Shown piece after piece: positions 1 to 64,000 of a stretch of 64,000 bases of DNA. The stretch lies in assembly GCF_013408175.1 (NCBI RefSeq), contig NZ_JACBYW010000001.1, forward strand, positions 186,001-250,000. The letters run 5' to 3'. The notes below the pieces were generated by a model. That model worked only from the letters and a program-made list of their open reading frames with translations, did no database searches and was not told the DNA's origin. Made by a program: the position numbers and the translations under genes. Every line of letters starts with the position of its first letter. The stretch's first letter is position 1. Source of the stretch: Actinopolyspora biskrensis (GTDB lineage Bacteria; Actinomycetota; Actinomycetes; Mycobacteriales; Pseudonocardiaceae).

Positions 1-616
1 GCAGCGCTCTTCCGTGCTCGGGGGCGAGGCTCTCGGTGAAGTGCCCGAGGATCAGGTGGCTGCCCGCGGGAACGGCGTCCCGGTAGGAATCGACGACCGC
101 GCGCGCCTCGACGCTGTCCGGCAGGAAGTGCAGCGTGCCGGTGAGCACCAGCGCGATGGGCTCGTTCGGGTCGATGAGCCGGCGCAGTTCGGGAGCGCTC
201 AGCACGGCTTCCACGTCACGGCAGTCCGCGTGCAGCAGGGTCGTCCGCGGTTGTCCGGCGAGCAGGTGTGCTCCGTGCGTGGCCGTCAACGGCTCGTTGT
301 CCACGTAGACCACACGGTGGTCACGGGTGATCCTGTTCGCTATCTCGTGGATGTGGCCCACCGTCGGCAGTCCGGAACCGAGGTCGACGAACTGCCGGAT
401 TCCGCAGGAGAGCGCGTGGTCGACGGCGCGGCGGAGGAAGTCCCTGCTCCTCCGGAAGGTGCCGGTGATCCCGGGCAGCGCCCGTTCGGCCCGTTCCACG
501 AATCGTCGCTCGGCGCCGAAGTTGTGGCAGCCGCCGAGGAAGGCGTCGGCGATGCGAGCCGCGCACGGACGCGTCAGGTCCATTTCTCGCCTGTGGCGTG
601 GGTTTTCCGTGGTCAT
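1..616 (-). CDS. DUF574-family SAM-dependent methyltransferase, 3' end outside the window
   Basis: The minus-strand frame starts at an ATG at 616 and is still open at the window edge, giving about 205 residues. It has the family hallmarks: a GGCHNF motif near residue 28, the SAM-binding DLGSGLPTVG at about 78-87, and DNEP near 106. A second in-frame ATG at 583 is the alternative start. DUF574 (S-adenosyl methyltransferase) proteins are abundant in streptomycetes and relatives, and their substrates are largely unknown. A paralogue with the same motifs lies at 28508-29314. The gene diverges from the sensor kinase gene across a 626-bp gap. Confidence 0.85.
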   Translation of the reverse strand, partial: MTTENPRHRREMDLTRPCAARIADAFLGGCHNFGAERRFVERAERALPGITGTFRRSRDFLRRAVDHALSCGIRQFVDLGSGLPTVGHIHEIANRITRDHRVVYVDNEPLTATHGAHLLAGQPRTTLLHADCRDVEAVLSAPELRRLIDPNEPIALVLTGTLHFLPDSVEARAVVDSYRDAVPAGSHLILGHFTESLAPEHGRAL

Positions 617-1242
617 TACCGCCTGCTTTCCCGAATCGCGCCGTGGAGCGTCACCCGGGGGGTGCCATCGGATACGGAAGGGGCGATCGTGGAACGGCTT
701 CGTTGCGAATCCGAAGTGGACGCATCACGAAGGTGTGGCCGGAAACGTCCGACACCGCTCACCTGCCGTGCGAGTGGGCCGTCGGGTTGAACTCATAATG
801 TAGTCATTTGATGACTAATAGTACTGCAACCCCGGAGTAACCGGGGAATGGCGTGTGTCACTTTTGCGCTTTCGCGCATCCGATCGAGCGACGGTTCGGT
901 GCCTTCGCGGGAGAAACCCGGTCCGCTCCGGTCGGTGCACCGAGGTGGCCCCGCGGGCTCCCCCGGATGAGGTTCGGCCCCGATTCGCCGAGCGAACCGA
1001 GCCGCGAACTCGCCACGTAATATCCGCGTTACCTCCGTTCGGGAACTCATTGCTAGTTTTGCCGGAAGTGGCCGGTATCGGCGGTGCTCTGCCGGATGTG
1101 CGCCCTGCCCCGGTTCGTCCGGGCGGGGTCGTGTTCTCGGGCGGTTCCGGGGACGCGGCGCGGTGATTTTCCGCTCGTTTCCCGTCCGTGCCGGGAACGT
1201 CCGGGAAATCGAACGCGAAGGTGCGGATCGGAAGCGGTGCCG
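617..1242. other. Divergent intergenic region
   Basis: This 626-bp gap separates the methyltransferase from the histidine kinase. It holds an AT-rich palindrome at 801-817 and another AT-rich patch around 1015-1065, which are plausible promoter territory. The long antisense frame covering it has no recognisable motif. The kinase frame is open upstream to 1084, but the stretch before 1243 does not resemble a sensor domain, so I see no gene here. Confidence 0.5.
801..817. promoter_or_regulatory. Operator-like inverted repeat TAGTCA-N5-TGACTA
   Basis: Two perfect 6-bp arms (801-806 and 812-817) flank a 5-bp spacer in an AT-rich island between two divergent genes. This spacing is typical of a dimeric repressor site. 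No regulator gene adjoins it apart from the response regulator at 2572. A related palindrome, TTAGTCACTAA, occurs at 36045. The assignment as an operator is inference. Confidence 0.35.
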
Positions 1243-2550
1243 ATGGGTGTGTTGCACGGTGAGGCCGTCGGTGAGACCGGAGCGGCTCCGGGAGGTCCCG
1301 GAAGGCTTCCGCGGCGCGCCGTGCTGCTCGACGTGGGGCTCGTGCTGGTTTTCGCGGCCTGTCACGTGCTCGTGATGTTCCTGTCGCCCCACCCGCGGGA
1401 GCCGTTCTGGTGGTGGTCGGTGCTGCTCAGCCTTCCCGCGTTCGGGTCCCTGCTGTTGCGGCGGTACCTGCCGTGGGTGAGCCTGAGCGTGCTCCTGGTA
1501 GTGATCATCCTGCTGACCTGGATCAACGAGCCGGTCGGGTCGTTGAACCTGGCCATTCTGGTCAGCGTGTACTCGGTTTGCGTCCGTGGTGGACTCCTGG
1601 CCACGCTGGGCGCGGGGGCCGCCGCCATGGCCTGGCCGGTGAGCAAGCTCCCGCTGATGTCGGCGGGCGCGGGAGCGGTGATGCTCTCCGGGGCACTGGC
1701 CAACCTGGTCATGGTGCTGGGCTGGGGCTGGTCGATGCGGGTCAAGCGAAGGCAGGCCGCTCAACTGGAACAGGCCGTCCAACTGCTCGACGAGGCGCGG
1801 GACCAGCTCGCCGAAGAGGCGGCCACCGTCGAACGGGCCCGGATCGCCAGGGAGTTCCACGACATCGTCTCGCACAATCTTTCCGTGGTGGCCCTGCGGG
1901 CCGGGGTGGCGCGCTCTCTCGTCGACGAGGACCGCGAACACGCGCGGGAGACCCTGCGGGAGCTGGAGCAGACCTCGCGCTCCTCGCTGGAGCAGATGCG
2001 TCAGCTGCTGGGGGCGTTGCGCACCGCTCCCGACCAGTCCACATCGGCCGACTTCGTCACCGAGGAGCCGGAGCGGGCCGAACGACGGCCTTCCCCGGGG
2101 CTGGACCAGCTGGACGAGCTGATCGATTCGGTGCGTGGCACGGGGGTCGCCTGGCGGCTGGAGCGTTGTGGAGAAGTGCGGGACCTGGGACCGGGGGTCG
2201 AGATGACGGCTTACCGGATCGTCCAGGAGGCCGTGACCAACGTGCTCAAACACGCCGGGGCCGGCTACGCGCGGGTGCTGGTGAAGTACCAGCGGGATCA
2301 GCTGACGATCGAGGTGAGCAACCACGCCACTGATTCGTTCATCGGGGGAGGTGGCCCGATCTCCGCCATTCGGGCGGAGGGAGGGGGAGAGAGCGCCGCG
2401 GAGGAGCACCGGGGGGCGGCCGGGCATGGTCTGATCGGTCTCCGCGAGCGCGTGTCGTTGCTCGGAGGGGCGCTTACCGCACACCCTGTTCCGAATGGGT
2501 TTCATTTGTCGGCCGTGCTACCGTGCCCCGAAACTTCGGGCCCGACGTGA
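1243..2550 (+). CDS. Two-component sensor histidine kinase, NarL/DesK type (HisKA_3)
   Basis: This predicted 435-residue membrane kinase has about four to five hydrophobic segments (residues 26-165), a coiled linker, and a HisKA_3 dimerisation domain whose EFHDIVSH motif puts the phospho-acceptor at His206. A HATPase_c domain follows, with an N-box around 328-335 (EAVTNVLKHA) and a G-box near 394-402. The ATG at 1243 is chosen because it directly precedes the first coherent coding sequence; the frame is open upstream to 1084. The response regulator begins 21 bp after the stop, so the two form an operon. Signal and targets cannot be told from sequence. Confidence 0.9.
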   Translation: MGVLHGEAVGETGAAPGGPGRLPRRAVLLDVGLVLVFAACHVLVMFLSPHPREPFWWWSVLLSLPAFGSLLLRRYLPWVSLSVLLVVIILLTWINEPVGSLNLAILVSVYSVCVRGGLLATLGAGAAAMAWPVSKLPLMSAGAGAVMLSGALANLVMVLGWGWSMRVKRRQAAQLEQAVQLLDEARDQLAEEAATVERARIAREFHDIVSHNLSVVALRAGVARSLVDEDREHARETLRELEQTSRSSLEQMRQLLGALRTAPDQSTSADFVTEEPERAERRPSPGLDQLDELIDSVRGTGVAWRLERCGEVRDLGPGVEMTAYRIVQEAVTNVLKHAGAGYARVLVKYQRDQLTIEVSNHATDSFIGGGGPISAIRAEGGGESAAEEHRGAAGHGLIGLRERVSLLGGALTAHPVPNGFHLSAVLPCPETSGPT

Positions 2551-2571
2551 GCCTGAGGAGGTCCGCTGGCG

Positions 2572-3306
2572 ATGACAGAGTCGATCACGAACGTGCTGGT
2601 CGCCGATGACCAGGCGATGATTCGTGGCGGTCTGGTGGCCCTGCTGTCAGCCGAGTCGGACCTGCGCGTGCTGGCCGAGGCCGACGACGGTCAGGCCGCC
2701 GTGGCGGCGGTCCGGCGTCGCAGACCCGATGTCGTCCTCATGGACGTGCGGATGCCCGGGCTGGACGGCATCGCCGCTGCTCGCGAGATCGTCGAAAGCA
2801 CCGGCGGCAACACGGCTGTCGTCATGCTGACCGTCTACGACCTCGATGAATACGTTTACTCGGCACTGCGCGCCGGGGCGAGCGGTTTCCTGCTCAAGGA
2901 CGCGCCTCCCGAGGAACTCGTCCGAGCGGTGCGCACCGTCGCCGCGGGGGACGCCCTGCTGGCCCCCAGCGTGACGCGCCGACTGCTGCACAGATTCGCC
3001 TCCCTCGAGGTGCGCGAGGCCTCCAGCGAGCTGGCCGCGCTCACCGAGCGTGAGCGGGACGTGCTGCTCGAGGTCTCCCGAGGTGGTTCCAACGCCGACA
3101 TCGCGGCCAATCTGGGACTGGCCGAGCTGACGGTGAAATCGCACGTCTACCACGTGATGCAGAAGCTCAACCTCAGTTCCCGCACCCAGCTGGTGATCAC
3201 CGCGTACGAGACCGGGCTGGTCTGCCCCGGCCGGGACGGCGCGACGAGCGAACCGTTCGGTGGGGTGGGGGCGGCCGTGCGGAACTCCCGGGGCGAGAGC
3301 GCCTGA
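2572..3306 (+). CDS. LuxR/NarL-family response regulator
   Basis: This 244-residue protein has an N-terminal receiver domain with acidic pocket Asp12-Asp13, phospho-acceptor Asp58 (in LMDVRMPG) and a conserved Lys in the LLKDAP motif. A C-terminal LuxR-type helix-turn-helix follows (LTERERDVL through LAELTVKSHVYHVMQKL, about residues 160-215). A GAGGAGG-like ribosome site sits 9 bp before the ATG. It is the cognate partner of the kinase just upstream. The last 30 residues are a low-complexity tail. Confidence 0.93.
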   Translation: MTESITNVLVADDQAMIRGGLVALLSAESDLRVLAEADDGQAAVAAVRRRRPDVVLMDVRMPGLDGIAAAREIVESTGGNTAVVMLTVYDLDEYVYSALRAGASGFLLKDAPPEELVRAVRTVAAGDALLAPSVTRRLLHRFASLEVREASSELAALTERERDVLLEVSRGGSNADIAANLGLAELTVKSHVYHVMQKLNLSSRTQLVITAYETGLVCPGRDGATSEPFGGVGAAVRNSRGESA

Positions 3307-3455
3307 TCCCGGGCCGGTCTGCTGCGCGTCGTCGCCCGGCCCCGGACCCTCGCGAGGTGTGGCTCCCGAGCGGGTGAGCTCCGCGGCAGGCTCCGCCCGG
3401 TCGTGACCCGGTCACCGCTCGGTCCGCCGGCGAACGCCGTTGATGTAATGAGGGC

Positions 3456-4544
3456 ATGGATTCCCCGGGGCAGTTACGTGTCGGTCTGCTCGGTTACGGC
3501 TTGGCCGGGGCGGCGTTCCACGCGCCGCTGATCAAGGCGGAACCGCGTACGCGACTGGAAGCGGTGGTGACCGGCAGCGCGCAACGTGCCGAGCAGGTGC
3601 GACAGGATCATCCGGACGCGCGGGTGCACGCGCGGGCCGAGCAGCTCTTCGAGAACGCCGACGAGTTGGATCTGGTGGTCGTGGCCACTCCGAACAGCAG
3701 CCACGCCGAGCTGGCGAGTCGCGCGATCGAGGCAGGGCTGCCCGTGGTGGTGGACAAGCCGCTGACCCCGACCCTCGAACAGGCTCGGGAACTGATCGTC
3801 CGCGCCCGCGAACGCGGGGTACTGCTGACGGTGTTCCAGAACCGGCGCTGGGACAGCGACATGCTCACCCTGGGCGAGGTCCTCGGTTCGGGGGAGCTGG
3901 GCGGGGTTCACCGTTTCGAGTCCCGGTTCGAACGCTGGGTTCCCACGCCCAAGGACTCCTGGAGGGACAGCGGCGGCCCCGAGGAGGCGGCCGGAGTGCT
4001 CTACGACCTCGGCAGCCATCTCATCGATCAGGCGACGTACCTGTTCGGCGGGGTGGACTCCGTGTACGCGGAGATGAAGACGCTCCGTTCCGGTGTGGCG
4101 GCCGACGACGACGCCTTCGTGGCGCTCGAGCACTCCGGCGGTGTGATCAGTCATCTCTGGACTGGAAAACTGGCCGCTCAGTACGGTCCCCGTTTCCGGG
4201 TGCTCGGTGATCGTGGCGCGTTCACCAAGTACGGGACGGATCCGCAGGAAGCGGCGCTTCGCGCCGGAGGGCTGCCGGGCGACCCCGGTTGGGGGGTCGA
4301 GTCCGAGGAGACCCGGGCCGTGGTCGGAGTGGGCTCCGAAGCGCGTTCCCGCCCGAGCGAACCGGGACGTTATCAGGACTTCTACGCCGGAGTGGCCTCC
4401 GCGCTGGAGTCCGGAACCGCCGCCCCCGTGGCTGCCGAGGACGCCGCGCGCGGATTGGCGATCATCGAAGCGGCTCGGCGTTCGGCCCGGAACCGCTCGG
4501 TCGAGGCACCGGTGGATCCCGGCGTTTCCGGGGCGGAAGCCTGA
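3456..4544 (+). CDS. Gfo/Idh/MocA-family NAD(P)-dependent oxidoreductase
   Basis: The 362-residue protein has the N-terminal Rossmann fold of the family, with nucleotide-binding GLLGYGLAGAA at residues 10-20. The catalytic lysine is in a DKP variant of the EKP motif (Lys101). The C-terminal domain carries the GSHLID motif, with a likely catalytic His188. Members oxidise or reduce sugars, inositols and related compounds; substrate cannot be assigned. It is a single gene with a strong hairpin terminator about 80 bp after the stop. Confidence 0.9.
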   Translation: MDSPGQLRVGLLGYGLAGAAFHAPLIKAEPRTRLEAVVTGSAQRAEQVRQDHPDARVHARAEQLFENADELDLVVVATPNSSHAELASRAIEAGLPVVVDKPLTPTLEQARELIVRARERGVLLTVFQNRRWDSDMLTLGEVLGSGELGGVHRFESRFERWVPTPKDSWRDSGGPEEAAGVLYDLGSHLIDQATYLFGGVDSVYAEMKTLRSGVAADDDAFVALEHSGGVISHLWTGKLAAQYGPRFRVLGDRGAFTKYGTDPQEAALRAGGLPGDPGWGVESEETRAVVGVGSEARSRPSEPGRYQDFYAGVASALESGTAAPVAAEDAARGLAIIEAARRSARNRSVEAPVDPGVSGAEA

Positions 4545-4622
4545 CGGGGTCCTCCGGAGCCGGGGCCGTGCCGCGGTCGCCTCTCCGGTGAGGTTCTCCG
4601 GATCCGCCATGAGCTCCGTACC

Positions 4623-4654
4623 GGCGGCCACTTCCGGGGACGGAAGTGGCCGCC
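4623..4654. terminator. Hairpin terminator, perfect 13-bp stem
   Basis: A 13-bp perfect inverted repeat (GGCGGCCACTTCC at 4623-4635 and its complement at 4642-4654) encloses a 6-nt loop. It lies 78 bp after the oxidoreductase stop. No T-tract follows, as is usual for actinomycete terminators. The rest of the 322-bp gap 4545-4872 shows no gene. Confidence 0.65.
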
Positions 4655-4872
4655 CCCGCGCGGTCCCGCCCGCCGTGAACCACGGTCTCCCTCTTTCAGG
4701 GGACCTCCCGGAGGGTTGCCGACATCATTCCGCGCTCGCCTATACCGTGGTCGACAGGTCGATGCGCTTTCCGAAGCACGATGTCGCGCAATCAGATTCC
4801 CGCTTCTCGGTACGCCGCGAAACGCGCGTTCGTGAGCGGCCCCCTTCTTCGGGACATCCGGGGTGATTGCTG

Positions 4873-5394
4873 GTGAACAGTCTTGCCGTCTTCGTGATGG
4901 TGGCCACGGGGACCATGAGTTCGATCGTGACCGCGTTGGTGGCGATGAGCTGGGTGGAGCAGCGGTGGGTGGGAACCGTTCCGTTCACCCCCACTCGGGT
5001 GGGTGAAAAACCCGCCACGGAGAGTTCGCCCTCCGTGGCCGGGACGCCGACCGAGTCAGCCCCTTCCGAGTCGTCCCCACCCGAACCGAGCGGTGAGAAC
5101 ACGCCGGGGACCGGTTCGTGGTTTCCGGGACCGGTGGTCCCGTCCCCCCGGAGCCCCTCTCCGGCAGGCGGGGCCGTCAACGTGACGAGCGCTTCGCCCG
5201 CCCGGCGGAGCGGTGAACGCGCGTGGTCACCGCGCGCAGCGGTGATGAGCCGCTCGGGGAGGACGGCGGCGGGAAGAGCGGGAAGCGAGTCCACCGACGT
5301 TCGCGGGTTGGCGCTGTCCGGGGTCTGCGTGGCCGTGGTGCTGGTCTGCGTGCTGACTCAGCGGGGGGTCCGGTCACCGATGCGCGGTCGGTGA
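4873..5394 (+). CDS. Hypothetical membrane protein with Pro/Ser-rich linker
   Basis: This 173-residue frame has actinomycete-like third-position GC. It begins with a hydrophobic segment (about residues 3-24) and ends with another (LALSGVCVAVVLVCVL). Between them is a long linker rich in Pro, Ser, Glu and Gly. I prefer the GTG at 4873 because GGGGTG lies about 8 bp ahead; a TTG at 4867 is the alternative. I do not recognise the family. The linker suggests an extracytoplasmic or flexible tether. The next gene converges 24 bp downstream. Confidence 0.5.
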   Translation: MNSLAVFVMVATGTMSSIVTALVAMSWVEQRWVGTVPFTPTRVGEKPATESSPSVAGTPTESAPSESSPPEPSGENTPGTGSWFPGPVVPSPRSPSPAGGAVNVTSASPARRSGERAWSPRAAVMSRSGRTAAGRAGSESTDVRGLALSGVCVAVVLVCVLTQRGVRSPMRGR

Positions 5395-5418
5395 CCGGCG
5401 CCACGACCGGGAGCCCGC

Positions 5419-6213
5419 TCAGGAGGACACCTCGAAATCGGCGAAGTCGAATCCGGGGGACACCACACAGCTGACCAGGGTCTCCTCCGCGGAGGACGCG
5501 GGTTCGGCGCACTGCCAGGTCCCGGCGGGAACCAGGAACTGGGGACTGTGACCCGCCGGGAGGTCCGGGCCCAGCGTGACGGTCTCCGCCCGTGCGTCCG
5601 GATGTTCACCCCGGGCCGCGGTGGACAGCAGCAGTGGGCTTCCGCCGTGCCACATCCACAGCTCGTCCGAGCGCACCGAATGCCAGCGTGAACGCTCCCC
5701 GGGAGTGAGCAGGTAGTAGATGGAGGTGGCGCTCGGGCGTTCGCCACGATCCGTGAGCAACGCTTTCTCCGCGCAGGTCCAGGTGCGGCGGTACCAGCCA
5801 CCCTCCGGGTGCGGGAGCAGGTCGAGACGCTGCGCGGTTTCTCCGCGGTTCTCGAAAGCCACGAACTCGCCGTGCACGTCGCGGCGCGCGTAACGGACGC
5901 CGCGAACGGCGGCGCGGTCCAACGGGCCGTAGACGTGCGGGAACGGGGTTTCCGGGGGCACCCCCTCCGGCGGGCGCGGGGTGGGGGGCTCCCAGCGGAC
6001 GGGGCTGGACAGCTCGGCGGGATCCAGTTCGAGCAGCACCAGCTGCTCCTCAGCGGAACGGTACATCCCGTTGGCCACGGCCAGCGTGGTCTCCGGGTCC
6101 GGGGAACAGTGCACGAACCCCTCGTGCTCCAGCGAGTCGGCCGTGATCGGACTCGTGCTCTCCGAGCGGTACTCCCGCAACGGCAGCAGGTGAAACAGCG
6201 TCGTTGTGGTCAC
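5419..6213 (-). CDS. Fusion of DUF952 domain and DUF985-type cupin
   Basis: The 264-residue protein joins two domains usually encoded separately. Residues 1 to about 112 look like DUF952 (LFHLLP start, GFVHCS motif). From about 128 a DUF985 cupin follows, with PHPEGGWYRRTW, TSIYYLL, the metal-type WHSVRSDELWMWH stretch, PAGTWQ and the terminal VSPGFDFADFE. DUF985 cupins are RmlC-like small beta-barrels of uncertain activity. The start is a GTG at 6213. It diverges from the dehydrogenase gene at 6408. Confidence 0.85.
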   Translation of the reverse strand: MTTTTLFHLLPLREYRSESTSPITADSLEHEGFVHCSPDPETTLAVANGMYRSAEEQLVLLELDPAELSSPVRWEPPTPRPPEGVPPETPFPHVYGPLDRAAVRGVRYARRDVHGEFVAFENRGETAQRLDLLPHPEGGWYRRTWTCAEKALLTDRGERPSATSIYYLLTPGERSRWHSVRSDELWMWHGGSPLLLSTAARGEHPDARAETVTLGPDLPAGHSPQFLVPAGTWQCAEPASSAEETLVSCVVSPGFDFADFEVSS

Positions 6214-6407
6214 GCATCAGAGTATCTCCGGGGCGCCACACGAAGCGAAACAGTCCTCCCCGAGTGCCCGCGCGGTTCGGGCCAGTGCTTGCTCGCCCGG
6301 TCCGGTCGTCAGCCGAGCGGCGGAGCCGCGCACTCTCCGATGCTCTCCACGGGCCGCGAAGAACTTCCCCCGGCGGGTAACCTGCCGTCTCCGGAGGAGA
6401 TCAGCCG

Positions 6408-7469
6408 TTGACCGAAACCCGACCAGTGACTGGGAGTGCCATGCTGGGTGACAGCGCACAGGGCCCTGAGGACGCCGCGAACAGCTCGGATACCGGCATC
6501 GCCGTCGCGGTACTGGACGACTACCAGAACGTCGCGCGCGAGTACGGAGACTGGAAGAGCCTGCCCGGGAACACCGAAGTGGTGGTGTTCGACGAGCACA
6601 TCGCCGATCGCGACGAGCTCGTGCGCAGGCTCGGACGTTTCGACGTCGTAGCGGTTATGCGGGAGCGGACCGCGTTCCCCCGGGAGGTTATTGAAGCGCT
6701 TCCCAAGTTGAGCTTGCTGGTCACAACCGGCATGGGCAATGCGGCCATTGACATGGATGCGGCGACCGAGCACGGGGTCACCGTCTGCGGGACCGGGAAC
6801 GGTTCCGCCACAGGAGGTGACTGGGCTCCCACCGCGGAACTCACCTGGGGGCTGATCCTCGCGCTGGCTCGGGGGATTCCGCGGGAGGACCGCGCGGTGC
6901 GCACGGGGGGATGGCAGCACACCATCGGCGTCGACCTGGCGGGACGAACCCTCGGAGTGCTCGGGCTGGGACGTCTCGGCGGGCAGGTCGCCGCCGTCGG
7001 ACGCGCCTTCGGCATGGAGGTGCTGGCCTTCAGCGAGAACCTCACGGAGGAGCGGGCGAGCGAGTTCGGGGCCCGGGCGGTCGGGAAGCGGGAGCTGTTC
7101 TCGGCCTCCGACGTGGTCACGATCCACATGCGACTGAGCGAGCGCACCCGAGGGCTGGTCGGTCGTCCGGAGATCGACGCCATAGGACCGGACGGCTACC
7201 TGATCAACACCTCCCGCGGTCCGATCGTGGACGAGCCGGAACTGCTCGCCGCGTTGCACGAGGGCCGCATGGGCGGCGCGGGGATCGACGTCTACGAGCG
7301 CGAACCGCTCCCGGCCGACGATCCCTGGCGCAGCGCGCCGCGCACGGTGCTCACCCCGCACATCGGTTATGTCAGCGAAACCACCTACCGCGCGTTCTAC
7401 ACCGAGACGGTGGAGGACATCCGCCGGTTCCTGGAGGGGAGCCCCGTGCGGGTGCTCAACGGTGGCTGA
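6408..7469 (+). CDS. D-isomer-specific 2-hydroxyacid dehydrogenase (SerA-like)
   Basis: The 353-residue enzyme has the family architecture: a catalytic domain split around a Rossmann domain with GLGRLG at 186-191, and the catalytic triad Arg270 (NTSRG), Glu299 (YEREP) and His318 (TPHIG). It lacks the C-terminal ACT/ASB domains of true phosphoglycerate dehydrogenases, so glyoxylate/hydroxypyruvate reductase or another 2-ketoacid reductase is equally likely. The TTG at 6408 is chosen because GGAGGAG lies 9 bp ahead; an ATG at 6441 is the alternative. Confidence 0.88.
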   Translation: MTETRPVTGSAMLGDSAQGPEDAANSSDTGIAVAVLDDYQNVAREYGDWKSLPGNTEVVVFDEHIADRDELVRRLGRFDVVAVMRERTAFPREVIEALPKLSLLVTTGMGNAAIDMDAATEHGVTVCGTGNGSATGGDWAPTAELTWGLILALARGIPREDRAVRTGGWQHTIGVDLAGRTLGVLGLGRLGGQVAAVGRAFGMEVLAFSENLTEERASEFGARAVGKRELFSASDVVTIHMRLSERTRGLVGRPEIDAIGPDGYLINTSRGPIVDEPELLAALHEGRMGGAGIDVYEREPLPADDPWRSAPRTVLTPHIGYVSETTYRAFYTETVEDIRRFLEGSPVRVLNGG

Positions 7470-7549
7470 CGGCGGACCGCCGGTCCGGTGCCCCGGGGGA
7501 GCGGACCCCGTCCGGGCGGTGCCCTGACGCCTCGGAGGGCCAACCGGCG

Positions 7550-7581
7550 CCCGGCTGCCCGGTGAAGTCCGGACAGCCGGG
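7550..7581. terminator. Bidirectional hairpin between convergent genes
   Basis: CCCGGCTG (7550-7557) pairs with CAGCCGGG (7574-7581) across a 16-nt loop. It lies between the convergent dehydrogenase and LLM oxidoreductase genes, which suits a two-way terminator. Confidence 0.45.
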
Positions 7582-7612
7582 ACGCCCACCGCGCCCGAAC
7601 GGCGAACTCCGA

Positions 7613-8659
7613 TCAGAGTTCGTCGGCGAGCCCGCGCACCCGTTCGATCAACCGCGTCCGCTCGACCGCGGAACCGGCCAGCGGGGTCACGTTGAGGGTG
7701 GTCACGCCGGACTCCCTGAACGCGGCGAGTCGTTCGCGCACGTGCCCCTCGGTGCCGATCAACGAGGTCTTGGTCAGGAGTTCCCGGGGAACCGCCGCCG
7801 CGGCTTCGTCCTTCTTCCCGTCGAGGTACAGGTCCTGGATGCGCTCGGCCTCGGCCTCGTAACCGTAGCGGCGGGCCAGGTTGTTGTAGAAGTTCTTGCC
7901 CTTGGCTCCCATGCCGCCGATGTAGAGGGCGAGCATGGGACGCATCGAGTCGAGCAGCTCGTCGAGGTCCTCGCCGATGGCCAGCGGGGCCTGCACCACC
8001 GTGTCCAGCTCCCCGAGAGCGGGATCCCGCTTGGTTTTCCCGGTGGCCAGGGACTCCCCCCACACCTCGTTCGCCTTCTCGGGCACGTAGAAGATCGGTT
8101 CCCAGGCCTCGGCGATCTCCGCGGTCATGGCCACGTTCTTCGGGCCGATGGCGGCGATCATGATCGGTATGCGTTCCCGGACCGGGTGGTTGACGAGTTT
8201 GAGCGGCTTGCCGAGGCCGGTGCCCTCTTCCTCCGGGAGGGGGATGTTGTAGTTCTTGCCCTCGTGGGTCAGCTTTTCCCTGCGCCACACCTTGCGGCAG
8301 ATATCCACGATCTCGCGCGTGCGCCCGAGGGGAGCCTGGTACGGCAGCCCGTGGAACCCTTCGATCACCTGCGGTCCCGACGCGCCCATCCCCAGGGTGA
8401 ACCGACCGTCGGACACGTAGTCCAGCCCGGCCGCGGTCATCGCCGTGAGCGTCGGCGTGCGGGTGTATATCTGCAGGATTCCGGAGGCGATCTCCAGTCG
8501 TTGCGTGCGAGCCGCGATGAATCCCATCTGGCTGACCGCGTCGAAGGAGTACGCCTCAGGGACGTAGACGATGTCCAGCCCGGCCTTTTCGTGGTCGACG
8601 AGCTCGTCGACGGTCTCTTTGAAGCCCCCGCTGAAACTCAGCGGCATACCGATACGCAT
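7613..8659 (-). CDS. LLM-class F420-dependent oxidoreductase
   Basis: The 348-residue protein matches the luciferase-like monooxygenase TIM barrel, including MRIGMPLSFSG at the N terminus, a YVPEAYSFDAV stretch, the conserved SDGRFTLGMGASGPQVIEGF region around residues 85-105 and a C-terminal TKTSLIGT. Actinobacterial members of this subgroup typically use coenzyme F420 to oxidise or reduce small organic substrates. The cofactor is inferred from the family. It is transcribed alone, convergent with the dehydrogenase. Confidence 0.85.
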   Translation of the reverse strand: MRIGMPLSFSGGFKETVDELVDHEKAGLDIVYVPEAYSFDAVSQMGFIAARTQRLEIASGILQIYTRTPTLTAMTAAGLDYVSDGRFTLGMGASGPQVIEGFHGLPYQAPLGRTREIVDICRKVWRREKLTHEGKNYNIPLPEEEGTGLGKPLKLVNHPVRERIPIMIAAIGPKNVAMTAEIAEAWEPIFYVPEKANEVWGESLATGKTKRDPALGELDTVVQAPLAIGEDLDELLDSMRPMLALYIGGMGAKGKNFYNNLARRYGYEAEAERIQDLYLDGKKDEAAAAVPRELLTKTSLIGTEGHVRERLAAFRESGVTTLNVTPLAGSAVERTRLIERVRGLADEL

Positions 8660-8956
8660 GTCTCTCGCTCTCTGCCGGGGATCGGTCCCGCTCTGCGCGT
8701 AGTGTCCGCGACCCGGAGTGGTTCGACGGATCGCGCACAGGTTACCGGCGAGTACGGCAGTTGGGCAGTCCCTGTGCGCGGTCGTCCCTCCCCGCGGCCG
8801 GGAGTCGTGCTCGACGAGGGCGCGTCGCCACCCACCGGGAAACGAGCACGAAGGTGGGAACTCCCCCCTTCGGGGGACGGTGTCTTCCGAAAAGCGCGAT
8901 CAGTACAAGTAGCGTTGAGCACCGCGGAAACGGCAGCGACCGCGGAGGGACGCATC

Positions 8957-9355
8957 GTGACACTCGTAGTGCATATCCTGATTACGGCGGTGGCCGTGTG
9001 GGCCACCACCGCTCTGCCCGGCATCACCCTCGGAGACCCGGGAGACCCCACCCAAGGAGTAGCGGACCAGGCGCTGACGCTGCTCGTGGTGGCCGTGGTG
9101 TTCGGGATCGTCAACGCCGTGCTCAAACCCGTGGCCAAAACACTGGGGTGCGTGCTCTACGTCCTCACCCTCGGCCTGTTCGGTCTCGTGGTGAACGCCT
9201 TGCTGTTCTGGTTGACCGGTTGGTTGGCCACGAGGCTGGACCTGCCGTTCCACGTGGACGGCTTCTGGGCGGCGTTCTGGGGAGCGATCGTCGTCACCGT
9301 GGTCAGCAGCCTTCTGCACGCGATCGTGCGGCGGGTCGCCTCTGTCGACGACTGA
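8957..9355 (+). CDS. Phage-holin-family-4-like four-helix membrane protein
   Basis: The 132-residue protein consists of about four hydrophobic helices (roughly residues 3-20, 38-60, 62-85 and 103-125), matching the small actinobacterial 'phage holin family' membrane proteins (superfamily IV). Despite the name, these are widely conserved chromosomal proteins with no proven holin role. The GTG at 8957 is chosen because GGAGGGA lies 6 bp ahead; the frame stays open far upstream without coding character. No lysis or phage gene is nearby. Confidence 0.8.
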   Translation: MTLVVHILITAVAVWATTALPGITLGDPGDPTQGVADQALTLLVVAVVFGIVNAVLKPVAKTLGCVLYVLTLGLFGLVVNALLFWLTGWLATRLDLPFHVDGFWAAFWGAIVVTVVSSLLHAIVRRVASVDD

Positions 9356-9440
9356 AGGCTTCACACGGGGCGGTCTGCGCGGTGGGACGGGTGGCTGGCC
9401 CCTCGGCGCGGAGGCGCGGAGGGACCGGCCCCGCGATGGC

Positions 9441-10658
9441 TCAGTCCGGCGTCTTGCGCCGGATGCGGGTGGCGATCTCCCTGCCGATCACCAGGGAAGC
9501 GGTGGCCGCGGGGGACGGTGCGTTGAGCACGTGCACCCAGTGGGCGTCCTCGGTGATCAGGAAGTCGTCCACCAGCGTCCCGTCGGGCCTGACCGCCTGC
9601 GCCCGTACTCCGGCGGGGGCCGGGACCAGATCGGAGGAGCGGACGCGCGGGGCCAGCTTGCGGGCGGCGCGCACGAACAGCGGTTTGGCCAGCGAACGGG
9701 CCACTTCGGCGAGACCGGGGCGCCAGTACCTGCGTGCCAGGGCGCGCAGTCCCGGATCCCCCGCGAGTTCGCGGACGTGGGCGGCGGACCGGTCCCGGCG
9801 CTCGTAGCCCTCACGTGCCGGGGCGAGTACGGCGTTCGGTCCCACGTGCAGGCTTCCGTCGAGCATCCGGGTCAGATGCACCCCGAGAAACGGGAAGGCC
9901 GGGTCCGGCACCGGATACACCAGCGAGTGCACCGCGAGGTCGCTGGACGCGGAGCTCTCGTAGTACTCGCCCCGGAAGGGCAGGATCCGCACCGGAACGT
10001 CGCCACCGGCCAGGTGGGCGACCCGATCGCTGTGCAGACCGGCGCAGTTGACCGCCCTCCGCGTGCGGATCTCTCCGGACGTGGTGGACAGGACCAGCTC
10101 GTCGCCCGTCGACGTGCTGCTCAGCAGCTCCGTGCCCGTGCGCAGTTCCACGCCGGCCTCGGACAGCAGCTCGGCCAGCTTGCGGCACACCGCGGCGAAA
10201 TCCGTCACGCCCGCTTCGGGGACGAACAGCGCCCGGACGCCGCTGATCTCGGGCTCGCGCTCCCGCAGCCGCGCGCCGTCCAGCTCGCTGACACCCACCC
10301 CGTTGGCCCTGCCGCGGCGGGCGAGTTCCTCCAGAGCGGGCAGTTCGCGCTCCTCGGTGGCCACCACCACCTTGCCGGTTCGTTCGACGGGCACCCCGTG
10401 GCGAGCGCAGAACTCGTACATCTCCTCGCCTCCGGCACGTGCCAGCCGTGCCTTGGAACTCCCGGGGCTGTAGTACAGGCCGCTGTGGATCACCCCGGAA
10501 TTCCGCCCGCTCTGGTGCGCCGCCCACGAGAGCTCCTTGTCGATGACGGTGACCCTCGTGTTCCCACGTCCTCCGGTGCCCGTGATGGCTAGGGCGTACG
10601 CGGTGGCCAGTCCGACGATGCCTCCGCCGACGACCGTCACGTCCCTGGTGGCTGTCAT
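9441..10658 (-). CDS. lhgO: L-2-hydroxyglutarate oxidase
   Basis: This 405-residue FAD enzyme of the DAO family begins with the dinucleotide motif VVGGGIVGLATAYAL. It carries the LhgO-typical GRNSGVIHSGLYY, the KARLARAG region and a C-terminal VRAQAV segment. LhgO oxidises L-2-hydroxyglutarate, a by-product of central metabolism or of lysine degradation, to 2-oxoglutarate and passes electrons to the respiratory chain. The ATG at 10658 is the first start that keeps the FAD motif at the N terminus; the frame is open further upstream. Confidence 0.9.
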   Translation of the reverse strand: MTATRDVTVVGGGIVGLATAYALAITGTGGRGNTRVTVIDKELSWAAHQSGRNSGVIHSGLYYSPGSSKARLARAGGEEMYEFCARHGVPVERTGKVVVATEERELPALEELARRGRANGVGVSELDGARLREREPEISGVRALFVPEAGVTDFAAVCRKLAELLSEAGVELRTGTELLSSTSTGDELVLSTTSGEIRTRRAVNCAGLHSDRVAHLAGGDVPVRILPFRGEYYESSASSDLAVHSLVYPVPDPAFPFLGVHLTRMLDGSLHVGPNAVLAPAREGYERRDRSAAHVRELAGDPGLRALARRYWRPGLAEVARSLAKPLFVRAARKLAPRVRSSDLVPAPAGVRAQAVRPDGTLVDDFLITEDAHWVHVLNAPSPAATASLVIGREIATRIRRKTPD

Positions 10659-10831
10659 GCCGCACATCCTTGCCGAGTCGCGTCCTCGGGAAAAGGGGCC
10701 CCGTACCACCGCACCGCCGAGGTGTCTCCGGTGAGTGCCGCGAGGACGGCCCCCGACGTTGTGCAGGCGCGTACCCGACGTCGGGGACCGGCGCGGCCGG
10801 ACGTCGTCCGAGGTCCGCTCGTCAGCACCAC

Positions 10832-11938
10832 TCACGTGAAGCGAGCCGACGAAGTCTCCTTGCGCAAGGGGACCGGTTGCCACCAGGTGACCCAGCGCCA
10901 GACCCACTCGAACGGACCGTAGCGGAACTTCTTCAACCACAGGTTGCTCGCGATCGCTTGCACCGCAAGGATCCCGACGCACAGCGCCAGTAATCCGCCC
11001 CAGTGGTTCGACTGCCACAGGCCGATCAGGTGACCGGTCGGAACGAACATCAGAGTGGCGCCCACGTAGTTCGTCAGTGCCATCCTCCCCAGCGGTTCCA
11101 ACGCGCTCGAGATTCGTTTGCCCGTGGACGTGCGGAGCACGAGCAGCAATCCGGTGGCGTAGACCGCGGCCAGGCACAGTCCGGCGATCGCGGACGAGCG
11201 GGTGAATCCGGCGGAGAGTGGCTCCTGTTCCTGCCAGATCAGGCCACTGGTGGCCAGCACCAGTGACACGCAGAAGGCGGTGGCGAGTCCGGTGGAGCTT
11301 TGTTCGACCCGGTGCAGCAGACCGGTTCGCCCGATGACGAATCCCGCGAGCAGCATCCCGGGAACCAGGGCGAGCCCGCCGCTGGCGACAGCGACTCCCG
11401 CGGCGGTCAGACCACCTGCCAGCAGGCCGTTGAGCCACAGCGGAGCCCGGTTGAGCGGCAGGAGGAGCACGAGCCCGCCGAGCCCGTAGTACAGCAGTGC
11501 CTCTCCCGGCTGCAACAGGTGGTGCAGGGCGCCGAGAGCGACGAGGAACAGCAGTCTTCTGGCCAACACCGCTCCGGGGGGTCTGTTCCTGTCCTGCGCG
11601 CTGCGCAGCACCAGAGCGAAGCTGATGCCGAAAAGGAGCGAGAACAAGGGGAAGAAGCGCTGCTGAACGAGCAGGTCCAGCGTGTGCTTCACGGGCTGTA
11701 CCGCACCGTCGGTTATCCCGGTCATTCTCATGACTGGGGGGACGTTGACGAATATGATCCCGCAGAGAGCGAAACCGCGCAGCGCGTCGAGCTCGGTCAT
11801 TCTGGTCGTGAGGTTCGTCGTCGGTTCGTCGGCTCGGGCAGCGGGGTCCTCGGGTGCGGAGCCCGGGGGATGTTCCTCCGGCGAGCCTTCCGCTCCGTCC
11901 GGCTTCCCCCGGTGCGCACCGGGAACGGATCCGTTCAT
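10832..11938 (-). CDS. DUF418-family polytopic membrane protein
   Basis: The 368-residue protein has a hydrophilic N terminus of about 45 residues, then ELDALRGFALCGIIFVN, which is the DUF418 entry motif, then about nine to ten hydrophobic segments. The C-terminal domain contains RMALTNYVGATL and ends with the FRYGPFEWVWRWVTWW motif that defines DUF418. Function is unknown; relatives are acyltransferase-3-like membrane proteins. The ATG at 11938 is used, and one at 11980 is the alternative. Confidence 0.85.
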   Translation of the reverse strand: MNGSVPGAHRGKPDGAEGSPEEHPPGSAPEDPAARADEPTTNLTTRMTELDALRGFALCGIIFVNVPPVMRMTGITDGAVQPVKHTLDLLVQQRFFPLFSLLFGISFALVLRSAQDRNRPPGAVLARRLLFLVALGALHHLLQPGEALLYYGLGGLVLLLPLNRAPLWLNGLLAGGLTAAGVAVASGGLALVPGMLLAGFVIGRTGLLHRVEQSSTGLATAFCVSLVLATSGLIWQEQEPLSAGFTRSSAIAGLCLAAVYATGLLLVLRTSTGKRISSALEPLGRMALTNYVGATLMFVPTGHLIGLWQSNHWGGLLALCVGILAVQAIASNLWLKKFRYGPFEWVWRWVTWWQPVPLRKETSSARFT

Positions 11939-12469
11939 GCGTCCCAGTCTGGGCGAGGACCTCCGCGCGGGGGACGGCAATTCGGTCGGAAGGTCCCGGC
12001 CGATCGGCCGATATCCTCCGACCGAGGGGCTCGGCCGGAAGAACGATTTGGCTTTTCGCCCCGCTCGGCTTTCGGCCGGGCGAAACCAGCGATCGTTTCG
12101 ACTCCCGCGGGGCGGGGGTGCGTACTTACTCGCGGGATTCGTTCGTGCGGAGGGCGGAATCGCTTCCGAGCGGAGCGGTGGTAACCTTTCGTGTCTTTCC
12201 GGACACGGAAAGTGCGCAGCTGTTCGAAATTGCGTCCCGGTGCCGATTTGCCGGGCAGTGGTTCACCGTGTCACTTTCCCCGGTGGGAATCACGGAAACT
12301 CGGATCACGGAAACCGTGGACGAGTGCCGGGCCGTTGTCGCGGGATCGCGCGCCCGGTGTGGTGGGCGACGGACACCACCGGTGGAATGCGGGAGGCGGT
12401 GCCTCCCGCCTGGCGGTGGGGAAATTCCGGAGTCAGCCGGTTTCCGCGCGCCGTGGCGAGAATGACAAC
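11939..12469. other. Intergenic region without a recognised gene
   Basis: About 530 bp separate the DUF418 gene from the tRNA-Val terminator. Frames are open on the plus strand but have irregular codon use and no motif. There are short self-complementary stretches, notably alternative hairpins around 12191-12212 (GTGTC/GACAC overlapping CTTTCC/GGAAAG). Confidence 0.4.
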
Positions 12470-12508
12470 GATCCGGCCGCCCGGAAGGTGCTCCCGAGCG
12501 GCCGGATC
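12470..12508 (-). terminator. Terminator of tRNA-Val(CAC)
   Basis: A perfect 11-bp inverted repeat (GATCCGGCCGC at 12470-12480 with its complement at 12498-12508) encloses 17 nt and lies 8 bp beyond the tRNA 3' end on the minus strand. Confidence 0.75.
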
Positions 12509-12515
12509 ATGTGAG

Positions 12516-12587
12516 TGGGCGATGCTGGGTTCGAACCAGCGACCTCTTCGGTGTGAACGAAGCGCTCTCCCGCTGAGCTAATCGCCC
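12516..12587 (-). tRNA. tRNA-Val (anticodon CAC)
   Basis: The 72-nt minus-strand sequence folds as a complete cloverleaf. The acceptor GGGCGAT pairs with ATCGCCC. The anticodon arm CTTCG/CGAAG holds loop TTCACAC, giving anticodon CAC. The T arm GCTGG/CCAGC has a canonical TTCGAAC loop. CCA is not encoded. A second valine tRNA (GAC) is at 14745. Confidence 0.97.
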
Positions 12588-12647
12588 GTGTTCTGTTCGT
12601 CCTCGCCGTCCCCTGTCAGCGACAGCCAAAAGCTTACACGATCGTTC

Positions 12648-13037
12648 TCAGGGGCCGAACAGGGGGGAGGTCAACCACGGCCAGTTCAGCCCTAACAGGT
12701 TTCCGAGCAGGGAGAACGCCCCGATCGCCCAGAGAGTGGCCAGGACGATCAGGCCGGTGGTTCCCATGATCGTCAGTTTGACGACGAGGTGCTGGCGGGA
12801 GAGCCAGCGGACCCAGCGGTGGTAGTGGTGCCTGGCGAACATGTTCACCTGGTGTGCCCAGGCGAATTCGGTGGCCAGCAACCCCAGTCCCGCGAACACG
12901 CACAACCAGCCCGGTCCGGGGTAGGGGATCATCACGATGCCGACGACGAGCACCAGGCCGCCGGTGAGCCCCAGGGTGAAGCGGTACAGCGCGTTCAGGC
13001 CGCGCTTGGCACGAATCCTCTCCCTGCGCGCCCGCAA
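12648..13037 (-). CDS. PGPGW (TIGR02611) family transmembrane protein
   Basis: The 129-residue protein starts with a basic helix (RARRERIRAKRG), followed by two hydrophobic segments that include the family signature PYPGPGWLCVFAGLG near residue 40. A further helical pair lies near the C terminus. Function is unknown. The start is uncertain. The TTG at 13037 is the only standard start codon after the in-frame stop near 13215, but coding-like, charged sequence continues upstream (ALRTRLHELRERL), so a CTG start or a missed start further upstream is possible. Confidence 0.8.
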   Translation of the reverse strand: MRARRERIRAKRGLNALYRFTLGLTGGLVLVVGIVMIPYPGPGWLCVFAGLGLLATEFAWAHQVNMFARHHYHRWVRWLSRQHLVVKLTIMGTTGLIVLATLWAIGAFSLLGNLLGLNWPWLTSPLFGP

Positions 13038-13988
13038 GCGCTCACGCAGCTCGTGCAGCCGGGTGCGCAGGGCCGAAGTGGCTCGCTGGGGGGTTGCCCG
13101 GTGTTGTCGCGAGTCGGGTTCCGCCGTCCTGTTCAGAACACACCTGCCAGCTTCAGGGGTCTTCTCTCCGGTCTCGTCCGCGGGGGCGAGGCCGCGATCC
13201 TTCGGTCTCTCAGCTTACGGAGTGCCACCTCGTCTGTAAGGTGGACGTGTCGGCTGTTCCGCAGTCCGGTGCGCCGGGGCCGGCGGTTCCGGGGTCCGCG
13301 CCGGGGCCTGCGAGCGGAGTGCTCCGCGGGTGTAACCCGAGGATAGCGCTCGTTCGTCCGGTGTCGCGTCGATCTCGCGCGCACGGGGCAGGCCATCTCA
13401 CACTGTGACCCCGCTCTCTTTTTCGAGGGGCGTTTCAGGCGTGAAAGCTCGACTTCGGAGTATTTGATATTCGCCCGTTTCGGTGAATGTTTGTGGTGTG
13501 CCTCTCGCGGGGCACTTGTGTGAAACGGCCTGTCGTATAAGTATCGACTATCCTGAAAACAGCGCCCCGTGGTGGCCGCGGGAGACGGATCGTGATTTCG
13601 AGCGTTGCGGTGGTCGTTTCGGGGTGTTGACAACGGGTTCGTGCCATGTCCGGCCGAGGAACGGCCGTGTGTGGGTGTGAGATCCGAAAGGAAGTATCAC
13701 GTTGATATCGGAACCGGTGCGGTTCCCGAATACGTGGTCAGCGCACTCGGTGGTTTTCTTCGTTGGTGTCGGGCGGTGAGAGCCGTGTTGATGAATCTCG
13801 GGGATCCGCCTCGGCCACCTGGGTTGTCGGTTACTCTGCGGAGTTCACCGGTAGCTCAGCGAATTAATTTTCCCCCGTGTGGGTGATCTGTTCGTGAGTG
13901 GCGAGCGAACGAACCCGGACAGCCGTCACAACTGTGTTGCTCGGTCGATTTTCACAGAGACCGGGAGGGAGCAAGGAAGGCGAGGACG
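13038..13988. other. Long intergenic region upstream of ssgB
   Basis: This 950-bp stretch has lower and uneven GC, especially 13430-13700 and 13830-13900. No frame shows actinomycete codon bias or a known motif. The first part may encode the N terminus of the PGPGW protein. The remainder is probably the regulatory region of ssgB, which in streptomycetes is under sporulation-specific sigma control. I could not identify a specific promoter. A small hairpin GTGCC/GGCAC lies near 13498-13516. Confidence 0.45.
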
Positions 13989-14414
13989 ATGCGCAACGAT
14001 CATGTGACCCTTCGCTCGACAGCGGTGTTCGATCTGCTGGCGCCGCAGACGCCTGCTGTGCCCGTTCAGGTGGAGCTGCGCTACGACACCCGCGATCCGT
14101 ACGCCGTGGTGGCCGCGTTCCGCACCGGCCGCGCCGGATGGGTCGAGTGGGTTTTCGCGCGCGACCTGCTGGCCGACGGGTTGATCGCTTACGCGGGTGA
14201 GGGAGACGTGGCCATCCGGCCGGCGGCGGACGACCCCGAGGTGGTGGTGATCGAGCTCAGTTCGCCCTCCGGGCACGCCGTGTTCGAGGCGTCGGCCCAG
14301 GAGCTGGCGGATTTCCTCGACCGCACCTACGACGTGGTCGTGCCGGGCAACGAGAGCCTGTGGGTCAGTATCGACGAAGCGCTGACCAGGCTGCTTCCGC
14401 ACGACCTTTCGTGA
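13989..14414 (+). CDS. ssgB: SsgB, SsgA-like sporulation and cell-division regulator
   Basis: This 141-residue protein matches SsgB nearly throughout: basic start, the ELRYDTRDPYAV core near residue 30-41, the WVFARDLL motif, and a C-terminal half with FLDRTYDVV. In Streptomyces, SsgB marks future septation sites and recruits FtsZ to sporulation septa, so its presence implies a sporulating filamentous organism. A good ribosome site (AAGGAAGGCGAGG) precedes the ATG. The long upstream region suggests complex developmental control. Confidence 0.95.
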   Translation: MRNDHVTLRSTAVFDLLAPQTPAVPVQVELRYDTRDPYAVVAAFRTGRAGWVEWVFARDLLADGLIAYAGEGDVAIRPAADDPEVVVIELSSPSGHAVFEASAQELADFLDRTYDVVVPGNESLWVSIDEALTRLLPHDLS

Positions 14415-14442
14415 TCCCCGGTGCGGTGGGGGCGGTTCCGGT

Positions 14443-14468
14443 GGGGCCGTGGTCGTCGAACGGGCCCC
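14443..14468 (+). terminator. Possible ssgB terminator
   Basis: GGGGCC (14443-14448) pairs with GGCCCC (14463-14468) over a 14-nt loop, about 30 bp after the ssgB stop and just before the tRNA promoter. Confidence 0.35.
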
Positions 14469-14473
14469 CCGGT

Positions 14474-14503
14474 TTGATCGCCGTTCAGGGCGTGGTCTAG
14501 AGT
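14474..14503 (+). promoter_or_regulatory. Housekeeping-type promoter of the tRNA cluster
   Basis: A TTGATC -35 element (14474-14479) and a TAGAGT -10 element (14498-14503) are separated by 18 bp. They would start transcription near 14510, about 47 bp before tRNA-Gly. The leader contains a small GGCCGA/TTCGGCC hairpin. Confidence 0.6.
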
Positions 14504-14556
14504 TTTTGGTGCAACACGGCGGAACGGCCGAGGCGAACTTCGGCCCCGTCGTGAGT

Positions 14557-14628
14557 GCGGATGTAGCGCAGCGGTAGCGCATCAGCTTGCCAAGCTGAGG
14601 GTCGCGGGTTCGAATCCCGTCATCCGCT
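14557..14628 (+). tRNA. tRNA-Gly (anticodon GCC)
   Basis: The 72-nt cloverleaf has acceptor GCGGATG/CATCCGC, anticodon arm TCAGC/GCTGA with loop TTGCCAA (anticodon GCC), and a GCGGG/CCCGT T stem (with a terminal G·T pair) holding TTCGAAT. CCA is not encoded. It is first in a three-tRNA unit. Confidence 0.97.
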
Positions 14629-14671
14629 CTGGTGCCACCTGATTCCGGCGTTGCCGGTCGCGGGTGGGTTC

Positions 14672-14743
14672 GGCGGAGTGGCCGAGTGGCTTAGGCAAGG
14701 GCCTGCAAAGCCCTGTACGCGGGTTCGATTCCCGCCTCCGCCT
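14672..14743 (+). tRNA. tRNA-Cys (anticodon GCA)
   Basis: The 72-nt gene has acceptor GGCGGAG/CTCCGCC with discriminator T, as expected for cysteine. The anticodon arm AGGGC/GCCCT has loop CTGCAAA (anticodon GCA), and the T arm is CGGG/CCCG with TTCGATT. It lies 43 bp after tRNA-Gly. Confidence 0.97.
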
Positions 14744-14744
14744 C

Positions 14745-14816
14745 GCGCGATTAGCTCAGCGGGAGAGCGCTACCTTGACACGGTAGAGGTCGCTGGTTCG
14801 ATCCCAGCATCGCGCA
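14745..14816 (+). tRNA. tRNA-Val (anticodon GAC)
   Basis: The 72-nt gene has acceptor GCGCGAT/ATCGCGC, anticodon arm CTACC/GGTAG with loop TTGACAC (anticodon GAC), and T stem GCTGG/CCAGC. Only one base separates it from tRNA-Cys, so both must be cut from one precursor. Confidence 0.97.
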
Positions 14817-14847
14817 CCGGTTCGGCCATTTTCCGTCCGTGTCCTTC

Positions 14848-14882
14848 GAGGCCGCAGCTGCCGTGTGGGTGGCTGCGGCCTC
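14848..14882 (+). terminator. Terminator of the tRNA-Gly/Cys/Val unit
   Basis: A perfect 11-bp stem (GAGGCCGCAGC at 14848-14858 with its complement at 14872-14882) and 13-nt loop lie 31 bp after tRNA-Val. Confidence 0.8.
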
Positions 14883-15299
14883 CTCGCGTTTCGATCCCGC
14901 TGCTGCGAGGTTCGGGACGCGGAGTGCCGGGACGACGACGGTGCCGGGCCCGGTGCTGCCGACCTCGGCGACGAGGGCTTCGCGCTTGGCTGCTCGGGTG
15001 CGGTCGAGTTGCCTCCGCTCGCCGAGCAGGCCATCGATCCACGCAGCGCATGCGGAGTGCGCCGCACACGTCGGTGTCCGGGCCCGCTCGCGGTCGCGGT
15101 CTTCGGGTTCCGTGGGGACGAGGAGCGCAGCCCGTCGGGTCCGGCCCCGGGGCGGATGGTGGTCCCGGCAGCTGTGACCGGCACCGAACCTCGTATGTGG
15201 CCGGTACCGCGCACCACGGCCCCCGTGAGGTTCTCGGGGTGAGCACGTGGGTTCTCATCCTGGTGTGTGAGTTGCCGGGGTGCTCGTACCCTCCGGAGC
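14883..15299. other. Intergenic region without a recognised gene
   Basis: About 420 bp separate the tRNA terminator from the deaminase start. Open frames exist on both strands but none has a motif or a ribosome site with a plausible start. I see no structured element. Confidence 0.4.
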
Positions 15300-15797
15300 A
15301 TGTCCACCGTTTCTAACCACGAATTCGAGTGCCTGCGCCGGTGTGCGGAACTGGCGGAGGACGCGCTGCGTGCCGGGGACGAACCGTTCGGTTCGGTGCT
15401 CGTGGCCGCCGACGGGACCGTACTCGCCGAGGAACGCAATCGTGTGTCGAGCGGGGACGACACACGGCACCCCGAATTCGCCCTGGCCCGCTGGTCCGCC
15501 GAGCACCTGACACGGCCGCAGCGAGCGGCTGCCACCGTCTTCACCTCGGGTGAGCACTGCCCGATGTGCGCCGCCGCCCACGGCTGGGCCGGCTTGGGGC
15601 GGATCGTCTACATCGTCTCCTCGGAACAGCTGGGGGAGTGGTTGGACGAGCTGGGTGCTCCCGTTGCCCCGGTGGCAGCGCTGCCGATAGGGGAGGTGGT
15701 CCCGGCGCTCCGGGTGGAGGGTCCGGTGCCGGAACTCGTCGACCGGGTTCGCGAGCTGCACGTCCGCTACCACGGCGGAACCGGTGGGCTCCGGTGA
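15300..15797 (+). CDS. Zinc-dependent nucleoside/nucleobase deaminase
   Basis: The 165-residue protein belongs to the cytidine/deoxycytidylate deaminase superfamily (guanine deaminase/TadA-like branch). The zinc site is visible as HPEFALARWSAE (His ligand and proton-shuttle Glu, near residue 60) and EHCPMCAAA (two Cys ligands near residue 85). The usual PCxxC is HCPMC here. The ATG at 15300 follows CTCCGGAG. The substrate, probably a purine or modified base, cannot be assigned. A strong hairpin separates it from the convergent pruB. Confidence 0.85.
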   Translation: MSTVSNHEFECLRRCAELAEDALRAGDEPFGSVLVAADGTVLAEERNRVSSGDDTRHPEFALARWSAEHLTRPQRAAATVFTSGEHCPMCAAAHGWAGLGRIVYIVSSEQLGEWLDELGAPVAPVAALPIGEVVPALRVEGPVPELVDRVRELHVRYHGGTGGLR

Positions 15798-15815
15798 CCG
15801 CGTGACGTGGAGACC

Positions 15816-15849
15816 GGACCCCGGGGACGGCCGTCCGTCCCCGGGGTCC
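15816..15849. terminator. Bidirectional terminator, perfect 15-bp stem
   Basis: A 15-bp arm at 15816-15830 is perfectly complementary to 15835-15849 with a 4-nt CCGT loop. It lies between the convergent deaminase and pruB genes, 18 bp after the deaminase stop. Confidence 0.75.
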
Positions 15850-15892
15850 GTCGCGGTCCGAGGGCCGCGGGTGAGAAGCCGAACGAGCCCGT

Positions 15893-16819
15893 TCAGCGGG
15901 TGAGCAGGGAACGCAGGAAGAAGCCGATGTTGGCCGGCCGCTCCGCCAGCCTGCGCATGAAGTAGCCGTACCACTCCTGGCCGTACGGAACGTAGACGCG
16001 CAGCCGGTCACCGTTCTCCGCCATGCGCTGCTGCTCGCCGGGGCGGATGCCGTAGAGCATCTGGAACTCGTAGCTCTCCTTCGCGCGTCCGGCGCTTCCG
16101 GCGAGCTCGGAGGCGATACGCACCATGCGTGGATCGTGCGTGGCCACCATCGGGTAGCCCTGCCCGTTCATCAGGGCGCGCAGGCAGCGCACGTAGGACC
16201 TGTCGACCTCGTGCTTGTCCTGGAAGGCCACCGAGGCCGGTTCGGAGTAGGCGCCCTTGCACAGCCGGACCCTGGAACCCTCGTTCGCCAGATCACGGCA
16301 GTCCTGCTCGGTGCGGTGCAGGTACGCCTGCAGCACGGCCCCCACCCAGGGAAAGTCCACCCGCAGGTCGGAAAGCGTCCGCAGGGTCGTGTCCGTGGTG
16401 GTGTGGTCCTCCATGTCCAGGGTGACCGTGGTGCCCGCCTCGGCCGCGGACTCGCAGATCCGGCGGGCGTTGTCCAGCGCGATCTTCTCGCCGTCGGCGG
16501 CCAGCTGTTGCCCCACCGCGGAGAGCTTCACGGACACCTCGGCGCGGTGCGCCAGGCCGGCCCGCCGCAGTTCCGAGAGCAACCCCTGGTAGGCCAGCAC
16601 CGTCTCGTTCGCCTGCCGGGCGTCGGTGGTGTCCTCGCCGAGGTGGTCGAGGGTCACGTGCAGGCCCTTGTCGGCCAGCCGACCGGTCACCCCGATCGCC
16701 GCCGAGGTGTCGGAGCCCGCGACGAAGCGGTCGACGACCGTGCGGGTCAGCGGATTGGCCTCCACCAGCCGACGTACCGCACTGGAACGGGCCGCGGCCA
16801 GCATCGTGGTGCGCAGCAT
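15893..16819 (-). CDS. pruB: Proline dehydrogenase
   Basis: This 308-residue monofunctional PRODH catalyses FAD-dependent oxidation of proline to delta-1-pyrroline-5-carboxylate. Its TIM-barrel motifs are visible: SVKLSAVG near residue 95, LDMEDH, RLCKGAYSEP near 193, and ESYEFQMLYGIR near 245. A GAGGAGA ribosome site precedes the ATG. It is the second gene of the pruA-pruB unit. A 16-bp hairpin in the 63-bp gap between the two genes probably lowers its expression relative to pruA. Confidence 0.95.
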   Translation of the reverse strand: MLRTTMLAAARSSAVRRLVEANPLTRTVVDRFVAGSDTSAAIGVTGRLADKGLHVTLDHLGEDTTDARQANETVLAYQGLLSELRRAGLAHRAEVSVKLSAVGQQLAADGEKIALDNARRICESAAEAGTTVTLDMEDHTTTDTTLRTLSDLRVDFPWVGAVLQAYLHRTEQDCRDLANEGSRVRLCKGAYSEPASVAFQDKHEVDRSYVRCLRALMNGQGYPMVATHDPRMVRIASELAGSAGRAKESYEFQMLYGIRPGEQQRMAENGDRLRVYVPYGQEWYGYFMRRLAERPANIGFFLRSLLTR

Positions 16820-16843
16820 CTTGTCTCCTCGTGGATGCGGGCG

Positions 16844-16880
16844 CGAGGCCCGTCCGGGACGTCCTCCCGGACGGGCCTCG
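16844..16880 (-). terminator. Intercistronic 16-bp hairpin between pruA and pruB
   Basis: The arm at 16844-16859 is perfectly complementary to 16865-16880 around a 5-nt loop. On the minus strand it begins 3 nt after the pruA stop and ends 24 nt before the pruB start. It could be a partial terminator or an mRNA-stabilising 3' structure for pruA. Confidence 0.6.
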
Positions 16881-16882
16881 GG

Positions 16883-18511
<1,629 letters not shown>

Positions 18512-18643
18512 GGCCGTTACGCCTCCTCGCGCGACTTCCGTCTCGGGTCGGTGACCTCGCCCCGTGGGGGCGGTTTCCTCACCCACCGAGAATAGAAGTT
18601 CCGGCCGTTCGGCGGCTTGTGCGCGCGTCTATCGTTGTCGGTG

Positions 18644-20368
18644 ATGGATTGGCCGATCGAACAAATCGCTAGTGACCCGGGTCCCACGCGGACCGCGGCG
18701 GAGGGGTCCGATCCCCCCGCGGTGGGCGAGGCGGGGGCGGAGGGTGTTCCGCTGCGGCAGCTGCTGATCGCCGTGGGGGAGCCGCTCGTGGACGTGCTCG
18801 CCGCTCCCGCGGGGTTCGACGTCGACGTGCGCGATGTGGTCATCGTCGATCCGGAGGAGGACTCCGGGGCGGGGGCCAACGATCTGGTGCTGGTCATCGG
18901 AGCGCGTGGCCGCTCGGCGGTGCGTCTGGTCCGGCGAGTGGCCCGCTCGGCCGCTACCGCCGTAGCGGTGAAGGTGGAGGCCGAGCAGGACGTGCGCGCG
19001 CTGCGCGAGGCCGCGATCGACGAGGGAGTGGCCCTGCTCGGGGTGCGCCCCGGGGTGCGTTGGGAACAGCTGGAGTCGTTCGCCCGGTCCGCCCTGGACA
19101 ACGCGCGGATCACCGGTGACCCCGACGTCGGGGAGGCGCTGGGGGACCTGTTCTCGCTGGCGCAGACGGTGGCCGCGATGACCGACGGCATCGTCAGCAT
19201 CGAGGACACGGCCAACCGGGTGCTGGCCTACTCGCGCTCCGACGACGAGGTCGACGAGTTGCGCAGGCTCTCCATCCTCGGCAGGCGCGGCCCGGAATCG
19301 TACTTGGCCATGCTGCGCGAATGGGGGGTGTACCAGCGTCTGCGTGGTGGTGAGGAGGTCGTCCGGATCGAGGAGCGTCCCGACCTCGGGATCCGCCGCA
19401 GGATGGCCGTCGGCATTCACGCCGGAGCGCAGCCCCTGGGCACGATCTGGGTCCAGGAGGGGACGCGGTCGTTGAGCGAGCGAACCGAGCGGGCGCTCAT
19501 CGGCGCGGCCAGGGTCGCGGCGCTGCAACTGATCCGGCAGCGGACCGAGTCGACGATGGGCCCGCGGTTCAGGGAGAACCTGCTGGCCGGGCTGTTGGAG
19601 AACCGGATCGACGGGGAGTCCGCTGCGTCCAACATCGGTGCCGACGTCCGCCAGCCCGTCGCCGTGGTGGTGCTCACTTTGCGCCCGCGGGACCAGTCCG
19701 GCGCGTCCAACCGCTCCGAGATCGAACTGGAACGTGCCGAGATGACCAGTCTGATCTCGGTGCACGCCGCTGCTTACAGGCGCAGCGCTCTGGTCACCAC
19801 GATCGGGTCCCGGGTCTACGTGCTGCTCCCCGACCTGTCCGAGCGGCAGCCCGAGTCCGCCGTTTCCGGGCTGACCCAGGAGATAGTCGCCGCCGCCCGT
19901 GGTCACATCCGCTCCAGGGTGCAGGCGGGCATCGGTTCGGTCGTCCCGAGTCTGGAGGAGGCGGCGGCGTCCAGGGCCGAGGCGGACCGGATCCTGGACG
20001 CGCTCGGGCACGAGCCGGGCACCGAGGTCGCGACGATCGCCGATGTTCGTTCGCGCGTGCTGCTCAGCGAGGTGCTCACCACGTTGCGGGACAACGAGCG
20101 GATGCGCGACCCGCGCCTGGCGAAACTGCGCGCCTACGACGGGGACAACGGAACGGAGTTCTGCCGCTCGTTGCTGTCCTACTTGGAATCCTTCGGGGAC
20201 GTGCGTTCGGCCAGCCTGGCGCTGCACGTGCACCCGAACACCCTGCGGTACCGCGTCCGCAGGGCCGTCGGCATCTGCGGTGTCGATCTCGACGACCCCG
20301 CGGAACGGCTGAGCGTTCACCTGCAACTGCTGGCGGCCCGCCGAGGTGAGGGTGGCCCGCGCCGTTGA
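18644..20368 (+). CDS. PucR-family transcriptional regulator, probable proline catabolism activator
   Basis: The 574-residue protein has a long N-terminal sensory part, a middle GGDEF-like/CdaR-type region (about 310-440) and a C-terminal PucR helix-turn-helix of the form LLSYLESFGDVRSASLALHVHPNTLRYRVRR near residues 505-540. PucR-type regulators activate the proline genes in streptomycetes and mycobacteria. The divergent position next to pruAB supports the same role here, which remains inference. GTG at 18641 and ATG at 18644 are adjacent candidate starts. Confidence 0.88.
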   Translation: MDWPIEQIASDPGPTRTAAEGSDPPAVGEAGAEGVPLRQLLIAVGEPLVDVLAAPAGFDVDVRDVVIVDPEEDSGAGANDLVLVIGARGRSAVRLVRRVARSAATAVAVKVEAEQDVRALREAAIDEGVALLGVRPGVRWEQLESFARSALDNARITGDPDVGEALGDLFSLAQTVAAMTDGIVSIEDTANRVLAYSRSDDEVDELRRLSILGRRGPESYLAMLREWGVYQRLRGGEEVVRIEERPDLGIRRRMAVGIHAGAQPLGTIWVQEGTRSLSERTERALIGAARVAALQLIRQRTESTMGPRFRENLLAGLLENRIDGESAASNIGADVRQPVAVVVLTLRPRDQSGASNRSEIELERAEMTSLISVHAAAYRRSALVTTIGSRVYVLLPDLSERQPESAVSGLTQEIVAAARGHIRSRVQAGIGSVVPSLEEAAASRAEADRILDALGHEPGTEVATIADVRSRVLLSEVLTTLRDNERMRDPRLAKLRAYDGDNGTEFCRSLLSYLESFGDVRSASLALHVHPNTLRYRVRRAVGICGVDLDDPAERLSVHLQLLAARRGEGGPRR

Positions 20369-20567
20369 CGTGGAGCGCGCGGATCCGGCCCGCTCCCGAG
20401 GTTCCGCAGGTGGCTCGTGAGCCCGCTCCGCGGGCGGGCGCCGCGGTGGCGCTGGTTCGTCCGGGAGGCGGAACTTCCGGGCGGAAGCCGTGACGCTTCG
20501 GCCGCTCGCTCGTTGGTGTTCACGTCCGTGTGCCACATCGACCCAGCTCCGGAGGACGGAAGAAGTC

Positions 20568-21017
20568 ATGTCGCCGTACAGCACCGTCGTCGTCGGAACC
20601 GACGGCTCTTCTCCGTCGATGCACGCCGTCGCCCGTGCCGCCGAGGTGGCGGGTGAGTCCGCCGAACTGTTGATCGTTTGCGCGTATTATCCGAACAGCA
20701 GGCGTGAGGTCGAGCACGCCAGGGACGAGATGGGACAGGAGGCCTTCCAAGTGGTCGGTTCCGCACCGGCTGAGGACAGCCTGCGCACGGCCGCCGATCA
20801 CGCCCGTTCGGCCGGTGCGCGTGCGGTCGATACCGTGGCGGTGCTCGGCGAGCCGGTCGAGTCGCTGATCGGAGCGGCCGAACGGCGCTCGGCCGAGTTG
20901 CTCGTGGTCGGAAGCCGTGGGCTGAACACGTTGAAGGGGCGCATTTTGGGGTCGGTCCCCTCGGAGATCTCACGACGTTCGGAGAGTGATGTGCTCGTCG
21001 TTCGAACCGCACGATGA
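20568..21017 (+). CDS. Universal stress protein (UspA family)
   Basis: The 149-residue single-domain USP starts SPYSTVVVGTDGS and ends with the nucleotide-binding signature VVGSRGLNTLKGRILGSVP followed by DVLVVRTAR. It matches the ATP-binding G-2x-G-9x-G(S/T) pattern. GGAGGACGGAAG lies ahead of the ATG. The 3' end overlaps the start of the cyclase gene by about 29 bp in another frame, which suggests translational coupling. The role is presumably stress-linked ATP or cAMP sensing; that is inference. Confidence 0.9.
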   Translation: MSPYSTVVVGTDGSSPSMHAVARAAEVAGESAELLIVCAYYPNSRREVEHARDEMGQEAFQVVGSAPAEDSLRTAADHARSAGARAVDTVAVLGEPVESLIGAAERRSAELLVVGSRGLNTLKGRILGSVPSEISRRSESDVLVVRTAR

Positions 21018-21975
21018 TTTCGTAGCGCCCGAGAACCCGGTGGAGTGGTCACTGCTGGGTGGCGAACCGCGCTATCGGAAGAGCGAAGTCGCGCGGCTGG
21101 CAGGTGTGGAGCTTTCCAGGGCGGAACGGCTCTGGCAGGCGATGGGGTTCGCGCACGTCTCGGACGAGGCGGTCGTGTTCACCGATTTCGACATCACGGC
21201 GTTGCGCACCGTCGTCCGGCTCGTCTCGGCCGAGGTCATCCCTCCCGAGCTGGAGACCGCGGTGGCGCGTTCGCTCGCGCAGACGATGTCGCGGCTCGCC
21301 GAGTGGCAGGTGGGCATATTCAAGTCCGTGCTGGGGGAGAGCTTCACCGGCGACCGCGAGACCACGGCCCAGGTCGCCGAGGCGATCCTGCCGGTGATGG
21401 AACACCTCCAGGGCTACGTCTGGAGAAGGCACCTGTCCGCCATCGCGGCCCGCGAGCTCAACGAGAGCGAGGACCGGGCCGAGGAACCCACCCTGGTCGT
21501 CGGATTCGCCGACATCGTGGGCTACACCAGGCTGATCCGCGATTACAGCGAGATCGAGCTGGCCAGGTTGATAGACACCTTCGAGGAGCTGGTCACCGGT
21601 GTGATCGCCGAGAACCACGGCAGGATCGTGAAAACGGTCGGTGACGAGGTGCTGTTCGTCGCCGACACGGCCGGGGACGCTGGCGAGATCGCCCTGTCGC
21701 TCAACGAGCGAGTGGCCGAGGAACCGCGACTTCCCCCGCTCCGCATCGGATTGGCCAGCGGGCGGGTGCTGGCCCGGTTCGGTGACGTCTACGGTTCCAC
21801 GGTCAACATAGCCAGCAGGCTCACCACCCTGGCGCGGCCCGCTTCGGTGCTGGTGGACCGCGAGTGCGCGAGCGAACTGCGCGAGCTGTCCCGTTTCGAC
21901 CTCACCGCGCTCGGCCCGAACAAGGTGTCCGGGTTCCGCGGACTGAAGGCCTGGGCGCTGCGTCGAGCCGGCTGA
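20989..21975 (+). CDS. Class III adenylate cyclase with N-terminal regulatory domain
   Basis: The 328-residue protein has an N-terminal region of about 160 residues resembling the Ad_Cy_reg helical module with a winged-helix-like start, then a class III catalytic domain (about 168-325). Metal-binding Asp175 (GFADIVGYT) and Asp219 (KTVGDEVLF), the Lys215/Asp266 pair expected for ATP selectivity, and transition-state Asn273 and Arg277 (VNIASR) are all present, so activity is likely. It starts inside the upstream USP gene; GTG at 20986 is the alternative. No membrane segment is seen. Confidence 0.9.
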   Translation: MCSSFEPHDDFVAPENPVEWSLLGGEPRYRKSEVARLAGVELSRAERLWQAMGFAHVSDEAVVFTDFDITALRTVVRLVSAEVIPPELETAVARSLAQTMSRLAEWQVGIFKSVLGESFTGDRETTAQVAEAILPVMEHLQGYVWRRHLSAIAARELNESEDRAEEPTLVVGFADIVGYTRLIRDYSEIELARLIDTFEELVTGVIAENHGRIVKTVGDEVLFVADTAGDAGEIALSLNERVAEEPRLPPLRIGLASGRVLARFGDVYGSTVNIASRLTTLARPASVLVDRECASELRELSRFDLTALGPNKVSGFRGLKAWALRRAG

Positions 21976-22031
21976 TGGGGGTCGCCCGGCCGGGTCGTGG
22001 CGGGGCTTCGCCGTCCCGGTCCGCGTGGCGG

Positions 22032-22051
22032 CGCGGGTCGCGGAACCCGCG
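22032..22051. terminator. Hairpin after the cyclase gene
   Basis: CGCGGGT (22032-22038) pairs with ACCCGCG (22045-22051) over a 6-nt loop, 57 bp after the cyclase stop. A terminator role is likely but unproven. Confidence 0.4.
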
Positions 22052-22179
22052 ACGAGCCGGGCGGAGTTCCCATCGAACGTGCCGATCGGAACACGGTGTG
22101 TCGCCGATCCGGGGGCCGTGGAGTGCTCCGGGGCAAAACAGGATGCCGTCATCGGTCGAGCGGCATATGGTCGGAGATC

Positions 22180-23565
22180 ATGGAGACCGATCCCCCAGTG
22201 CCCTCAACCGGTGCCGAACACGCGGACGAAGTCGCCGCGCTGGCGACGCGTTACGGCCGGATCCCGGCTTCCGAACGCGTCCGACTGGCCAAGTCCACTT
22301 CGAACCTCTTTCGTTTCCGCTCGCCCGTGGGCGGGGGCGGACTCGACGTGACGGGGCTCGACCGGGTGCTGTCCGTGGACCCGGACACCATGACGGCCGA
22401 CGTGCAGGGAATGACCACCTACGAGGACCTGGTCGCCGAAACGCTGCGCCACGGGCTGATGCCGCTCGTGGTTCCGCAGCTGCGGACGATCACCATCGGC
22501 GGCGCGGTGGCGGGGCTGGGGATCGAGGCGTCCTCGTTCCGGAACGGTCTTCCCCACGAATCCGTCCGCGAGATGGAGATACTCACGGGGGACGGTCAGG
22601 TGGTGCTGGCCAGGCCGGACAACGAGCACGCCGGACTCTTCAGGGGCTTTCCGAACTCCTACGGTTCCCTGGGATACGCGCTGCGGCTGGTCATCGAGCT
22701 CGAACCCGTTCGGGACCACGTGCGGCTGCGGCACGTGCGGTTCACCTCGGCCGACGAGTGCGCGACGGCGATCGAGGAGATACACGGCGCCGGAACCTGG
22801 CGGGACCGGCGGGTGGACTTCGTCGACGGAACGGTGTTCGGGCGGTCCGAGCTGTACCTCACGCTGGGGACGTTCGCCGACGGGGCTCCTTACACCAGCG
22901 ACTACACGGGCAGCAGGATCTACTACCGGTCCATCCGGGAACGGGATGTGGACCACCTGAAGGTCGGTGACTACCTGTGGCGCTGGGACACCGACTGGTT
23001 CTGGTGCTCACGGGCCATGGGAGCCCAGCACCCGCTGCTCCGCCCGTTCTGGCCGCGGCGTTTCCTGCGCTCCGACTTCTATCGCAAGGCCGTTGCCCTC
23101 GACCAGCGTTTCGCGCTGTCCGACCGGATCAACCGGCTGCGCGGACGCCCCCGCAGGGAGCCGGTGATCCAGGACGTGGAGATCCCGGTGGACCGCCTCG
23201 CGGAGTTCCTGGAGTTCTTCCACGACGAGATCGGGATCAGCCCCGTGTGGCTGTGCCCGGTGCGGCTCCGGGACACGGCCGGTTGGCCGTTGTATCCGAT
23301 GGACCCGGGGACACTGTACGTGAACGTCGGTTTCTGGGCCACCGTTCCGCTGCGTGCCGACCAGGAGCTCGGCGCGCACAATCGTGCGATCGAGGGGAAG
23401 GTGAGCGAGCTCGACGGCCACAAGTCGTTGTACTCGACCGCCTACTACGGACGCGAGGAGTTCTGGGAGCACTACGACGGGGAGACGTACCGGAGCCTCA
23501 AAGACCGGTACGACCAGGCGGGAAAACTGCCGGGACTGTACGAAAAGTGCGTGTTGGGGAACTGA
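22180..23565 (+). CDS. tmsA: FAD-binding oxidoreductase of 10-methyl fatty acid synthesis (TmsA/BfaB-like)
   Basis: The 461-residue flavoprotein has an FAD_binding_4 (PCMH-type) domain with TITIGGAVAGLGIEASSFRNG near residue 108-128 and GSLGYALRLVIELEPV near 160, plus a DHCR24-like C-terminal domain. In mycobacteria and related actinomycetes, this type of oxidoreductase sits beside a cyclopropane-synthase-like methyltransferase and reduces the 10-methylene to a 10-methyl (tuberculostearic-type) acyl chain. The methyltransferase follows 77 bp downstream. GGAG precedes the ATG at 22180; the longer frame upstream lacks coding character. Confidence 0.85.
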   Translation: METDPPVPSTGAEHADEVAALATRYGRIPASERVRLAKSTSNLFRFRSPVGGGGLDVTGLDRVLSVDPDTMTADVQGMTTYEDLVAETLRHGLMPLVVPQLRTITIGGAVAGLGIEASSFRNGLPHESVREMEILTGDGQVVLARPDNEHAGLFRGFPNSYGSLGYALRLVIELEPVRDHVRLRHVRFTSADECATAIEEIHGAGTWRDRRVDFVDGTVFGRSELYLTLGTFADGAPYTSDYTGSRIYYRSIRERDVDHLKVGDYLWRWDTDWFWCSRAMGAQHPLLRPFWPRRFLRSDFYRKAVALDQRFALSDRINRLRGRPRREPVIQDVEIPVDRLAEFLEFFHDEIGISPVWLCPVRLRDTAGWPLYPMDPGTLYVNVGFWATVPLRADQELGAHNRAIEGKVSELDGHKSLYSTAYYGREEFWEHYDGETYRSLKDRYDQAGKLPGLYEKCVLGN

Positions 23566-23642
23566 GCGGCCTGCTGCGCACGGCCCGCTCGGGGACCACG
23601 ACACGACTCCCTTCCTTTCTGGTTGCGATGGAGGATCAGCAA

Positions 23643-24875
23643 ATGGCGTTGGCAGCCGTGTTCGCACGTGTGTTCGGGGACGATCTGCCGATCGAGTTCC
23701 GGGCTTACGACGGCAGCAGGCACGGACCTTCCGGCTGTTCGGCCGCCATAGTGCTCAAGTCTCCCCTGGCGCTGGCCCACCTGGCCTCCGCTCCGGGAGA
23801 GCTGGGACTGGCACGGGCCTATGTGAACGGGCACCTCGAGGTGCGGGGTGACATGTACACCGCACTGGCGGCCTTTCCGCCGATCGAAGTCGCCGACATC
23901 CCGCTGGGGCAGCGGATCGAGCTCGCGGCGCGTCTCGGGGCGTACCGGATGTGGTGGCCGGTGAGCCCCCCTGCCGAGGAGAACCGGGCCGCGCGGGGGA
24001 GACGGCACTCCAAGAGCAGGGACAGTCGCAGCGTCTCCTACCACTACGACGTGTCCAACCAGTTCTACGAGTGGGTGCTCGGCCCGTCGATGACCTACAC
24101 CTGCGCCGTGTTCGAGCGGGAGGACGCCACCCTGGAACAGGCGCAGCACGAGAAGCACGACCTGGTCGCGCGCAAGCTCGGGCTGCGCGAGGGGATGAGC
24201 TTACTGGACATCGGCGCGGGTTGGGGCGGCATGGTCCTGCACGCTGCCGAGCACTACGGCGTGCGCGCGATCGGTGTCACCCTCTCCGAGGAGCAGGCCG
24301 ACTGGGCGCGGCACACCATCGCCGAACGCGGGCTGAGCCATTTGGCCGAGGTGCGGTACCAGGACTACCGCGACGTCCCGGAGACGGGGTTCGACGCTGT
24401 CAGCTCGATCGGGCTGACCGAGCACATCGGGCGGGACCAGCTGCCCGGGTACTTCCGGTCGCTGCGGGACAGGTTGCGGGTCGGCGGACGGCTGCTCAAC
24501 CACTGCATCACCCGCCCGGACGGTTCCTACCCGGCTCGTCCGGGCAAGTTCATCCGCCGTTACGTGTTCCCGGACGGGGAGCTGGAATCTCCGGCGGAGA
24601 TCCTCGGGCGGATGAACGACAACGGGTTCGAGGTGCGGCACGAGGAGAACCTCCGGGAGCACTACGCCCTGACCCTGGCAGGCTGGTGCGCGAACCTGGA
24701 CCGCAACTGGCGGAAGGCCGTGGCCGAGGTCGGCCCCGCTCGTGCCCGGGTGTGGCGGTTGTACATGGCCGCCTCGCGGCTGGCTTTCGAACGCGACGAC
24801 ATCCAGCTGCACCAGACCTTGGGGGTGCGCTCCGACGGCGGTGCCAGTTCGATGCCGCTGCGCCCCGACTGGTGA
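23643..24875 (+). CDS. tmsB: Fatty-acyl methyltransferase, cyclopropane-synthase family (TmsB/BfaA-like)
   Basis: The 410-residue enzyme has a family N-terminal lipid-binding part, then SVSYHYDVSNQFYEWVLG, the SAM motif LLDIGAGWGGMVLHAAEHYG near residue 187-206, a GLTEHIG motif bearing the bicarbonate-binding Glu/His, and YVFPDGEL. Beside tmsA it should add a methylene group at C10 of oleoyl chains in membrane phospholipids. GGAG lies 8 bp before the ATG at 23643; an ATG at 23628 has no such site. Assignment to 10-methylation rather than cyclopropanation rests on the neighbour. Confidence 0.88.
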   Translation: MALAAVFARVFGDDLPIEFRAYDGSRHGPSGCSAAIVLKSPLALAHLASAPGELGLARAYVNGHLEVRGDMYTALAAFPPIEVADIPLGQRIELAARLGAYRMWWPVSPPAEENRAARGRRHSKSRDSRSVSYHYDVSNQFYEWVLGPSMTYTCAVFEREDATLEQAQHEKHDLVARKLGLREGMSLLDIGAGWGGMVLHAAEHYGVRAIGVTLSEEQADWARHTIAERGLSHLAEVRYQDYRDVPETGFDAVSSIGLTEHIGRDQLPGYFRSLRDRLRVGGRLLNHCITRPDGSYPARPGKFIRRYVFPDGELESPAEILGRMNDNGFEVRHEENLREHYALTLAGWCANLDRNWRKAVAEVGPARARVWRLYMAASRLAFERDDIQLHQTLGVRSDGGASSMPLRPDW

Positions 24876-24893
24876 GGCCGCCGTCCTCGGCAC

Positions 24894-24950
24894 GTTTCGC
24901 GCGGAACGTCGTCCCCGGAACGGTTCCGGAGGCAACGTTCCGCGCGAAAC
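24894..24950. terminator. Nested palindromic hairpin between convergent genes
   Basis: A 16-bp arm, GTTTCGCGCGGAACGT (24894-24909), is perfectly repeated in inverse at 24935-24950. Its 25-nt loop contains a second palindrome, CCGGAAC-G-GTTCCGG (24915-24929). It lies between the convergent tmsB and LMF genes. A bidirectional terminator is the simplest reading; a related sequence, GTTTCGCGCGAAAC, occurs at 40155. Confidence 0.65.
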
Positions 24951-24998
24951 CGCTTTCCGTCCACCGGCGCCGCCACGCGGGCCAACCGGCGGGCTCGC

Positions 24999-26453
24999 TC
25001 AACCGTCCGTGCGCACATCTTCCGCGGCGACCGGGGGGATCAGTTCGGTGAGCGGAGTGCGCACCCACCACACCCCGGACTCCCGGTACTCCTCCCCCGT
25101 GCTGAAGCGGTACTCGAAGAGCCGGGCCCGCACGTAGCGCGGGGGCTCTTCCCGGAACGGGACGTGGCGCAGCAACCGCAGGATCCGGCGGTCGTCGCGC
25201 AACATCGCGATCACCAGCCGTTCCAGCCAGCCCCTCCCGTAGGAGGGCGAGATCGCCACGAACCACATCAGCCAGTCCAGACGCAGGTGGTAGGGGGCGA
25301 TCTGCGGCGGGCGGCGCGAGACGCCCCCCGGCTTGCCGCGGAACTCGTACTCGCGCCATCCCGAGTCGCGGTCGCCAGTGCCTTCGAGCACCACTTCGTA
25401 GCGGGTGCGGGTGATGCTGCCGAAGGCTCCGTAGGTGTTGCCGAGGTGGATCTTGTTGAAGCTGCGGTTCATCACCTGCCCGCGCCCGAGCATGTTCCGC
25501 ACCGGCCAGTAGCTCAGCACGATCACCAGCGCGGTCAACGCCAGCACGGCGGCCCGGTGCCACAGCGGGCTCGCCGCGTCCTGCTCCGGAAGGACGGCGG
25601 GCGGGGTGAGGGCGTCCATCGGGACCCACCGGAGCAGGGTGGTGTCCAGCGCGGTGCAGGCCAAGGTGATCGTGATCAGGTTCAGCCACGCGAAGTTGCC
25701 GCTGAGCAGCAGCCACACCTGGGTGACGATCATGATCGCCGCCGCGGTCGAGGCCACCGGCTGGGGGAGGAACAGCCCGAACGGGACGATCAGCTGGGTG
25801 AAGTGGTTGGCCAGCACCTCCACCTTGTGCAGCGCGCGCGGCGCCCGGTGGAACCGCCGGCTCAGCGGGCCGGGCATCGGTTGGGTCTCGTGGTGGTAGT
25901 GCAGCGCGGTCAGGTCCCGCCACGCCGGGTCGCCACGAATCTTGATCAGCCCCGCGCCGAACTCCACGCGGAAGAGCAGCCAGCACAGCAGCCATATCAC
26001 CGGTCCGGGCGGGGAGGTGTGGGCAGGTCCGAGGAAGATCGCGAGGAAGCCGGTTTCGAGCAGCAGCGATTCCCAGCCGAAGGCGTACCAGAGCTGACCG
26101 ATGTTGACGATCGACAGGTACACCGCCCACAGCACGAACCACACCGCCATCGAGCCCCACACCGGGAGCACGTCGGCGACGCCGAGGAAGGCGGCCAGGC
26201 TCAGCAGCAGGCCGCACCACCCGACGACCAGCAGGAAACGGTCCGAGTAGTGGAACTGGAACAGGCTGGGCGCCTTGCGGAAGGGGACGTCGCGCAGGAA
26301 GCGCGGTACCGGCGTCAGCCCGTGTTCGCCGAGCAGCGGCCGGAACTGGGCGAGCACGTTGACGAAGGCCAGCGCGTACGTGGCGGCGAGCAGGTGCTGG
26401 AACACGAACCGAGCCGGTCCGTACTCCGGTGCCCAGAACCATTCCCAGCTCAT
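24999..26453 (-). CDS. Lipase maturation factor (LMF) family membrane protein
   Basis: The 484-residue protein begins WEWFWAPEYGPARFVFQ. It continues with about eight hydrophobic segments through residue 340, containing ANQFRPLLGEHGL-like (AQFRPLLGEHGLTPVPRFL) and FRVEFGAGLIKIRGD motifs characteristic of the LMF1-like family, and ends in a conserved soluble domain with NTYGAFGSITRTRYEV and APYHLRLDWLMWF. Eukaryotic LMF1 helps lipase folding; the bacterial role is unknown. The ATG at 26453 is chosen by family length; upstream frame is low-complexity. Confidence 0.8.
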   Translation of the reverse strand: MSWEWFWAPEYGPARFVFQHLLAATYALAFVNVLAQFRPLLGEHGLTPVPRFLRDVPFRKAPSLFQFHYSDRFLLVVGWCGLLLSLAAFLGVADVLPVWGSMAVWFVLWAVYLSIVNIGQLWYAFGWESLLLETGFLAIFLGPAHTSPPGPVIWLLCWLLFRVEFGAGLIKIRGDPAWRDLTALHYHHETQPMPGPLSRRFHRAPRALHKVEVLANHFTQLIVPFGLFLPQPVASTAAAIMIVTQVWLLLSGNFAWLNLITITLACTALDTTLLRWVPMDALTPPAVLPEQDAASPLWHRAAVLALTALVIVLSYWPVRNMLGRGQVMNRSFNKIHLGNTYGAFGSITRTRYEVVLEGTGDRDSGWREYEFRGKPGGVSRRPPQIAPYHLRLDWLMWFVAISPSYGRGWLERLVIAMLRDDRRILRLLRHVPFREEPPRYVRARLFEYRFSTGEEYRESGVWWVRTPLTELIPPVAAEDVRTDG

Positions 26454-26661
26454 CGCACACCCCCGCGTGTGTGAAGCACGGCAGGACCGGCCCGCGCTCG
26501 AAAGTACGGCGCGGCGACGATGGTCGCAGTGATTCGGGGGCCGGTGGCCGACCCCCGGTTCGCGGGGTCGGCCGCGGAGCGGCGGGTTCGCGAGAGCTTT
26601 CCGGCCGGGCTGTTTTTCGGCGCAGTCGGCGCCGAGCACACCATCCGAGCAACTCGCGCCG

Positions 26662-26702
26662 CCGCGAGAGGTTCCGCCGAGCGACCACCCACGTCAACCG
26701 AG
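26662..26702 (-). repeat. Dispersed repeat, 41-bp module, copy F
   Basis: The 41 bp starting CCGCGAGAGGTTCCGCC and ending CACGTCAACCGAG are near-identical to stretches of the same length at 34602-34642 and 57817-57857, and more distantly to 36495-36535. Flanking sequence (about 26600-26660) shows weaker resemblance to the longer elements. It sits between the LMF start and the fprA stop, in a 266-bp gap with no gene. Confidence 0.75.
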
Positions 26703-26719
26703 GTGCGGCCACTGCCCGG

Positions 26720-28075
26720 TCAGGCGTCGGCCCCGCGGCTGATCCGCACCATCTCGTCGCGTTCGACGACCTTCAGGCGCTCCCTGCCCCGTTCGGCGCC
26801 GAGGGCGCGCTCGTGCTCGTCGAGCCGGTTCCAGCCCTCCCAGGTGGTGTAGGGGACCCCGCGCTCGTCGAGCATCCGCAGTATCGAGTCCCGGTCGGAT
26901 TCGGCCGGTTCCGGGAGGTTCTCGGTGTCGGACAGCAGGTTGTTGACGGTTTCCAGCGCGTCGCCCTTGGTGTGACCGATCAGCCCCACCGGACCGCGCT
27001 TGATCCAGCCGGTCGTGTAGACGCCGGGGACGTGGTCCCCGTCGAGGTCCAGCACCCTGCCCCCGTCGTGCGGGATGGTTCCCGAGCCGTGATCGAAGGG
27101 CAGGTCCGGCAGCGCCGAACTGAGGTAGCCCACGGCACGGTAGACGGACTGCACGTCGAAGGTCTCGTACTCGCCGGTCCCGCGGACCGAGCCGTCACCG
27201 GTGAGTTCCATGATCTCGGTGCGCAGCCCGCTGACCCCGTCCTCGCCCAGGATCTCCACGGGACGCCGCAGAAAGTGGAAGTGCAGCCTGCGCGCCGTGT
27301 TGCCCACGGGGTCCCGCAGCGCCCAGTCCTGCAGGGTTTTGACCACGGACTTGACCTGGTTGTTCGTCCGCATCGCCTCCTCGCCGGCCTCGTCGATCTC
27401 GAAGCCCTCGGGGTGCACGATCAGTTCCGTGTTCGGCTCGTGGTCGAGCTCGCGCAGTTCGAGGGGGGTGAACTTCGTCTGCGCGGGCCCCCGCCGGGCG
27501 AACACGTGCACATCGGTCACGCGGGATTCGCTCAGGGCGCGGTACACGTTGTCCGGGATCTCGGTTCCGAGCAGGTCGTCGGCCTGCTTGGCCAGCACAC
27601 GTCCGACGTCGAGGGCCACGTTGCCCGCTCCGAGAACGGCCACGTTCCGCGCGTCGAGGTTCCAGTCCCGGGGGGCGTCCGGGTGGCCGTCGTAGAAGGA
27701 GATGAACTCGGAGGCGCCGTGGCTGCCGGGCAGCTCGGCGCCCGGGATCCCCAGGTTCCTGTCGTCGGCCGCGCCGGTGGCGAACACCACCGCGTCGTAG
27801 TGCCTGCGCAGGTCCTCCAGCTTGCAGTCCACTCCGTACTCGACGTGCCCGAGGAAACGGATGCCCGGCTTTTCCAGCACCTTGTGCAGTGCGTTGACGA
27901 TTCCCTTGATCCGCGGGTGGTCCGGGGCGACGCCGTAGCGGACCAGCCCGTAGGGGGTGGGCATCCGGTCGAAGAGGTCCACTTCGGTGGTCGTTTCCGA
28001 TTTGGTCAGGATGTCCGCGGCGTAGACGCCTGCGGGGCCGGCGCCGATGACGGCTACTCGGAGCGGGTGGCTCAC
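26720..28075 (-). CDS. fprA: NADPH-ferredoxin/adrenodoxin-type reductase FprA
   Basis: The 451-residue flavoenzyme has an FAD motif at the N terminus (VAVIGAGPAGVYAADIL), MPTPYGLVRYGVAPDHP, and an NADPH motif VAVLGAGNVALDVGRVL near residue 155, followed by ARRGPAQTKFTPLELREL. It transfers electrons from NADPH to ferredoxins for P450 and other redox partners. The GTG at 28075 is chosen because GGAGGAG lies 7 bp ahead. An IdeR-type iron box lies 157 bp upstream of the start, which suggests iron control. Confidence 0.93.
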   Translation of the reverse strand: MSHPLRVAVIGAGPAGVYAADILTKSETTTEVDLFDRMPTPYGLVRYGVAPDHPRIKGIVNALHKVLEKPGIRFLGHVEYGVDCKLEDLRRHYDAVVFATGAADDRNLGIPGAELPGSHGASEFISFYDGHPDAPRDWNLDARNVAVLGAGNVALDVGRVLAKQADDLLGTEIPDNVYRALSESRVTDVHVFARRGPAQTKFTPLELRELDHEPNTELIVHPEGFEIDEAGEEAMRTNNQVKSVVKTLQDWALRDPVGNTARRLHFHFLRRPVEILGEDGVSGLRTEIMELTGDGSVRGTGEYETFDVQSVYRAVGYLSSALPDLPFDHGSGTIPHDGGRVLDLDGDHVPGVYTTGWIKRGPVGLIGHTKGDALETVNNLLSDTENLPEPAESDRDSILRMLDERGVPYTTWEGWNRLDEHERALGAERGRERLKVVERDEMVRISRGADA

Positions 28076-28507
28076 GGTTCTCCTCCTGGGCGACGTGCGG
28101 CTGCGGCTGTTCCCTGTTCGCGTGGATGTCGCTTGCTCGGTGTTCGGTTTCCGTAGTGGTGGTTCGCCGTGCGTGATCACCGGGGTGCCGCGCCGACTGC
28201 GGGTCCGTGGAGCGCGACATGCTGTCCTATGACAGCTTAGGCATACCTAATCCGGCGGCCCGTAATGTGGACGCGTGAGGCTGCTTACACGGCTGAAGAA
28301 TCCCCGAAGGGGTGATGCGCTGTTGTTTCGCGACAGCCGACCGTGAATGACTGAACTCGAGCTGTCACAGTAGGATTTGTGTTGATCACCCGGTGGCAGC
28401 TCCGGAAAGTCGGGCGGGGGAGTCGCATCGGTGATCGAGTACACACAGCTACGAGGGCCTTGGTATCGGGGGGCGCTGCTGGTGGCCCGTGACGACAGGG
28501 AGCTTCC
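28076..28507. other. Divergent regulatory region of fprA and the methyltransferase operon
   Basis: This 432-bp AT-richer region holds the iron box at 28232-28250, a GCTGTC-CTAT-GACAGC hairpin abutting it (28221-28236), a CCCC/GGGG mini-hairpin near 28303 and a GCTGT/ACAGC repeat near 28319-28337. No gene is seen. Confidence 0.55.
28232..28250. promoter_or_regulatory. IdeR/DtxR-type iron box
   Basis: ACAGCTTAGGCATACCTAA matches 14 of 19 positions of the TTAGGTTAGGCTAACCTAA consensus. Its core, TTAGG-CATA-CCTAA, is a perfect palindrome (28237-28250). The site lies between fprA and the divergent methyltransferase-GGDEF operon. Repression by iron-loaded IdeR is the established mechanism for such boxes; which gene it controls is inference. 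Confidence 0.7.
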
Positions 28508-29314
28508 ATGTCAGAGCCGAACCGTCTGCCTGCGGACGTCGATCTGGAAAAGGCCAGCGCGGCGCGCTGCTACGACTACTACCTCGGCGGGTCGCACAAC
28601 TTCGAGGTCGACCGGGAACTGGCCCACAAGGTCGAGGCGCAGGTCCCGCACGTGAAACCGCTGGCACAGGACAACAGGGCCTTCCTGCGTCGAGCGGTGC
28701 GTTACTGCCTGGACAGGGGGATTCGCCAGTTCCTGGACATCGGGTCGGGCATCCCCACGGTGGGCAACGTGCACGAGATCGCTCAGGCGGTCGACCCCGG
28801 CGCTCGGGTGCTCTACGTCGACAACGAACCCGTGGCCGTCGCGCACAGTCGTACGCTCCTGGAGGGCAACGATCAGGCGGGAGTCGTCCAGGCCGACTTA
28901 CAGGACATCGAGGGGATCCTCGGTTCCGAGGAGGCCGGGCGGCTGCTCGACCCCGAGGAGCCGATCGCGGTGATGATGATCGCCCTGCTGCACTTCGTCC
29001 CCGAGTCCGCGCGGCCCCGCGAGATCATCCACGGGTACCACGAGCGCATGGCACCGGGTAGCTTCCTCGGGTTCTCGCACGTCACTTCCGATGACTACCC
29101 CGATTACGCCCGGAGCCTCGTGGAGCTGTACGCGGGGAGCAGCAGTCCTGTCATCGTGCGCAGCCACGCGGAGGTGGCGGATTTGCTCGGGGGGTTCGAC
29201 CTCGTCGAGCCGGGGCTGGTTTACGTGCCGGAATGGCGTCCGGACACCGAGGAGGACCGCTGGCAGGATCCGGCGAGTTCGCTGGTGTACGGAGCGGTCG
29301 GGTACAAGGTGTGA
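28508..29314 (+). CDS. DUF574-family SAM-dependent methyltransferase
   Basis: The complete 268-residue member shows the DUF574 signature: ARCYDYYLGGSHNFEVDRE near residue 19-37, FLDIGSGIPTVGNVHEIA near 75-92 with the SAM glycine loop, YVDNEPVAVAHS, LLHFVPE, and GFSHVTSDDYP. The substrate is unknown. It stops 3 bp before the GGDEF protein gene, so the two are almost certainly co-transcribed and possibly co-translated. It is paralogous to the gene at the left edge. Confidence 0.92.
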   Translation: MSEPNRLPADVDLEKASAARCYDYYLGGSHNFEVDRELAHKVEAQVPHVKPLAQDNRAFLRRAVRYCLDRGIRQFLDIGSGIPTVGNVHEIAQAVDPGARVLYVDNEPVAVAHSRTLLEGNDQAGVVQADLQDIEGILGSEEAGRLLDPEEPIAVMMIALLHFVPESARPREIIHGYHERMAPGSFLGFSHVTSDDYPDYARSLVELYAGSSSPVIVRSHAEVADLLGGFDLVEPGLVYVPEWRPDTEEDRWQDPASSLVYGAVGYKV

Positions 29315-29317
29315 TCG

Positions 29318-31504
29318 ATGAGCGGCACTTCCTCCGAGGAATCACCCGTTTTCGACGGTGAGCGCGGGCGAGCGGACCCGAACGAGGTGGAGACCGCCAC
29401 CGTGGTGGATTTCGCGCGGCAGTGGGCACGTCTGGTCATCGGCACGAGCTACGTCCCGATGGCCCGCCCCGAGCTGTGGAAGTTCCTCGAGGAACGCACC
29501 GAGCGGTTGCTCGCGGCGCTGTGGGCCGAGCACCACGACGACGAACGCTGCGCGGAGGCGGCCGTCGACCTGGTGCGGGCGCACATAGTCGCGCCGGAGG
29601 CGCTGCGGCGGTCGCTGCGCCTGCTCGGTTCCGAACTGCCCGAGCTGGCGAGCAGGCTCGCGCCGGAGACCCCCGTGGAGCCGGGACGTGTCAACGAGCT
29701 GACCGCCTCGTTCGGCGCCGGGTTCGAGCGGGCGGCGCAGGACCGGGTGCTCGCCGAGCAGGGGGTGATCCAGCAGGCCGTGCTCAACGCCCGTGACGCC
29801 GCCGAGGAGGCCCTGCGCTCGAGCGAGGCGCGCTTCAGGGCCGTTTTCACCTCCTCGGCCCTCGGGATCGCCATCGTCGGGTTGGACGGGGTGCTGCAGG
29901 ACGTCAACGATTCGATGACGGTGATCTTCGGCATTCCGCGCGCCGAGCTGGTGGGGCGGGACATGCTGGCGTTGTCCGACTCCCGCTGGGTCGAGGTGCT
30001 GCGGGAGGCCGACAGCGGGCTGCTGGACGAATCGACCGAGCAGTTCGCGGTGGACACGAGGTTCACGGCCCCGGACGAGCGAACGGTGTGGGCGCAGGTT
30101 TCCGGGGCGTTGGTCAAGGATTCGGAGGGAGTGCCCGAGTACCAGGTGGTGCTCTACGCCGATGTCACGGACAGGTACCTCCTGCAGGAGGAACTCCGCA
30201 GGCAGGCGACGCACGATCCCCTCACCGGCCTGGCCAACCGCACCCTGCTGGGCACCAGGATGGACGAGGCGCTCCGGGCCGTCCCCGCCGACCGCAGGGT
30301 GGGGATCTGCTATCTCGACCTGGACGGGTTCAAGACGATCAACGACAGTCTCGGTCACCCCATCGGGGACGATCTCCTGCGGGAGGTCGCCAATCGGGTC
30401 AACGCGCTCGCCACGAGTCAGGGGGCGCTGGCTGCCCGGATGGGTGGTGACGAGTTCGTCGTCCTCGTGCCGGACACCGACGGTTCCGCCGGGATGCTCC
30501 GGCTGGTGGAGCGGTTGCTGGACGAGATCCATCGGCCGGTGCGGATAGGAGGCCACGAGTTGAACGCCTCGGCCAGCGCCGGGGTGGTGGAGCAACCGGT
30601 GGCGGGGGTCGATGCGGACCAGCTCCTCCGCGAGGCCGACATCACGCTGTACCGGGCCAAGGACGAGGGCAAGGCGCAGTGGGTGATGTTCGACGCGGAG
30701 CGCAACGCCGCGGCCAGACGTCGTTTCCGGATGTCGGCCACCATGCCGGCCGCGCTGGACAACCACGAGTTCTTCGTCGAGTACCTGCCGATACGCAGGC
30801 TCTCCGACGGAAGCGTGATCGCGTTGCACGCGGCCGTGCGCTGGGACCATCCCGAGTACGGCGAGTTGGACGCCGATGATTTCGTGGATCTGGCCGAGGA
30901 AACCGGTGTTATCACCCGTTTGGGTGACTGGTTGCTTCGTCAGGCCTGCGAGCACGCCTCCCGGTGGGTCCGGGAGCTCGGTGCGGACGCCCCGCTGGTG
31001 ACGGTCGACCTGTCGGAACGGCACTTCCGGGACCCCGACCTGGTCAGCCGGTTCAAGGGCATCCTGGCGGAAACGCAGCTGCCCGCGGAGCAGCTGCGGC
31101 TCGGCGTGCCGGAATCGGCGCTCTTCGACGAGGTGGACGATCCGGTCGACACCGTCGAGATCGTCCGCGAGCTCGGGGCCGCCTTCGTCGTCCGGGACTT
31201 CGGCGCCCGCTACACCGGAGTGCGCAGACTGCGGGAACTGCCCGTCACCTCGGTGCGCATCTCCGGCGAGTACCTGAAGCGCCTGTCGGAGCCGGAACAC
31301 CCCGATCCGTTGGACGAGCACCTCGTCGGCAGCGTGGTCTCGGCCGCTCACCTGCTGGGCATGACAGTGCTCGCCGACGGGGTGGACACGGCTCGCCAGG
31401 GTGACCGGCTGCGTGCGATGAACGTGTACGCCGCACAGGGGCAGCACGTGGGTGAGCCGGTCTCGGCCATGGAAGTGGGCGAGCTCCTGGGCGAGGGTGC
31501 CTGA
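29318..31504 (+). CDS. PAS-GGDEF protein with degenerate EAL domain
   Basis: The 728-residue cytoplasmic protein has an N-terminal helical region (1-160), a PAS domain (about 165-288), a GGDEF domain (about 292-460) with an intact GGDEF motif at 376-380, and an EAL-like domain (about 475-725). The GGDEF domain lacks the RxxD inhibitory site five residues upstream. In the EAL-like domain, EAL reads HAA (504-506), the metal pair DD reads RD (626-627) and AEGVE reads ADGVD. I infer a diguanylate cyclase whose phosphodiesterase half is catalytically dead and perhaps binds c-di-GMP. It is coupled to the upstream methyltransferase. Confidence 0.92.
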   Translation: MSGTSSEESPVFDGERGRADPNEVETATVVDFARQWARLVIGTSYVPMARPELWKFLEERTERLLAALWAEHHDDERCAEAAVDLVRAHIVAPEALRRSLRLLGSELPELASRLAPETPVEPGRVNELTASFGAGFERAAQDRVLAEQGVIQQAVLNARDAAEEALRSSEARFRAVFTSSALGIAIVGLDGVLQDVNDSMTVIFGIPRAELVGRDMLALSDSRWVEVLREADSGLLDESTEQFAVDTRFTAPDERTVWAQVSGALVKDSEGVPEYQVVLYADVTDRYLLQEELRRQATHDPLTGLANRTLLGTRMDEALRAVPADRRVGICYLDLDGFKTINDSLGHPIGDDLLREVANRVNALATSQGALAARMGGDEFVVLVPDTDGSAGMLRLVERLLDEIHRPVRIGGHELNASASAGVVEQPVAGVDADQLLREADITLYRAKDEGKAQWVMFDAERNAAARRRFRMSATMPAALDNHEFFVEYLPIRRLSDGSVIALHAAVRWDHPEYGELDADDFVDLAEETGVITRLGDWLLRQACEHASRWVRELGADAPLVTVDLSERHFRDPDLVSRFKGILAETQLPAEQLRLGVPESALFDEVDDPVDTVEIVRELGAAFVVRDFGARYTGVRRLRELPVTSVRISGEYLKRLSEPEHPDPLDEHLVGSVVSAAHLLGMTVLADGVDTARQGDRLRAMNVYAAQGQHVGEPVSAMEVGELLGEGA

Positions 31505-31511
31505 ACGGTCG

Positions 31512-31544
31512 CCCCTCGTCCGGGCGCGCGGCCCGGGCGAGGGG
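31512..31544 (+). terminator. Terminator of the methyltransferase-GGDEF operon
   Basis: A 14-bp stem (31512-31525 with 31531-31544, one T-G wobble) and 5-nt GCGCG loop begin 7 bp after the stop. Confidence 0.7.
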
Positions 31545-31718
31545 GATGTCCCGGAGAGACCGCCGATGGTGACCGCTCGGCCGGATCGCGGCGAGGACAC
31601 CGGTGGCCGATAGCATCGACGCGAAAACGTTCGCCCGCCCCGACCGCGTCGTCGCCGGAGCTCCTTCGGTCGTGGTCGGGTCGCGCATCCCATTCGAGCA
31701 ACGATCGTAGGAGTAACC

Positions 31719-33782
31719 GTGTCAGTCTCGCCGCTCCAAACCCAGCAGGAATCCCGGGTTAAGGTACCGGCGGGCACTACGGCTGGTGATGCCGTCCAGC
31801 AGGCGGGATTGCCTTCCAAAGGTCCCGAGGCGATCGTCGTCGTCCGCGACGGCGACGGGGAACTGCGTGATCTCGCCTGGGCTCCCCCGGTCGATGTGGA
31901 GGTCGAAGCGGTGCCCGCCGCCACCGAGGCCGGCCGCAGTGTCATCCGGCACTCCACCGCCCACGTGCTGGCCCAGGCGGTACAACAGCTGTTCCCCGAG
32001 GCCAAGCTGGGAATCGGCCCGCCGGTCACCGACGGCTTCTACTACGACTTCGACGTCGAGCGGCCGTTCACCCCGGAGGACCTGCAGGCGCTGGAAAAGC
32101 GCATGAAGCAGCTCGTCAAGTCCGGCCAGAAGTTCTCCCGCCGCGAGCTCGGCTCCCTCGAGGAGGCGCGTGAGGAGCTGGCCGCGGAGCCGTACAAGCT
32201 GGAACTCGTCGACCTCAAGTCGGGGTCGGCGGACGTGGACACCAGCGAGGTGATGGAGCTCGGGGACGGTGAGCTGACCGTCTACGACAACATCGACCGG
32301 CACGGGGAGACGGTCTGGGGAGACCTCTGCAGGGGGCCGCACGTCCCGCACACGAGGTTCCTCCCGGCCTTCAAGCTGACGCGGGTCGCCGCGGCGTACT
32401 GGAGGGGCGATCAGCGCAACCGGCAGTTGCAGCGGATCTACGGAACCGCCTGGGAGTCCAAGGAGGCCCTGGACGCCCACCTGGAGTGGCTGGCCGAGGC
32501 GGAACGGCGGGACCACCGGCGCCTGGGCGCGGAGCTGGACCTGTTCTCGTTCCCGGAGGAGATCGGATCGGGGCTGCCGGTCTTCCACCCCAAGGGCGGG
32601 GTCATCCGCCGCGAGCTGGAGGACTACTCGCGTCGCAGGCACGAGCAGGCCGGCTACGAGTTCGTGAACTCGCCGCACATCACCAAGAGCGCGCTGTTCG
32701 AGACCTCGGGGCACCTCGGCTGGTACGCCGACGGGATGTTCCCCCCCATGCACCTCGACGAGGAACGCGACGCCGACGGCGAGGTGCGCAAGCCCGGGCA
32801 GGACTACTACCTGAAGCCGATGAACTGCCCGTTCCACAACCTCATCTACCGTTCGCGCGGACGCTCCTACCGCGAGCTGCCGCTGCGGTTGTTCGAGTTC
32901 GGTTCGGTGTACCGCTACGAGAAGTCCGGCGTGGTGCACGGGCTGACCCGGGTCCGCGGCATGACCCAGGACGACGCGCACATCTACTGCACTCCCGACC
33001 AGCTGCAGTCCGAGCTCAAATCGCTGTTGAACTTCGTGCTGGACCTGTTGCGCGACTACGGCCTGGAGGACTTCTACCTGGAGCTGTCCACCCGCAACGA
33101 GGAGAAGTACGTCGGCAGCGACGAGCTCTGGGAGGGGGCCACCGAGACGCTGCGGCGTGCCGCCGAGGACTCCGGGCTGGAACTGGTGCCCGACCCGGGC
33201 GGGGCGGCCTTCTACGGCCCGAAGGTCTCGGTGCAGGCCAAGGACGCGCTCGGGCGCACCTGGCAGATGTCCACGATCCAGCTGGACTACCACATGCCGG
33301 AGCGCTTCGACCTGGAGTACACCTCGGCCGACGGTTCCAAGCAGCGGCCGGTGAAGATCCACCGCGCGCTGTTCGGCTCGATCGAACGTTTCTTCGGCGT
33401 GCTCACCGAGCACTACGCAGGCGCGTTCCCCGCGTGGCTCTCCCCGGTGCAGGTGGTGGGGATCCCCATCGCCGACGACCACGTCCCGCACCTGGAGGGC
33501 GTCTTCGAGCGGCTCCGGGAGAAGGGGCTGCGGGTCGAGATCGACACCGGTGACGAGCGGATGCAGAAGAAGATCAGGAACCACACCACGCAGAAGGTTC
33601 CGTTCCTGGTGCTGGCCGGTGGCAAGGACGTCGAGGCGGACGCGGTCTCCTTCCGCTTCCGCGACGGCAGTCAGCTCAACGGAGTACCCGTGGAACGAGC
33701 CGTCGAGGCGCTCGGCCACTGGGTCGGGCGGCGCGAGAACGCCTCGCCGACGGCGGAGAGCTTCGGAGCGGAGTTGGCGTGA
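31719..33782 (+). CDS. thrS: Threonyl-tRNA synthetase
   Basis: The 687-residue class II synthetase has a TGS domain (to about residue 70), an editing domain with [10 protein letters not shown] and the HxxxC-type site, and a catalytic core with [16 protein letters not shown] (zinc Cys), the class II motif 2 around [34 protein letters not shown] and motif 3 at [12 protein letters not shown], then an anticodon-binding domain. The GTG start follows GTAGGAGTAACC. The stop overlaps the HIT gene start by 4 bp (GTGA), the typical actinobacterial arrangement. No T-box-like leader was seen upstream. Confidence 0.97.
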
Positions 33783-34393
33783 CACAACGGCCATCGAACG
33801 ATGAACCCGGGAACTCCGCGGGCGGTTCTTCCGCGGATTCCGGGGCGGAGTTCGCCGGGCAGCGAGGTATCGGGGTCCCGGACGCGCTGCAGCGGCTGTG
33901 GACCCCGCACCGGCTCTCCTACATCCAGGGGGAGAACAAGCCGACCGGGGACGGCAGTGACGGGTGCCCGTTCTGCGGGCTGCTGGCGGACGAGCGCTCC
34001 GACGGCGAGACGCTGATCGTGGCCAGGGACGAGCTGGTCTTCGCCGTGCTGAACCTCTATCCGTACAACCCCGGCCACCTGATGGTGCTGCCGTACCGCC
34101 ACGTCGCGGACTACACGGAGCTGACCGGGGAGGAGACCGTCGCGGTGGCCGGTTTCACCCAGCGGGCCATGCGCGTGATCCGCGGTGTCTCCGCTCCGCA
34201 CGGCTTCAACATCGGGCTGAACCAGGGGCCGGTGGCCGGTGCGGGGATCGCGGCGCACCTGCACCAGCACGTCGTCCCCCGCTGGGGCGGCGATTCGAAC
34301 TTCATGCCGGTGATCGGCCACACCAGGGTGCTTCCCCAGCTGCTGGCCGACACCCGTGAGCTGCTCGCCGACGCCTGGCAGCGGATCGCCTGA
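33779..34393 (+). CDS. HIT-domain nucleotide phosphorylase/hydrolase (Ap4A-type)
   Basis: The 204-residue protein has a variable N terminus (about 40 residues), then a HIT domain with [29 protein letters not shown] and the catalytic triad [10 protein letters not shown] near residue 160. The mycobacterial orthologue in the same position after thrS phosphorolyses diadenosine tetraphosphate. It is translationally coupled to thrS. Normally pgsA would follow directly, but here a hairpin, a repeat element and yceI intervene. Confidence 0.92.
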
Positions 34394-34420
34394 GCGACGA
34401 CGCGGCGGCACAGGACGACG

Positions 34421-34455
34421 AAGGGGCCGTCGCACCGAGCGGTGCGGCGGCCCTT
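34421..34455. terminator. Terminator after thrS-HIT
   Basis: An imperfect stem of about 15 bp (34421-34436 with 34441-34455, one bulge and one wobble) around a GAGC loop lies 27 bp after the HIT stop. Confidence 0.6.
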
Positions 34456-34493
34456 CCAATAGCTCATAACAGAACTTCGCGTAGCTGGTCGGG

Positions 34494-34642
34494 TAAGCCG
34501 TCACGTGAGTCGGCGTTTCCGCGCTCAGTGGAGTCCTCCGGTCGAGTTGAGGCTTTTCTCCGGCGCCGGCACCGAGATGACCACGGTGCCAGGCCGAGTG
34601 GCCGCGAGAGGCTCCGCCGGGTGACCGCCTACGCCAACCGAG
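34494..34642. repeat. Dispersed modular repeat, copy E
   Basis: This partial copy lies between the convergent HIT and yceI genes. It opens with the first 22 bp of the 114-bp module (TAAGCCGTCACGTGAGTCGG, 34494-34515), continues with diverged linker sequence resembling the 57.6-kb copy, and ends with the 41-bp module at 34602-34642. It shows the same module order as copy C but is much shorter. Confidence 0.75.
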
Positions 34643-34654
34643 ACGGAAAACCTG

Positions 34655-35194
34655 TTATCCGCGCAGGGTGGCCTCGATCTCCAGGTTGATCTTGACCTTC
34701 TCGCCGAGCATGGCGCCACCGTTCGGGCCGACCTTGAAGTCGGTGCGGTTCAGGGTCGTGCTCGCCGAGAGACCGAGCAGCTTTCCCCCGTCCGAGGTGT
34801 CGGTGAAGCCGCCGAGCTCGGCTTCCAGGGAGACCGGAACCGTCACGCCGTGCAGGGTGAAGTCGCCGTCGATGATCCAGGTGTCACCGTTCTCCCTGAT
34901 TCCGGTGGAGCGGAACTCCGCCGTCGGGTAGTTGTCCGTGTCCAGGAAGTCCTCGGCGCGCACGTGGGCGTCGCGGTCGGCGCTGCCCGTGTTGATGGAG
35001 GCGGCGTCGATGGTCGCGGAGACGCTGGAGTCCAGCGGGTTCTCCGCGGTCACGATCTGCCCCTCGAACTTGTCGAACCGACCGCGGGAGCGGCCGACCC
35101 CCATGTGCCGGAGGGTGAACTCGACCTCGGAGTGCACCGCGTCGATGTCCCAGGTGCCCGTCGTGTAACCGGGGATCTGCGTGGCGTCTGTCAT
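34655..35194 (-). CDS. YceI-family lipid-binding-like protein
   Basis: The 179-residue protein is a complete YceI lipocalin-like beta-barrel: GTWDIDAVHSEVEFTLRHMG, IDAASINTGSADRDAHVRAEDFLD, FRSTGI and GDFTLHGVTVPV are all recognisable. Bacterial relatives bind polyisoprenoids. There is no signal peptide, so it should be cytoplasmic, as usual in actinobacteria. The ATG at 35194 follows AGGTCC-like sequence. It interrupts the usual HIT-pgsA succession on the opposite strand. Confidence 0.93.
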   Translation of the reverse strand: MTDATQIPGYTTGTWDIDAVHSEVEFTLRHMGVGRSRGRFDKFEGQIVTAENPLDSSVSATIDAASINTGSADRDAHVRAEDFLDTDNYPTAEFRSTGIRENGDTWIIDGDFTLHGVTVPVSLEAELGGFTDTSDGGKLLGLSASTTLNRTDFKVGPNGGAMLGEKVKINLEIEATLRG

Positions 35195-35388
35195 ACCGGA
35201 CCTCCGTGGAATCGGTGAGGATGTTCCACCGATGTCCAACTAACCGGTTTCGTTGCTCATTCCGGGTGTGTCATGGATCATTGGCCGGTTCCGCCCCTCG
35301 TCGGTGGTGCGCGTGGGAGCCGGCGATCGTCGCCGGTTAGGCTGCCGTGTGCGGGAAACTCCCGTGTGGCGGTGGATGAATCGAAACG

Positions 35389-35979
35389 ATGTTGAACGTT
35401 TTCGCGCGAGCTTCGGTGGCCAGGCTCACCGACCCGGTGGGTGCGTGGTTGGTGCGGCATCGGATGTCACCCAACGTGGTGACAGTGGTCGGGACGGTTT
35501 GCACCGTCCTGGCGGCCGGGACGTTGTTCCCGCTCGGACACCTGCTGGCCGGAACCCTGGTGGTCGCCTTCTTCCTGCTGTTCGACCTGCTCGACGGGGC
35601 GGCGGCGCGGGCGGCCGGTGCGGACGACGGCTTCGGGGCCGTGCTGGACGCGAGCTGCGACCGCGTGGCGGACGGGGTCGTGTTCGGTGCGCTCGTCTGG
35701 TGGGCCCTGGTCGGGGATCAGTACTGGAGAGGGGCCGCGCTGCTGATCTGCCTGGTCGCGGCCCAGGTGATCTCCTACGTCAAGGCGCGCGCGCAGGCCC
35801 AGCGGGTGAAGGTCGAGGCGGGCATGGCCGAGCGGGCCGAGCGGTTGGTCGTCCTGCTCGTCGGCACCGGCCTGTACGGGATGGGCGTGCCCTACGTGCT
35901 GGACATCGCGCTGTGGGGGCTGGCCGCGATATCGATCCTCACCGTCGGCCAGCGGCTGGCCGGTGCCTACCGCGCCTAG
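35389..35979 (+). CDS. pgsA: CDP-alcohol phosphatidyltransferase, probable phosphatidylinositol phosphate synthase
   Basis: The 196-residue membrane protein has about six hydrophobic segments and the CDP-alcohol motif D-LL-DG-AA-AR...G-AVL-D-ASC-D (residues about 66-90) with all catalytic aspartates. Basic residues KARAQAQRVKVEAGMAERAER resemble the mycobacterial PgsA1 inositol-phosphate-binding region. Position near thrS-HIT supports phosphatidylinositol-phosphate synthesis, the first step to PIMs. The acyltransferase patA and mannosyltransferase pimA that normally follow are not in the window. Confidence 0.9.
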   Translation: MLNVFARASVARLTDPVGAWLVRHRMSPNVVTVVGTVCTVLAAGTLFPLGHLLAGTLVVAFFLLFDLLDGAAARAAGADDGFGAVLDASCDRVADGVVFGALVWWALVGDQYWRGAALLICLVAAQVISYVKARAQAQRVKVEAGMAERAERLVVLLVGTGLYGMGVPYVLDIALWGLAAISILTVGQRLAGAYRA

Positions 35980-36044
35980 CTCGGTGTTTCTGAGGGAGCC
36001 TGGACCTCGACTCGTCTCGCCTTCGCACGGCAGCCTCTGCTACA

Positions 36045-36055
36045 TTAGTCACTAA
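36045..36055. promoter_or_regulatory. Palindrome TTAGTCACTAA
   Basis: This perfect 5-1-5 palindrome sits in an AT-rich spot 65 bp after pgsA and directly before a terminator-like hairpin. It resembles the arms of the site at 801-817. An operator or promoter role is possible but unsupported by a neighbouring regulator. Confidence 0.3.
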
Positions 36056-36060
36056 CATGG

Positions 36061-36101
36061 CCAGCCCCTCTGATCTTCGGATCACGGGCTGGTTCTCTTT
36101 T
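36061..36101 (+). terminator. Intrinsic terminator with UUCG tetraloop and T-tail
   Basis: CCAGCCC (36061-36067) pairs with GGGCTGG (36086-36092). Inside, TGATC-TTCG-GATCA forms a tetraloop hairpin. TTCTCTTTT follows at once. It is the only classical T-tailed terminator noticed in the window. It probably ends the pgsA transcript, or a short RNA starting near 36050. Confidence 0.7.
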
Positions 36102-36167
36102 GTTCGGAGTCCGGAAGGCGACGTCCTTGCTTGCGTCGTATACCAAGCCTCACCTGGAGTTGTTCGA

Positions 36168-36290
36168 TCAGGTGCAGCTTTCTCCGTGCTCGGGTCGACG
36201 AGCTTCGGAACCGCGAAGAGCGCCGCGATCAGCGCGAGCCCGACGACGGCCCCCGGTGACCAGCCAGGTGGTGCGTGTCCGTGTGCTCAT
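36168..36290 (-). pseudogene. Possible frameshifted small membrane-protein gene
   Basis: On the minus strand an ATG at 36290, preceded by GGAGAGAGGAAGCC, starts a frame MSTRTRTTWLVTG. At a run of five G (36250-36254 as C on plus) the coding signal moves to the next frame, which reads AVVGLALIAALFAVPKLVDPSTEKAAPD, a membrane segment with GC-rich third positions. One base fewer in the run would join them. It may be a real frameshift, a sequencing error or coincidence. The C-terminal end is not definable. Confidence 0.3.
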
Positions 36291-36494
36291 GGCTTCCTCT
36301 CTCCGGGAATGCCAGGGCATTTCCGGAGAACTGAGGCTGTCCGTCGCGGCTCCGCCGGTACACGTTTCCCTCCGCGTCGCCGCAACGATCGACCGGTTCC
36401 GCCGAACGTCGACCGGACCCGCGCACGTTTCGCGCGGCCGCCGGACAGTGACCAGGACGCGGCCAGATCCGGCAGCGAGCCCCCGCGCACGAGC

Positions 36495-36535
36495 CCGTGA
36501 GAGGCTCCGTTCGGCGATCGCCTGTGGCCGAGGAG
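36495..36535 (-). repeat. Dispersed repeat, diverged 41-bp module, copy G
   Basis: CCGTGAGAGGCTCCG and the following bases to CCGAGGAG resemble the 41-bp module of the copies at 26.7, 34.6 and 57.8 kb, but with many substitutions. It lies 64 bp past the EF-G-like gene stop. The surrounding 36291-36598 has no recognised gene. Confidence 0.4.
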
Positions 36536-36598
36536 CGGAAAACACCGGTCAGGCGGGTGCCCGCCGTCCGCCGACGGCCGCCGCGGTCCGCGTCGTGC

Positions 36599-38701
36599 TC
36601 ACCGCGGAAGCGGTTCGTAGCCCGCGAAGTCCCGGGTGAAGCTGGCGCTTCCCGAGCTCAGCGAGCGCACGTTGACCGCGTAGCGCGTCAGCTCGGTGCT
36701 CGGGACGTGAGCACGCACCACCGTCCAACCCGCGTCCTCCGGTTCGGTGCCCAGCACCCTGCCCCTGCGGGCCGACAGGTCGCCCAGCACCGCTCCCAGG
36801 TGGACGTCGGGAAGGTGGATCTCCACCTCGTCCACCGGTTCCAGGGTCAGCAATCCCGCCCGCTCCGCGGCGTCCCGGAGCGCCGCGGCCCCGGCCGCCT
36901 GGAAGGCAGCGTCCGAGGAGTCCACGCTGTGCGTCTTGCCGTCCACCAGGCTCACGCGTACGTCGACGAGCGGGCACTCCGGCTGAACGCCCCGCTCCAG
37001 CTGGGCCCGCACCCCCTTCTCGACGCTGCCGACGAACTGCTTCGGGATCGCGCCGCCCACGATCCGGTCGACGAACTCGAACCCGCTTCCGCGCGGCAGG
37101 GGCTCCACCTCGATGTCGCACACCGCGTACTGGCCGTGTCCTCCGGACTGCTTGACGTGCCTGCCGTGTCCGGCGGCGCGTTTCGCGAAGGCCTGGCGGA
37201 AAGCCACCCGCACGGGCTCGGTCTCCACGGTCACCCCGCTCTCCCGCAGTCGGCGCAGGATCACCTCGGCGTGGGCCTCGCCCATGCACCACAGCACCAT
37301 CTGGCGGGTCTCGGTGGAGCGGTCCAGGCGCAGTGCAGGATCGGCCGCGAGCAGCCGGTTGAGGCTCCGGGACAACGCGTCCGCCTCCGTCCCGCTGCGC
37401 GCCGTCAGAGCCATCGGGAGCAGCGGATCGGGCACGTCCCACGGCTGTATCAGCAGGGGGCTCGACGGATCCGAGATCGTGTCGCCGGTTTCGGCCGCGC
37501 CCAGCTTGGTCAGCGCGCAGAGATCCCCGGCCACGCAGTGGCGCACCTCGTGCAGCCCCGCCCCGAGCGGTGTGTAGACGTGTCCGACCCGTTCCTCGGA
37601 ATCGTGCTCGGGACGTCTCCGCCCCTTCGGGGCGTGCCCGGAGACGTGCACGGACCGGTCCGGCAGCAGGGTGCCCGAGAACACCCGGGCCAGGCAGACC
37701 CTCCCGATGTAGGGGTCCACCGAGGTGTGCACGACCTCCACGGCCAACGGTCCGTCCGGATCGCAGTCCAGCACGCGCGGATCCCTGCCCTCCGGGGTGG
37801 TCGACTCCGGGGGCACGTGCTCCAGGGGTGTGGGGAAACCGCGCACGATCCCGTCGAGCAGTTCGTGCACACCGATCCCGGTCTCGGCCGAGACCGGGAT
37901 CACCGGGTGGAGCCCGCCGCGTGCCACCGCCGTTTCGAGGGCGCTCAGCAGCGTTCCCTCCGAGATGCGCCAGCCGGCCAGGTAGCTCTCCAGCAGCGAG
38001 TCGTCCTCGCTGCCCGAGATGATGCCCTCGATCAGTTCGTTGCCCGCCGCTTCGACCTCCGCGTCCGACAGGCCGGTGTGCGTCGACGCGGCGGGGACGT
38101 CGTCCAGCACGTGGTCGTGGTCGCTGCCCGTGAGCAGCCCGTGGAGCCCGGTCGGGCGGTCCTCGTGAAAGCGGGGCAGGTACAGCGGGACCACCCCGGG
38201 TCCGAAGGCGTTCCTGCAGGACTCGACGGCCGCGGCCACGTCGGAGCGCGGCTGGTCGATCCGGGACACCAACACCGCGCGGGGCATCCCGACCCTGGCG
38301 CACTCGTGCCAGATCGCCCGGGTGGTCGCGTCCGCGCCCTCCGTGGCGGAGACGACGAAGACGGCGGCGTCGGCCGCGCGCAGCCCCGCGCGCAGCTCCC
38401 CGACGAAATCGGCGTACCCGGGGGTGTCGATGAGGTTGATCTTGGTGTCGCCGTGCCACAGCGGAGCCACGGCCATCCCCACGGAACGCTGTTGCTCCAC
38501 GGCGGCCGTCTCGTGGTCGCAGACCGTGGTCCCCTCCGGAACCGAGCCCTGCCGCGCGATCGTCGAGCTCGCCGCGAGCAGGCGCTCCACCAGCGTCGTC
38601 TTCCCCGCGCCGGAGGGACCGACGAACACCACGTTGCGGATGGATGTGGGGTTCGACGGTCCCGCCGTCGCGGGACCGTTGTCCCCGCGCTTGTTGGCCA
38701 T
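36599..38701 (-). CDS. Elongation factor G-like GTPase (EF-G2 type)
   Basis: The 700-residue protein has the five-domain EF-G layout. The P-loop GPSGAGKT is at 29-36 and DTPG at 92-95, but the guanine-specificity motif NKxD reads SRID (146-149) and the RGIT switch reads RSVG, features of the actinobacterial EF-G2 paralogues rather than the main EF-G. Domain IV carries GGHGQYAVCDIEVEPLPRG. It is not expected to be the housekeeping translocase; relatives may act in ribosome release or stress. The ATG at 38701 follows GCGGGAGCG; longer upstream frame is unlikely. Confidence 0.88.
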   Translation of the reverse strand: MANKRGDNGPATAGPSNPTSIRNVVFVGPSGAGKTTLVERLLAASSTIARQGSVPEGTTVCDHETAAVEQQRSVGMAVAPLWHGDTKINLIDTPGYADFVGELRAGLRAADAAVFVVSATEGADATTRAIWHECARVGMPRAVLVSRIDQPRSDVAAAVESCRNAFGPGVVPLYLPRFHEDRPTGLHGLLTGSDHDHVLDDVPAASTHTGLSDAEVEAAGNELIEGIISGSEDDSLLESYLAGWRISEGTLLSALETAVARGGLHPVIPVSAETGIGVHELLDGIVRGFPTPLEHVPPESTTPEGRDPRVLDCDPDGPLAVEVVHTSVDPYIGRVCLARVFSGTLLPDRSVHVSGHAPKGRRRPEHDSEERVGHVYTPLGAGLHEVRHCVAGDLCALTKLGAAETGDTISDPSSPLLIQPWDVPDPLLPMALTARSGTEADALSRSLNRLLAADPALRLDRSTETRQMVLWCMGEAHAEVILRRLRESGVTVETEPVRVAFRQAFAKRAAGHGRHVKQSGGHGQYAVCDIEVEPLPRGSGFEFVDRIVGGAIPKQFVGSVEKGVRAQLERGVQPECPLVDVRVSLVDGKTHSVDSSDAAFQAAGAAALRDAAERAGLLTLEPVDEVEIHLPDVHLGAVLGDLSARRGRVLGTEPEDAGWTVVRAHVPSTELTRYAVNVRSLSSGSASFTRDFAGYEPLPR

Positions 38702-38814
38702 GGCCGCTCCCGCGCCTAGCGCCGACAGCTGTGTGTGACACCGAGCACACACCCGATGGGATGAGTACGCAAGGCGGGCTGAAGGGCAGTGGTGCGGGGT
38801 GAGTGGGTGTTTTC

Positions 38815-39075
38815 TTAGCCGTCACGTGAGTCGGCGCCTCGCTGTGTCGGGCCGCTCTCGAGTAGCGGCCTGCGCGGCGAGCGGTCCGGCCTGGCAATGC
38901 ATCCGACTCACGCACCGGATCTTCTCGTCCTGCTCGGACTCAGAGCGCTCGCGTTGGGGTGAAGCCTTCTTCCGGAAGTTTCCGGTGGGAGTTCGGCGGT
39001 GCCGACTGTTCGGGTTCAGAGTGCCTGCGCTGGAGTGGGCCTGTTGGTCGGGACTCCCCGGCGGGAGCTCGGCGG
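38815..39075. repeat. Dispersed modular repeat, copy D
   Basis: Positions 38815-38928 match 57475-57588 over 114 bp without gaps, with about 12 differences. They contain an outer stem CGTGAGTCGG/CCGACTCACG (38825-38834, 38903-38912) and a hairpin GGCCGCT/AGCGGCC (38850-38870). A linker (38944-38979) also matches copy C. From 38996 to about 39073 it matches the downstream module of copy A at 49190. It fills the divergent gap between the EF-G2 gene and pdxS; the rest of 38702-39211 shows no gene. Confidence 0.85.
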
Positions 39076-39211
39076 CTCCAAGCGAGGCCGCTGCCTCCAG
39101 TGGCCTAGCCAGAAACCCGGACAGTGGCCCGTTTCCGCGGGCGCGGACTTCCCTACCGTCGAAGCCGTAATCCGATGACGGATCGTGGTCGTGAGAAAGG
39201 ATCGATCCAAG

Positions 39212-40129
39212 GTGACCAACGGAGACGTCGCGAGCAACCGCCCCGTGCGGACTTCCGGCACGGACGGTGTCAAGCGGGGCATGGCGGAGATGCTCAAAGG
39301 CGGCGTGATCATGGACGTCGTCACCCCCGAACAGGCCAGGATCGCCGAGGAGGCCGGAGCGGTCGCCGTCATGGCGCTGGAGCGGGTGCCCGCCGACATC
39401 CGCTCCCAGGGCGGGGTGGCCAGGATGTCCGATCCCTCGATGATCGAGGAGATCGTCCGGTCGGTGTCCATCCCGGTGATGGCCAAGGCGCGCATCGGGC
39501 ACTTCGTCGAGGCGGAGGTGCTGCAGTCGCTCGGGGTCGACTACGTCGACGAGTCCGAGGTGCTGACCCCGGCGGACGAGGCCAACCACGTCGACAAGTG
39601 GCCGTTCACGGTCCCCTTCGTCTGCGGTGCCACCAACCTGGGGGAGGCTCTCCGGCGCATCGCCGAGGGCGCCGCGATGATCCGTTCCAAGGGCGAGGCC
39701 GGAACCGGCAACGTGGTGGAGGCCACGCGGCACATGCGCCAGATCCGTGCGGAGCTGCGCAAGCTCTCGGTGCTGGACAGCTCGGAGCTGTACGCGGCGG
39801 CCAAGGAGATGCGGGTACCGGTGGAACTCGTGCGGGAGATCGCCGGCACGGGACAGCTCCCCGTCGTGCTGTTCACCGCCGGAGGCATCGCCACGCCCGC
39901 CGACGCGGCGATGATGCGTCGGCTGGGCGCCGAGGGCGTGTTCGTCGGTTCGGGGATATTCAAGTCCGGTGACCCGAAGGCCCGTGCGGAGGCGATCGTC
40001 AAGGCGACGACGTTCTACGACGACCCCGACCTCCTCGCCAAGGTCTCGCGCGGGCTGGGTGAGGCCATGGTCGGTCTCAACGTGGAGGACCTGCCGGAGG
40101 GGCAGCACTACGCGCAGCGCGGCTGGTGA
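39212..40129 (+). CDS. pdxS: Pyridoxal 5'-phosphate synthase subunit PdxS
   Basis: The 305-residue TIM-barrel synthase forms PLP from ribose 5-phosphate, glyceraldehyde 3-phosphate and ammonia supplied by PdxT. Highly conserved motifs are visible: [48 protein letters not shown] with the catalytic lysine, and FAAGGI-like [13 protein letters not shown]. The GTG at 39212 has AAAGGA 10 bp ahead; GTGs at 39185 and 39191 are alternatives. pdxT is not adjacent: it lies 3.4 kb downstream, after four other genes. Confidence 0.96.
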
Positions 40130-40183
40130 CCGCTCGTCCCGCCGCGACGGGAGCGTTTCGCGCGAAACCGTCGACGTGGGCCC

Positions 40184-40213
40184 GGGGCTCCCTCGCCGGG
40201 GTGAGGGAGCCCC
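40184..40213. terminator. Bidirectional terminator, perfect 11-bp stem
   Basis: GGGGCTCCCTC (40184-40194) pairs with GAGGGAGCCCC (40203-40213) over an 8-nt loop between the convergent pdxS and XRE-cupin genes; its end touches the XRE stop codon. The palindrome GTTTCGCGCGAAAC lies just ahead at 40155-40168. Confidence 0.75.
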
Positions 40214-40776
40214 TACTTGTGTTCCATGATCAGCAGTGCCGTGGCCTGCCGGGAGAGCGTCCGGTACACGTGGGCGACCTCGCCGGAGAAGGTGAGGTAG
40301 TCGCCGGGTTCCAGCTCGACGGGCTCCGCCGCCGGACCGGCGCGCAGCGTTCCGGAGGTCACGACCAGGTGCTCGATCGTCCCCCGGTGGTGCGGTTCCG
40401 CGTGTCGTTCCTGCTCCGGAGGGAGGGTGATCTCGTAGAGGTCCCTGCTGGCGCCCGCGGGACAGGACGAGAGCAGGCCCGCGGCGAAGTCCCCCTGCTC
40501 GGATCCCAGCTTGGGAGCTCGTCCGGATCGGATGACCTTCACGTGCGGGGCGGGGGGTTCCACGAGCCTGCTGAAGGGGACCTCGAGGGTCGCGGCCACC
40601 GCCCACAGCGTTTCCACGCTGGGATTTCCCGCTCCGGACTCGAGCTGGGAGAGGGTGGACTTCGCGAGTCCGGCGCGTTTGGCGAGTTCGTTGAGGGAGA
40701 TCCCCGCGTCCTCGCGGGCGTGCCGCAACGCGGGGGCGATGACCTCCAGGGCGGTGGCTGCTCTGCTGTCGCTCAT
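40213..40776 (-). CDS. XRE-family regulator with C-terminal cupin
   Basis: The 187-residue protein has an XRE helix-turn-helix (about residues 12-66: ISLNELAKRAGLAKSTLSQLESGAGNPSVETL) and a small cupin domain (about 115-180: HHRGTIEHLVVTSG, LEPGDYLTFSGEVAHVY) likely to bind an effector. Such proteins often control adjacent transport genes. It diverges from azlCD. The 70-bp gap holds repeated TTGTTCG boxes, one pair as an inverted repeat over the azlC promoter, so I infer that it represses azlCD and itself. Confidence 0.92.
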   Translation of the reverse strand: MSDSRAATALEVIAPALRHAREDAGISLNELAKRAGLAKSTLSQLESGAGNPSVETLWAVAATLEVPFSRLVEPPAPHVKVIRSGRAPKLGSEQGDFAAGLLSSCPAGASRDLYEITLPPEQERHAEPHHRGTIEHLVVTSGTLRAGPAAEPVELEPGDYLTFSGEVAHVYRTLSRQATALLIMEHK

Positions 40777-40778
40777 CG

Positions 40779-40819
40779 TTGTTCGCTGTGTCCTTCCATT
40801 TGTTCGCCTTGACGAACAA
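40779..40819. promoter_or_regulatory. Operator boxes and azlC promoter
   Basis: TTGTTCG occurs at 40779-40785 and 40800-40806 (21 bp apart, same face of the helix), and its complement CGAACAA at 40813-40819 forms a perfect 7-6-7 palindrome with the second. A candidate azlC promoter has TTGACG at 40809-40814 and CAATAT at 40833-40838 (18-bp spacer), which would give a nearly leaderless mRNA at ATG 40847. The operator overlaps the -35 element. Confidence 0.6.
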
Positions 40820-40846
40820 TCGCTGTTGTGTTCAATATAACTGACT

Positions 40847-41572
40847 ATGCGTTCATTAAAGCGAACAGCGAAGGTTTCCGGGGGTGAATCCTCCCTGCTC
40901 GCCGCAGTGGCCTCCATGGGGTTCGCGCTCGCGGTGATCGGCGCTTCGCTCGGGGCCATCGCCGTCTCGCGGGGTGTTCCGCTGTGGCTGGCCACCCTGA
41001 TGGCCGCCCTGGTGTTCGCGGGCGGCTCCGAGCTGATGGCCGTCGGGATGGCCACCTCCGGGGCGGCCCCGCTCGCGGTGGTGCTCGGCGGGGTGCTGCT
41101 CAACGCCCGGCACCTGCCCTACGGGCTGGCTCTGGGGAACGTGCTGGAGGCGAGCGGACCGCTCGGCAGGCTGTTCGGAAGCCACCTGCTGGTGGACGAG
41201 GCCGTGGCCTTCGCGCTGGCCGAGTCGGACCCCCACCGGCAGCGACGTGCCTACTGGGCCGCCGGACTCACCCTGTACGGGGTCTGGGCCCCCTCCGTGT
41301 TCGTCGGCGGGCTGATCGGCAACGGTGTCGGGGACCCGCGCGCCCTCGGGCTGGACGCGGCCCTGCCCGCCGGGCTGCTCGCCCTGGTGCTGCCCTCGCT
41401 GCGGGACCGCCCCACCCTCCGGGCCGTGGCGCTCGGATCCGTGGTGGCCGTGGTGCTGACCCCGCTGCTGGCGGAGGGGCTCCCCGTGCTGCTCGCCCTG
41501 CTCGGGACCCTGGCCGCGCTTCCGATCTCACGTGGTGCGCGCCGTGGGACGCGTGAGGAGGAACCGGCATGA
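40847..41572 (+). CDS. azlC: AzlC-family branched-chain amino acid exporter, large subunit
   Basis: The 241-residue protein has about seven hydrophobic segments and the AzlC/BrnF motifs: FALAVIGASLGAIAVSRG near the start, FAGGSELMAVGM, LLNARHLPYGLALG near residue 82-95, and LLVDEAVAFAL. Together with AzlD it should export branched-chain amino acids or similar compounds across the membrane. It overlaps azlD by 4 bp (ATGA). Expression probably starts at a leaderless promoter under the divergent XRE-cupin regulator. Confidence 0.93.
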   Translation: MRSLKRTAKVSGGESSLLAAVASMGFALAVIGASLGAIAVSRGVPLWLATLMAALVFAGGSELMAVGMATSGAAPLAVVLGGVLLNARHLPYGLALGNVLEASGPLGRLFGSHLLVDEAVAFALAESDPHRQRRAYWAAGLTLYGVWAPSVFVGGLIGNGVGDPRALGLDAALPAGLLALVLPSLRDRPTLRAVALGSVVAVVLTPLLAEGLPVLLALLGTLAALPISRGARRGTREEEPA

Positions 41573-41886
41573 CCCTGGGAGTCGTGGTGGCGCTGGCCGC
41601 GGGCACCTACGCGCTGCGGGTGGCCGGTCCGCTGTTGCGCGGCAGGCTGCGCGTTCCCGAGCGGGGACGACGGCTGCTGGCCACGGCAGCCCTGGTGCTG
41701 CTCGGGGCCTTCGTGACCACCAGCGCGCTGTACGAGTCGGGAGCGTTCGCCGGGATGGCGCGGGTCGGCGGAGTCGTGGTCGGCGGGGTGCTGGCCTGGC
41801 GGCGGGCGCCGTTCGTGGTGGTGGTGCTGGTGGCCGCCGGGGTTGCCGCGGGGATGCGTGTGCTCTTTGACACGTCCTTTATGTGA
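41569..41886 (+). CDS. azlD: AzlD-family exporter small subunit
   Basis: The 105-residue protein has about four hydrophobic segments with TYALRVAGPLLRGRLRVPERGRRLLATAALVLLGAFVTTSAL typical of AzlD. It overlaps azlC by 4 bp and ends in a hairpin 10 bp downstream. It is the partner subunit of the exporter. Confidence 0.9.
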   Translation: MTLGVVVALAAGTYALRVAGPLLRGRLRVPERGRRLLATAALVLLGAFVTTSALYESGAFAGMARVGGVVVGGVLAWRRAPFVVVVLVAAGVAAGMRVLFDTSFM

Positions 41887-41896
41887 ACATTCGTTA

Positions 41897-41912
41897 ACCC
41901 CCGTGCGGGGGT
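41897..41912 (+). terminator. Short hairpin after azlD
   Basis: ACCCCC (41897-41902) and GGGGGT (41907-41912) form a 6-bp stem with a GTGC loop 10 bp after the azlD stop. Confidence 0.5.
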
Positions 41913-42023
41913 CGAAAACCGACTGATTAGGGTCTTGTCGATCGCGCCGAACCCGCACCACGGGTTCGCGTCGTACCGAGCCGGGCCATCCGTACCCGGC
42001 CGATGCGCAGTGGGAGGCAGACC

Positions 42024-43460
42024 TTGGTCAGCGCACCCGACCCTCCGAACGACAGCACGGCCACGACCGACCGGCCGGGTGAGCAGGGCAGCGAGGAAGG
42101 CTACGCGGCCGGACTGGGCAACCGCCAGGTCCAGATGATCGCCATGGGCGGGGCGATCGGAGTCGGGCTCTTCCTGGGGGCGGGCGGCCTCCTGAAGGAG
42201 ATGGGGCCGGGGATCATCCTGTCCTACCTGGGCTGCGGCATCGCGGTCTTCTTCGTGATGCGGGCACTCGGCGAGCTGGTGCTGTACCGCCCCGTCTCGG
42301 GAAGCTTCGTGGAGTACGCCCGCGAGTTCATCGGCCCGTGGGCCGGATTCGCCGCGGGCTGGATGTACTGGGTGAACTGGGTCGGAAGCGGTGTCGCCGA
42401 GATCACCGCCGCCGGGATCTACATCGGGAAGTGGTTCCCGGAGTTCCCCCAGTGGGTCACCGCGCTGCTGTCGCTGCTGGTCCTGCTGGGGGTGAACCTG
42501 CTCTCCGTCCGGTTGTTCGGCGAACTCGAGTTCTGGTTCTCGGTGATCAAGGTGCTGGCCATCGTCAGCTTCCTGCTCGTGGGAACCTGGCTGGTCGCCA
42601 CCGGCGCGCAGGTGGGCGAGACCACGGCGGGCGTGTCGAACCTCTTCGACCACGGCGGCTTCCTCCCGATGGGGTTGCCGGTGGTGCTGATGAGCCTGCA
42701 GGGCGTGATCTTCGCCTACGCCTCGATGGAGATGGCCGGTATCGCCGCGGGGGAGACGCGGAATCCGGCGAAGGTGATGCCGCGCGCCATCAACAGCGTC
42801 ATCGCGCGCATCGCGCTGTTCTACGTGGGCTCGTTGCTGCTGCTGTGCATGGTCCTGCCCTGGACCGCCTACAGCGGCGCGGAGAGCCCGTTCGTGACGG
42901 TGTTCTCCAGCATCGGCGTTCCGTGGGCCGGCGACATCATGAACTTCGTCGTGCTGACCGCCGCGTTGTCCAGCTGCAACTCCGGCCTCTACTCGACGGG
43001 GCGCATCCTGCGTTCGCTCTCGCTCAACGGGGAGGCCCCCTCCTTCACCGCCAGGATGAACGCGCAACGCGCCCCCTACGGAGCCGTGCTGTTCACGGCG
43101 GCCGTCTTCCTGCTCGGGGTGCTGCTCAACTACGCGGTTCCGGACAAGGCCTTCGAGATCGCCACTTCGATCTCCTCGCTCGGCGTGATCGCCACCTGGG
43201 CGGCGCTGCTGTACAGCCAGCTCAGGATGCGCAGGCTCGCGAAGCTGGGTCGGCTGCAGCGCCCCTCCTACCGGATGCCCGGATCGCCCTACACGAACTG
43301 GATCGTGCTCGGCTTCCTCGCGCTCGTGCTCGTGCTGGCCGGGTTCTCCTCGGACGTCGCGGCCCGCTGGTCGCTGTACGCCGTCCCGCTGCTGATCGTG
43401 GCGATATGGTTCGGCTGGAGTGTCGTCCGCCGCCGGGCGGGCGTCTCCCGGGCGGGGTGA
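42024..43460 (+). CDS. Amino acid permease, APC superfamily (GABA/aromatic permease group)
   Basis: The 478-residue transporter has about twelve hydrophobic segments. The conserved substrate region [25 protein letters not shown] is at the start of helix 1, followed by [11 protein letters not shown]-like ([20 protein letters not shown]) and [24 protein letters not shown]. It imports an amino acid by proton symport; the substrate is undefined. The TTG at 42024 is chosen because GGGAGG lies 6 bp ahead; an ATG at 42003 lacks a ribosome site. It sits between azlD and pdxT. Confidence 0.9.
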
Positions 43461-43503
43461 CCCTGGCTTTGCCCGATCGCGGGTGTGCAGGACAATCGGG
43501 GGT

Positions 43504-44211
43504 GTGAACCAAGCTCAACCGGTGGTGGGTGTGCTCGCCCTGCAGGGCGACGTCGCCGAGCACCTCGATGCGTTCGAGCGCATCGGAGTCTCGGCGCTAC
43601 CCGTGCGCAGGCCCGAGGAACTCGCCGCTGTCGACGGGCTCGTACTTCCCGGGGGCGAGTCGACGACGATGACACGCCTGCTGGAGAACTTCGAGCTCTT
43701 CGAACCGTTGCGGCAACGGCTGCGGGACGGCATGCCCGCCTACGGCTCCTGCGCGGGCATGGTGCTGCTGGCGGGCAGCGTGCTGGACGACCGCTCCGAC
43801 GACCGGGGCGGTCCCGGTGTCCGCCCCCTCGGAGCGCTGGACGTGGTGGTCCGGCGCAACGCGTTCGGACGTCAGGTCGACTCCTTCGAGGCCGATCTCG
43901 ACTTCGCGGGGATCGAGGGGGATCCGCTGCACGCCGTGTTCATCCGCGCCCCCGTCGTGGAGAAGGCGGGTGCCGGTGTCACGGTGCTGGCCGAAGTGCC
44001 GGGACGGTCGTCGCACGACTCGGCCTCCGAAGCCGGGACGGGTACCATCGTCGCCGTTCGGCAGGGTCCGGTGCTCGCGACCGCGTTCCACCCGGAGCTG
44101 GTCGACGGGGACGATCGGGTGCATCGCCTGTTCGTGCGGGTAATCCACGAGAGCGGTGCCGGAGACACCCGCGACACCACTCCGGCAAGAGCAGATACCA
44201 CGGAGGACTGA
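43504..44211 (+). CDS. pdxT: PLP synthase glutaminase subunit PdxT
   Basis: The 235-residue class I glutaminase supplies ammonia to PdxS. Catalytic Cys83 ([12 protein letters not shown]) and the C-terminal His-x-Glu (FHPEL) are present, as are the [11 protein letters not shown] start and LPGGESTTM motif. The GTG at 43504 is the likely start, though no strong ribosome site is visible. About 25 hydrophilic residues extend beyond the usual C terminus. It overlaps yebC by 1 bp (TGATG), so both are read from one message. Confidence 0.95.
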
Positions 44212-44963
44212 TGAGCGGCCACTCCAAGTGGGCCACTACCAAGCACAAGAAGGCCGCCCTCGACGCCAAGCGCGGCAAGCTCTTCGCGAAGCTGACCAAG
44301 AACATCGAGGTTGCCGCGCGGATGGGCGGGGGCGATCCCGAGGCCAACCCGACCCTGTACGACGCCATGCAGAAGGCGCGCAAGTCCTCGGTGCCGCAGG
44401 ACAACATCGAGCGCGCCCGCAAGCGTGGTGCCGGTGAGGAGGCGGGCGGCGCCGACTGGCAGACGGTCATGTACGAGGGCTACGCACCCAACGGTGTGGG
44501 AGTGCTGGTCGAGTGCCTGACCGACAACCGCAACCGCGCGGCCAGTGAGGTGCGGACCACGATGAACCGCCACGGTGGTTCGATGGCCGACGCGGGTTCG
44601 GTGTCGTACCTGTTCAACAGGCGCGGGGTCGTGCTCCTGCCCAAGAACGGGCTGAGCGAGGAGGACGTGCTCGGCGCCGTGCTGGACGCGGGAGCCGAGG
44701 AGATCGAGGACCTCGGGGAGAAGTACGAGGTGCTCTGCGAGCCCGGCGACCTCGTCCCGGTGCGCAAGGCCCTGCAGGCCGAGGGGTACGAGTACGACTC
44801 GGCCGAACCGAGCTTCCTCCCCTCGGTGAACGTTCCGCTGGACAGCGACGGCGCGCGCAAGGTCTTCAAGCTGATCGACTCGCTCGAGGACTGCGACGAC
44901 GTGCAGAACGTGTACTCGAACTTCGACGTCAGCGACGAGATCATGGCGCAGCTCTCCGCTTGA
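44211..44963 (+). CDS. yebC: YebC/PmpR-family probable transcriptional regulator or translation factor
   Basis: The 250-residue protein starts with the invariant [25 protein letters not shown] and contains [18 protein letters not shown] and [14 protein letters not shown]. YebC proteins were described as DNA-binding regulators, and more recent work links them to translation of proline-rich stretches. The gene lies in its conserved place between pdxT and ruvC, but here two extra genes separate it from ruvC. A GGAGG site precedes the ATG. A 15-bp terminator follows. Confidence 0.95.
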
Positions 44964-44966
44964 GGC

Positions 44967-45011
44967 GGAGAACTCTCGGGGGCGGCTCGCTGCCGGCCCC
45001 GAGAGTTCTCC
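44967..45011. terminator. Terminator after yebC, perfect 15-bp stem
   Basis: GGAGAACTCTCGGGG (44967-44981) is perfectly complementary to 44997-45011 with a 15-nt loop. It lies 4 bp after the yebC stop and before the convergent methyltransferase. Confidence 0.85.
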
Positions 45012-45051
45012 ACGAGCGGCAGTGGGCACGTTTTCCGAACGGCTCCGCTCG

Positions 45052-45681
45052 TCACAGCCTGCGGGCCCGCGCCAGCCAGGCCGCCGTGTCCACCACCTCG
45101 CCCGCCCGGACGTTCAGCTGTCCGGCGTACTCCTCGCCCGCGGTTCCCCGGTAGCGGTCCTCCCGGAGCTCCTCCAGCTCCCAGCCGGGACCGAAGGAGC
45201 CCCGAACCGCCTCCGCGCTGAGCCGGGGACCTCCCGCGTCCCGGGTGTCCGCCAGTGCCAGCACGTGCAGCACCGCGCCGGGGTGGCACACCGCGTGCAG
45301 GCTCCGCGTGTAGACCAGGCGGTCCCGCTCCCCGAAGACGTGCAGCAGCGCGCTGTCCACCACCGTGTCGAAACGGGGCGGTGTGCCGAGGTCCAGGGCG
45401 TCGGCGACCTCGAACCGGGCAGGAGTCCCGCGCTCGGAGGCGTTCCGCCGTGCCGTGGCGACGGCGGTCCCCGAACCGTCGATGCCGAGGACCTCGTAGC
45501 CGAGCTCGGTGAGCAGGATCGTGTTCTCCCCGGTACCGCACCCGGCGTCGAGCACCGAACCGGACACGTGCCCGGCCCGTTCCAGCTCGACCAGCGCGGG
45601 TTGGGGTTCTCCGATCACCCAGGGGGGTGTGCCTTCCGCGTAGGCGCTCTCGAAGCTGTCGCGCGGGAGCGAAGCGTCCAT
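45052..45681 (-). CDS. Class I SAM-dependent methyltransferase
   Basis: The 209-residue protein has a Methyltransf_25/11-type fold with motif I VLDAGCGTGENTILL near residue 44-58, GIDGSGTAVATARRNA, and a VVDSALLHVF motif resembling thiopurine/tellurite-type methyltransferases (WVIGEPQPAL at the N terminus supports this branch). The substrate is not determinable. It is a single gene inserted between yebC and the ruv operon in opposite orientation. Confidence 0.85.
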   Translation of the reverse strand: MDASLPRDSFESAYAEGTPPWVIGEPQPALVELERAGHVSGSVLDAGCGTGENTILLTELGYEVLGIDGSGTAVATARRNASERGTPARFEVADALDLGTPPRFDTVVDSALLHVFGERDRLVYTRSLHAVCHPGAVLHVLALADTRDAGGPRLSAEAVRGSFGPGWELEELREDRYRGTAGEEYAGQLNVRAGEVVDTAAWLARARRL

Positions 45682-45913
45682 CGGTGCTCCTCGTCTCGTC
45701 CGTGCTTTCCGCTTCCGGGGGCGGTGTGCCCTCGGAACGGTTCGGTTCCGCGAACTGTGCTGGTTCGATCTGACTCGAAGTCAAGTGCGGATTCCGCGGA
45801 GCACCCCGGTGGGGTGGTGACACGGTGAACTAGGCTTCGCCCCGACGCCGCGCGCCCGGACACCGCCCGCGGCGGCCGCGAACGCGTACCACCCGACGGA
45901 GAGGCGAAGCGCG

Positions 45914-46423
45914 ATGACCGCCACCCCGGACGCCACCGACGAGCTGCGCGACTGGCTGTTACGCACCTCCGAACGCCACGGTGCCGCCGTCGTGCACGTC
46001 GACGAGGAGGAACAACACCCGCCGTACGCGTTCTCGGTGGGCGCCTGGAGACGGTTCGGCAAGCCCGAGGTCGTGGTGGTCGGGCTCCCCCAGGAGGTCG
46101 CGCAGACCGTCGTGAACACCTACACGGCCCGGGCCGGCCGGGGAGAGCGCTTCGTCCCGGGGTGGCTCTACGAGGGCTTCCTGGCCGAGCAGCCGGTCAC
46201 CTTCGAGCGGGTGTCCGGCAGGTACTACCCGGAGTACCTCGGCAGTGCGATGCTCCTGTACGGAGACGAGGACTTCCCCGCCGTTCAGTTGTTGCTGCCC
46301 ACTCCCGACACCGGCGTCTTCCCCTGGTCCGACCGGGCGCCGAAGGGGTTTCCCGAGTACCAGCCGGTGCTGACCGACTCCGGACTGCCCGAGAGCTGGG
46401 TCCCCGGCCGCGACGGGGTTTGA
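45914..46423 (+). CDS. DUF4262 domain protein
   Basis: The 169-residue protein matches DUF4262: [30 protein letters not shown] near the middle, a [10 protein letters not shown] segment and [15 protein letters not shown]. Function is unknown. It is acidic and cytoplasmic, with no membrane segment. It lies 118 bp before ruvC and probably has its own promoter. Confidence 0.85.
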
Positions 46424-46541
46424 CCTTCCGGGGCGGCGCCGTCCTCCGGGGCCTTCGGTGTGTCGTCCGTGCCGGACCGCTCGGGCGGGCGATAGGATTC
46501 GAACGTCTGTTCAACGAAGGCTCGCGCGAGAGGATGACGGG

Positions 46542-47129
46542 GTGCGCGTACTCGGAGTCGACCCGGGGCTGACACGCTGCGGGGTCGGCGTCATCGAAGG
46601 AGGACACCAGCGGGGTGTGAACTGCCTCGGCGTCGGTGTCGTGCGCAGTCCCGTCGAGGACGAGCTGCCGCAGCGCCTGCTGACCGTCGGTGACGGGGTC
46701 GAGGAGTGGATCCGTGAGCACGAGCCGGAAGTGGTGGCGATAGAACGGGTGTTCAGCCAGCAGAACGTGCGCTCGGTCATGGGGACCGCCCAGGTCTCGG
46801 GGGTGGTGGCGCTGGCGGCGGCGCGCAGGGACATTCAGGTCGCCTTCCACACCCCCAGCTCCGTCAAGGCGGCCATCAGCGGTTCGGGCAAGGCCGACAA
46901 GCGCCAGGTGACCTCGATGGTGAGCAAGGTCCTCGGGCTGAGCACACCACCCAAACCCGCCGACGCCGCCGACGCGCTGGCGCTGGCACTGTGCCACCTG
47001 TGGCGCGCGCCGATGACGGGGAGGTTGGCCGAGGCCGAGCAGCGGGCCGCCGAGCTCGCCCGCAACCACCGGCAGCGGCTGCGCCGGGCCGCTCGTGACT
47101 CGTCCGGGACGGGAGGGCAACAACGATGA
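46542..47129 (+). CDS. ruvC: Holliday junction resolvase RuvC
   Basis: The 195-residue endonuclease resolves Holliday junctions within the RuvABC complex. Its acidic catalytic residues are visible: Asp in [12 protein letters not shown] at the N terminus, Glu in VAIERVF near 68, and the Asp pair in [12 protein letters not shown] near 140-145. The GTG at 46542 follows AGAGGATGACGG; the frame upstream is not coding. The stop overlaps ruvA by 4 bp (ATGA). Confidence 0.96.
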
Positions 47130-47794
47130 TCGCTTCGGTCCGGGGCGAGGTGCTGTCCGTCGGGCTGGACCACGCCGTGATCGAGGTCGGCGGTGTGGGG
47201 ATGGCCGTGTACGCGACCCCGGCCACCCTGGGCGGGATCCGGCGCGGGGAAGAGGCCAGGCTGGCCACCTCGCTGGTGGTCCGCGAGGACTCGCTCACGC
47301 TCTACGGCTTCGCCGACGCCCAGGCACGTGACCTGTTCACCCTGCTGCAGACCGCTTCCGGGGTGGGCCCCCGGCTGGCGCTGGCCGCGTTGGCCGTGCT
47401 CGAACCGTGGCAGTTGCGCGACGCCCTCGCCGAGGGCGACATCGGTGTGCTGACCAGGGTCCCCGGCATCGGCAAGAAGAACGCGGAAAGGCTGACCCTC
47501 GAACTGCGGGACAAGGTCAACGCGTTGCCCGGGAACCAGGCTGTCCCGGGAGGCGAACCGGCCGGTCCTCAGGGCGAGTCGGTGGACGGAACGCGGGCCG
47601 CGGACGAGCCCGGCCCGGTCCCCACCGCGCGGCTTCGTTCCGAGGTCGGCGAGGCCCTGGTCGGGCTCGGTTTTTCCGCCAAGCAGGCCGAGCAGAGCGT
47701 GGACGCGGTGCTCGCGGAGGGCGGGGAGGACCGGCTCGACACCTCGACCCTGCTGCGCAGGGCGCTGGCGACGCTCGGTCCCAAGAGTTCATGA
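47126..47794 (+). CDS. ruvA: Holliday junction branch migration subunit RuvA
   Basis: The 222-residue protein has an OB-fold N terminus ([25 protein letters not shown]), two helix-hairpin-helix motifs ([17 protein letters not shown] and [15 protein letters not shown]), a flexible acidic linker of about 45 residues, and a C-terminal domain III that contacts RuvB ([20 protein letters not shown]). It is coupled to ruvC by a 4-bp overlap. Confidence 0.96.
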
Positions 47795-47940
47795 GGGAAT
47801 CCCTGGAACACTGGGGGTGAACGGGCGCGCGGACCGGTCGCTCGGCGATCCGCTCCGTTCGCGGCGCCGGGGACGCGGAGAGCCCGCCGAGGCAGCCTCG
47901 CGGGTTCCAGGTCAGCACGGACGAGGCTTCGAGGAGACCG

Positions 47941-49053
47941 ATGCACGAGGACGAGTGGGGGGAGAGCTCCGGTGCTCCACCGGCCGAGGACGCGGGGCAG
48001 CAGGAGGAGCTGTCACCGCACCAGAGCAGTGGTGAGCAGGAGATAGAGGCGAGTCTGCGTCCGCGCAAGCTCGCCGACTTCGTCGGGCAGCCGCGGGTGC
48101 GCGAGCAGTTGAAGCTCGTGCTGCACGGTGCGCTGGGGCGCGGTGAGCAGCCCGATCACGTGCTGTTCGCGGGACCGCCCGGGCTGGGCAAGACCAGCCT
48201 CGCGATGATTCTGGCCTCCGAGCTCTCGGCCTCGATCCGGGTCACTTCGGGCCCCGCGCTGGAACGTCCCGGGGACCTGGCGGCGATGCTGTCCAACCTG
48301 ACCGCGGGCGACGTGCTGTTCATCGACGAGATACACCGGATGGCCCGCCCGGCCGAGGAGATGCTCTACCTCGCGATGGAGGACTACCGGGTGGACGTCG
48401 TCGTGGGCAAGGGGCCGGGCGCCACGAGCATCCCCCTGGACATAGCTCCGTTCACCCTGGTGGGGGCCACCACCCGCTCCGGCTCGCTCACCGGGCCGCT
48501 GCGCGACCGGTTCGGTTTCACGGCCAACATGGAGTTCTACGAGCCCTCCGAACTCGGCGAGGTGATCCGGAGGTCGGCGGGAATCCTCGGGGTGCGGTTG
48601 CGCGAGGACGGGGCGCACGAGATAGCCCGGCGGTGCCGCGGCACCCCGCGCATCGCCAACCGCCTGCTGCGACGGGTCCGGGACTACGCCGAGGTCCGCT
48701 CCGACGGCACCGTCACGGTGGAGGTGGCCCGCGCGGCCCTCGAGGTCTACGACGTGGACGAGCTCGGGCTGGACCGGCTGGACAGGGCGGTGCTCGGTGC
48801 GCTGGCCCGTTCCTTCAACGGCGGACCGGTCGGGATCTCCACGCTGGCCGTGGCGGTCGGGGAGGAGCAGAGCACCATCGAGGAGGTCTGCGAGCCCTAC
48901 CTGGTCCGGGCGGGGATGCTGGCGCGCACCCCGCGGGGGCGGGTGGCCACGGCGGCGGCGTGGCAGCACCTGGGGCTGGTGCCCCCCGCGAACGCCTTCG
49001 GTGTGGGAACGGCTCCCCCGGAGGAGGCCGAACCGACGCTGTTCGAGGAGTAG
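47941..49053 (+). CDS. ruvB: Holliday junction branch migration ATPase RuvB
   Basis: The 370-residue AAA+ motor has Walker [14 protein letters not shown], Walker [10 protein letters not shown], sensor 1 [20 protein letters not shown] and a C-terminal winged helix ([40 protein letters not shown]). A charged N-terminal extension of about 35 residues is typical of actinobacteria. GAGGAGACC lies ahead of the ATG, 146 bp after ruvA. The stop is followed by repeat copy A. Confidence 0.97.
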
Positions 49054-49072
49054 GGTCGGCGGGTCTTTTCGC

Positions 49073-49269
49073 TTGGCGGTTCGGGTGGCGGAACCTCTCG
49101 CGGGCTCTCGCTCCGGCCAGGCCCGACATCGGGTAGCCACCTGCACAACGTCGGGCCTTCCTCGCGAGAGCACCACGAGAGAACCCGCGGCGGTGCCGAC
49201 TGCCCGGGCTCGTAAGCGCTTGCGTCGGAGGAGAGCCCCTTGGTCGGGAGTTCTGACGGGATCTCGGCG
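49073..49269 (+). repeat. Dispersed modular repeat, copy A
   Basis: The core 49085-49190 matches 57732-57835 in reverse orientation nearly base for base, and 53313-53430 more distantly. It folds into three nested stems: CTCTCG/CGAGAG (49095-49100, 49176-49181), GCTCTCGC/GCGAGAGC (49104-49111, 49164-49171) and GGCCCGAC/GTCGGGCC (49120-49127, 49150-49157). The following 80 bp match copy D. It lies 20 bp after ruvB in a 506-bp gap. The rest of the gap to yajC (49270-49559) shows no gene. Confidence 0.88.
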
Positions 49270-49559
49270 CAGCAGCGAGCGTTCGCGCGACCGGGACGAC
49301 GAAGCCTCGCCGAGAGAGGGCGGGTGGGCTTGCGCACGTTTGCGCGCTCTCCGCGGGGGAAGCCGGGGCGTGCGCGCCGCTCGGCCCTGTGCGCTGGGAC
49401 ACAGCCCGTCGAGGTGAAGGGTTCCGGGTAGGCCCGTTTCACCGCAGGTGAGCCTGGCACACTGGAGGCGGTACATCCGAACAGTCCGGGCGCCGGTGGT
49501 GCACGGCTCCGTTGTCGCGGTCGCCGCGCTGTCCGGGAGACGTCCGTGGATGGAGCAAG

Positions 49560-49919
49560 ATGGAAGGCCTGATTTTTCCGATTCTGCTCGTCGGCATCGC
49601 CGCGATGCTGTTCTTCCAGATGCGCAAGCAGCGGAAGGCGATGAGCGAACAGCAGAAGCTGCAGAACTCGTTGACGGTCGGTGACCGCGTCATGACCACC
49701 TCGGGGCTTTTCGGCACCGTCGTGGAGACGAACGACGATTCCCTCGATCTCGAAATCGCCGATGGTGTCGTCACCACCTGGTTGCGTCAGGCGATCAGGG
49801 AGAAGGTCAACTCCGAGGCCGACGAGGACGACAGCGACGAGGACTCGGACGACGACGAGCTGGCCGATTCCGGTGACGAGGAGACGGTCGACAGCACCGA
49901 GAAGCAGAAGACCAGCTGA
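49560..49919 (+). CDS. yajC: Preprotein translocase accessory subunit YajC
   Basis: The 119-residue protein has one N-terminal membrane helix (LIFPILLVGIAAMLFF), the QRKAMSEQQKLQNSLTVGDRVMTTSGLFGTVVE core of YajC, and a very acidic tail (about residues 87-115, rich in Asp and Glu). It works with SecDF at the SecYEG channel. GGAG lies 5 bp before the ATG at 49560. Confidence 0.94.
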   Translation: MEGLIFPILLVGIAAMLFFQMRKQRKAMSEQQKLQNSLTVGDRVMTTSGLFGTVVETNDDSLDLEIADGVVTTWLRQAIREKVNSEADEDDSDEDSDDDELADSGDEETVDSTEKQKTS

Positions 49920-50309
49920 CGGGCGCGCTCGTCGGTCCGTCGGACCGCGTGGCGCGCTGAGGATCGAATGCCGCACCGGACACGTGTGCGCGAGACGGTT
50001 CGTGTCCGGTGGCGGGTTCTCGCCATCGACGTGTGCGATTCTCCCCGGCTGAACACGCGGAACACCGCGCGCCGAGGTGATCCGCGCGGAAAGCGACACG
50101 GATCATGGTGGCAAGCACGCGGGTCCGCGGATATGTTGCCGACGTCCCCTCCCGACGGGAGGGGGCGAACATGTGACCTGTCAAACTGAACAGCGCTGTC
50201 GCGCAGTTACCGTGCGGCGCGTCGCGTCGTGCCGGACCGGTGCGACGGCGTGGCTCTGGACGACTGCTGGACCTTCGGCACCGACCTCGGACGAGGAGAC
50301 AGACCTAAC
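49920..50309. other. yajC-secD gap with three hairpins
   Basis: This 390-bp gap is long for an operon. It holds CGGTCCG-T-CGGACCG (49933-49947), CCGGACACG/CGTGTCCGG (49976-49984, 50001-50009) and CCCCTCCC-GAC-GGGAGGGG (50146-50153, 50157-50164). The last has a 3-nt loop and could terminate or attenuate transcription ahead of secD. No convincing gene is seen. Confidence 0.5.
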
Positions 50310-52019
50310 GTGGCACCTCCACGCGGGCAGATCCGGCCGGCACGCTACTTGCTGGCCTTCGTGGTGATTCTCCTGGGTATATACAGCCTGGTGTTCTTCA
50401 CCGGCGACCGCAAACCCACCCCGGAGCTGGGAATCGATCTACAGGGTGGCACCCGGGTCACGTTGACGGCCCGCACTCCCAACGGGAAGCCACCGAGCGA
50501 CGAGTCGCTGAAGCAGGCTCGGCAGATCATCGAACAACGGGTCAACGGGCTCGGGGTGAGCGGCTCCGAGGTGACCATCGACGGGACGAACCTGGTCATC
50601 ACCGTGCCCGGCAAGGACGGGGAGCAGGCCAAGCGGCTCGGCCAGACCGCGGAGCTGAACCTCCGCCAGGTCAAGCAGGCCGTTCCCGTCTCGGCCACCC
50701 AGGGCGGTCAGGGCGGCCAAGCTCCCCAGCAGGGTGACGGCTCCGGCGCCTCGGGCCAGGAAGATCCGGCGAACACGGCTCCGCAGGCTGCCGCCCAGCG
50801 GGCCCAGGCCCAGCAGCAGGACCCGGGCCAGCAGGGGGACTCCTCCGGGGAGCAGGCACCCGGCCAGAACGGCGACGACGCCTCCAGGGCCGAGCGCATC
50901 GAGCAGGCGAAGAAGCTGCGGCAGAGCGAGAACCCAGCGATACAGCGTCAGGCGGTCATGGCGCTGGACTGCAGCGCCCCCGACCCGCTGCGCGGCCACG
51001 CCGATCCGAAGAAGCCGCTGGTGACCTGCGGCCAGGACGGAGAGCGCAAGTACATCCTCGAGCCGGTGCTGATCCCCGGCACCCAGATCGCCGACGCGAA
51101 CTCCGCCCCGCCGGGTGAGCGCAAGCCCGAGTGGACCGTGAACCTGAACTTCAAGCAGCAGGGCAGCGGGACCTGGGCCGACTTCACGTCCCAGAACGTC
51201 GGCCAGCAGGTCGGCTTCGTCCTGGACAACCAGGTGGTCTCGGCCCCGTCGATCAACAGTGCGATCGTCGGCGGCAACACGCAGATCACGGGTGACTTCA
51301 ACCAGGAGGAGGCCGAGAACCTGGCCAACACCCTCAAGTACGGCTCCCTGCCGCTGGCCTTCGACCAGTCGACGGCCGAGACGGTCTCGCCCACCCTGGG
51401 CATAGCCTCCCTGGAGGCGGCCCTGCTCGCGGGCGGCATCGGGCTGATCCTGGTCGCGGGCTACTGCCTGGTCTACTACCGACTGCTCGGACTGCTGACC
51501 ATCCTCTCGCTGGTGCTGTCCGGCGCGGTCGTCTACGGCGTGCTGGTGCTGTTCGGGCGTTGGATCGGCTTCACGCTCGACCTGCCCGGCATGGCCGGAT
51601 TCATCATCGCGATCGGAATCACCGCGGACTCGTTCATCGTGTTCTTCGAACGCCTCAAGGACGAGATCCGCGAGGGCAGGACCTTCCGGTCCGCGGTGCC
51701 GCGCTCCTGGGCACGAGCGCGCAGAACCATCCTCTCCGCGGACACGGTCAGTTTCCTCGCCGCCGGGGTGCTGTACCTGCTGGCGGTCGGACAGGTGAAG
51801 GGCTTCGCGTTCACGCTCGGGATGTCGACGGTGCTGGACCTGATCGTCGTGTTCCTGGTGACCCATCCCCTGGTCGCCCTGGCCTCCCGCAACAAGTTCC
51901 TCTCGCGCCCCGGGCTCTCGGGGCTCGGCGCCGTCCAGCGGATGGGTGAGCGTGCCAGGAGACAACGGCAGGGCAACCAGCAGCAGAGTGCTTCGGGCGG
52001 CACTCCGAAGGAGGCTTGA
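50310..52019 (+). CDS. secD: Protein translocase subunit SecD
   Basis: The 569-residue membrane protein of the RND-like SecDF complex uses the proton gradient to complete export. It shows the first helix, LGIDLQGGTRVTL, the P1 domain, and the C-terminal helices with GMAGFIIAIGITADSFIVFFERLKDE. Between about residues 128 and 195 it carries a Gln/Gly/Ala-rich insert not needed by the family. The GTG at 50310 follows GAGGAGACAG; the longer frame to 50229 is a poor start. secF starts 3 bp after the stop. Confidence 0.95.
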   Translation: MAPPRGQIRPARYLLAFVVILLGIYSLVFFTGDRKPTPELGIDLQGGTRVTLTARTPNGKPPSDESLKQARQIIEQRVNGLGVSGSEVTIDGTNLVITVPGKDGEQAKRLGQTAELNLRQVKQAVPVSATQGGQGGQAPQQGDGSGASGQEDPANTAPQAAAQRAQAQQQDPGQQGDSSGEQAPGQNGDDASRAERIEQAKKLRQSENPAIQRQAVMALDCSAPDPLRGHADPKKPLVTCGQDGERKYILEPVLIPGTQIADANSAPPGERKPEWTVNLNFKQQGSGTWADFTSQNVGQQVGFVLDNQVVSAPSINSAIVGGNTQITGDFNQEEAENLANTLKYGSLPLAFDQSTAETVSPTLGIASLEAALLAGGIGLILVAGYCLVYYRLLGLLTILSLVLSGAVVYGVLVLFGRWIGFTLDLPGMAGFIIAIGITADSFIVFFERLKDEIREGRTFRSAVPRSWARARRTILSADTVSFLAAGVLYLLAVGQVKGFAFTLGMSTVLDLIVVFLVTHPLVALASRNKFLSRPGLSGLGAVQRMGERARRQRQGNQQQSASGGTPKEA

Positions 52020-52022
52020 GGC

Positions 52023-53279
52023 GTGGACACCACCGGAAGCAACGGGAACGCTCCGGCCGCGGACAGCGGTGCGAACACGGCGGGTCGCAAGAGCGGGGTG
52101 CTGCACCGCCTCTACACGGGCACCGGTGCCTTCGACATCGTCGGCAAGCGCAAGTACTGGTACGTGATCCTCGGGCTGCTGATGTTGGCCTCGGCCGCCT
52201 CGATCGGCATCAAGGGGTTCAACCTCAGCCTCGAGTTCGAGGGCGGGACCAGCATCTCGATGCCCGCCCAGGGAGCCTCCGGGCAGATCACCACCGAGCA
52301 GGTCGAGAGCACGTTCCGGGACACGCTCGACGAGGACCCCTCCTCGGTTCAGCTGGTCGGCAGCGGTGGCTCGCAGACGGTGCAGATCAGCACCGAGAAG
52401 CTCAGCGTCCAGCAGGTCGGCGAGGTCAAAACGGCGCTCTACGAGGATCTGCGCCCGCTCGGGGCGAACGGTCAGCCGAGCGCGGAGGCCATCAGTGACA
52501 GCGCCGTCAGCGGGACCTGGGGCAACGAGATCACCAGGCAGGCGTTGATCGCGCTGGGCGTGTTCCTCGCGCTGGTCACCGTGTTCCTCGTCTTCTACTT
52601 CGAGCGCTGGATGGCCGTGGGCGCGCTGGTAGCGCTGGTCCACGACGTGCTGGTCACGGCGGGGATCTACTCGATGACCGGCTTCGAGGTCAGCCCGAGC
52701 ACGGTGATCGGCCTGCTGACCATCCTCGGGTTCTCGCTCTACGACACGGTCGTGGTCTTCGACAAGGTCAAGGAGAACACCTCCGGTCTGTTGAGCGTGA
52801 CCCGTCGCACCTATCCGGAGGCGGCGAACCTCGCGGTCAACCAGTCCCTGATGCGTTCGATCAACACTTCGGTGATCGCCCTGCTGCCCGTGCTGGGGCT
52901 GTTGTTCGTCGGTGCGGGACTGCTCGGTGTCGGCGTGCTGCGCGACCTGGCGCTCGTCCAGGGGATCGGCATGATCGCGGGTGTGTTCTCCTCGCTGCTG
53001 CTGGCCACTCCGCTGCTGGTCGACCTGAAGATGCGCGACCCCAAGTACCGCGCGCAGCGGGACAAGGTCGTGCAGCGCAGGGAGAACCGCAGTGAGACGA
53101 GCGAGCAGCCGGACACGGGCGAGGACGCCCCCGCGGGGGGAACCGGCGAGCGGCCGAGGCGCAACGGCTCCGCGGCCCGGATGGCCGGGGCCGGGGCCGC
53201 GAAGGGATCCGGACCCTCGGAGCAGGCACGCCCGTCCGGCAAGGCTCAACGCCGAGCCGGGGAGCGAAGGCGCAGGTGA
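52023..53279 (+). CDS. secF: Protein translocase subunit SecF
   Basis: The 418-residue partner of SecD has six predicted helices, the FDIVGKRKYWYVI start, LEFEGGTSI, and the conserved TILGFSLYDTVVVFDKVKEN with RSINTSVIALLPVLGLLF. A long basic, low-complexity tail of about 75 residues follows. GTG at 52023 uses the AAGGAGG lying in the secD 3' end. apt, the usual next gene in actinobacteria, is absent; repeat copy B is there instead. Confidence 0.95.
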   Translation: MDTTGSNGNAPAADSGANTAGRKSGVLHRLYTGTGAFDIVGKRKYWYVILGLLMLASAASIGIKGFNLSLEFEGGTSISMPAQGASGQITTEQVESTFRDTLDEDPSSVQLVGSGGSQTVQISTEKLSVQQVGEVKTALYEDLRPLGANGQPSAEAISDSAVSGTWGNEITRQALIALGVFLALVTVFLVFYFERWMAVGALVALVHDVLVTAGIYSMTGFEVSPSTVIGLLTILGFSLYDTVVVFDKVKENTSGLLSVTRRTYPEAANLAVNQSLMRSINTSVIALLPVLGLLFVGAGLLGVGVLRDLALVQGIGMIAGVFSSLLLATPLLVDLKMRDPKYRAQRDKVVQRRENRSETSEQPDTGEDAPAGGTGERPRRNGSAARMAGAGAAKGSGPSEQARPSGKAQRRAGERRRR

Positions 53280-53312
53280 CCTTCTTAGAGAGTGCGCGGC
53301 TTGGTCTGCTTG

Positions 53313-53455
53313 GGTGGTTCCGTGGGGGAACCTCGGTCGGGGTCTCGCTGCGGGTGCCCCGACATCGGGTAGCGGTTCTGCACAACGTCGGGACCGTCCT
53401 CGCGAGACCCGAGACTGAGAACCCCCGGCGGCGCCGATTGCGCGGGTGGTGAAAA
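53313..53455 (+). repeat. Dispersed modular repeat, copy B
   Basis: This diverged copy has the same order as copy A: GGTTCC/GGAACC, a GGTCTCGC/GCGAGACC stem (53341-53348, 53402-53409), and CCCGAC/GTCGGG with the shared loop ATCGGGTAGC...CTGCACAAC, then GGCGCCGATTGCGCGGG matching the downstream part of A. The second stem differs from A at both paired positions. It fills the gap between secF and rel. The rest of 53280-53849 has no gene. Confidence 0.82.
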
Positions 53456-53849
53456 GCGGCCGCGCCGCTCGACCGACACCCGGCCCGAGCGAGCACTCGC
53501 TCAACCCGCACGGGTTTCTCGGTCCCCGCAGCGATCCGCCGTGCGGCCCTTGCCGGGTCGCGCGGCGGATTTTTCGTGGGACCGTCCTGCTCGTGAGCCG
53601 GTGGGACCTGCTCGCGAAGTGATCGGCCGGACGGGTCACGGGATCGGTTCAGATCGGTTCGGCCGCTGCCCCGCCGGGTGATCCGCAGCACTTTGCGACC
53701 GCCGAGCGCGGCACGGGGGCGACGGGGAAGTTCGATCGGCCGGTGCAGCGTTATGCTCGATGTCCGGGTCATACACCGGACACCTCGGGTGTGCCGTGAC
53801 GAAGTGGACCCGGGGCGAGAGCGGATCCTCGAGTGCCCGGGAGCGTGCT

Positions 53850-56159
53850 GTGAGCCAAGAAGCCGAGTCCCCTGCGACCGAGTCCTCCGGGCAGCGACCG
53901 GCCTCGGCGACCCGACGGGTTCGCGCGCGGTTGGCCCGGCGGATAACCGCGCAGCGACCCACCCAGGTCAAGCAGGTCCTCGAACCGCTTGCCTCGGTGC
54001 ACCGCGAGCTGCATCCCCAGGCCGACCTGGGGCTGCTCCAGCGGGCCTACGACGTCGCCGAGGAGCAGCACAGCACGCAGCAGCGCAAGTCGGGCGATCC
54101 CTACATCACGCACCCGCTGGCCGTCGCGACCATCCTCGCCGAGCTGGGAATGGACACGACCACGCTCGTCGCGGCGCTGCTGCACGACACGGTCGAGGAC
54201 ACCGACTACCCGCTGGACCAGTTGCGCGCCGACTTCGGCGAGGAGGTCTCGCACCTGGTCGACGGGGTCACCAAGCTGGACAAGGTCAAGCTCGGAACGG
54301 CCGCCGAGGCCGAGACCATCCGCAAGATGGTCATCGCGATGGCCCGCGACCCGCGCGTGGTCGTGATCAAGCTGGCCGACCGGTTGCACAACATGCGGAC
54401 CATGCGTTTCCTGCCGCCCGAGAAGCAGGTGCGCAAGGCGCGCGAGACCCTCGAAGTCCTGGCTCCGCTGGCGCATCGGCTCGGCATGGCCACGATCAAG
54501 TGGGAGCTGGAGGACCTGGCCTTCGCCATCCTGCAGCCGAAGAAGTACGACGAGATCGTGCGGCTGGTCGCCAACCGGGCTCCCTCCAGGGACATCTACC
54601 TGCGTCAGGTCGTCGACGAGATCTCCGGCAACCTGGACGCCGCGCGGCTGTCGGCGAAGGTGGAGGGCAGGCCGAAGCACTACTACTCGATCCACCAGAA
54701 GATGATCGTGCGGGGCCGGGACTTCGACGACATCCACGATCTGGTGGGCGTGCGGATCCTCGTCGACCAGGTGCGGGACTGCTACGCGGCCATGGGGGTG
54801 GTCCACGCGCTGTGGCAGCCGATGCCGGGGCGCTTCAAGGACTACATCGCGCAGCCGAAGTTCGGCGTGTACCAGTCGCTGCACACCACCGTGATCGGAC
54901 CGGAGGGCAAACCTCTCGAGATCCAGATCCGTACCGAGGAGATGCACCGGACGGCCGAGTACGGCATCGCCGCGCACTGGCGGTACAAGGAGTCCAAGGG
55001 CCGCGGTCGGGGCGGCGCGGGCGTCGAGATCGACGAGATGGCGTGGATGCGCCAGCTGCTGGACTGGCAGCGCGAGGCGGCCGATCCGGGCGAGTTCCTG
55101 GAGTCGCTGCGCTACGACCTCAACACGAGGGAGATCTTCGTGTTCACCCCGAAGGGCGACGTGATCACGCTGCCCGCGGGCTCCACCCCCGTCGACTTCG
55201 CCTACGCGGTCCACACCGAGGTCGGGCACCGGTGCATCGGTTCCAGGGTGAACGGCAGGCTCGTCGCTCTGGAACGCAAGCTGGAGAACGGCGAGGTCGT
55301 GGAGATCTTCACCTCGAAGGCGGAGGGCTCGGGGCCCAGCCGCGACTGGCTGTCCTTCGTGGCCTCGCCGCGGGCCAAGACCAAGATCAAGCAGTGGTTC
55401 GCCAAGGAACGCCGCGAAGAGGCGATCGAGTCCGGAAAGCAGGCGATAGCCAAGGAGCTGCGCAGGCTCGGTCTGCCGGTGCAGCGGTTGGTCTCGGCCG
55501 ACTCGATCGGCTCGGTGGCCAAGGAACTGCACTACACGGACGTCACGGCGCTCTACGCGGCCGTGGGGGAACGTCAGGTTTCCGCGCACCACGTGGTGCA
55601 GCGGTTGGTCGCCTCCCTCGGAGGTGTGGAGCAGGCCGAGGACGAGATCGCCGAGAGGTCCACCCCGTCCACGGTCCAGCAGCAGCGCCGGTCCTCCGGC
55701 GACTCCGGTGTGCGCGTGGAGGGAGCAGGCGCCGGCGAGGTGTGGGCCAAGCTGGCGCGTTGCTGCACCCCGGTTCCCGGCGACGAGATCCTCGGCTTCG
55801 TCACCAGGGGCGGCGGGGTCAGCGTGCACCGCACCGACTGCAACAACGCCGGTAACCTGCGCAACAAGCCCGAGCGCCTGGTCGAGGTCTACTGGGCCCC
55901 CTCGAACTCCTCGGTCTTCCTCGTGGCGATCCAGGTGGAGGCACTGGACCGGCACCGGCTGCTCTCGGACGTGACGAAGGTGCTCGCCGACGAGAAGGTC
56001 AACATCCTGTCGGCCTCGGTGACCACGTCGAAGGACCGCGTCGCGGTGAGCCGGTTCTCCTTCGAGATGGGCGATCCCAAGCACCTCGGCCACGTGCTCA
56101 AGGCGGTGCGCAACATCGAAGGGGTCTACGACGTCTACCGCATGACCTCGGCGGCGTGA
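53850..56159 (+). CDS. rel: Bifunctional (p)ppGpp synthetase/hydrolase Rel
   Basis: The 769-residue RSH protein carries the HD hydrolase domain ([16 protein letters not shown]...[10 protein letters not shown]), the synthetase domain ([37 protein letters not shown]), a TGS domain ([20 protein letters not shown]), a zinc-finger/conserved-Cys region ([16 protein letters not shown]) and a C-terminal ACT domain. The basic RGRD before FDDIHD fits the bifunctional class. It drives the stringent response. The GTG at 53850 follows GGGAG; GTG/ATG codons upstream to 53760 lack good sites. Confidence 0.95.
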
Positions 56160-56202
56160 TCGGGCCGCTGCGCACCGCTCCCGTGCGTGCCGGGGGCGCG
56201 GC

Positions 56203-56230
56203 GCGTGCCGGGGGCGCGCCCCCGGCACGC
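56203..56230. terminator. Perfect 28-bp palindrome between convergent genes
   Basis: GCGTGCCGGGGGCG at 56203-56216 is followed directly by its full complement to 56230, without a spacer. It lies between the convergent rel and cyclophilin genes and can act as a terminator for both. Confidence 0.7.
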
Positions 56231-56235
56231 CGTGC

Positions 56236-57096
56236 TCAGGACGAGATCTTGACGTCCTCGAAGTTGATTTTCTCGTTCGGGTGACCACCGCCCGCTCTGG
56301 AGAAGGAGCCGTCGTGGCCCGCGCGGGCCACCTCGTCGACCACCTTCAGTCCCTCGTCCGAGACGGTTCCGAAAACCGTGTAGTCGGACTGCAGCGGCGC
56401 CTCGCCGTAGACGATGAAGAACTGGCTGCCGTTGGTGTTCGGCCCGGAGTTGGCCATGGCGAGGTAACCGCGCCCGTAGTCGATGTTCGAGTAGGTCTCG
56501 TCGTCGAACTGGTAGCCGGGCCCGTTCTCGCCGGTGCCCTTCGGGTCGCCGCACTGCAGCATCTGCAGCTGCTGCGTGGAGAGCCGGTGGCACGGGGCGT
56601 CGTCGTAGAAGTCGGCCTCGGCGAGGTGGACGAAGCTGTTGACCGTGCACGGGGCCAGGGAGCGGTCGAGGGTGACCGGGATGCTGCCGCGGTTCGTCTC
56701 GATCGTGGCGTCGACGGCCCCCTCGGAACTCACCTCTCCGTTCTCCGGGGGATCCACCGGTTTCGCGGGTTCGCCCGCGGACCGGTACTCGCAGGAGACC
56801 TGCGCGGGCAGCGGTTCCGGCCGGGAGGGGGACGGAGCGCGCTCACTCGGTATGGAGACCGTCGATTCCCGGGAGCTCGTGGGTTGTTCCGTGCCGCTCT
56901 CGGAGGGAGTGCCCGCCGCGTTCTGACCACCGCCCGAGCGGGTCAGGAAGTACACCCCCACCACGGCGGCTATCACCACCACGATGGTCGTGGTCACTGC
57001 GATGGTTCTGCGTTTGCGTGCCTGCTCCTCCCTGCGAGCGAGCTGGCGTTCGAGCTTGCTCTTGGCGGCTTGACGGCGTTGTTCGTTGCTGGACAC
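56236..57096 (-). CDS. Membrane-anchored cyclophilin-type peptidyl-prolyl isomerase
   Basis: The 286-residue protein has a basic N terminus with coiled character, one membrane helix (about residues 33-52, TIAVTTTIVVVIAAVVGVYFLT), a Ser/Pro/Glu-rich linker, and an extracytoplasmic cyclophilin domain (about 120-286) with FVHLAEADFYDDAPCHRL, AMANSGPNTNGSQFFI and YTVFGTV. It should help fold exported proteins. The GTG at 57096 gives the usual length; an ATG at 57183 would add 29 residues. It holds its conserved place next to rel. Confidence 0.92.
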   Translation of the reverse strand: MSSNEQRRQAAKSKLERQLARREEQARKRRTIAVTTTIVVVIAAVVGVYFLTRSGGGQNAAGTPSESGTEQPTSSRESTVSIPSERAPSPSRPEPLPAQVSCEYRSAGEPAKPVDPPENGEVSSEGAVDATIETNRGSIPVTLDRSLAPCTVNSFVHLAEADFYDDAPCHRLSTQQLQMLQCGDPKGTGENGPGYQFDDETYSNIDYGRGYLAMANSGPNTNGSQFFIVYGEAPLQSDYTVFGTVSDEGLKVVDEVARAGHDGSFSRAGGGHPNEKINFEDVKISS

Positions 57097-57474
57097 CTGT
57101 TCCCACTCCGTGGTCGCGGTCGGTCGGCTGGGCAGTCCTCGTGTAGATGTTTCGTGGGCTGTCGGTTCCGGTACGTGAGCCATACCCGCTCGGGACGGGG
57201 ATCCGGAGTGCGGACCCCGCACCACGTGCCGGTCGCGCTCACGGGCCGGGGCCGGAAAGTCCGCGGGGTGCGGAGCACCGGCGTGTGGATGAACGACTCC
57301 CGCCCCCGTTCGGGTGCGGTCGTCGAGCACGCACGGACCCGATCCGTGCGGAGCCCGTTCCGGAGGGGGCACCGCGCGGATCACGCCTTCGGGGAGTGTA
57401 GAACGGCCCGGTGTGCGAAAACCGTGAGACCGCACGCCAGGAAGGTCGGCGGTGCCGGTTGCTTGCGTGATTGC
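57097..57474. other. Upstream region of the cyclophilin gene
   Basis: About 380 bp lie between the cyclophilin start and repeat copy C. The cyclophilin frame stays open upstream to about 57435 but without a motif. A GTGCGG-ACC-CCGCAC hairpin is at 57208-57222. No other gene is seen. Confidence 0.4.
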
Positions 57475-57857
57475 TTAGCCGTCGCGTGAGTCGGCGCCTT
57501 GCTGCGTTGGGCCGCTCTTGAGTGGCGGCCTACGCGGCGAGCGGCCCGGCCTTGCGATGCATCCGACTCGCGCACCGGAGCTTCTCGTTCCAGGTAGGTT
57601 GAAGCGCTCGCGTCGACCGAGGCCTTTCGCCGGAAGTGCGCAGCGTTCTCCTGCGGCGCGGGCAGCGCCGAGCTGCCGGAAGAAGGACACCGTCCAACGC
57701 GAGTGCTTACGAGCCTGCGCAACCCGACCGACCGCGGGTTCTCTCGTGGTGCTCTCGCGAGGAAGGCCCGACGTGGCGTGTGGCTACTCGATGTCGGGCC
57801 TGGCCGGAGCGAGAGCCCGCGAGAGGTTCCGCCACGGAACCACCTACGCCAACCGAG
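57475..57857. repeat. Dispersed modular repeat, copy C (longest)
   Basis: This 383-bp element carries three modules: the 114-bp module shared with copy D (57475-57588), a linker shared with D and E (57603-57638), and, in reverse, the structured core shared with copy A (57732-57835), ending in the 41-bp module (57817-57857) shared with E and F. The core stems GCTCTCGC/GCGAGAGC (57751-57758, 57809-57816) and GGCCCGAC/GTCGGGCC (57765-57772, 57793-57800) are intact. It lies between the divergent cyclophilin and hydrolase genes. Confidence 0.88.
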
Positions 57858-58016
57858 CCGCCGATCCTCATGCCGCCACCCGCACCGCCACGCGAATCGA
57901 TCCGCCGACCCTCTAAGCTGGATGTACTTGAGTGATCCGGGGGTCCGCTCCGCGAGTGGTGAGCGGTGCGCACCCCGGTCGTACGCTCGTACCCGAAGAC
58001 GAAGGGGAAGCACTCC

Positions 58017-58700
58017 GTGCTTGTTGTCGGTTTCCCGGTCGGACAGCTCCAGGCCAACTGCTATGTTCTGGCGCCCCACGAGGGCGGTCCCTGCGTCGTG
58101 GTGGACCCGGGGCAGGACGCCGTCGACGCCGTGAACGGCCAGTTGGACAAGCACGAGCTCACCCCGGAGGGTGTGCTGCTCACGCACGGCCATTTCGACC
58201 ACGTCTTCTCGGCGGGGGAGCTGTGCCGGGCGCACGGGATACCGGCCTGGGTGCACCCCGCCGACGAGTACATGATCGCCGACCCCGGCGCCGCCCTGGG
58301 GCCGGAGGGGCGTCAGCTCTTCGACGGGGTCTCCGTGACGGTGCCGGAGGATCTGCGCGCGCTGTCCGGGGACACGACGCTGGAGATCGCGGGAATTCGT
58401 TTCACGGTGCACCACGCTCCCGGCCACACGGGCGGCTCGATGCTGTTCGAGGCCGTCACCGAGGAGGGCGGGCGGTTGCTGCTCACCGGGGACACGTTGT
58501 TCGCGGGGGCGATCGGACGCACCGATCTGCCGGGAGGCGATCATGAGAGGATACTGGGGACGCTGAGCTCCGAAGTCCTGCCGCTGGAGGACGAGACGGC
58601 CGTGCTTCCCGGCCACGGCCCCACGACCACCGTCGGCCGCGAGCGTGCGGGAAACCCGTTCCTGCAGGACCTGCGCGCCCCCGACGACGCGGCGAGCTGA
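58017..58700 (+). CDS. Metallo-beta-lactamase-fold hydrolase (glyoxalase II-like)
   Basis: The 227-residue dinuclear metal hydrolase has the THGHFDH motif near residue 60, the third-His motif PGHTGGS, the bridging Asp in TGDTLFAGAIGRTD, and the final His in LPGHGP. It keeps the conserved position between the cyclophilin and hisS found across actinobacteria, where it is often annotated as hydroxyacylglutathione hydrolase. These organisms lack glutathione, so the true thiol ester is open. GAAGGGGAAG precedes the GTG at 58017. Confidence 0.9.
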   Translation: MLVVGFPVGQLQANCYVLAPHEGGPCVVVDPGQDAVDAVNGQLDKHELTPEGVLLTHGHFDHVFSAGELCRAHGIPAWVHPADEYMIADPGAALGPEGRQLFDGVSVTVPEDLRALSGDTTLEIAGIRFTVHHAPGHTGGSMLFEAVTEEGGRLLLTGDTLFAGAIGRTDLPGGDHERILGTLSSEVLPLEDETAVLPGHGPTTTVGRERAGNPFLQDLRAPDDAAS

Positions 58701-58748
58701 CCCGCTCGCGAGCACAACAGGAACCACCGAACCCGGAAGAAGCCGGCA

Positions 58749-60011
58749 ATGAGCATGTTCAACGCCCCCAAGGGCATCCCCGAGTACTACCCTCCGGAAT
58801 CAGCGCGTTTCCTCGCCGTGCGGGACACCCTGGGCGAGGCCGCGCGCAGGGCCGGGTACGGCTACATCGAGCTTCCCCTGTTCGAGGACACCGCCTTGTT
58901 CGCGCGGGGGGTCGGCGAGTCGACCGATGTGGTCAGCAAGGAGATGTACACGTTCCCCGATCAGGGAGGACGTTCGATCACACTTCGTCCCGAGGGGACG
59001 GCCGGGGTGATCCGCTCGGTCATCGAGCACGGACTCGACAAGGGGCAGCTGCCGCTGAAGCTGTACTACAGCGGCGCGTTCTTCCGGTACGAGCGGCCGC
59101 AGGCCGGAAGGTACCGCCAGCTGCAGCAGGTCGGTGTCGAGGCCATCGGTGTCGACGACCCGGCGCTGGACGCCGAGGTGATCGCGGTCGCGGACGAGGG
59201 CTACCGCAGGCTCGGGCTGACCGGGCACCGCGTCGAGCTCACTTCCCTCGGGGACAGCACCTGCCGCCCGGAGTACCGCGCCAAGCTGCAGGAGTTCCTG
59301 CGCGGACTTCCGCTGGACGAGGAAACGCGCCGTCGGGTGGAGCTCAATCCGCTGCGGGTGCTCGACGACAAGCGCCCCGAGGTCCAGGAGATGGTCGCCG
59401 ACGCCCCGCTGATGGCCGACCACCTGTCCGAGCAGGCCGCCGAGCACTACGAGTCGGTCAAGGCGCACCTGCGCGACCTGGGGGTCCCGTTCGTGGAGAA
59501 CCCGCGTCTGGTCCGGGGGCTCGACTACTACACCAAGACCACTTTCGAGTTCGTGCACGACGGTCTCGGCGCGCAGTCCGGGATCGGCGGCGGTGGCCGG
59601 TACGACGGGTTGATGGCCGATCTGGGCGGTTCGGAGCTGTCCGGCGTTGGCTTCGGGCTCGGGCTGGATCGGACCGTGCTCGCCTGCGAGGTCGAGGGGG
59701 TCGACGTCGGGGACGAGTCGCGGTGCGATGTGTACTGCGTGCCGCTCGGTGAGCAGGGCAAGCGGCGACTGGTCTCGGTCGCGGGAGAGCTGAGGGCGGC
59801 CGGTCTGCGGGTCGACGTCTCCTACGGCGGCAAGGGGCTCAAGGGTGCGATGAAGGCTGCCGACCGTTCCGGGGCCCGTTACGCGCTCGTGCTCGGCGAC
59901 CGTGACCTGGAAGCGGACTCGGTGCAGCTGAAGGAGTTGGCCACGGGGGAGCAGCGGAGCGTTCCGCTGGATGACGTGGTCGAGCAGGTGCGGACGGTGC
60001 TGTCCCGATGA
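58749..60011 (+). CDS. hisS: Histidyl-tRNA synthetase
   Basis: The 420-residue class II synthetase shows motif 1 around residues 50-75, motif 2 ([27 protein letters not shown]), the histidine signature [15 protein letters not shown], a [11 protein letters not shown] loop, motif 3 [10 protein letters not shown] and a C-terminal anticodon domain. The ATG at 58749 follows CCCGGAAGAAG. It overlaps the next membrane protein gene by 4 bp (ATGA). Confidence 0.97.
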
Positions 60012-60646
60012 GCGGACAGGAGGACGTCGTATCGCTGGATCTGCTCGACCGTCGCGTCGTGCGCAAGCGCGCGATCAGCGTCGCGATCGCGGCTGTGCTG
60101 GTCGGCGCGGCCACAGGTGGCATCGCCGGGCTGTTCGCGGGTCCGGCGGGCTTCTTCGTCGTCTTCGCGGTGCTGGCCCTGCCACTGCTGTTGATGGCGC
60201 TCGGCGAGGCGCGGAAGACCTACTGGTTGAGCGGTACCGAGGTGGCGGCTCGGGCTTTCGGCACCCGCAGAGTGGACCTGAGCTCGGCGACCAGGCTCGA
60301 CGTGCTCGTCACCGACGTGCGGGGGGCGCGGACGATCAGCCTGCTCGTCGCGGGGCCGCCGAAGAGCCGGGCGCTGAACCTCGCGTTGGCCATGTACGCG
60401 GGGACCGGGGGAAAGGAGCTCGGTGTCTACGAGCTCCGCCGGTTGGCGGACACGCTGGCGAGCACGGGGGACACGCGCGCCCTGGTCCTGTCGGAGCTGG
60501 TCGTGGCGCAGCTCAAGTCCGAGGCGCGTGGGGACGCCGCCGCGGACCGTCCGCTCTACCGGCTCGCCTCGGTGGCCCCTTCCGGCAGCATGGCCCAGCG
60601 GCTGGCCAACGAGGACGTGGCCAAGTTCGTGGCCACTCTCGGATGA
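60008..60646 (+). CDS. Conserved hypothetical membrane protein downstream of hisS
   Basis: The 212-residue protein has two hydrophobic helices (about residues 22-42 and 46-68), then a PH-like soluble region ([23 protein letters not shown]) and a helical C terminus. I know no function. Its 4-bp overlap with hisS implies translational coupling. It resembles the small PH-domain-like membrane proteins common in actinobacteria, but that is a weak guess. Confidence 0.8.
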
Positions 60647-60717
60647 GAGCCCTTCCGGTTCGGCGTGCGCAGGTGGTCGCTGAGCGGAATTCGCCCCTCG
60701 GAAGGCGGGACTCCGAT

Positions 60718-62190
60718 TCACTCGGCGTTTCCGGACCGCCGCGTGTGCGGACCACCCGTCGATCGAGGCGGAACCGCTGTGAAGGGGAGCTCCAGGCCCG
60801 GATCGGTGCGGAACGGATGATCGATGCCCGCGGCGGGCGGGCTCCCGGCGCCGAAGGTGGCCCGCGCGGCTCCCAGCCGAGCCCCGTGCGCGATCAGCTC
60901 CGCCGCGTCCGTGCCGTGCGCCTTCCCGGCGGGGCCGTCGCTCCGCTTCTCCCGCATGACGATCAGCGCGGCGATCGCGGTGGTCAGCGGAACGGCCGCG
61001 ATCAGCCCGAGGCTGCCGACGAGGGTGCGGACCACTTCCTGGGCCACGTCCTGTGTGGTGACGATGTCCACGAACGAGCGCCCGGACAGGCTGTAGGTGA
61101 GCAGCAACGGCAGTGCGGTGCCCGCGTAGGCGAGTACCAGGGTGTTCACTGAGGAGGCCACGTGATCCCGGCCGATCCGGAGCGCGGCCGAGTACAGCTG
61201 CCTCCACCGCAGGGCGGGATTGGCCCGGTGCAGTTCCCACACCGCGCTGGTCTGGGTGACCGTCACGTCGTCGAGCACTCCGAGAGCGCCGATGACGATT
61301 CCCGCGAGTAACAGCCCTCTCGCATCGATGCCGTGCCCCAGCGCACCGACCAGGGAAGAAGTGGAATCGTCCAAACCGGTCAGCTGGGTCAGCGCGGCGA
61401 AGACGGAGCTGAGCAGGCCGATCAGGGTGAGACTGGACAGCGTTCCCAGCACGGCGGTGGAAGTGCGCGCCGAGAACCCGTGGGTGAAGTAGAGCACGAA
61501 GAACATGATCAGCCCGGCTCCCACGACGGCGACCTGCAGCGGACTCCGTCCGGCCAGGACGGCGGGTAGGACGAAGCCGGCTATCACGGCGAAAGCCACG
61601 CCGAGCGCCAGCAGGGAGGCCACCCCCTTCCAGCGGCCCAGCACCACCACGGCCCCCGCGAACAGCCCGAAGAGCAGGAGCATCCAGTGCCCCCGCTGGT
61701 AGTCCACGATCTGGTAGGAGGTGCTCTTCCGGGGCGCTGTTCCCGAGTAGGCGAGCACGACCTCGTCGTCGACCTCGAACTCGGGAGTGGTGGGTTCCAC
61801 CGGGACGTTCTGCTCGATGGTCTCCCCGGCCGCGGGGCCGTCCCGCAGCTCGATCCGCAACCGCAGACAGTCCCCCCGGGAGCCGCTTCCCGAGGAACCG
61901 GCCCCGGCCGAGCCGTTTCCGGCCCCTCCCAGGGTGCAGGCTCCGGATTCGGAGCCCACGATCATCCCGTTCACGGGGGTTCGGGCGAACCCGGTGGGCT
62001 TGGCCGGGGACGGGTGCTCCCCGAAGGGGTAGAGCACGAGCGCGCCGATCAGCGCGGCGAGCAAGAACGGTGCGAGCACCGCTGTCAGCAGCAGTCTGGT
62101 GCTGTTGGAAGCCGGTGGCGCGTCGTGGCCGTGGCCGTGGCCGTGGTCTGGCAGCTGCGGAATTCCCTCGGAACTGCGGTCTTCGGGCAC
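60718..62190 (-). CDS. YibE/F-family membrane protein
   Basis: The 490-residue protein has a His-rich cytoplasmic start (HGHGHGH at about residues 16-22), one helix, an extracytoplasmic domain (about 60-165), then seven to eight helices carrying the YibE/F signature FFVLYFTHGFSARTSTAVLGTL and LLLAGIVIGALGVLDDVTVTQTSAVWEL. YibE/F proteins are putative transporters of unknown substrate. The start is a GTG at 62190. The C-terminal tail is low-complexity. Confidence 0.9.
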   Translation of the reverse strand: MPEDRSSEGIPQLPDHGHGHGHDAPPASNSTRLLLTAVLAPFLLAALIGALVLYPFGEHPSPAKPTGFARTPVNGMIVGSESGACTLGGAGNGSAGAGSSGSGSRGDCLRLRIELRDGPAAGETIEQNVPVEPTTPEFEVDDEVVLAYSGTAPRKSTSYQIVDYQRGHWMLLLFGLFAGAVVVLGRWKGVASLLALGVAFAVIAGFVLPAVLAGRSPLQVAVVGAGLIMFFVLYFTHGFSARTSTAVLGTLSSLTLIGLLSSVFAALTQLTGLDDSTSSLVGALGHGIDARGLLLAGIVIGALGVLDDVTVTQTSAVWELHRANPALRWRQLYSAALRIGRDHVASSVNTLVLAYAGTALPLLLTYSLSGRSFVDIVTTQDVAQEVVRTLVGSLGLIAAVPLTTAIAALIVMREKRSDGPAGKAHGTDAAELIAHGARLGAARATFGAGSPPAAGIDHPFRTDPGLELPFTAVPPRSTGGPHTRRSGNAE

Positions 62191-62731
62191 CGGATCATGG
62201 TATGGGCGGTTCCGGCGCCGCGGGCGGGGCAGGGTTGCTGAAGCGGGAGCGGGGGAGTCTCGGTGCGGCGTGGCCGCCGATCACCGAAGGCGCCGTGACC
62301 TGCCTCGAGGTCGAACACCTGACCGGGGACGGGGCCGAGGAACCGGTCTGACCGTGCAGGTCCGGCCTCGACGCCGCTGACGACGGTGTCGCGGTTGGCC
62401 CGGGTTGTCACACGCAGCTCCGACTCGCCCGGGCCCTGGACCGCGATCTCCGGTATCTCCGGGAACGCCCCCGATCCACCAGCCAGCCCCATTCCGGCCC
62501 GCGTGCGGCGTCGGAGGCATCCTGGCCACCGGCCACAGTCGCACCCGCTCCGCCCACCGCCGGAAAGGCGACGAACTCCGTCGCGGAGGTTGAACGGCAG
62601 GGCCACGGGGTGCAGCTCGTTGGTTCCCGCGTCCTCCGGAGCGTCACGCGCGCGGTTTCGGCGTTTTCCCCGGGTCGTTTCCGCGGAAGTGGAATATTCC
62701 AGAACTCGGTTCATTCATTTGGAGGATGGGA
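62191..62731. other. Intergenic region with possible gene remnants
   Basis: No intact gene is seen in about 540 bp. On the plus strand 62280-62351 ends a short frame with strong actinomycete codon bias (AVTCLEVEHLTGDGAEEPV). On the minus strand 62340-62640 coding-like peptides (ELHPVALPFNLRD; FPEIPEIAVQGPGESELRV) lie in different frames. They may be decayed genes. The last 60 bp are AT-rich. Confidence 0.35.
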
Positions 62732-62863
62732 ATGCGTGTTCGGCGTGTTTATTATTCAGTGCGTCCGTTCGGGGCGACCTGTAGAATAAATTCACGACGA
62801 ATAGATGAACACAGCCGGAGCGCTGTGTTTCCTTCCGACCGTCGGACGTTCGGTGTCGCGTGA
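62732..62863 (+). CDS. Possible 43-residue leader ORF before the SARP gene
   Basis: A 43-codon frame starts at ATG 62732, 6 bp after GGAGGATGG, and its TGA overlaps a GTG at 62860 that is in frame with the regulator (GTGA). Codon use is atypical, with A/T-ending codons. It may be a regulatory leader or chance. I do not recognise the peptide. Confidence 0.3.
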   Translation: MRVRRVYYSVRPFGATCRINSRRIDEHSRSAVFPSDRRTFGVA

Positions 62864-62913
62864 CGCGCGAACCGTTCTTCGTGTCTTTTCTTGTTCTCGG
62901 TTGGAGGTTCCCG

Positions 62914-63684
62914 ATGGTCTGTTTCCGGGTTCTCGGCGCGGTGGGCGTTCTCGACGCCGAGGGTGAACAGGTGGAGGTCCCGGGAGAGCTGCGCAGGGTC
63001 ATGCTGGCCATGTTGTTGCTGAACGGGGGAAAAGTCGTTCCCCGTGAGCAGCTCGCGGAGGAGATGTGGCCCGACGGAACGCCCGAGCACGGCGTCAACG
63101 CCCTGCAGGCGCACGTGGTGCGGCTGCGGCACGATCTGGACCGATTACTCGGTGTCGGCCAGGGGAAGCGTCGCATAGGGACAAATCGTTTCGGATACTC
63201 GCTGCGTGTCGAATCGGGTGAGCTGGATCTGGACGTTTTCGACTCGCTGTGCGCGGAATCGCGCGAGCTGTCCGAGTCCGATCCCGCGACGGCCAGCGAC
63301 ATGTTGCTTCGGGCTCTCGAACTGTGGAGAGGCCCCGCCCTGGCCGACGTGCGGGAACGGAGTCCGCGACTTTACGCCGCCGCGGTGCGTGCCGAGGAAC
63401 ATCACACGCTGGTGCTGGAGGAGTTCATATCCCTCAACATCAGAATGGGCAATTACGACGGGGTGATAGGGCGGCTGAAAGCGCTGACCGCGCGTTATCC
63501 CCACCGCGAGAGGCTGTTCGAGCAGCTGATCACGGCACTGGGCAGGACGGGGAGAAAGGTCGAGGCGGCGAACGTGTTCCGCAGGCTCCGCGCGGAGCTG
63601 GTCGCCGAGTTCGGCGTGGAACCCTCTCCCACGCTGAGCCGCAGGGTCCAGGAAGCGCTGGATCAGGGCAGCGGCGATTCCTGA
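62914..63684 (+). CDS. BTAD/SARP-type transcriptional regulator
   Basis: The 256-residue protein has an N-terminal OmpR-like winged helix (FRVLGAVGVLDAEG...LRRVMLAMLLLNGGKVVPREQLAEEMWPDGTP...LQAHVVRLRHDLD, about 4-90) and a bacterial transcriptional activation domain (about 97-240: ALELWRGPALADV, EERHRL-like EEHHTLVLEE, YPHRERLFEQLITALGRTGRKVEAANVFRRLRAELVAEFGVEP). Such small SARPs usually activate secondary-metabolite clusters, suggesting one may begin beyond the window. The ATG at 62914 follows TTGGAGG; a GTG at 62860 is the alternative. Confidence 0.92.
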   Translation: MVCFRVLGAVGVLDAEGEQVEVPGELRRVMLAMLLLNGGKVVPREQLAEEMWPDGTPEHGVNALQAHVVRLRHDLDRLLGVGQGKRRIGTNRFGYSLRVESGELDLDVFDSLCAESRELSESDPATASDMLLRALELWRGPALADVRERSPRLYAAAVRAEEHHTLVLEEFISLNIRMGNYDGVIGRLKALTARYPHRERLFEQLITALGRTGRKVEAANVFRRLRAELVAEFGVEPSPTLSRRVQEALDQGSGDS

Positions 63685-63739
63685 CGCGGGGCGGTCCGCC
63701 TCCGGTGCTGGGCGCGGACGAGCCCGCGGAGGGACGGGA

Positions 63740-64000
63740 TCAGCGGAACCGCCGCGCGTGGCCACGCAGGTTCTCGGTGCTCGGGGCGTGCGGAAACCGC
63801 GCGGTCGGAATCGCGGCGGTGGTCCGCGCGGGCTCCCAGCGTACGTAGAAGGCTCCTCTGCCGAAGTCGAGTGCCACGGCGTGGGTGTGCCCACGGGAGT
63901 CCAACGACATCGGTTTGGGCGAGTCCCGTTCCGAACCGTCGGAGCACACCGTGAAGTTCTCGCAGTGAACCGGAGGGTTCTCGGGATCGAAACGCAGTTC
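63740..64000 (-). CDS. Hypothetical protein, 5' end outside the window
   Basis: The minus-strand frame is open from the window edge to a TGA at 63740, giving the last 86 residues. It has strong GC-rich third positions. It contains HTHAVALDFGRGAFYVRWEPARTTAAIP and ends in basic residues. I do not recognise it. It converges on the SARP regulator and may belong to the same accessory locus. Confidence 0.6.
   Translation of the reverse strand, partial: ELRFDPENPPVHCENFTVCSDGSERDSPKPMSLDSRGHTHAVALDFGRGAFYVRWEPARTTAAIPTARFPHAPSTENLRGHARRFR

Follow-up and report, generated by a model that had tools for sequence, protein, structure and literature searches.

A multicopy intergenic hairpin repeat of Actinopolyspora, read as a MITE-type element with a constrained core

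What kind of element places a hairpin core of 119 nt in three intergenic gaps of a single 64,000-nt stretch of Actinopolyspora biskrensis DNA (NZ_JACBYW010000001.1, positions 186,001 to 250,000; the window)? The earlier note described the copies as sharing nested, covarying stems and left the choice between a mobile element and a structured noncoding RNA. All three lie in the gaps it named, with copy C inverted; the coordinates given by the model are listed in Table 1.

Window copies and the size of the family

The core of copy A begins 31 nt past the TAG stop codon of ruvB (ORF end at 49053), and that of copy B begins 42 nt past the stop codon of secF. Copy C is not 3' of any gene. The neighbours RuvB, YajC, SecF and RelA/SpoT are named from NCBIfam. 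An element end probably lies within or at the 5' outer segment of copy A; in the genus as a whole, this segment included, no element end is demonstrable. Outside the 5' segment of copy C is what looks like the truncated 5' part of a second copy (GAGGGTCGGCGGATCG...). By eye, the modules 3' of copy C resemble stretches adjoining other copies of the genus, and many copies of other genera carry small hairpins 3' of the core that resemble the one of copy B.

Table 1. Features of the three window copies.
Feature	Position	Strand	Context or basis
Copy A hairpin core	49085..49203	+	between ruvB and yajC; R1 match 147 bits
Copy A 5' outer segment (GGTCGGCGGG...)	49054..49084	+	stop codon to core; aligned over 31 copies
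Copy A paired arms, span	49088..49188	+	A4 consensus structure mapped onto the window
Copy A arms, outer three	49088-49091/49185-49188; 49095-49102/49174-49181; 49105-49111/49164-49170	+	
Copy A arms, inner three	49115-49116/49160-49161; 49122-49127/49150-49154; 49133-49136/49141-49144	+	
Copy B hairpin core	53322..53441	+	between secF and relA; R1 match 106.6 bits
Copy B 5' outer segment	53281..53321	+	partly retained in G005 and G001, both lacking the core here
Copy B small 3' hairpin AGCGGC...GCCGCT	53455..53469	+	read from sequence
Copy C hairpin core, inverted	57719..57835	-	between two divergent ORFs; R1 match 133.1 bits; both strands folded
Copy C 5' outer segment	57836..57915	-	inverted repeats I1 and I4; sequence
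Repeat modules 3' of copy C: CAGGCTCGTAAGCAC... arm and nested GTGCGCGAGTCGG...CCGACTCACGCGAC hairpin	57478..57718	-	by eye

The copies are short, non-coding and many per genome. The earlier note had reckoned with the case that only these three exist; in the window genome (G000), 150 candidates were scored and 146 of them match at E up to 0.01, and more than 130 are present in each of three Actinopolyspora genomes, with 145 in G005 and 136 in G009. The repeat is found in all ten Actinopolyspora genomes searched and, under strict filters, in 69 of 249 Pseudonocardiaceae genomes, the other 180 having no match; Saccharopolyspora, Amycolatopsis and Halopolyspora are among the carriers. With the same filters, 394 genomes drawn from the class yield matches only in the window genome and one other member of the family, none outside Pseudonocardiaceae, and 24 genomes of other families in the same order yield none. 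The statement that no named family fits agrees with Rfam, against which only tRNAs of the window reach gathering scores and nothing in copy A or four further loci comes close to a family cut-off. Neither a description nor a family name of the repeat was found among open-licence papers, and passages of PMC3827479, on small-RNA prediction in S. erythraea, are silent on it.

The fold of the core

Covariation supports maintenance of a folded form of the core, be it RNA or DNA. The copies fold better than dinucleotide shuffles, with z values of -4.0 (copy A) and -3.2 (copy B), and copy C gives -3.1 on its sense strand and -6.5 on the other. The two-sided change of the second stem, GCTCTCGC/GCGAGAGC against GGTCTCGC/GCGAGACC, is present as proposed. 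The outer stem of copy B, previously given as CTCGG/CCGAG, aligns with the family instead as CTCGGT (53332-53337) and ACTGAG (53414-53419). Thirty-six diverse copies, aligned plainly with MAFFT, have 96% of cells paired and two-sided changes in 18 of 30 pairs, and none of 500 shuffles reaches their covariation score. In 111 structure-fitted copies, 95.4% of cells are paired and 23 of 30 pairs are two-sided, with 524 two-sided cells versus 139 after shuffling. The signal far exceeds both shuffled and slid controls, contrary to the case, also foreseen in the note, that covariation would be lacking. Covariation of this strength, comparable to that of a structured RNA, is to our knowledge unusual for the interior of a MITE-type element.

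The internal loops are near-invariant (GCGG-AAC-CT...AG-AAC-CCGC, and TCCTCGC on the 3' side). Two of the 31 copies from the window genome, L016 and L021, combine arms of different types. Stem mismatches outside a fixed G-U column number 56 G-U and 56 A-C, counted over related copies that are not independent, and 56 and 36 when one end-of-helix pair is dropped as well. With equal counts, no G-U excess is seen that would mark an RNA strand. RNA energies give the antisense strand the better fold in 101 of the 111 copies.

Ends, mobility and orientation

In Saccharopolyspora rosea, the hairpin sits inside a unit with inverted ends, TNA-GAGCCTGTCTTCGAACTCG...TTCAAAGACAGGCAC-TNA. The left end has 143 matches against 0 in the control, and the right end is located in 20 of 30 places; of these 20 measured units, 10 are 231-234 bp long and 13 are flanked by identical TNA 3-mers, a target duplication. 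The same genome holds an IS5-family element of about 962 bp in nine full copies, whose ends (GTGCCTGTCTTTGATC) and duplication are of the same kind, with identical TNA 3-mers in 17/18 places with unambiguous ends and 6/7 others. Its ORF matches the IS5-family transposase domains PF13340 (1.2e-27) and PF01609 (1.5e-23). The S. rosea units combine three features of a MITE: terminal inverted repeats, a target duplication and, elsewhere in their genome, an autonomous element that shares their ends.

In Actinopolyspora, terminal repeats and target duplications are found in 0 of 58 cases by a strict test and in 7 of 39 by a looser one, whose control rate is 18%. Because both tests are negative, the window copies are not filed as shown MITE members, only as carriers of a homologous core, and element ends cannot be deduced from this genus alone. 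Only 4 of 26 copies of genome G021 reached 8/12; G021 has a second end type, with no transposase identified for it. Outer ends vary among subfamilies, and the frame of the core is constant. The S. rosea IS5 protein has no close full-length relative in the window genome (best E 1.4e-6); across seven Actinopolyspora genomes its strong matches are confined to G002 and G009 (56% identity), with no matching ends seen.

Close species differ in the sites that hold a core, so that insertion polymorphism exists between Actinopolyspora relatives. G000 was compared with G001 and G005 over about 400 kb. Its stretches contain 14 copies scoring above 60 bits, of which 5 are matched at the corresponding place in both relatives, 5 in one and 4 in neither, the right flank of one of these 4 lying beyond the G005 stretch. 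Some of these differences are core losses rather than clean empty sites. At the site of copy B, alignments of the sister species show remnants, a 5' segment and the 3' hairpin, and the reading as a clean empty site was dropped; with these remnants, loss in the sisters is as likely as gain in G000. The mobile branch of the earlier alternative is thereby strengthened by core presence and absence in Actinopolyspora as well as by the inverted ends, 3-bp duplications and matching IS5-family element of S. rosea.

Gene contexts, taken from a crude gene finder of this analysis rather than from annotation, show same-strand upstream genes predominating in most copy sets, with 43/50 Saccharopolyspora and 21/26 G021 copies having one. 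The core starts 30-40 nt past a same-strand stop in 13/26 copies of G021, 19/50 of Saccharopolyspora and 10/22 of Actinopolyspora, and in only 3/30 places of S. rosea. Orientation follows replication in 44/47 copies of G021 and 32/38 of G084 (origin assumed at 0), in 78/95 among the copies listed for G022, and modestly in G005 (45/68). A pure replication effect is contradicted by S. rosea (52/100) and by G110 with its origin at 0 (17/32); a freely fitted origin raises G110 to 26/32, which proves nothing. For G084 and G110, this count used rounded chromosome lengths. The copies listed for G005 and G009 keep clear of a large part of the chromosome.

Proposed element, rival readings and known systems

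The repeat is probably a MITE (probability roughly 0.75), a short DNA transposon without coding content that an IS5-family transposase (DUF4096 and DDE_Tnp_1) would move in trans. Overall, it is read as an element of MITE type whose core is unusually constrained. The Actinopolyspora copies would have been moved by the same kind of transposase as those of S. rosea. A common site lies immediately 3' of a gene, in the sense direction, often with the core 30-40 nt past the stop codon; stop codons of the TGA and TAA type would be compatible with a TNA target. As a best guess, the hairpin may matter as DNA, forming on single strands exposed at the replication fork, and is proposed in this way to tie the element to the direction of replication; CTNAG sites in its arms may let further copies and the IS land without harm. 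Counting against the MITE account are the TAG stop before copy A, unfit for TNA, the position of copy C away from a gene 3' end, the mixed arms of L016 and L021, and the second end type of G021. The negative end tests in Actinopolyspora, the distant IS5 match in the window genome, the rarity of the 30-40 nt spacing in S. rosea, the uneven replication bias and the remnants at the site of copy B count against it too. It is rather unlikely that the core is an independent functional module, at work as single-stranded folded DNA in the lagging-strand template, that takes various outer ends (two types in G021), keeps its fold as its letters change, sets the orientation of the element with the fork, and draws IS5-family insertions off genes as a landing pad. 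Such a mobile module would be selected for its DNA structure and would not be just an internally deleted IS.

Selection on the core as RNA is possible, though less probable than the MITE reading: a 3' UTR hairpin that transposition spreads and that stays in the sense direction behind stop codons would end or protect the upstream transcript much like a mobile terminator. The prevalence of same-strand upstream genes, the recurring 30-40 nt spacing, the small second hairpin often seen by eye after the core, and the terminator-like SPRITE elements mentioned in a MITE review (PMC10969869) are in keeping with it. RNA selection would be expected to favour G-U, however, and outside the fixed column the stems show it no more often than A-C; the better-folding strand is mostly the antisense one, a long T-run after the hairpin is absent by eye, and copy C follows no gene. 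Doubtful as well is the view that pairing is unselected, with imperfect palindromes correcting themselves by template switching at replication so that mutation alone makes two-sided changes. Long hairpins in multicopy families, the recombinant-looking arms of L016 and L021 and the almost wholly Watson-Crick pairing suit this mechanism, but the AAC/AAC internal loops stay unpaired, uncorrected and near-identical across genera.

A host-domesticated, polar DNA signal that is oriented by replication and only incidentally repeated is very unlikely. The orientation of G021 and G022 and the chromosome part avoided in G005 and G009 speak for it, whereas positions that vary between close species, the 180 family genomes with no match under strict filters and the unbiased S. 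rosea speak against it. Still less credible is an element of REP/REPIN type or of IS200/IS605 descent that a Y1 (HUH) transposase moves on single-stranded DNA, despite the hairpin form, the inverted copy pairs and the replication-linked orientation of some genomes. The Y1 (HUH) mechanism is not known to make terminal inverted repeats or 3-bp duplications, both of which the S. rosea unit has. Among the ten genus genomes searched, G001 and G008 contain no Y1_Tnp match, yet each has at least 59 repeat matches, and a Y1/RAYT transposase was rejected as the general mover. Genomes with and without replication bias offer a means of testing what makes a transposon retain its folded core, and the family is a sizeable collection of small actinomycete mobile elements that is easy to search, with two window copies 3' of ruvB and secF.

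ERIC/IRU elements of enterobacteria are intergenic imperfect palindromes of about 120 nt that occur in many copies and have no gene of their own. The present repeat answers to the same general description, a likeness of form, and differs in its lineage and in having a candidate mobilising IS; PMC2759123 mentions a 127-bp RU-1. With REP/BIME and REPIN it shares intergenic palindromes, inverted pairs and IS landing sites, the latter reported for REPs in PMC1525189, but it is far longer and lacks a steady Y1 transposase link. SPRITE and other terminator-like MITEs (PMC10969869) likewise have a hairpin with proposed action on transcripts; they occupy a different host, and a terminator role is putative here. 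What sets the repeat apart from MITEs of IS5-family IS is its long core, shared by many genera, in which the stems covary and the internal loops are near-invariant, together with outer ends that vary by subfamily and are undetectable in Actinopolyspora. In the S. rosea units, the resemblance to these MITEs extends to size, non-coding content, high copy number, and ends and a TNA duplication that match those of the resident IS.

Copies in the window and their spread

The three intergenic repeats placed by the earlier note in the window, here copies A, B and C, are borne out at their positions. The shared core is a hairpin of about 119 nt with near-invariant internal loops, flanked by outer segments. 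The window corresponds to G000:C1:186001-250000, and its source, the 4.95-Mb draft genome G000, has at least 45 BLAST matches to copy A (40 of 285 candidates scored). The earlier note had proposed a genome search with a covariance model; R1, built from an alignment of 31 G000 copies, returns at least 146 matches there at E up to 0.01 (150 of 9514 candidates scored), the weakest seven having E > 0.001. Two G000 copies, L016 and L021, combine arms of two different types with stems that pair less well, and are probably recombinants.

Positions of the repeats and adjoining elements in the window
Feature	Position	Strand	Remark
Copy A	49085-49203	+	
Copy B	53322-53441	+	
Copy C	57719-57835	-	
Two further repeat modules 3' of copy C	57478-57718	-	one is a nested hairpin
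GGTTCCG...CGGAACC, 5' edges of copies B and C	53315-53332 and 57825-57845		small hairpin possible

The inner loop of the nested hairpin, GTAGG...CTAC, is similar to the core loop when that is read in reverse. Several other copies, in G000 and in two Actinopolyspora relatives (G001 and G005), have low-scoring inverted matches at a distance of about 100-140 bp. The GGTTCCG...CGGAACC hairpin could compete with the base of the core, and the minimum-energy fold of copy C contains it.

Under strict filters, R1 has matches in all 10 genus genomes searched (at least 59 in each of nine, 3 in G006). In the family's other genera, 6 of 27 genomes match, with 7 to 57 copies each, and the order's other families give no match in 24 genomes. 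Of the 10 genus genomes, G006 is the lone one with so few. A second model, R2, made from 36 copies of seven genera, detects the repeat in 69 of 249 genomes of the family, from 14 of 46 genera. In a class-wide draw of 394 genomes, matches occur in G000 and one other family member only, and a pattern scan of named genomes gives at least 80 loci, with Actinopolyspora, Halopolyspora, Saccharopolyspora and Amycolatopsis among the matches listed. Among the matches listed, about 1.56-3.86 Mb of G005:C2 is free of copies, bar one at 3.198 Mb, as is 0.014-1.30 Mb of G009:C1 (another relative).

Fold, orientation and gene context of the core

The core ends GTGGCGGAACCT and AGAACCCGCGG are largely constant between genera, and the stems are rewritten with pairing kept. 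In A4, a plain MAFFT alignment of 36 diverse copies with 30 pairs, 96.0% of cells pair, against 78.5% in shuffles, with two-sided changes at 18 of the pairs. The covariation score is 0.423, compared with 0.119 when shuffled, and 0 of 500 shuffles is as high. Pairing drops to 41-55% when the partner is slid, a comparison biased towards the structure, which was predicted from A4 itself. The covariation picture from 111 copies fitted to the model agrees with A4; the 31 G000 copies, taken alone, show only weak covariation (term -0.59 kcal/mol, 7 of 28 pairs). Rfam holds no match to the repeat.

The folded core may act as DNA or as RNA. Outside a fixed G-U column, stem mismatches comprise 56 G-U and 56 A-C cells; one pair supplies 20 of the latter, and without it the counts are 56 and 36. 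Of 111 copies, 97 have a sense strand that folds less well than the antisense strand when DNA energies are used, and 101 do when RNA energies are used. With the origin at position 0, copies are oriented with replication in 44 of 47 cases in genome G021, 32 of 38 in G084 and 17 of 32 in G110, and, among the matches listed, in 78 of 95 in G022 (of 121) and 45 of 68 in G005 (of 145). This origin was checked in G021 and G022 only, by eye, from ORFs resembling dnaA and dnaN where the record begins. G009 reaches 59 of 82 only under a fitted origin, and Saccharopolyspora rosea has no such bias (52 of 100 among the matches listed). A passage of PMC5371812 links transposases, the sliding clamp and orientation.

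Gene contexts, taken from the analysis's own gene finder, bear on the RNA alternative. A same-strand gene upstream and a core start 30-40 nt past the stop codon of that gene are found, respectively, in 21 and 13 of 26 copies in G021, 43 and 19 of 50 in Saccharopolyspora, 5 and 2 of 8 in Amycolatopsis, and 17 and 10 of 22 in Actinopolyspora (part of a longer copy list); the figures are 8 and 6 of 14 in G000, 6 and 6 of 10 in G001, 10 and 6 of 15 in G005, and 23 and 3 of 30 places in S. rosea. Such placement, in sense and behind stop codons, weighs seriously in favour of a core kept folded as RNA. In G021, convergent genes flank 14 of the 26 copies, an arrangement in which gene direction leaves orientation free. 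Because the wobble counts are equal and several genomes show a replication bias, we lean to a DNA role.

Mobility and the likely IS5-family partner

About 400 kb of G000 was compared with the matching stretches of G001 and G005, using flanks 83-97% identical. Among 14 G000 copies above 60 bits, five have a same-place match in both relatives, five in one and four in neither, one of these four having its right flank outside the G005 stretch. Two G005 copies (entries 45 and 51) are missing in G000, where the gap is shorter by 230 and 232 bp. The copy A site is occupied in all three genomes, the 5' outer segment of G000 being unlike the other two. At the copy B site, G005 and G001 have a 5' segment and a 3' hairpin but lack the core; these coreless sites imply that the core was gained or lost, and rule out a clean empty site. 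Many Actinopolyspora copies have additional repeat modules after them, and neither terminal repeats nor target duplications were found in the Actinopolyspora copies tested.

Saccharopolyspora copies have cleaner outer parts than Actinopolyspora copies. The S. rosea left end has 143 matches at up to 3 mismatches versus 0 in the control. At the 30 best places, where ends were read, a right end is recognisable within 400 bp in 20; identical TNA 3-mers flank both sides of 13 of these, and the unit measures 231-234 bp in 10 and 119-336 bp in the others. Ten of the 30 directly adjoin another core's arm by a motif test. For 26 of the 47 G021 copies, with up to 4 mismatches allowed, the left end is of the type TGTCTTYGAACTC in 11 and TGTTTCAGAAGTGG in 8, and 7 are assigned to neither. 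The 3' segment of the same type follows in 10 of 11 and 4 of 8, respectively, and that of the other type in 0. Among the elements read, none carries a transposase for the TGTTTCAGAAGTGG end type.

The likely mover is an IS5-family element of S. rosea. At locus L322, a 277-aa ORF encodes DUF4096 and DDE_Tnp_1 domains; its element has the ends GTGCCTGTCTTTGATC and is inserted in a core arm. S. rosea has nine full copies, of which eight match the query protein at 100% identity. Identical TNA 3-mers flank 23 of the 25 places read in S. rosea, G021 and G022; seven places measure 1000-1014 bp, with one end from the neighbouring unit, and without these the count is 17 of 18. In S. rosea a core arm adjoins 5 of 9 copies by motif and three more by eye (L424, L425, L427). 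In G021 the motif places an arm beside 2 of 5, and reading by eye adds at least one (L419); in G022 the motif gives 0 of 8 and the eye one (L434). Copies in S. rosea and G021 (L322, L422-L432, L419) often sit in the core arm at CTCAG, as if the repeat acted as their landing pad. Against seven Actinopolyspora genomes, the S. rosea transposase matches strongly in G002 and G009 (56% identity) and weakly elsewhere.

In conclusion, the S. rosea units show every MITE feature tested. For the window copies the tests for ends and duplications were negative, so they are not classed as demonstrated MITEs; they have the core in common with those units, show mobility or at any rate polymorphism, and behave as a MITE does.
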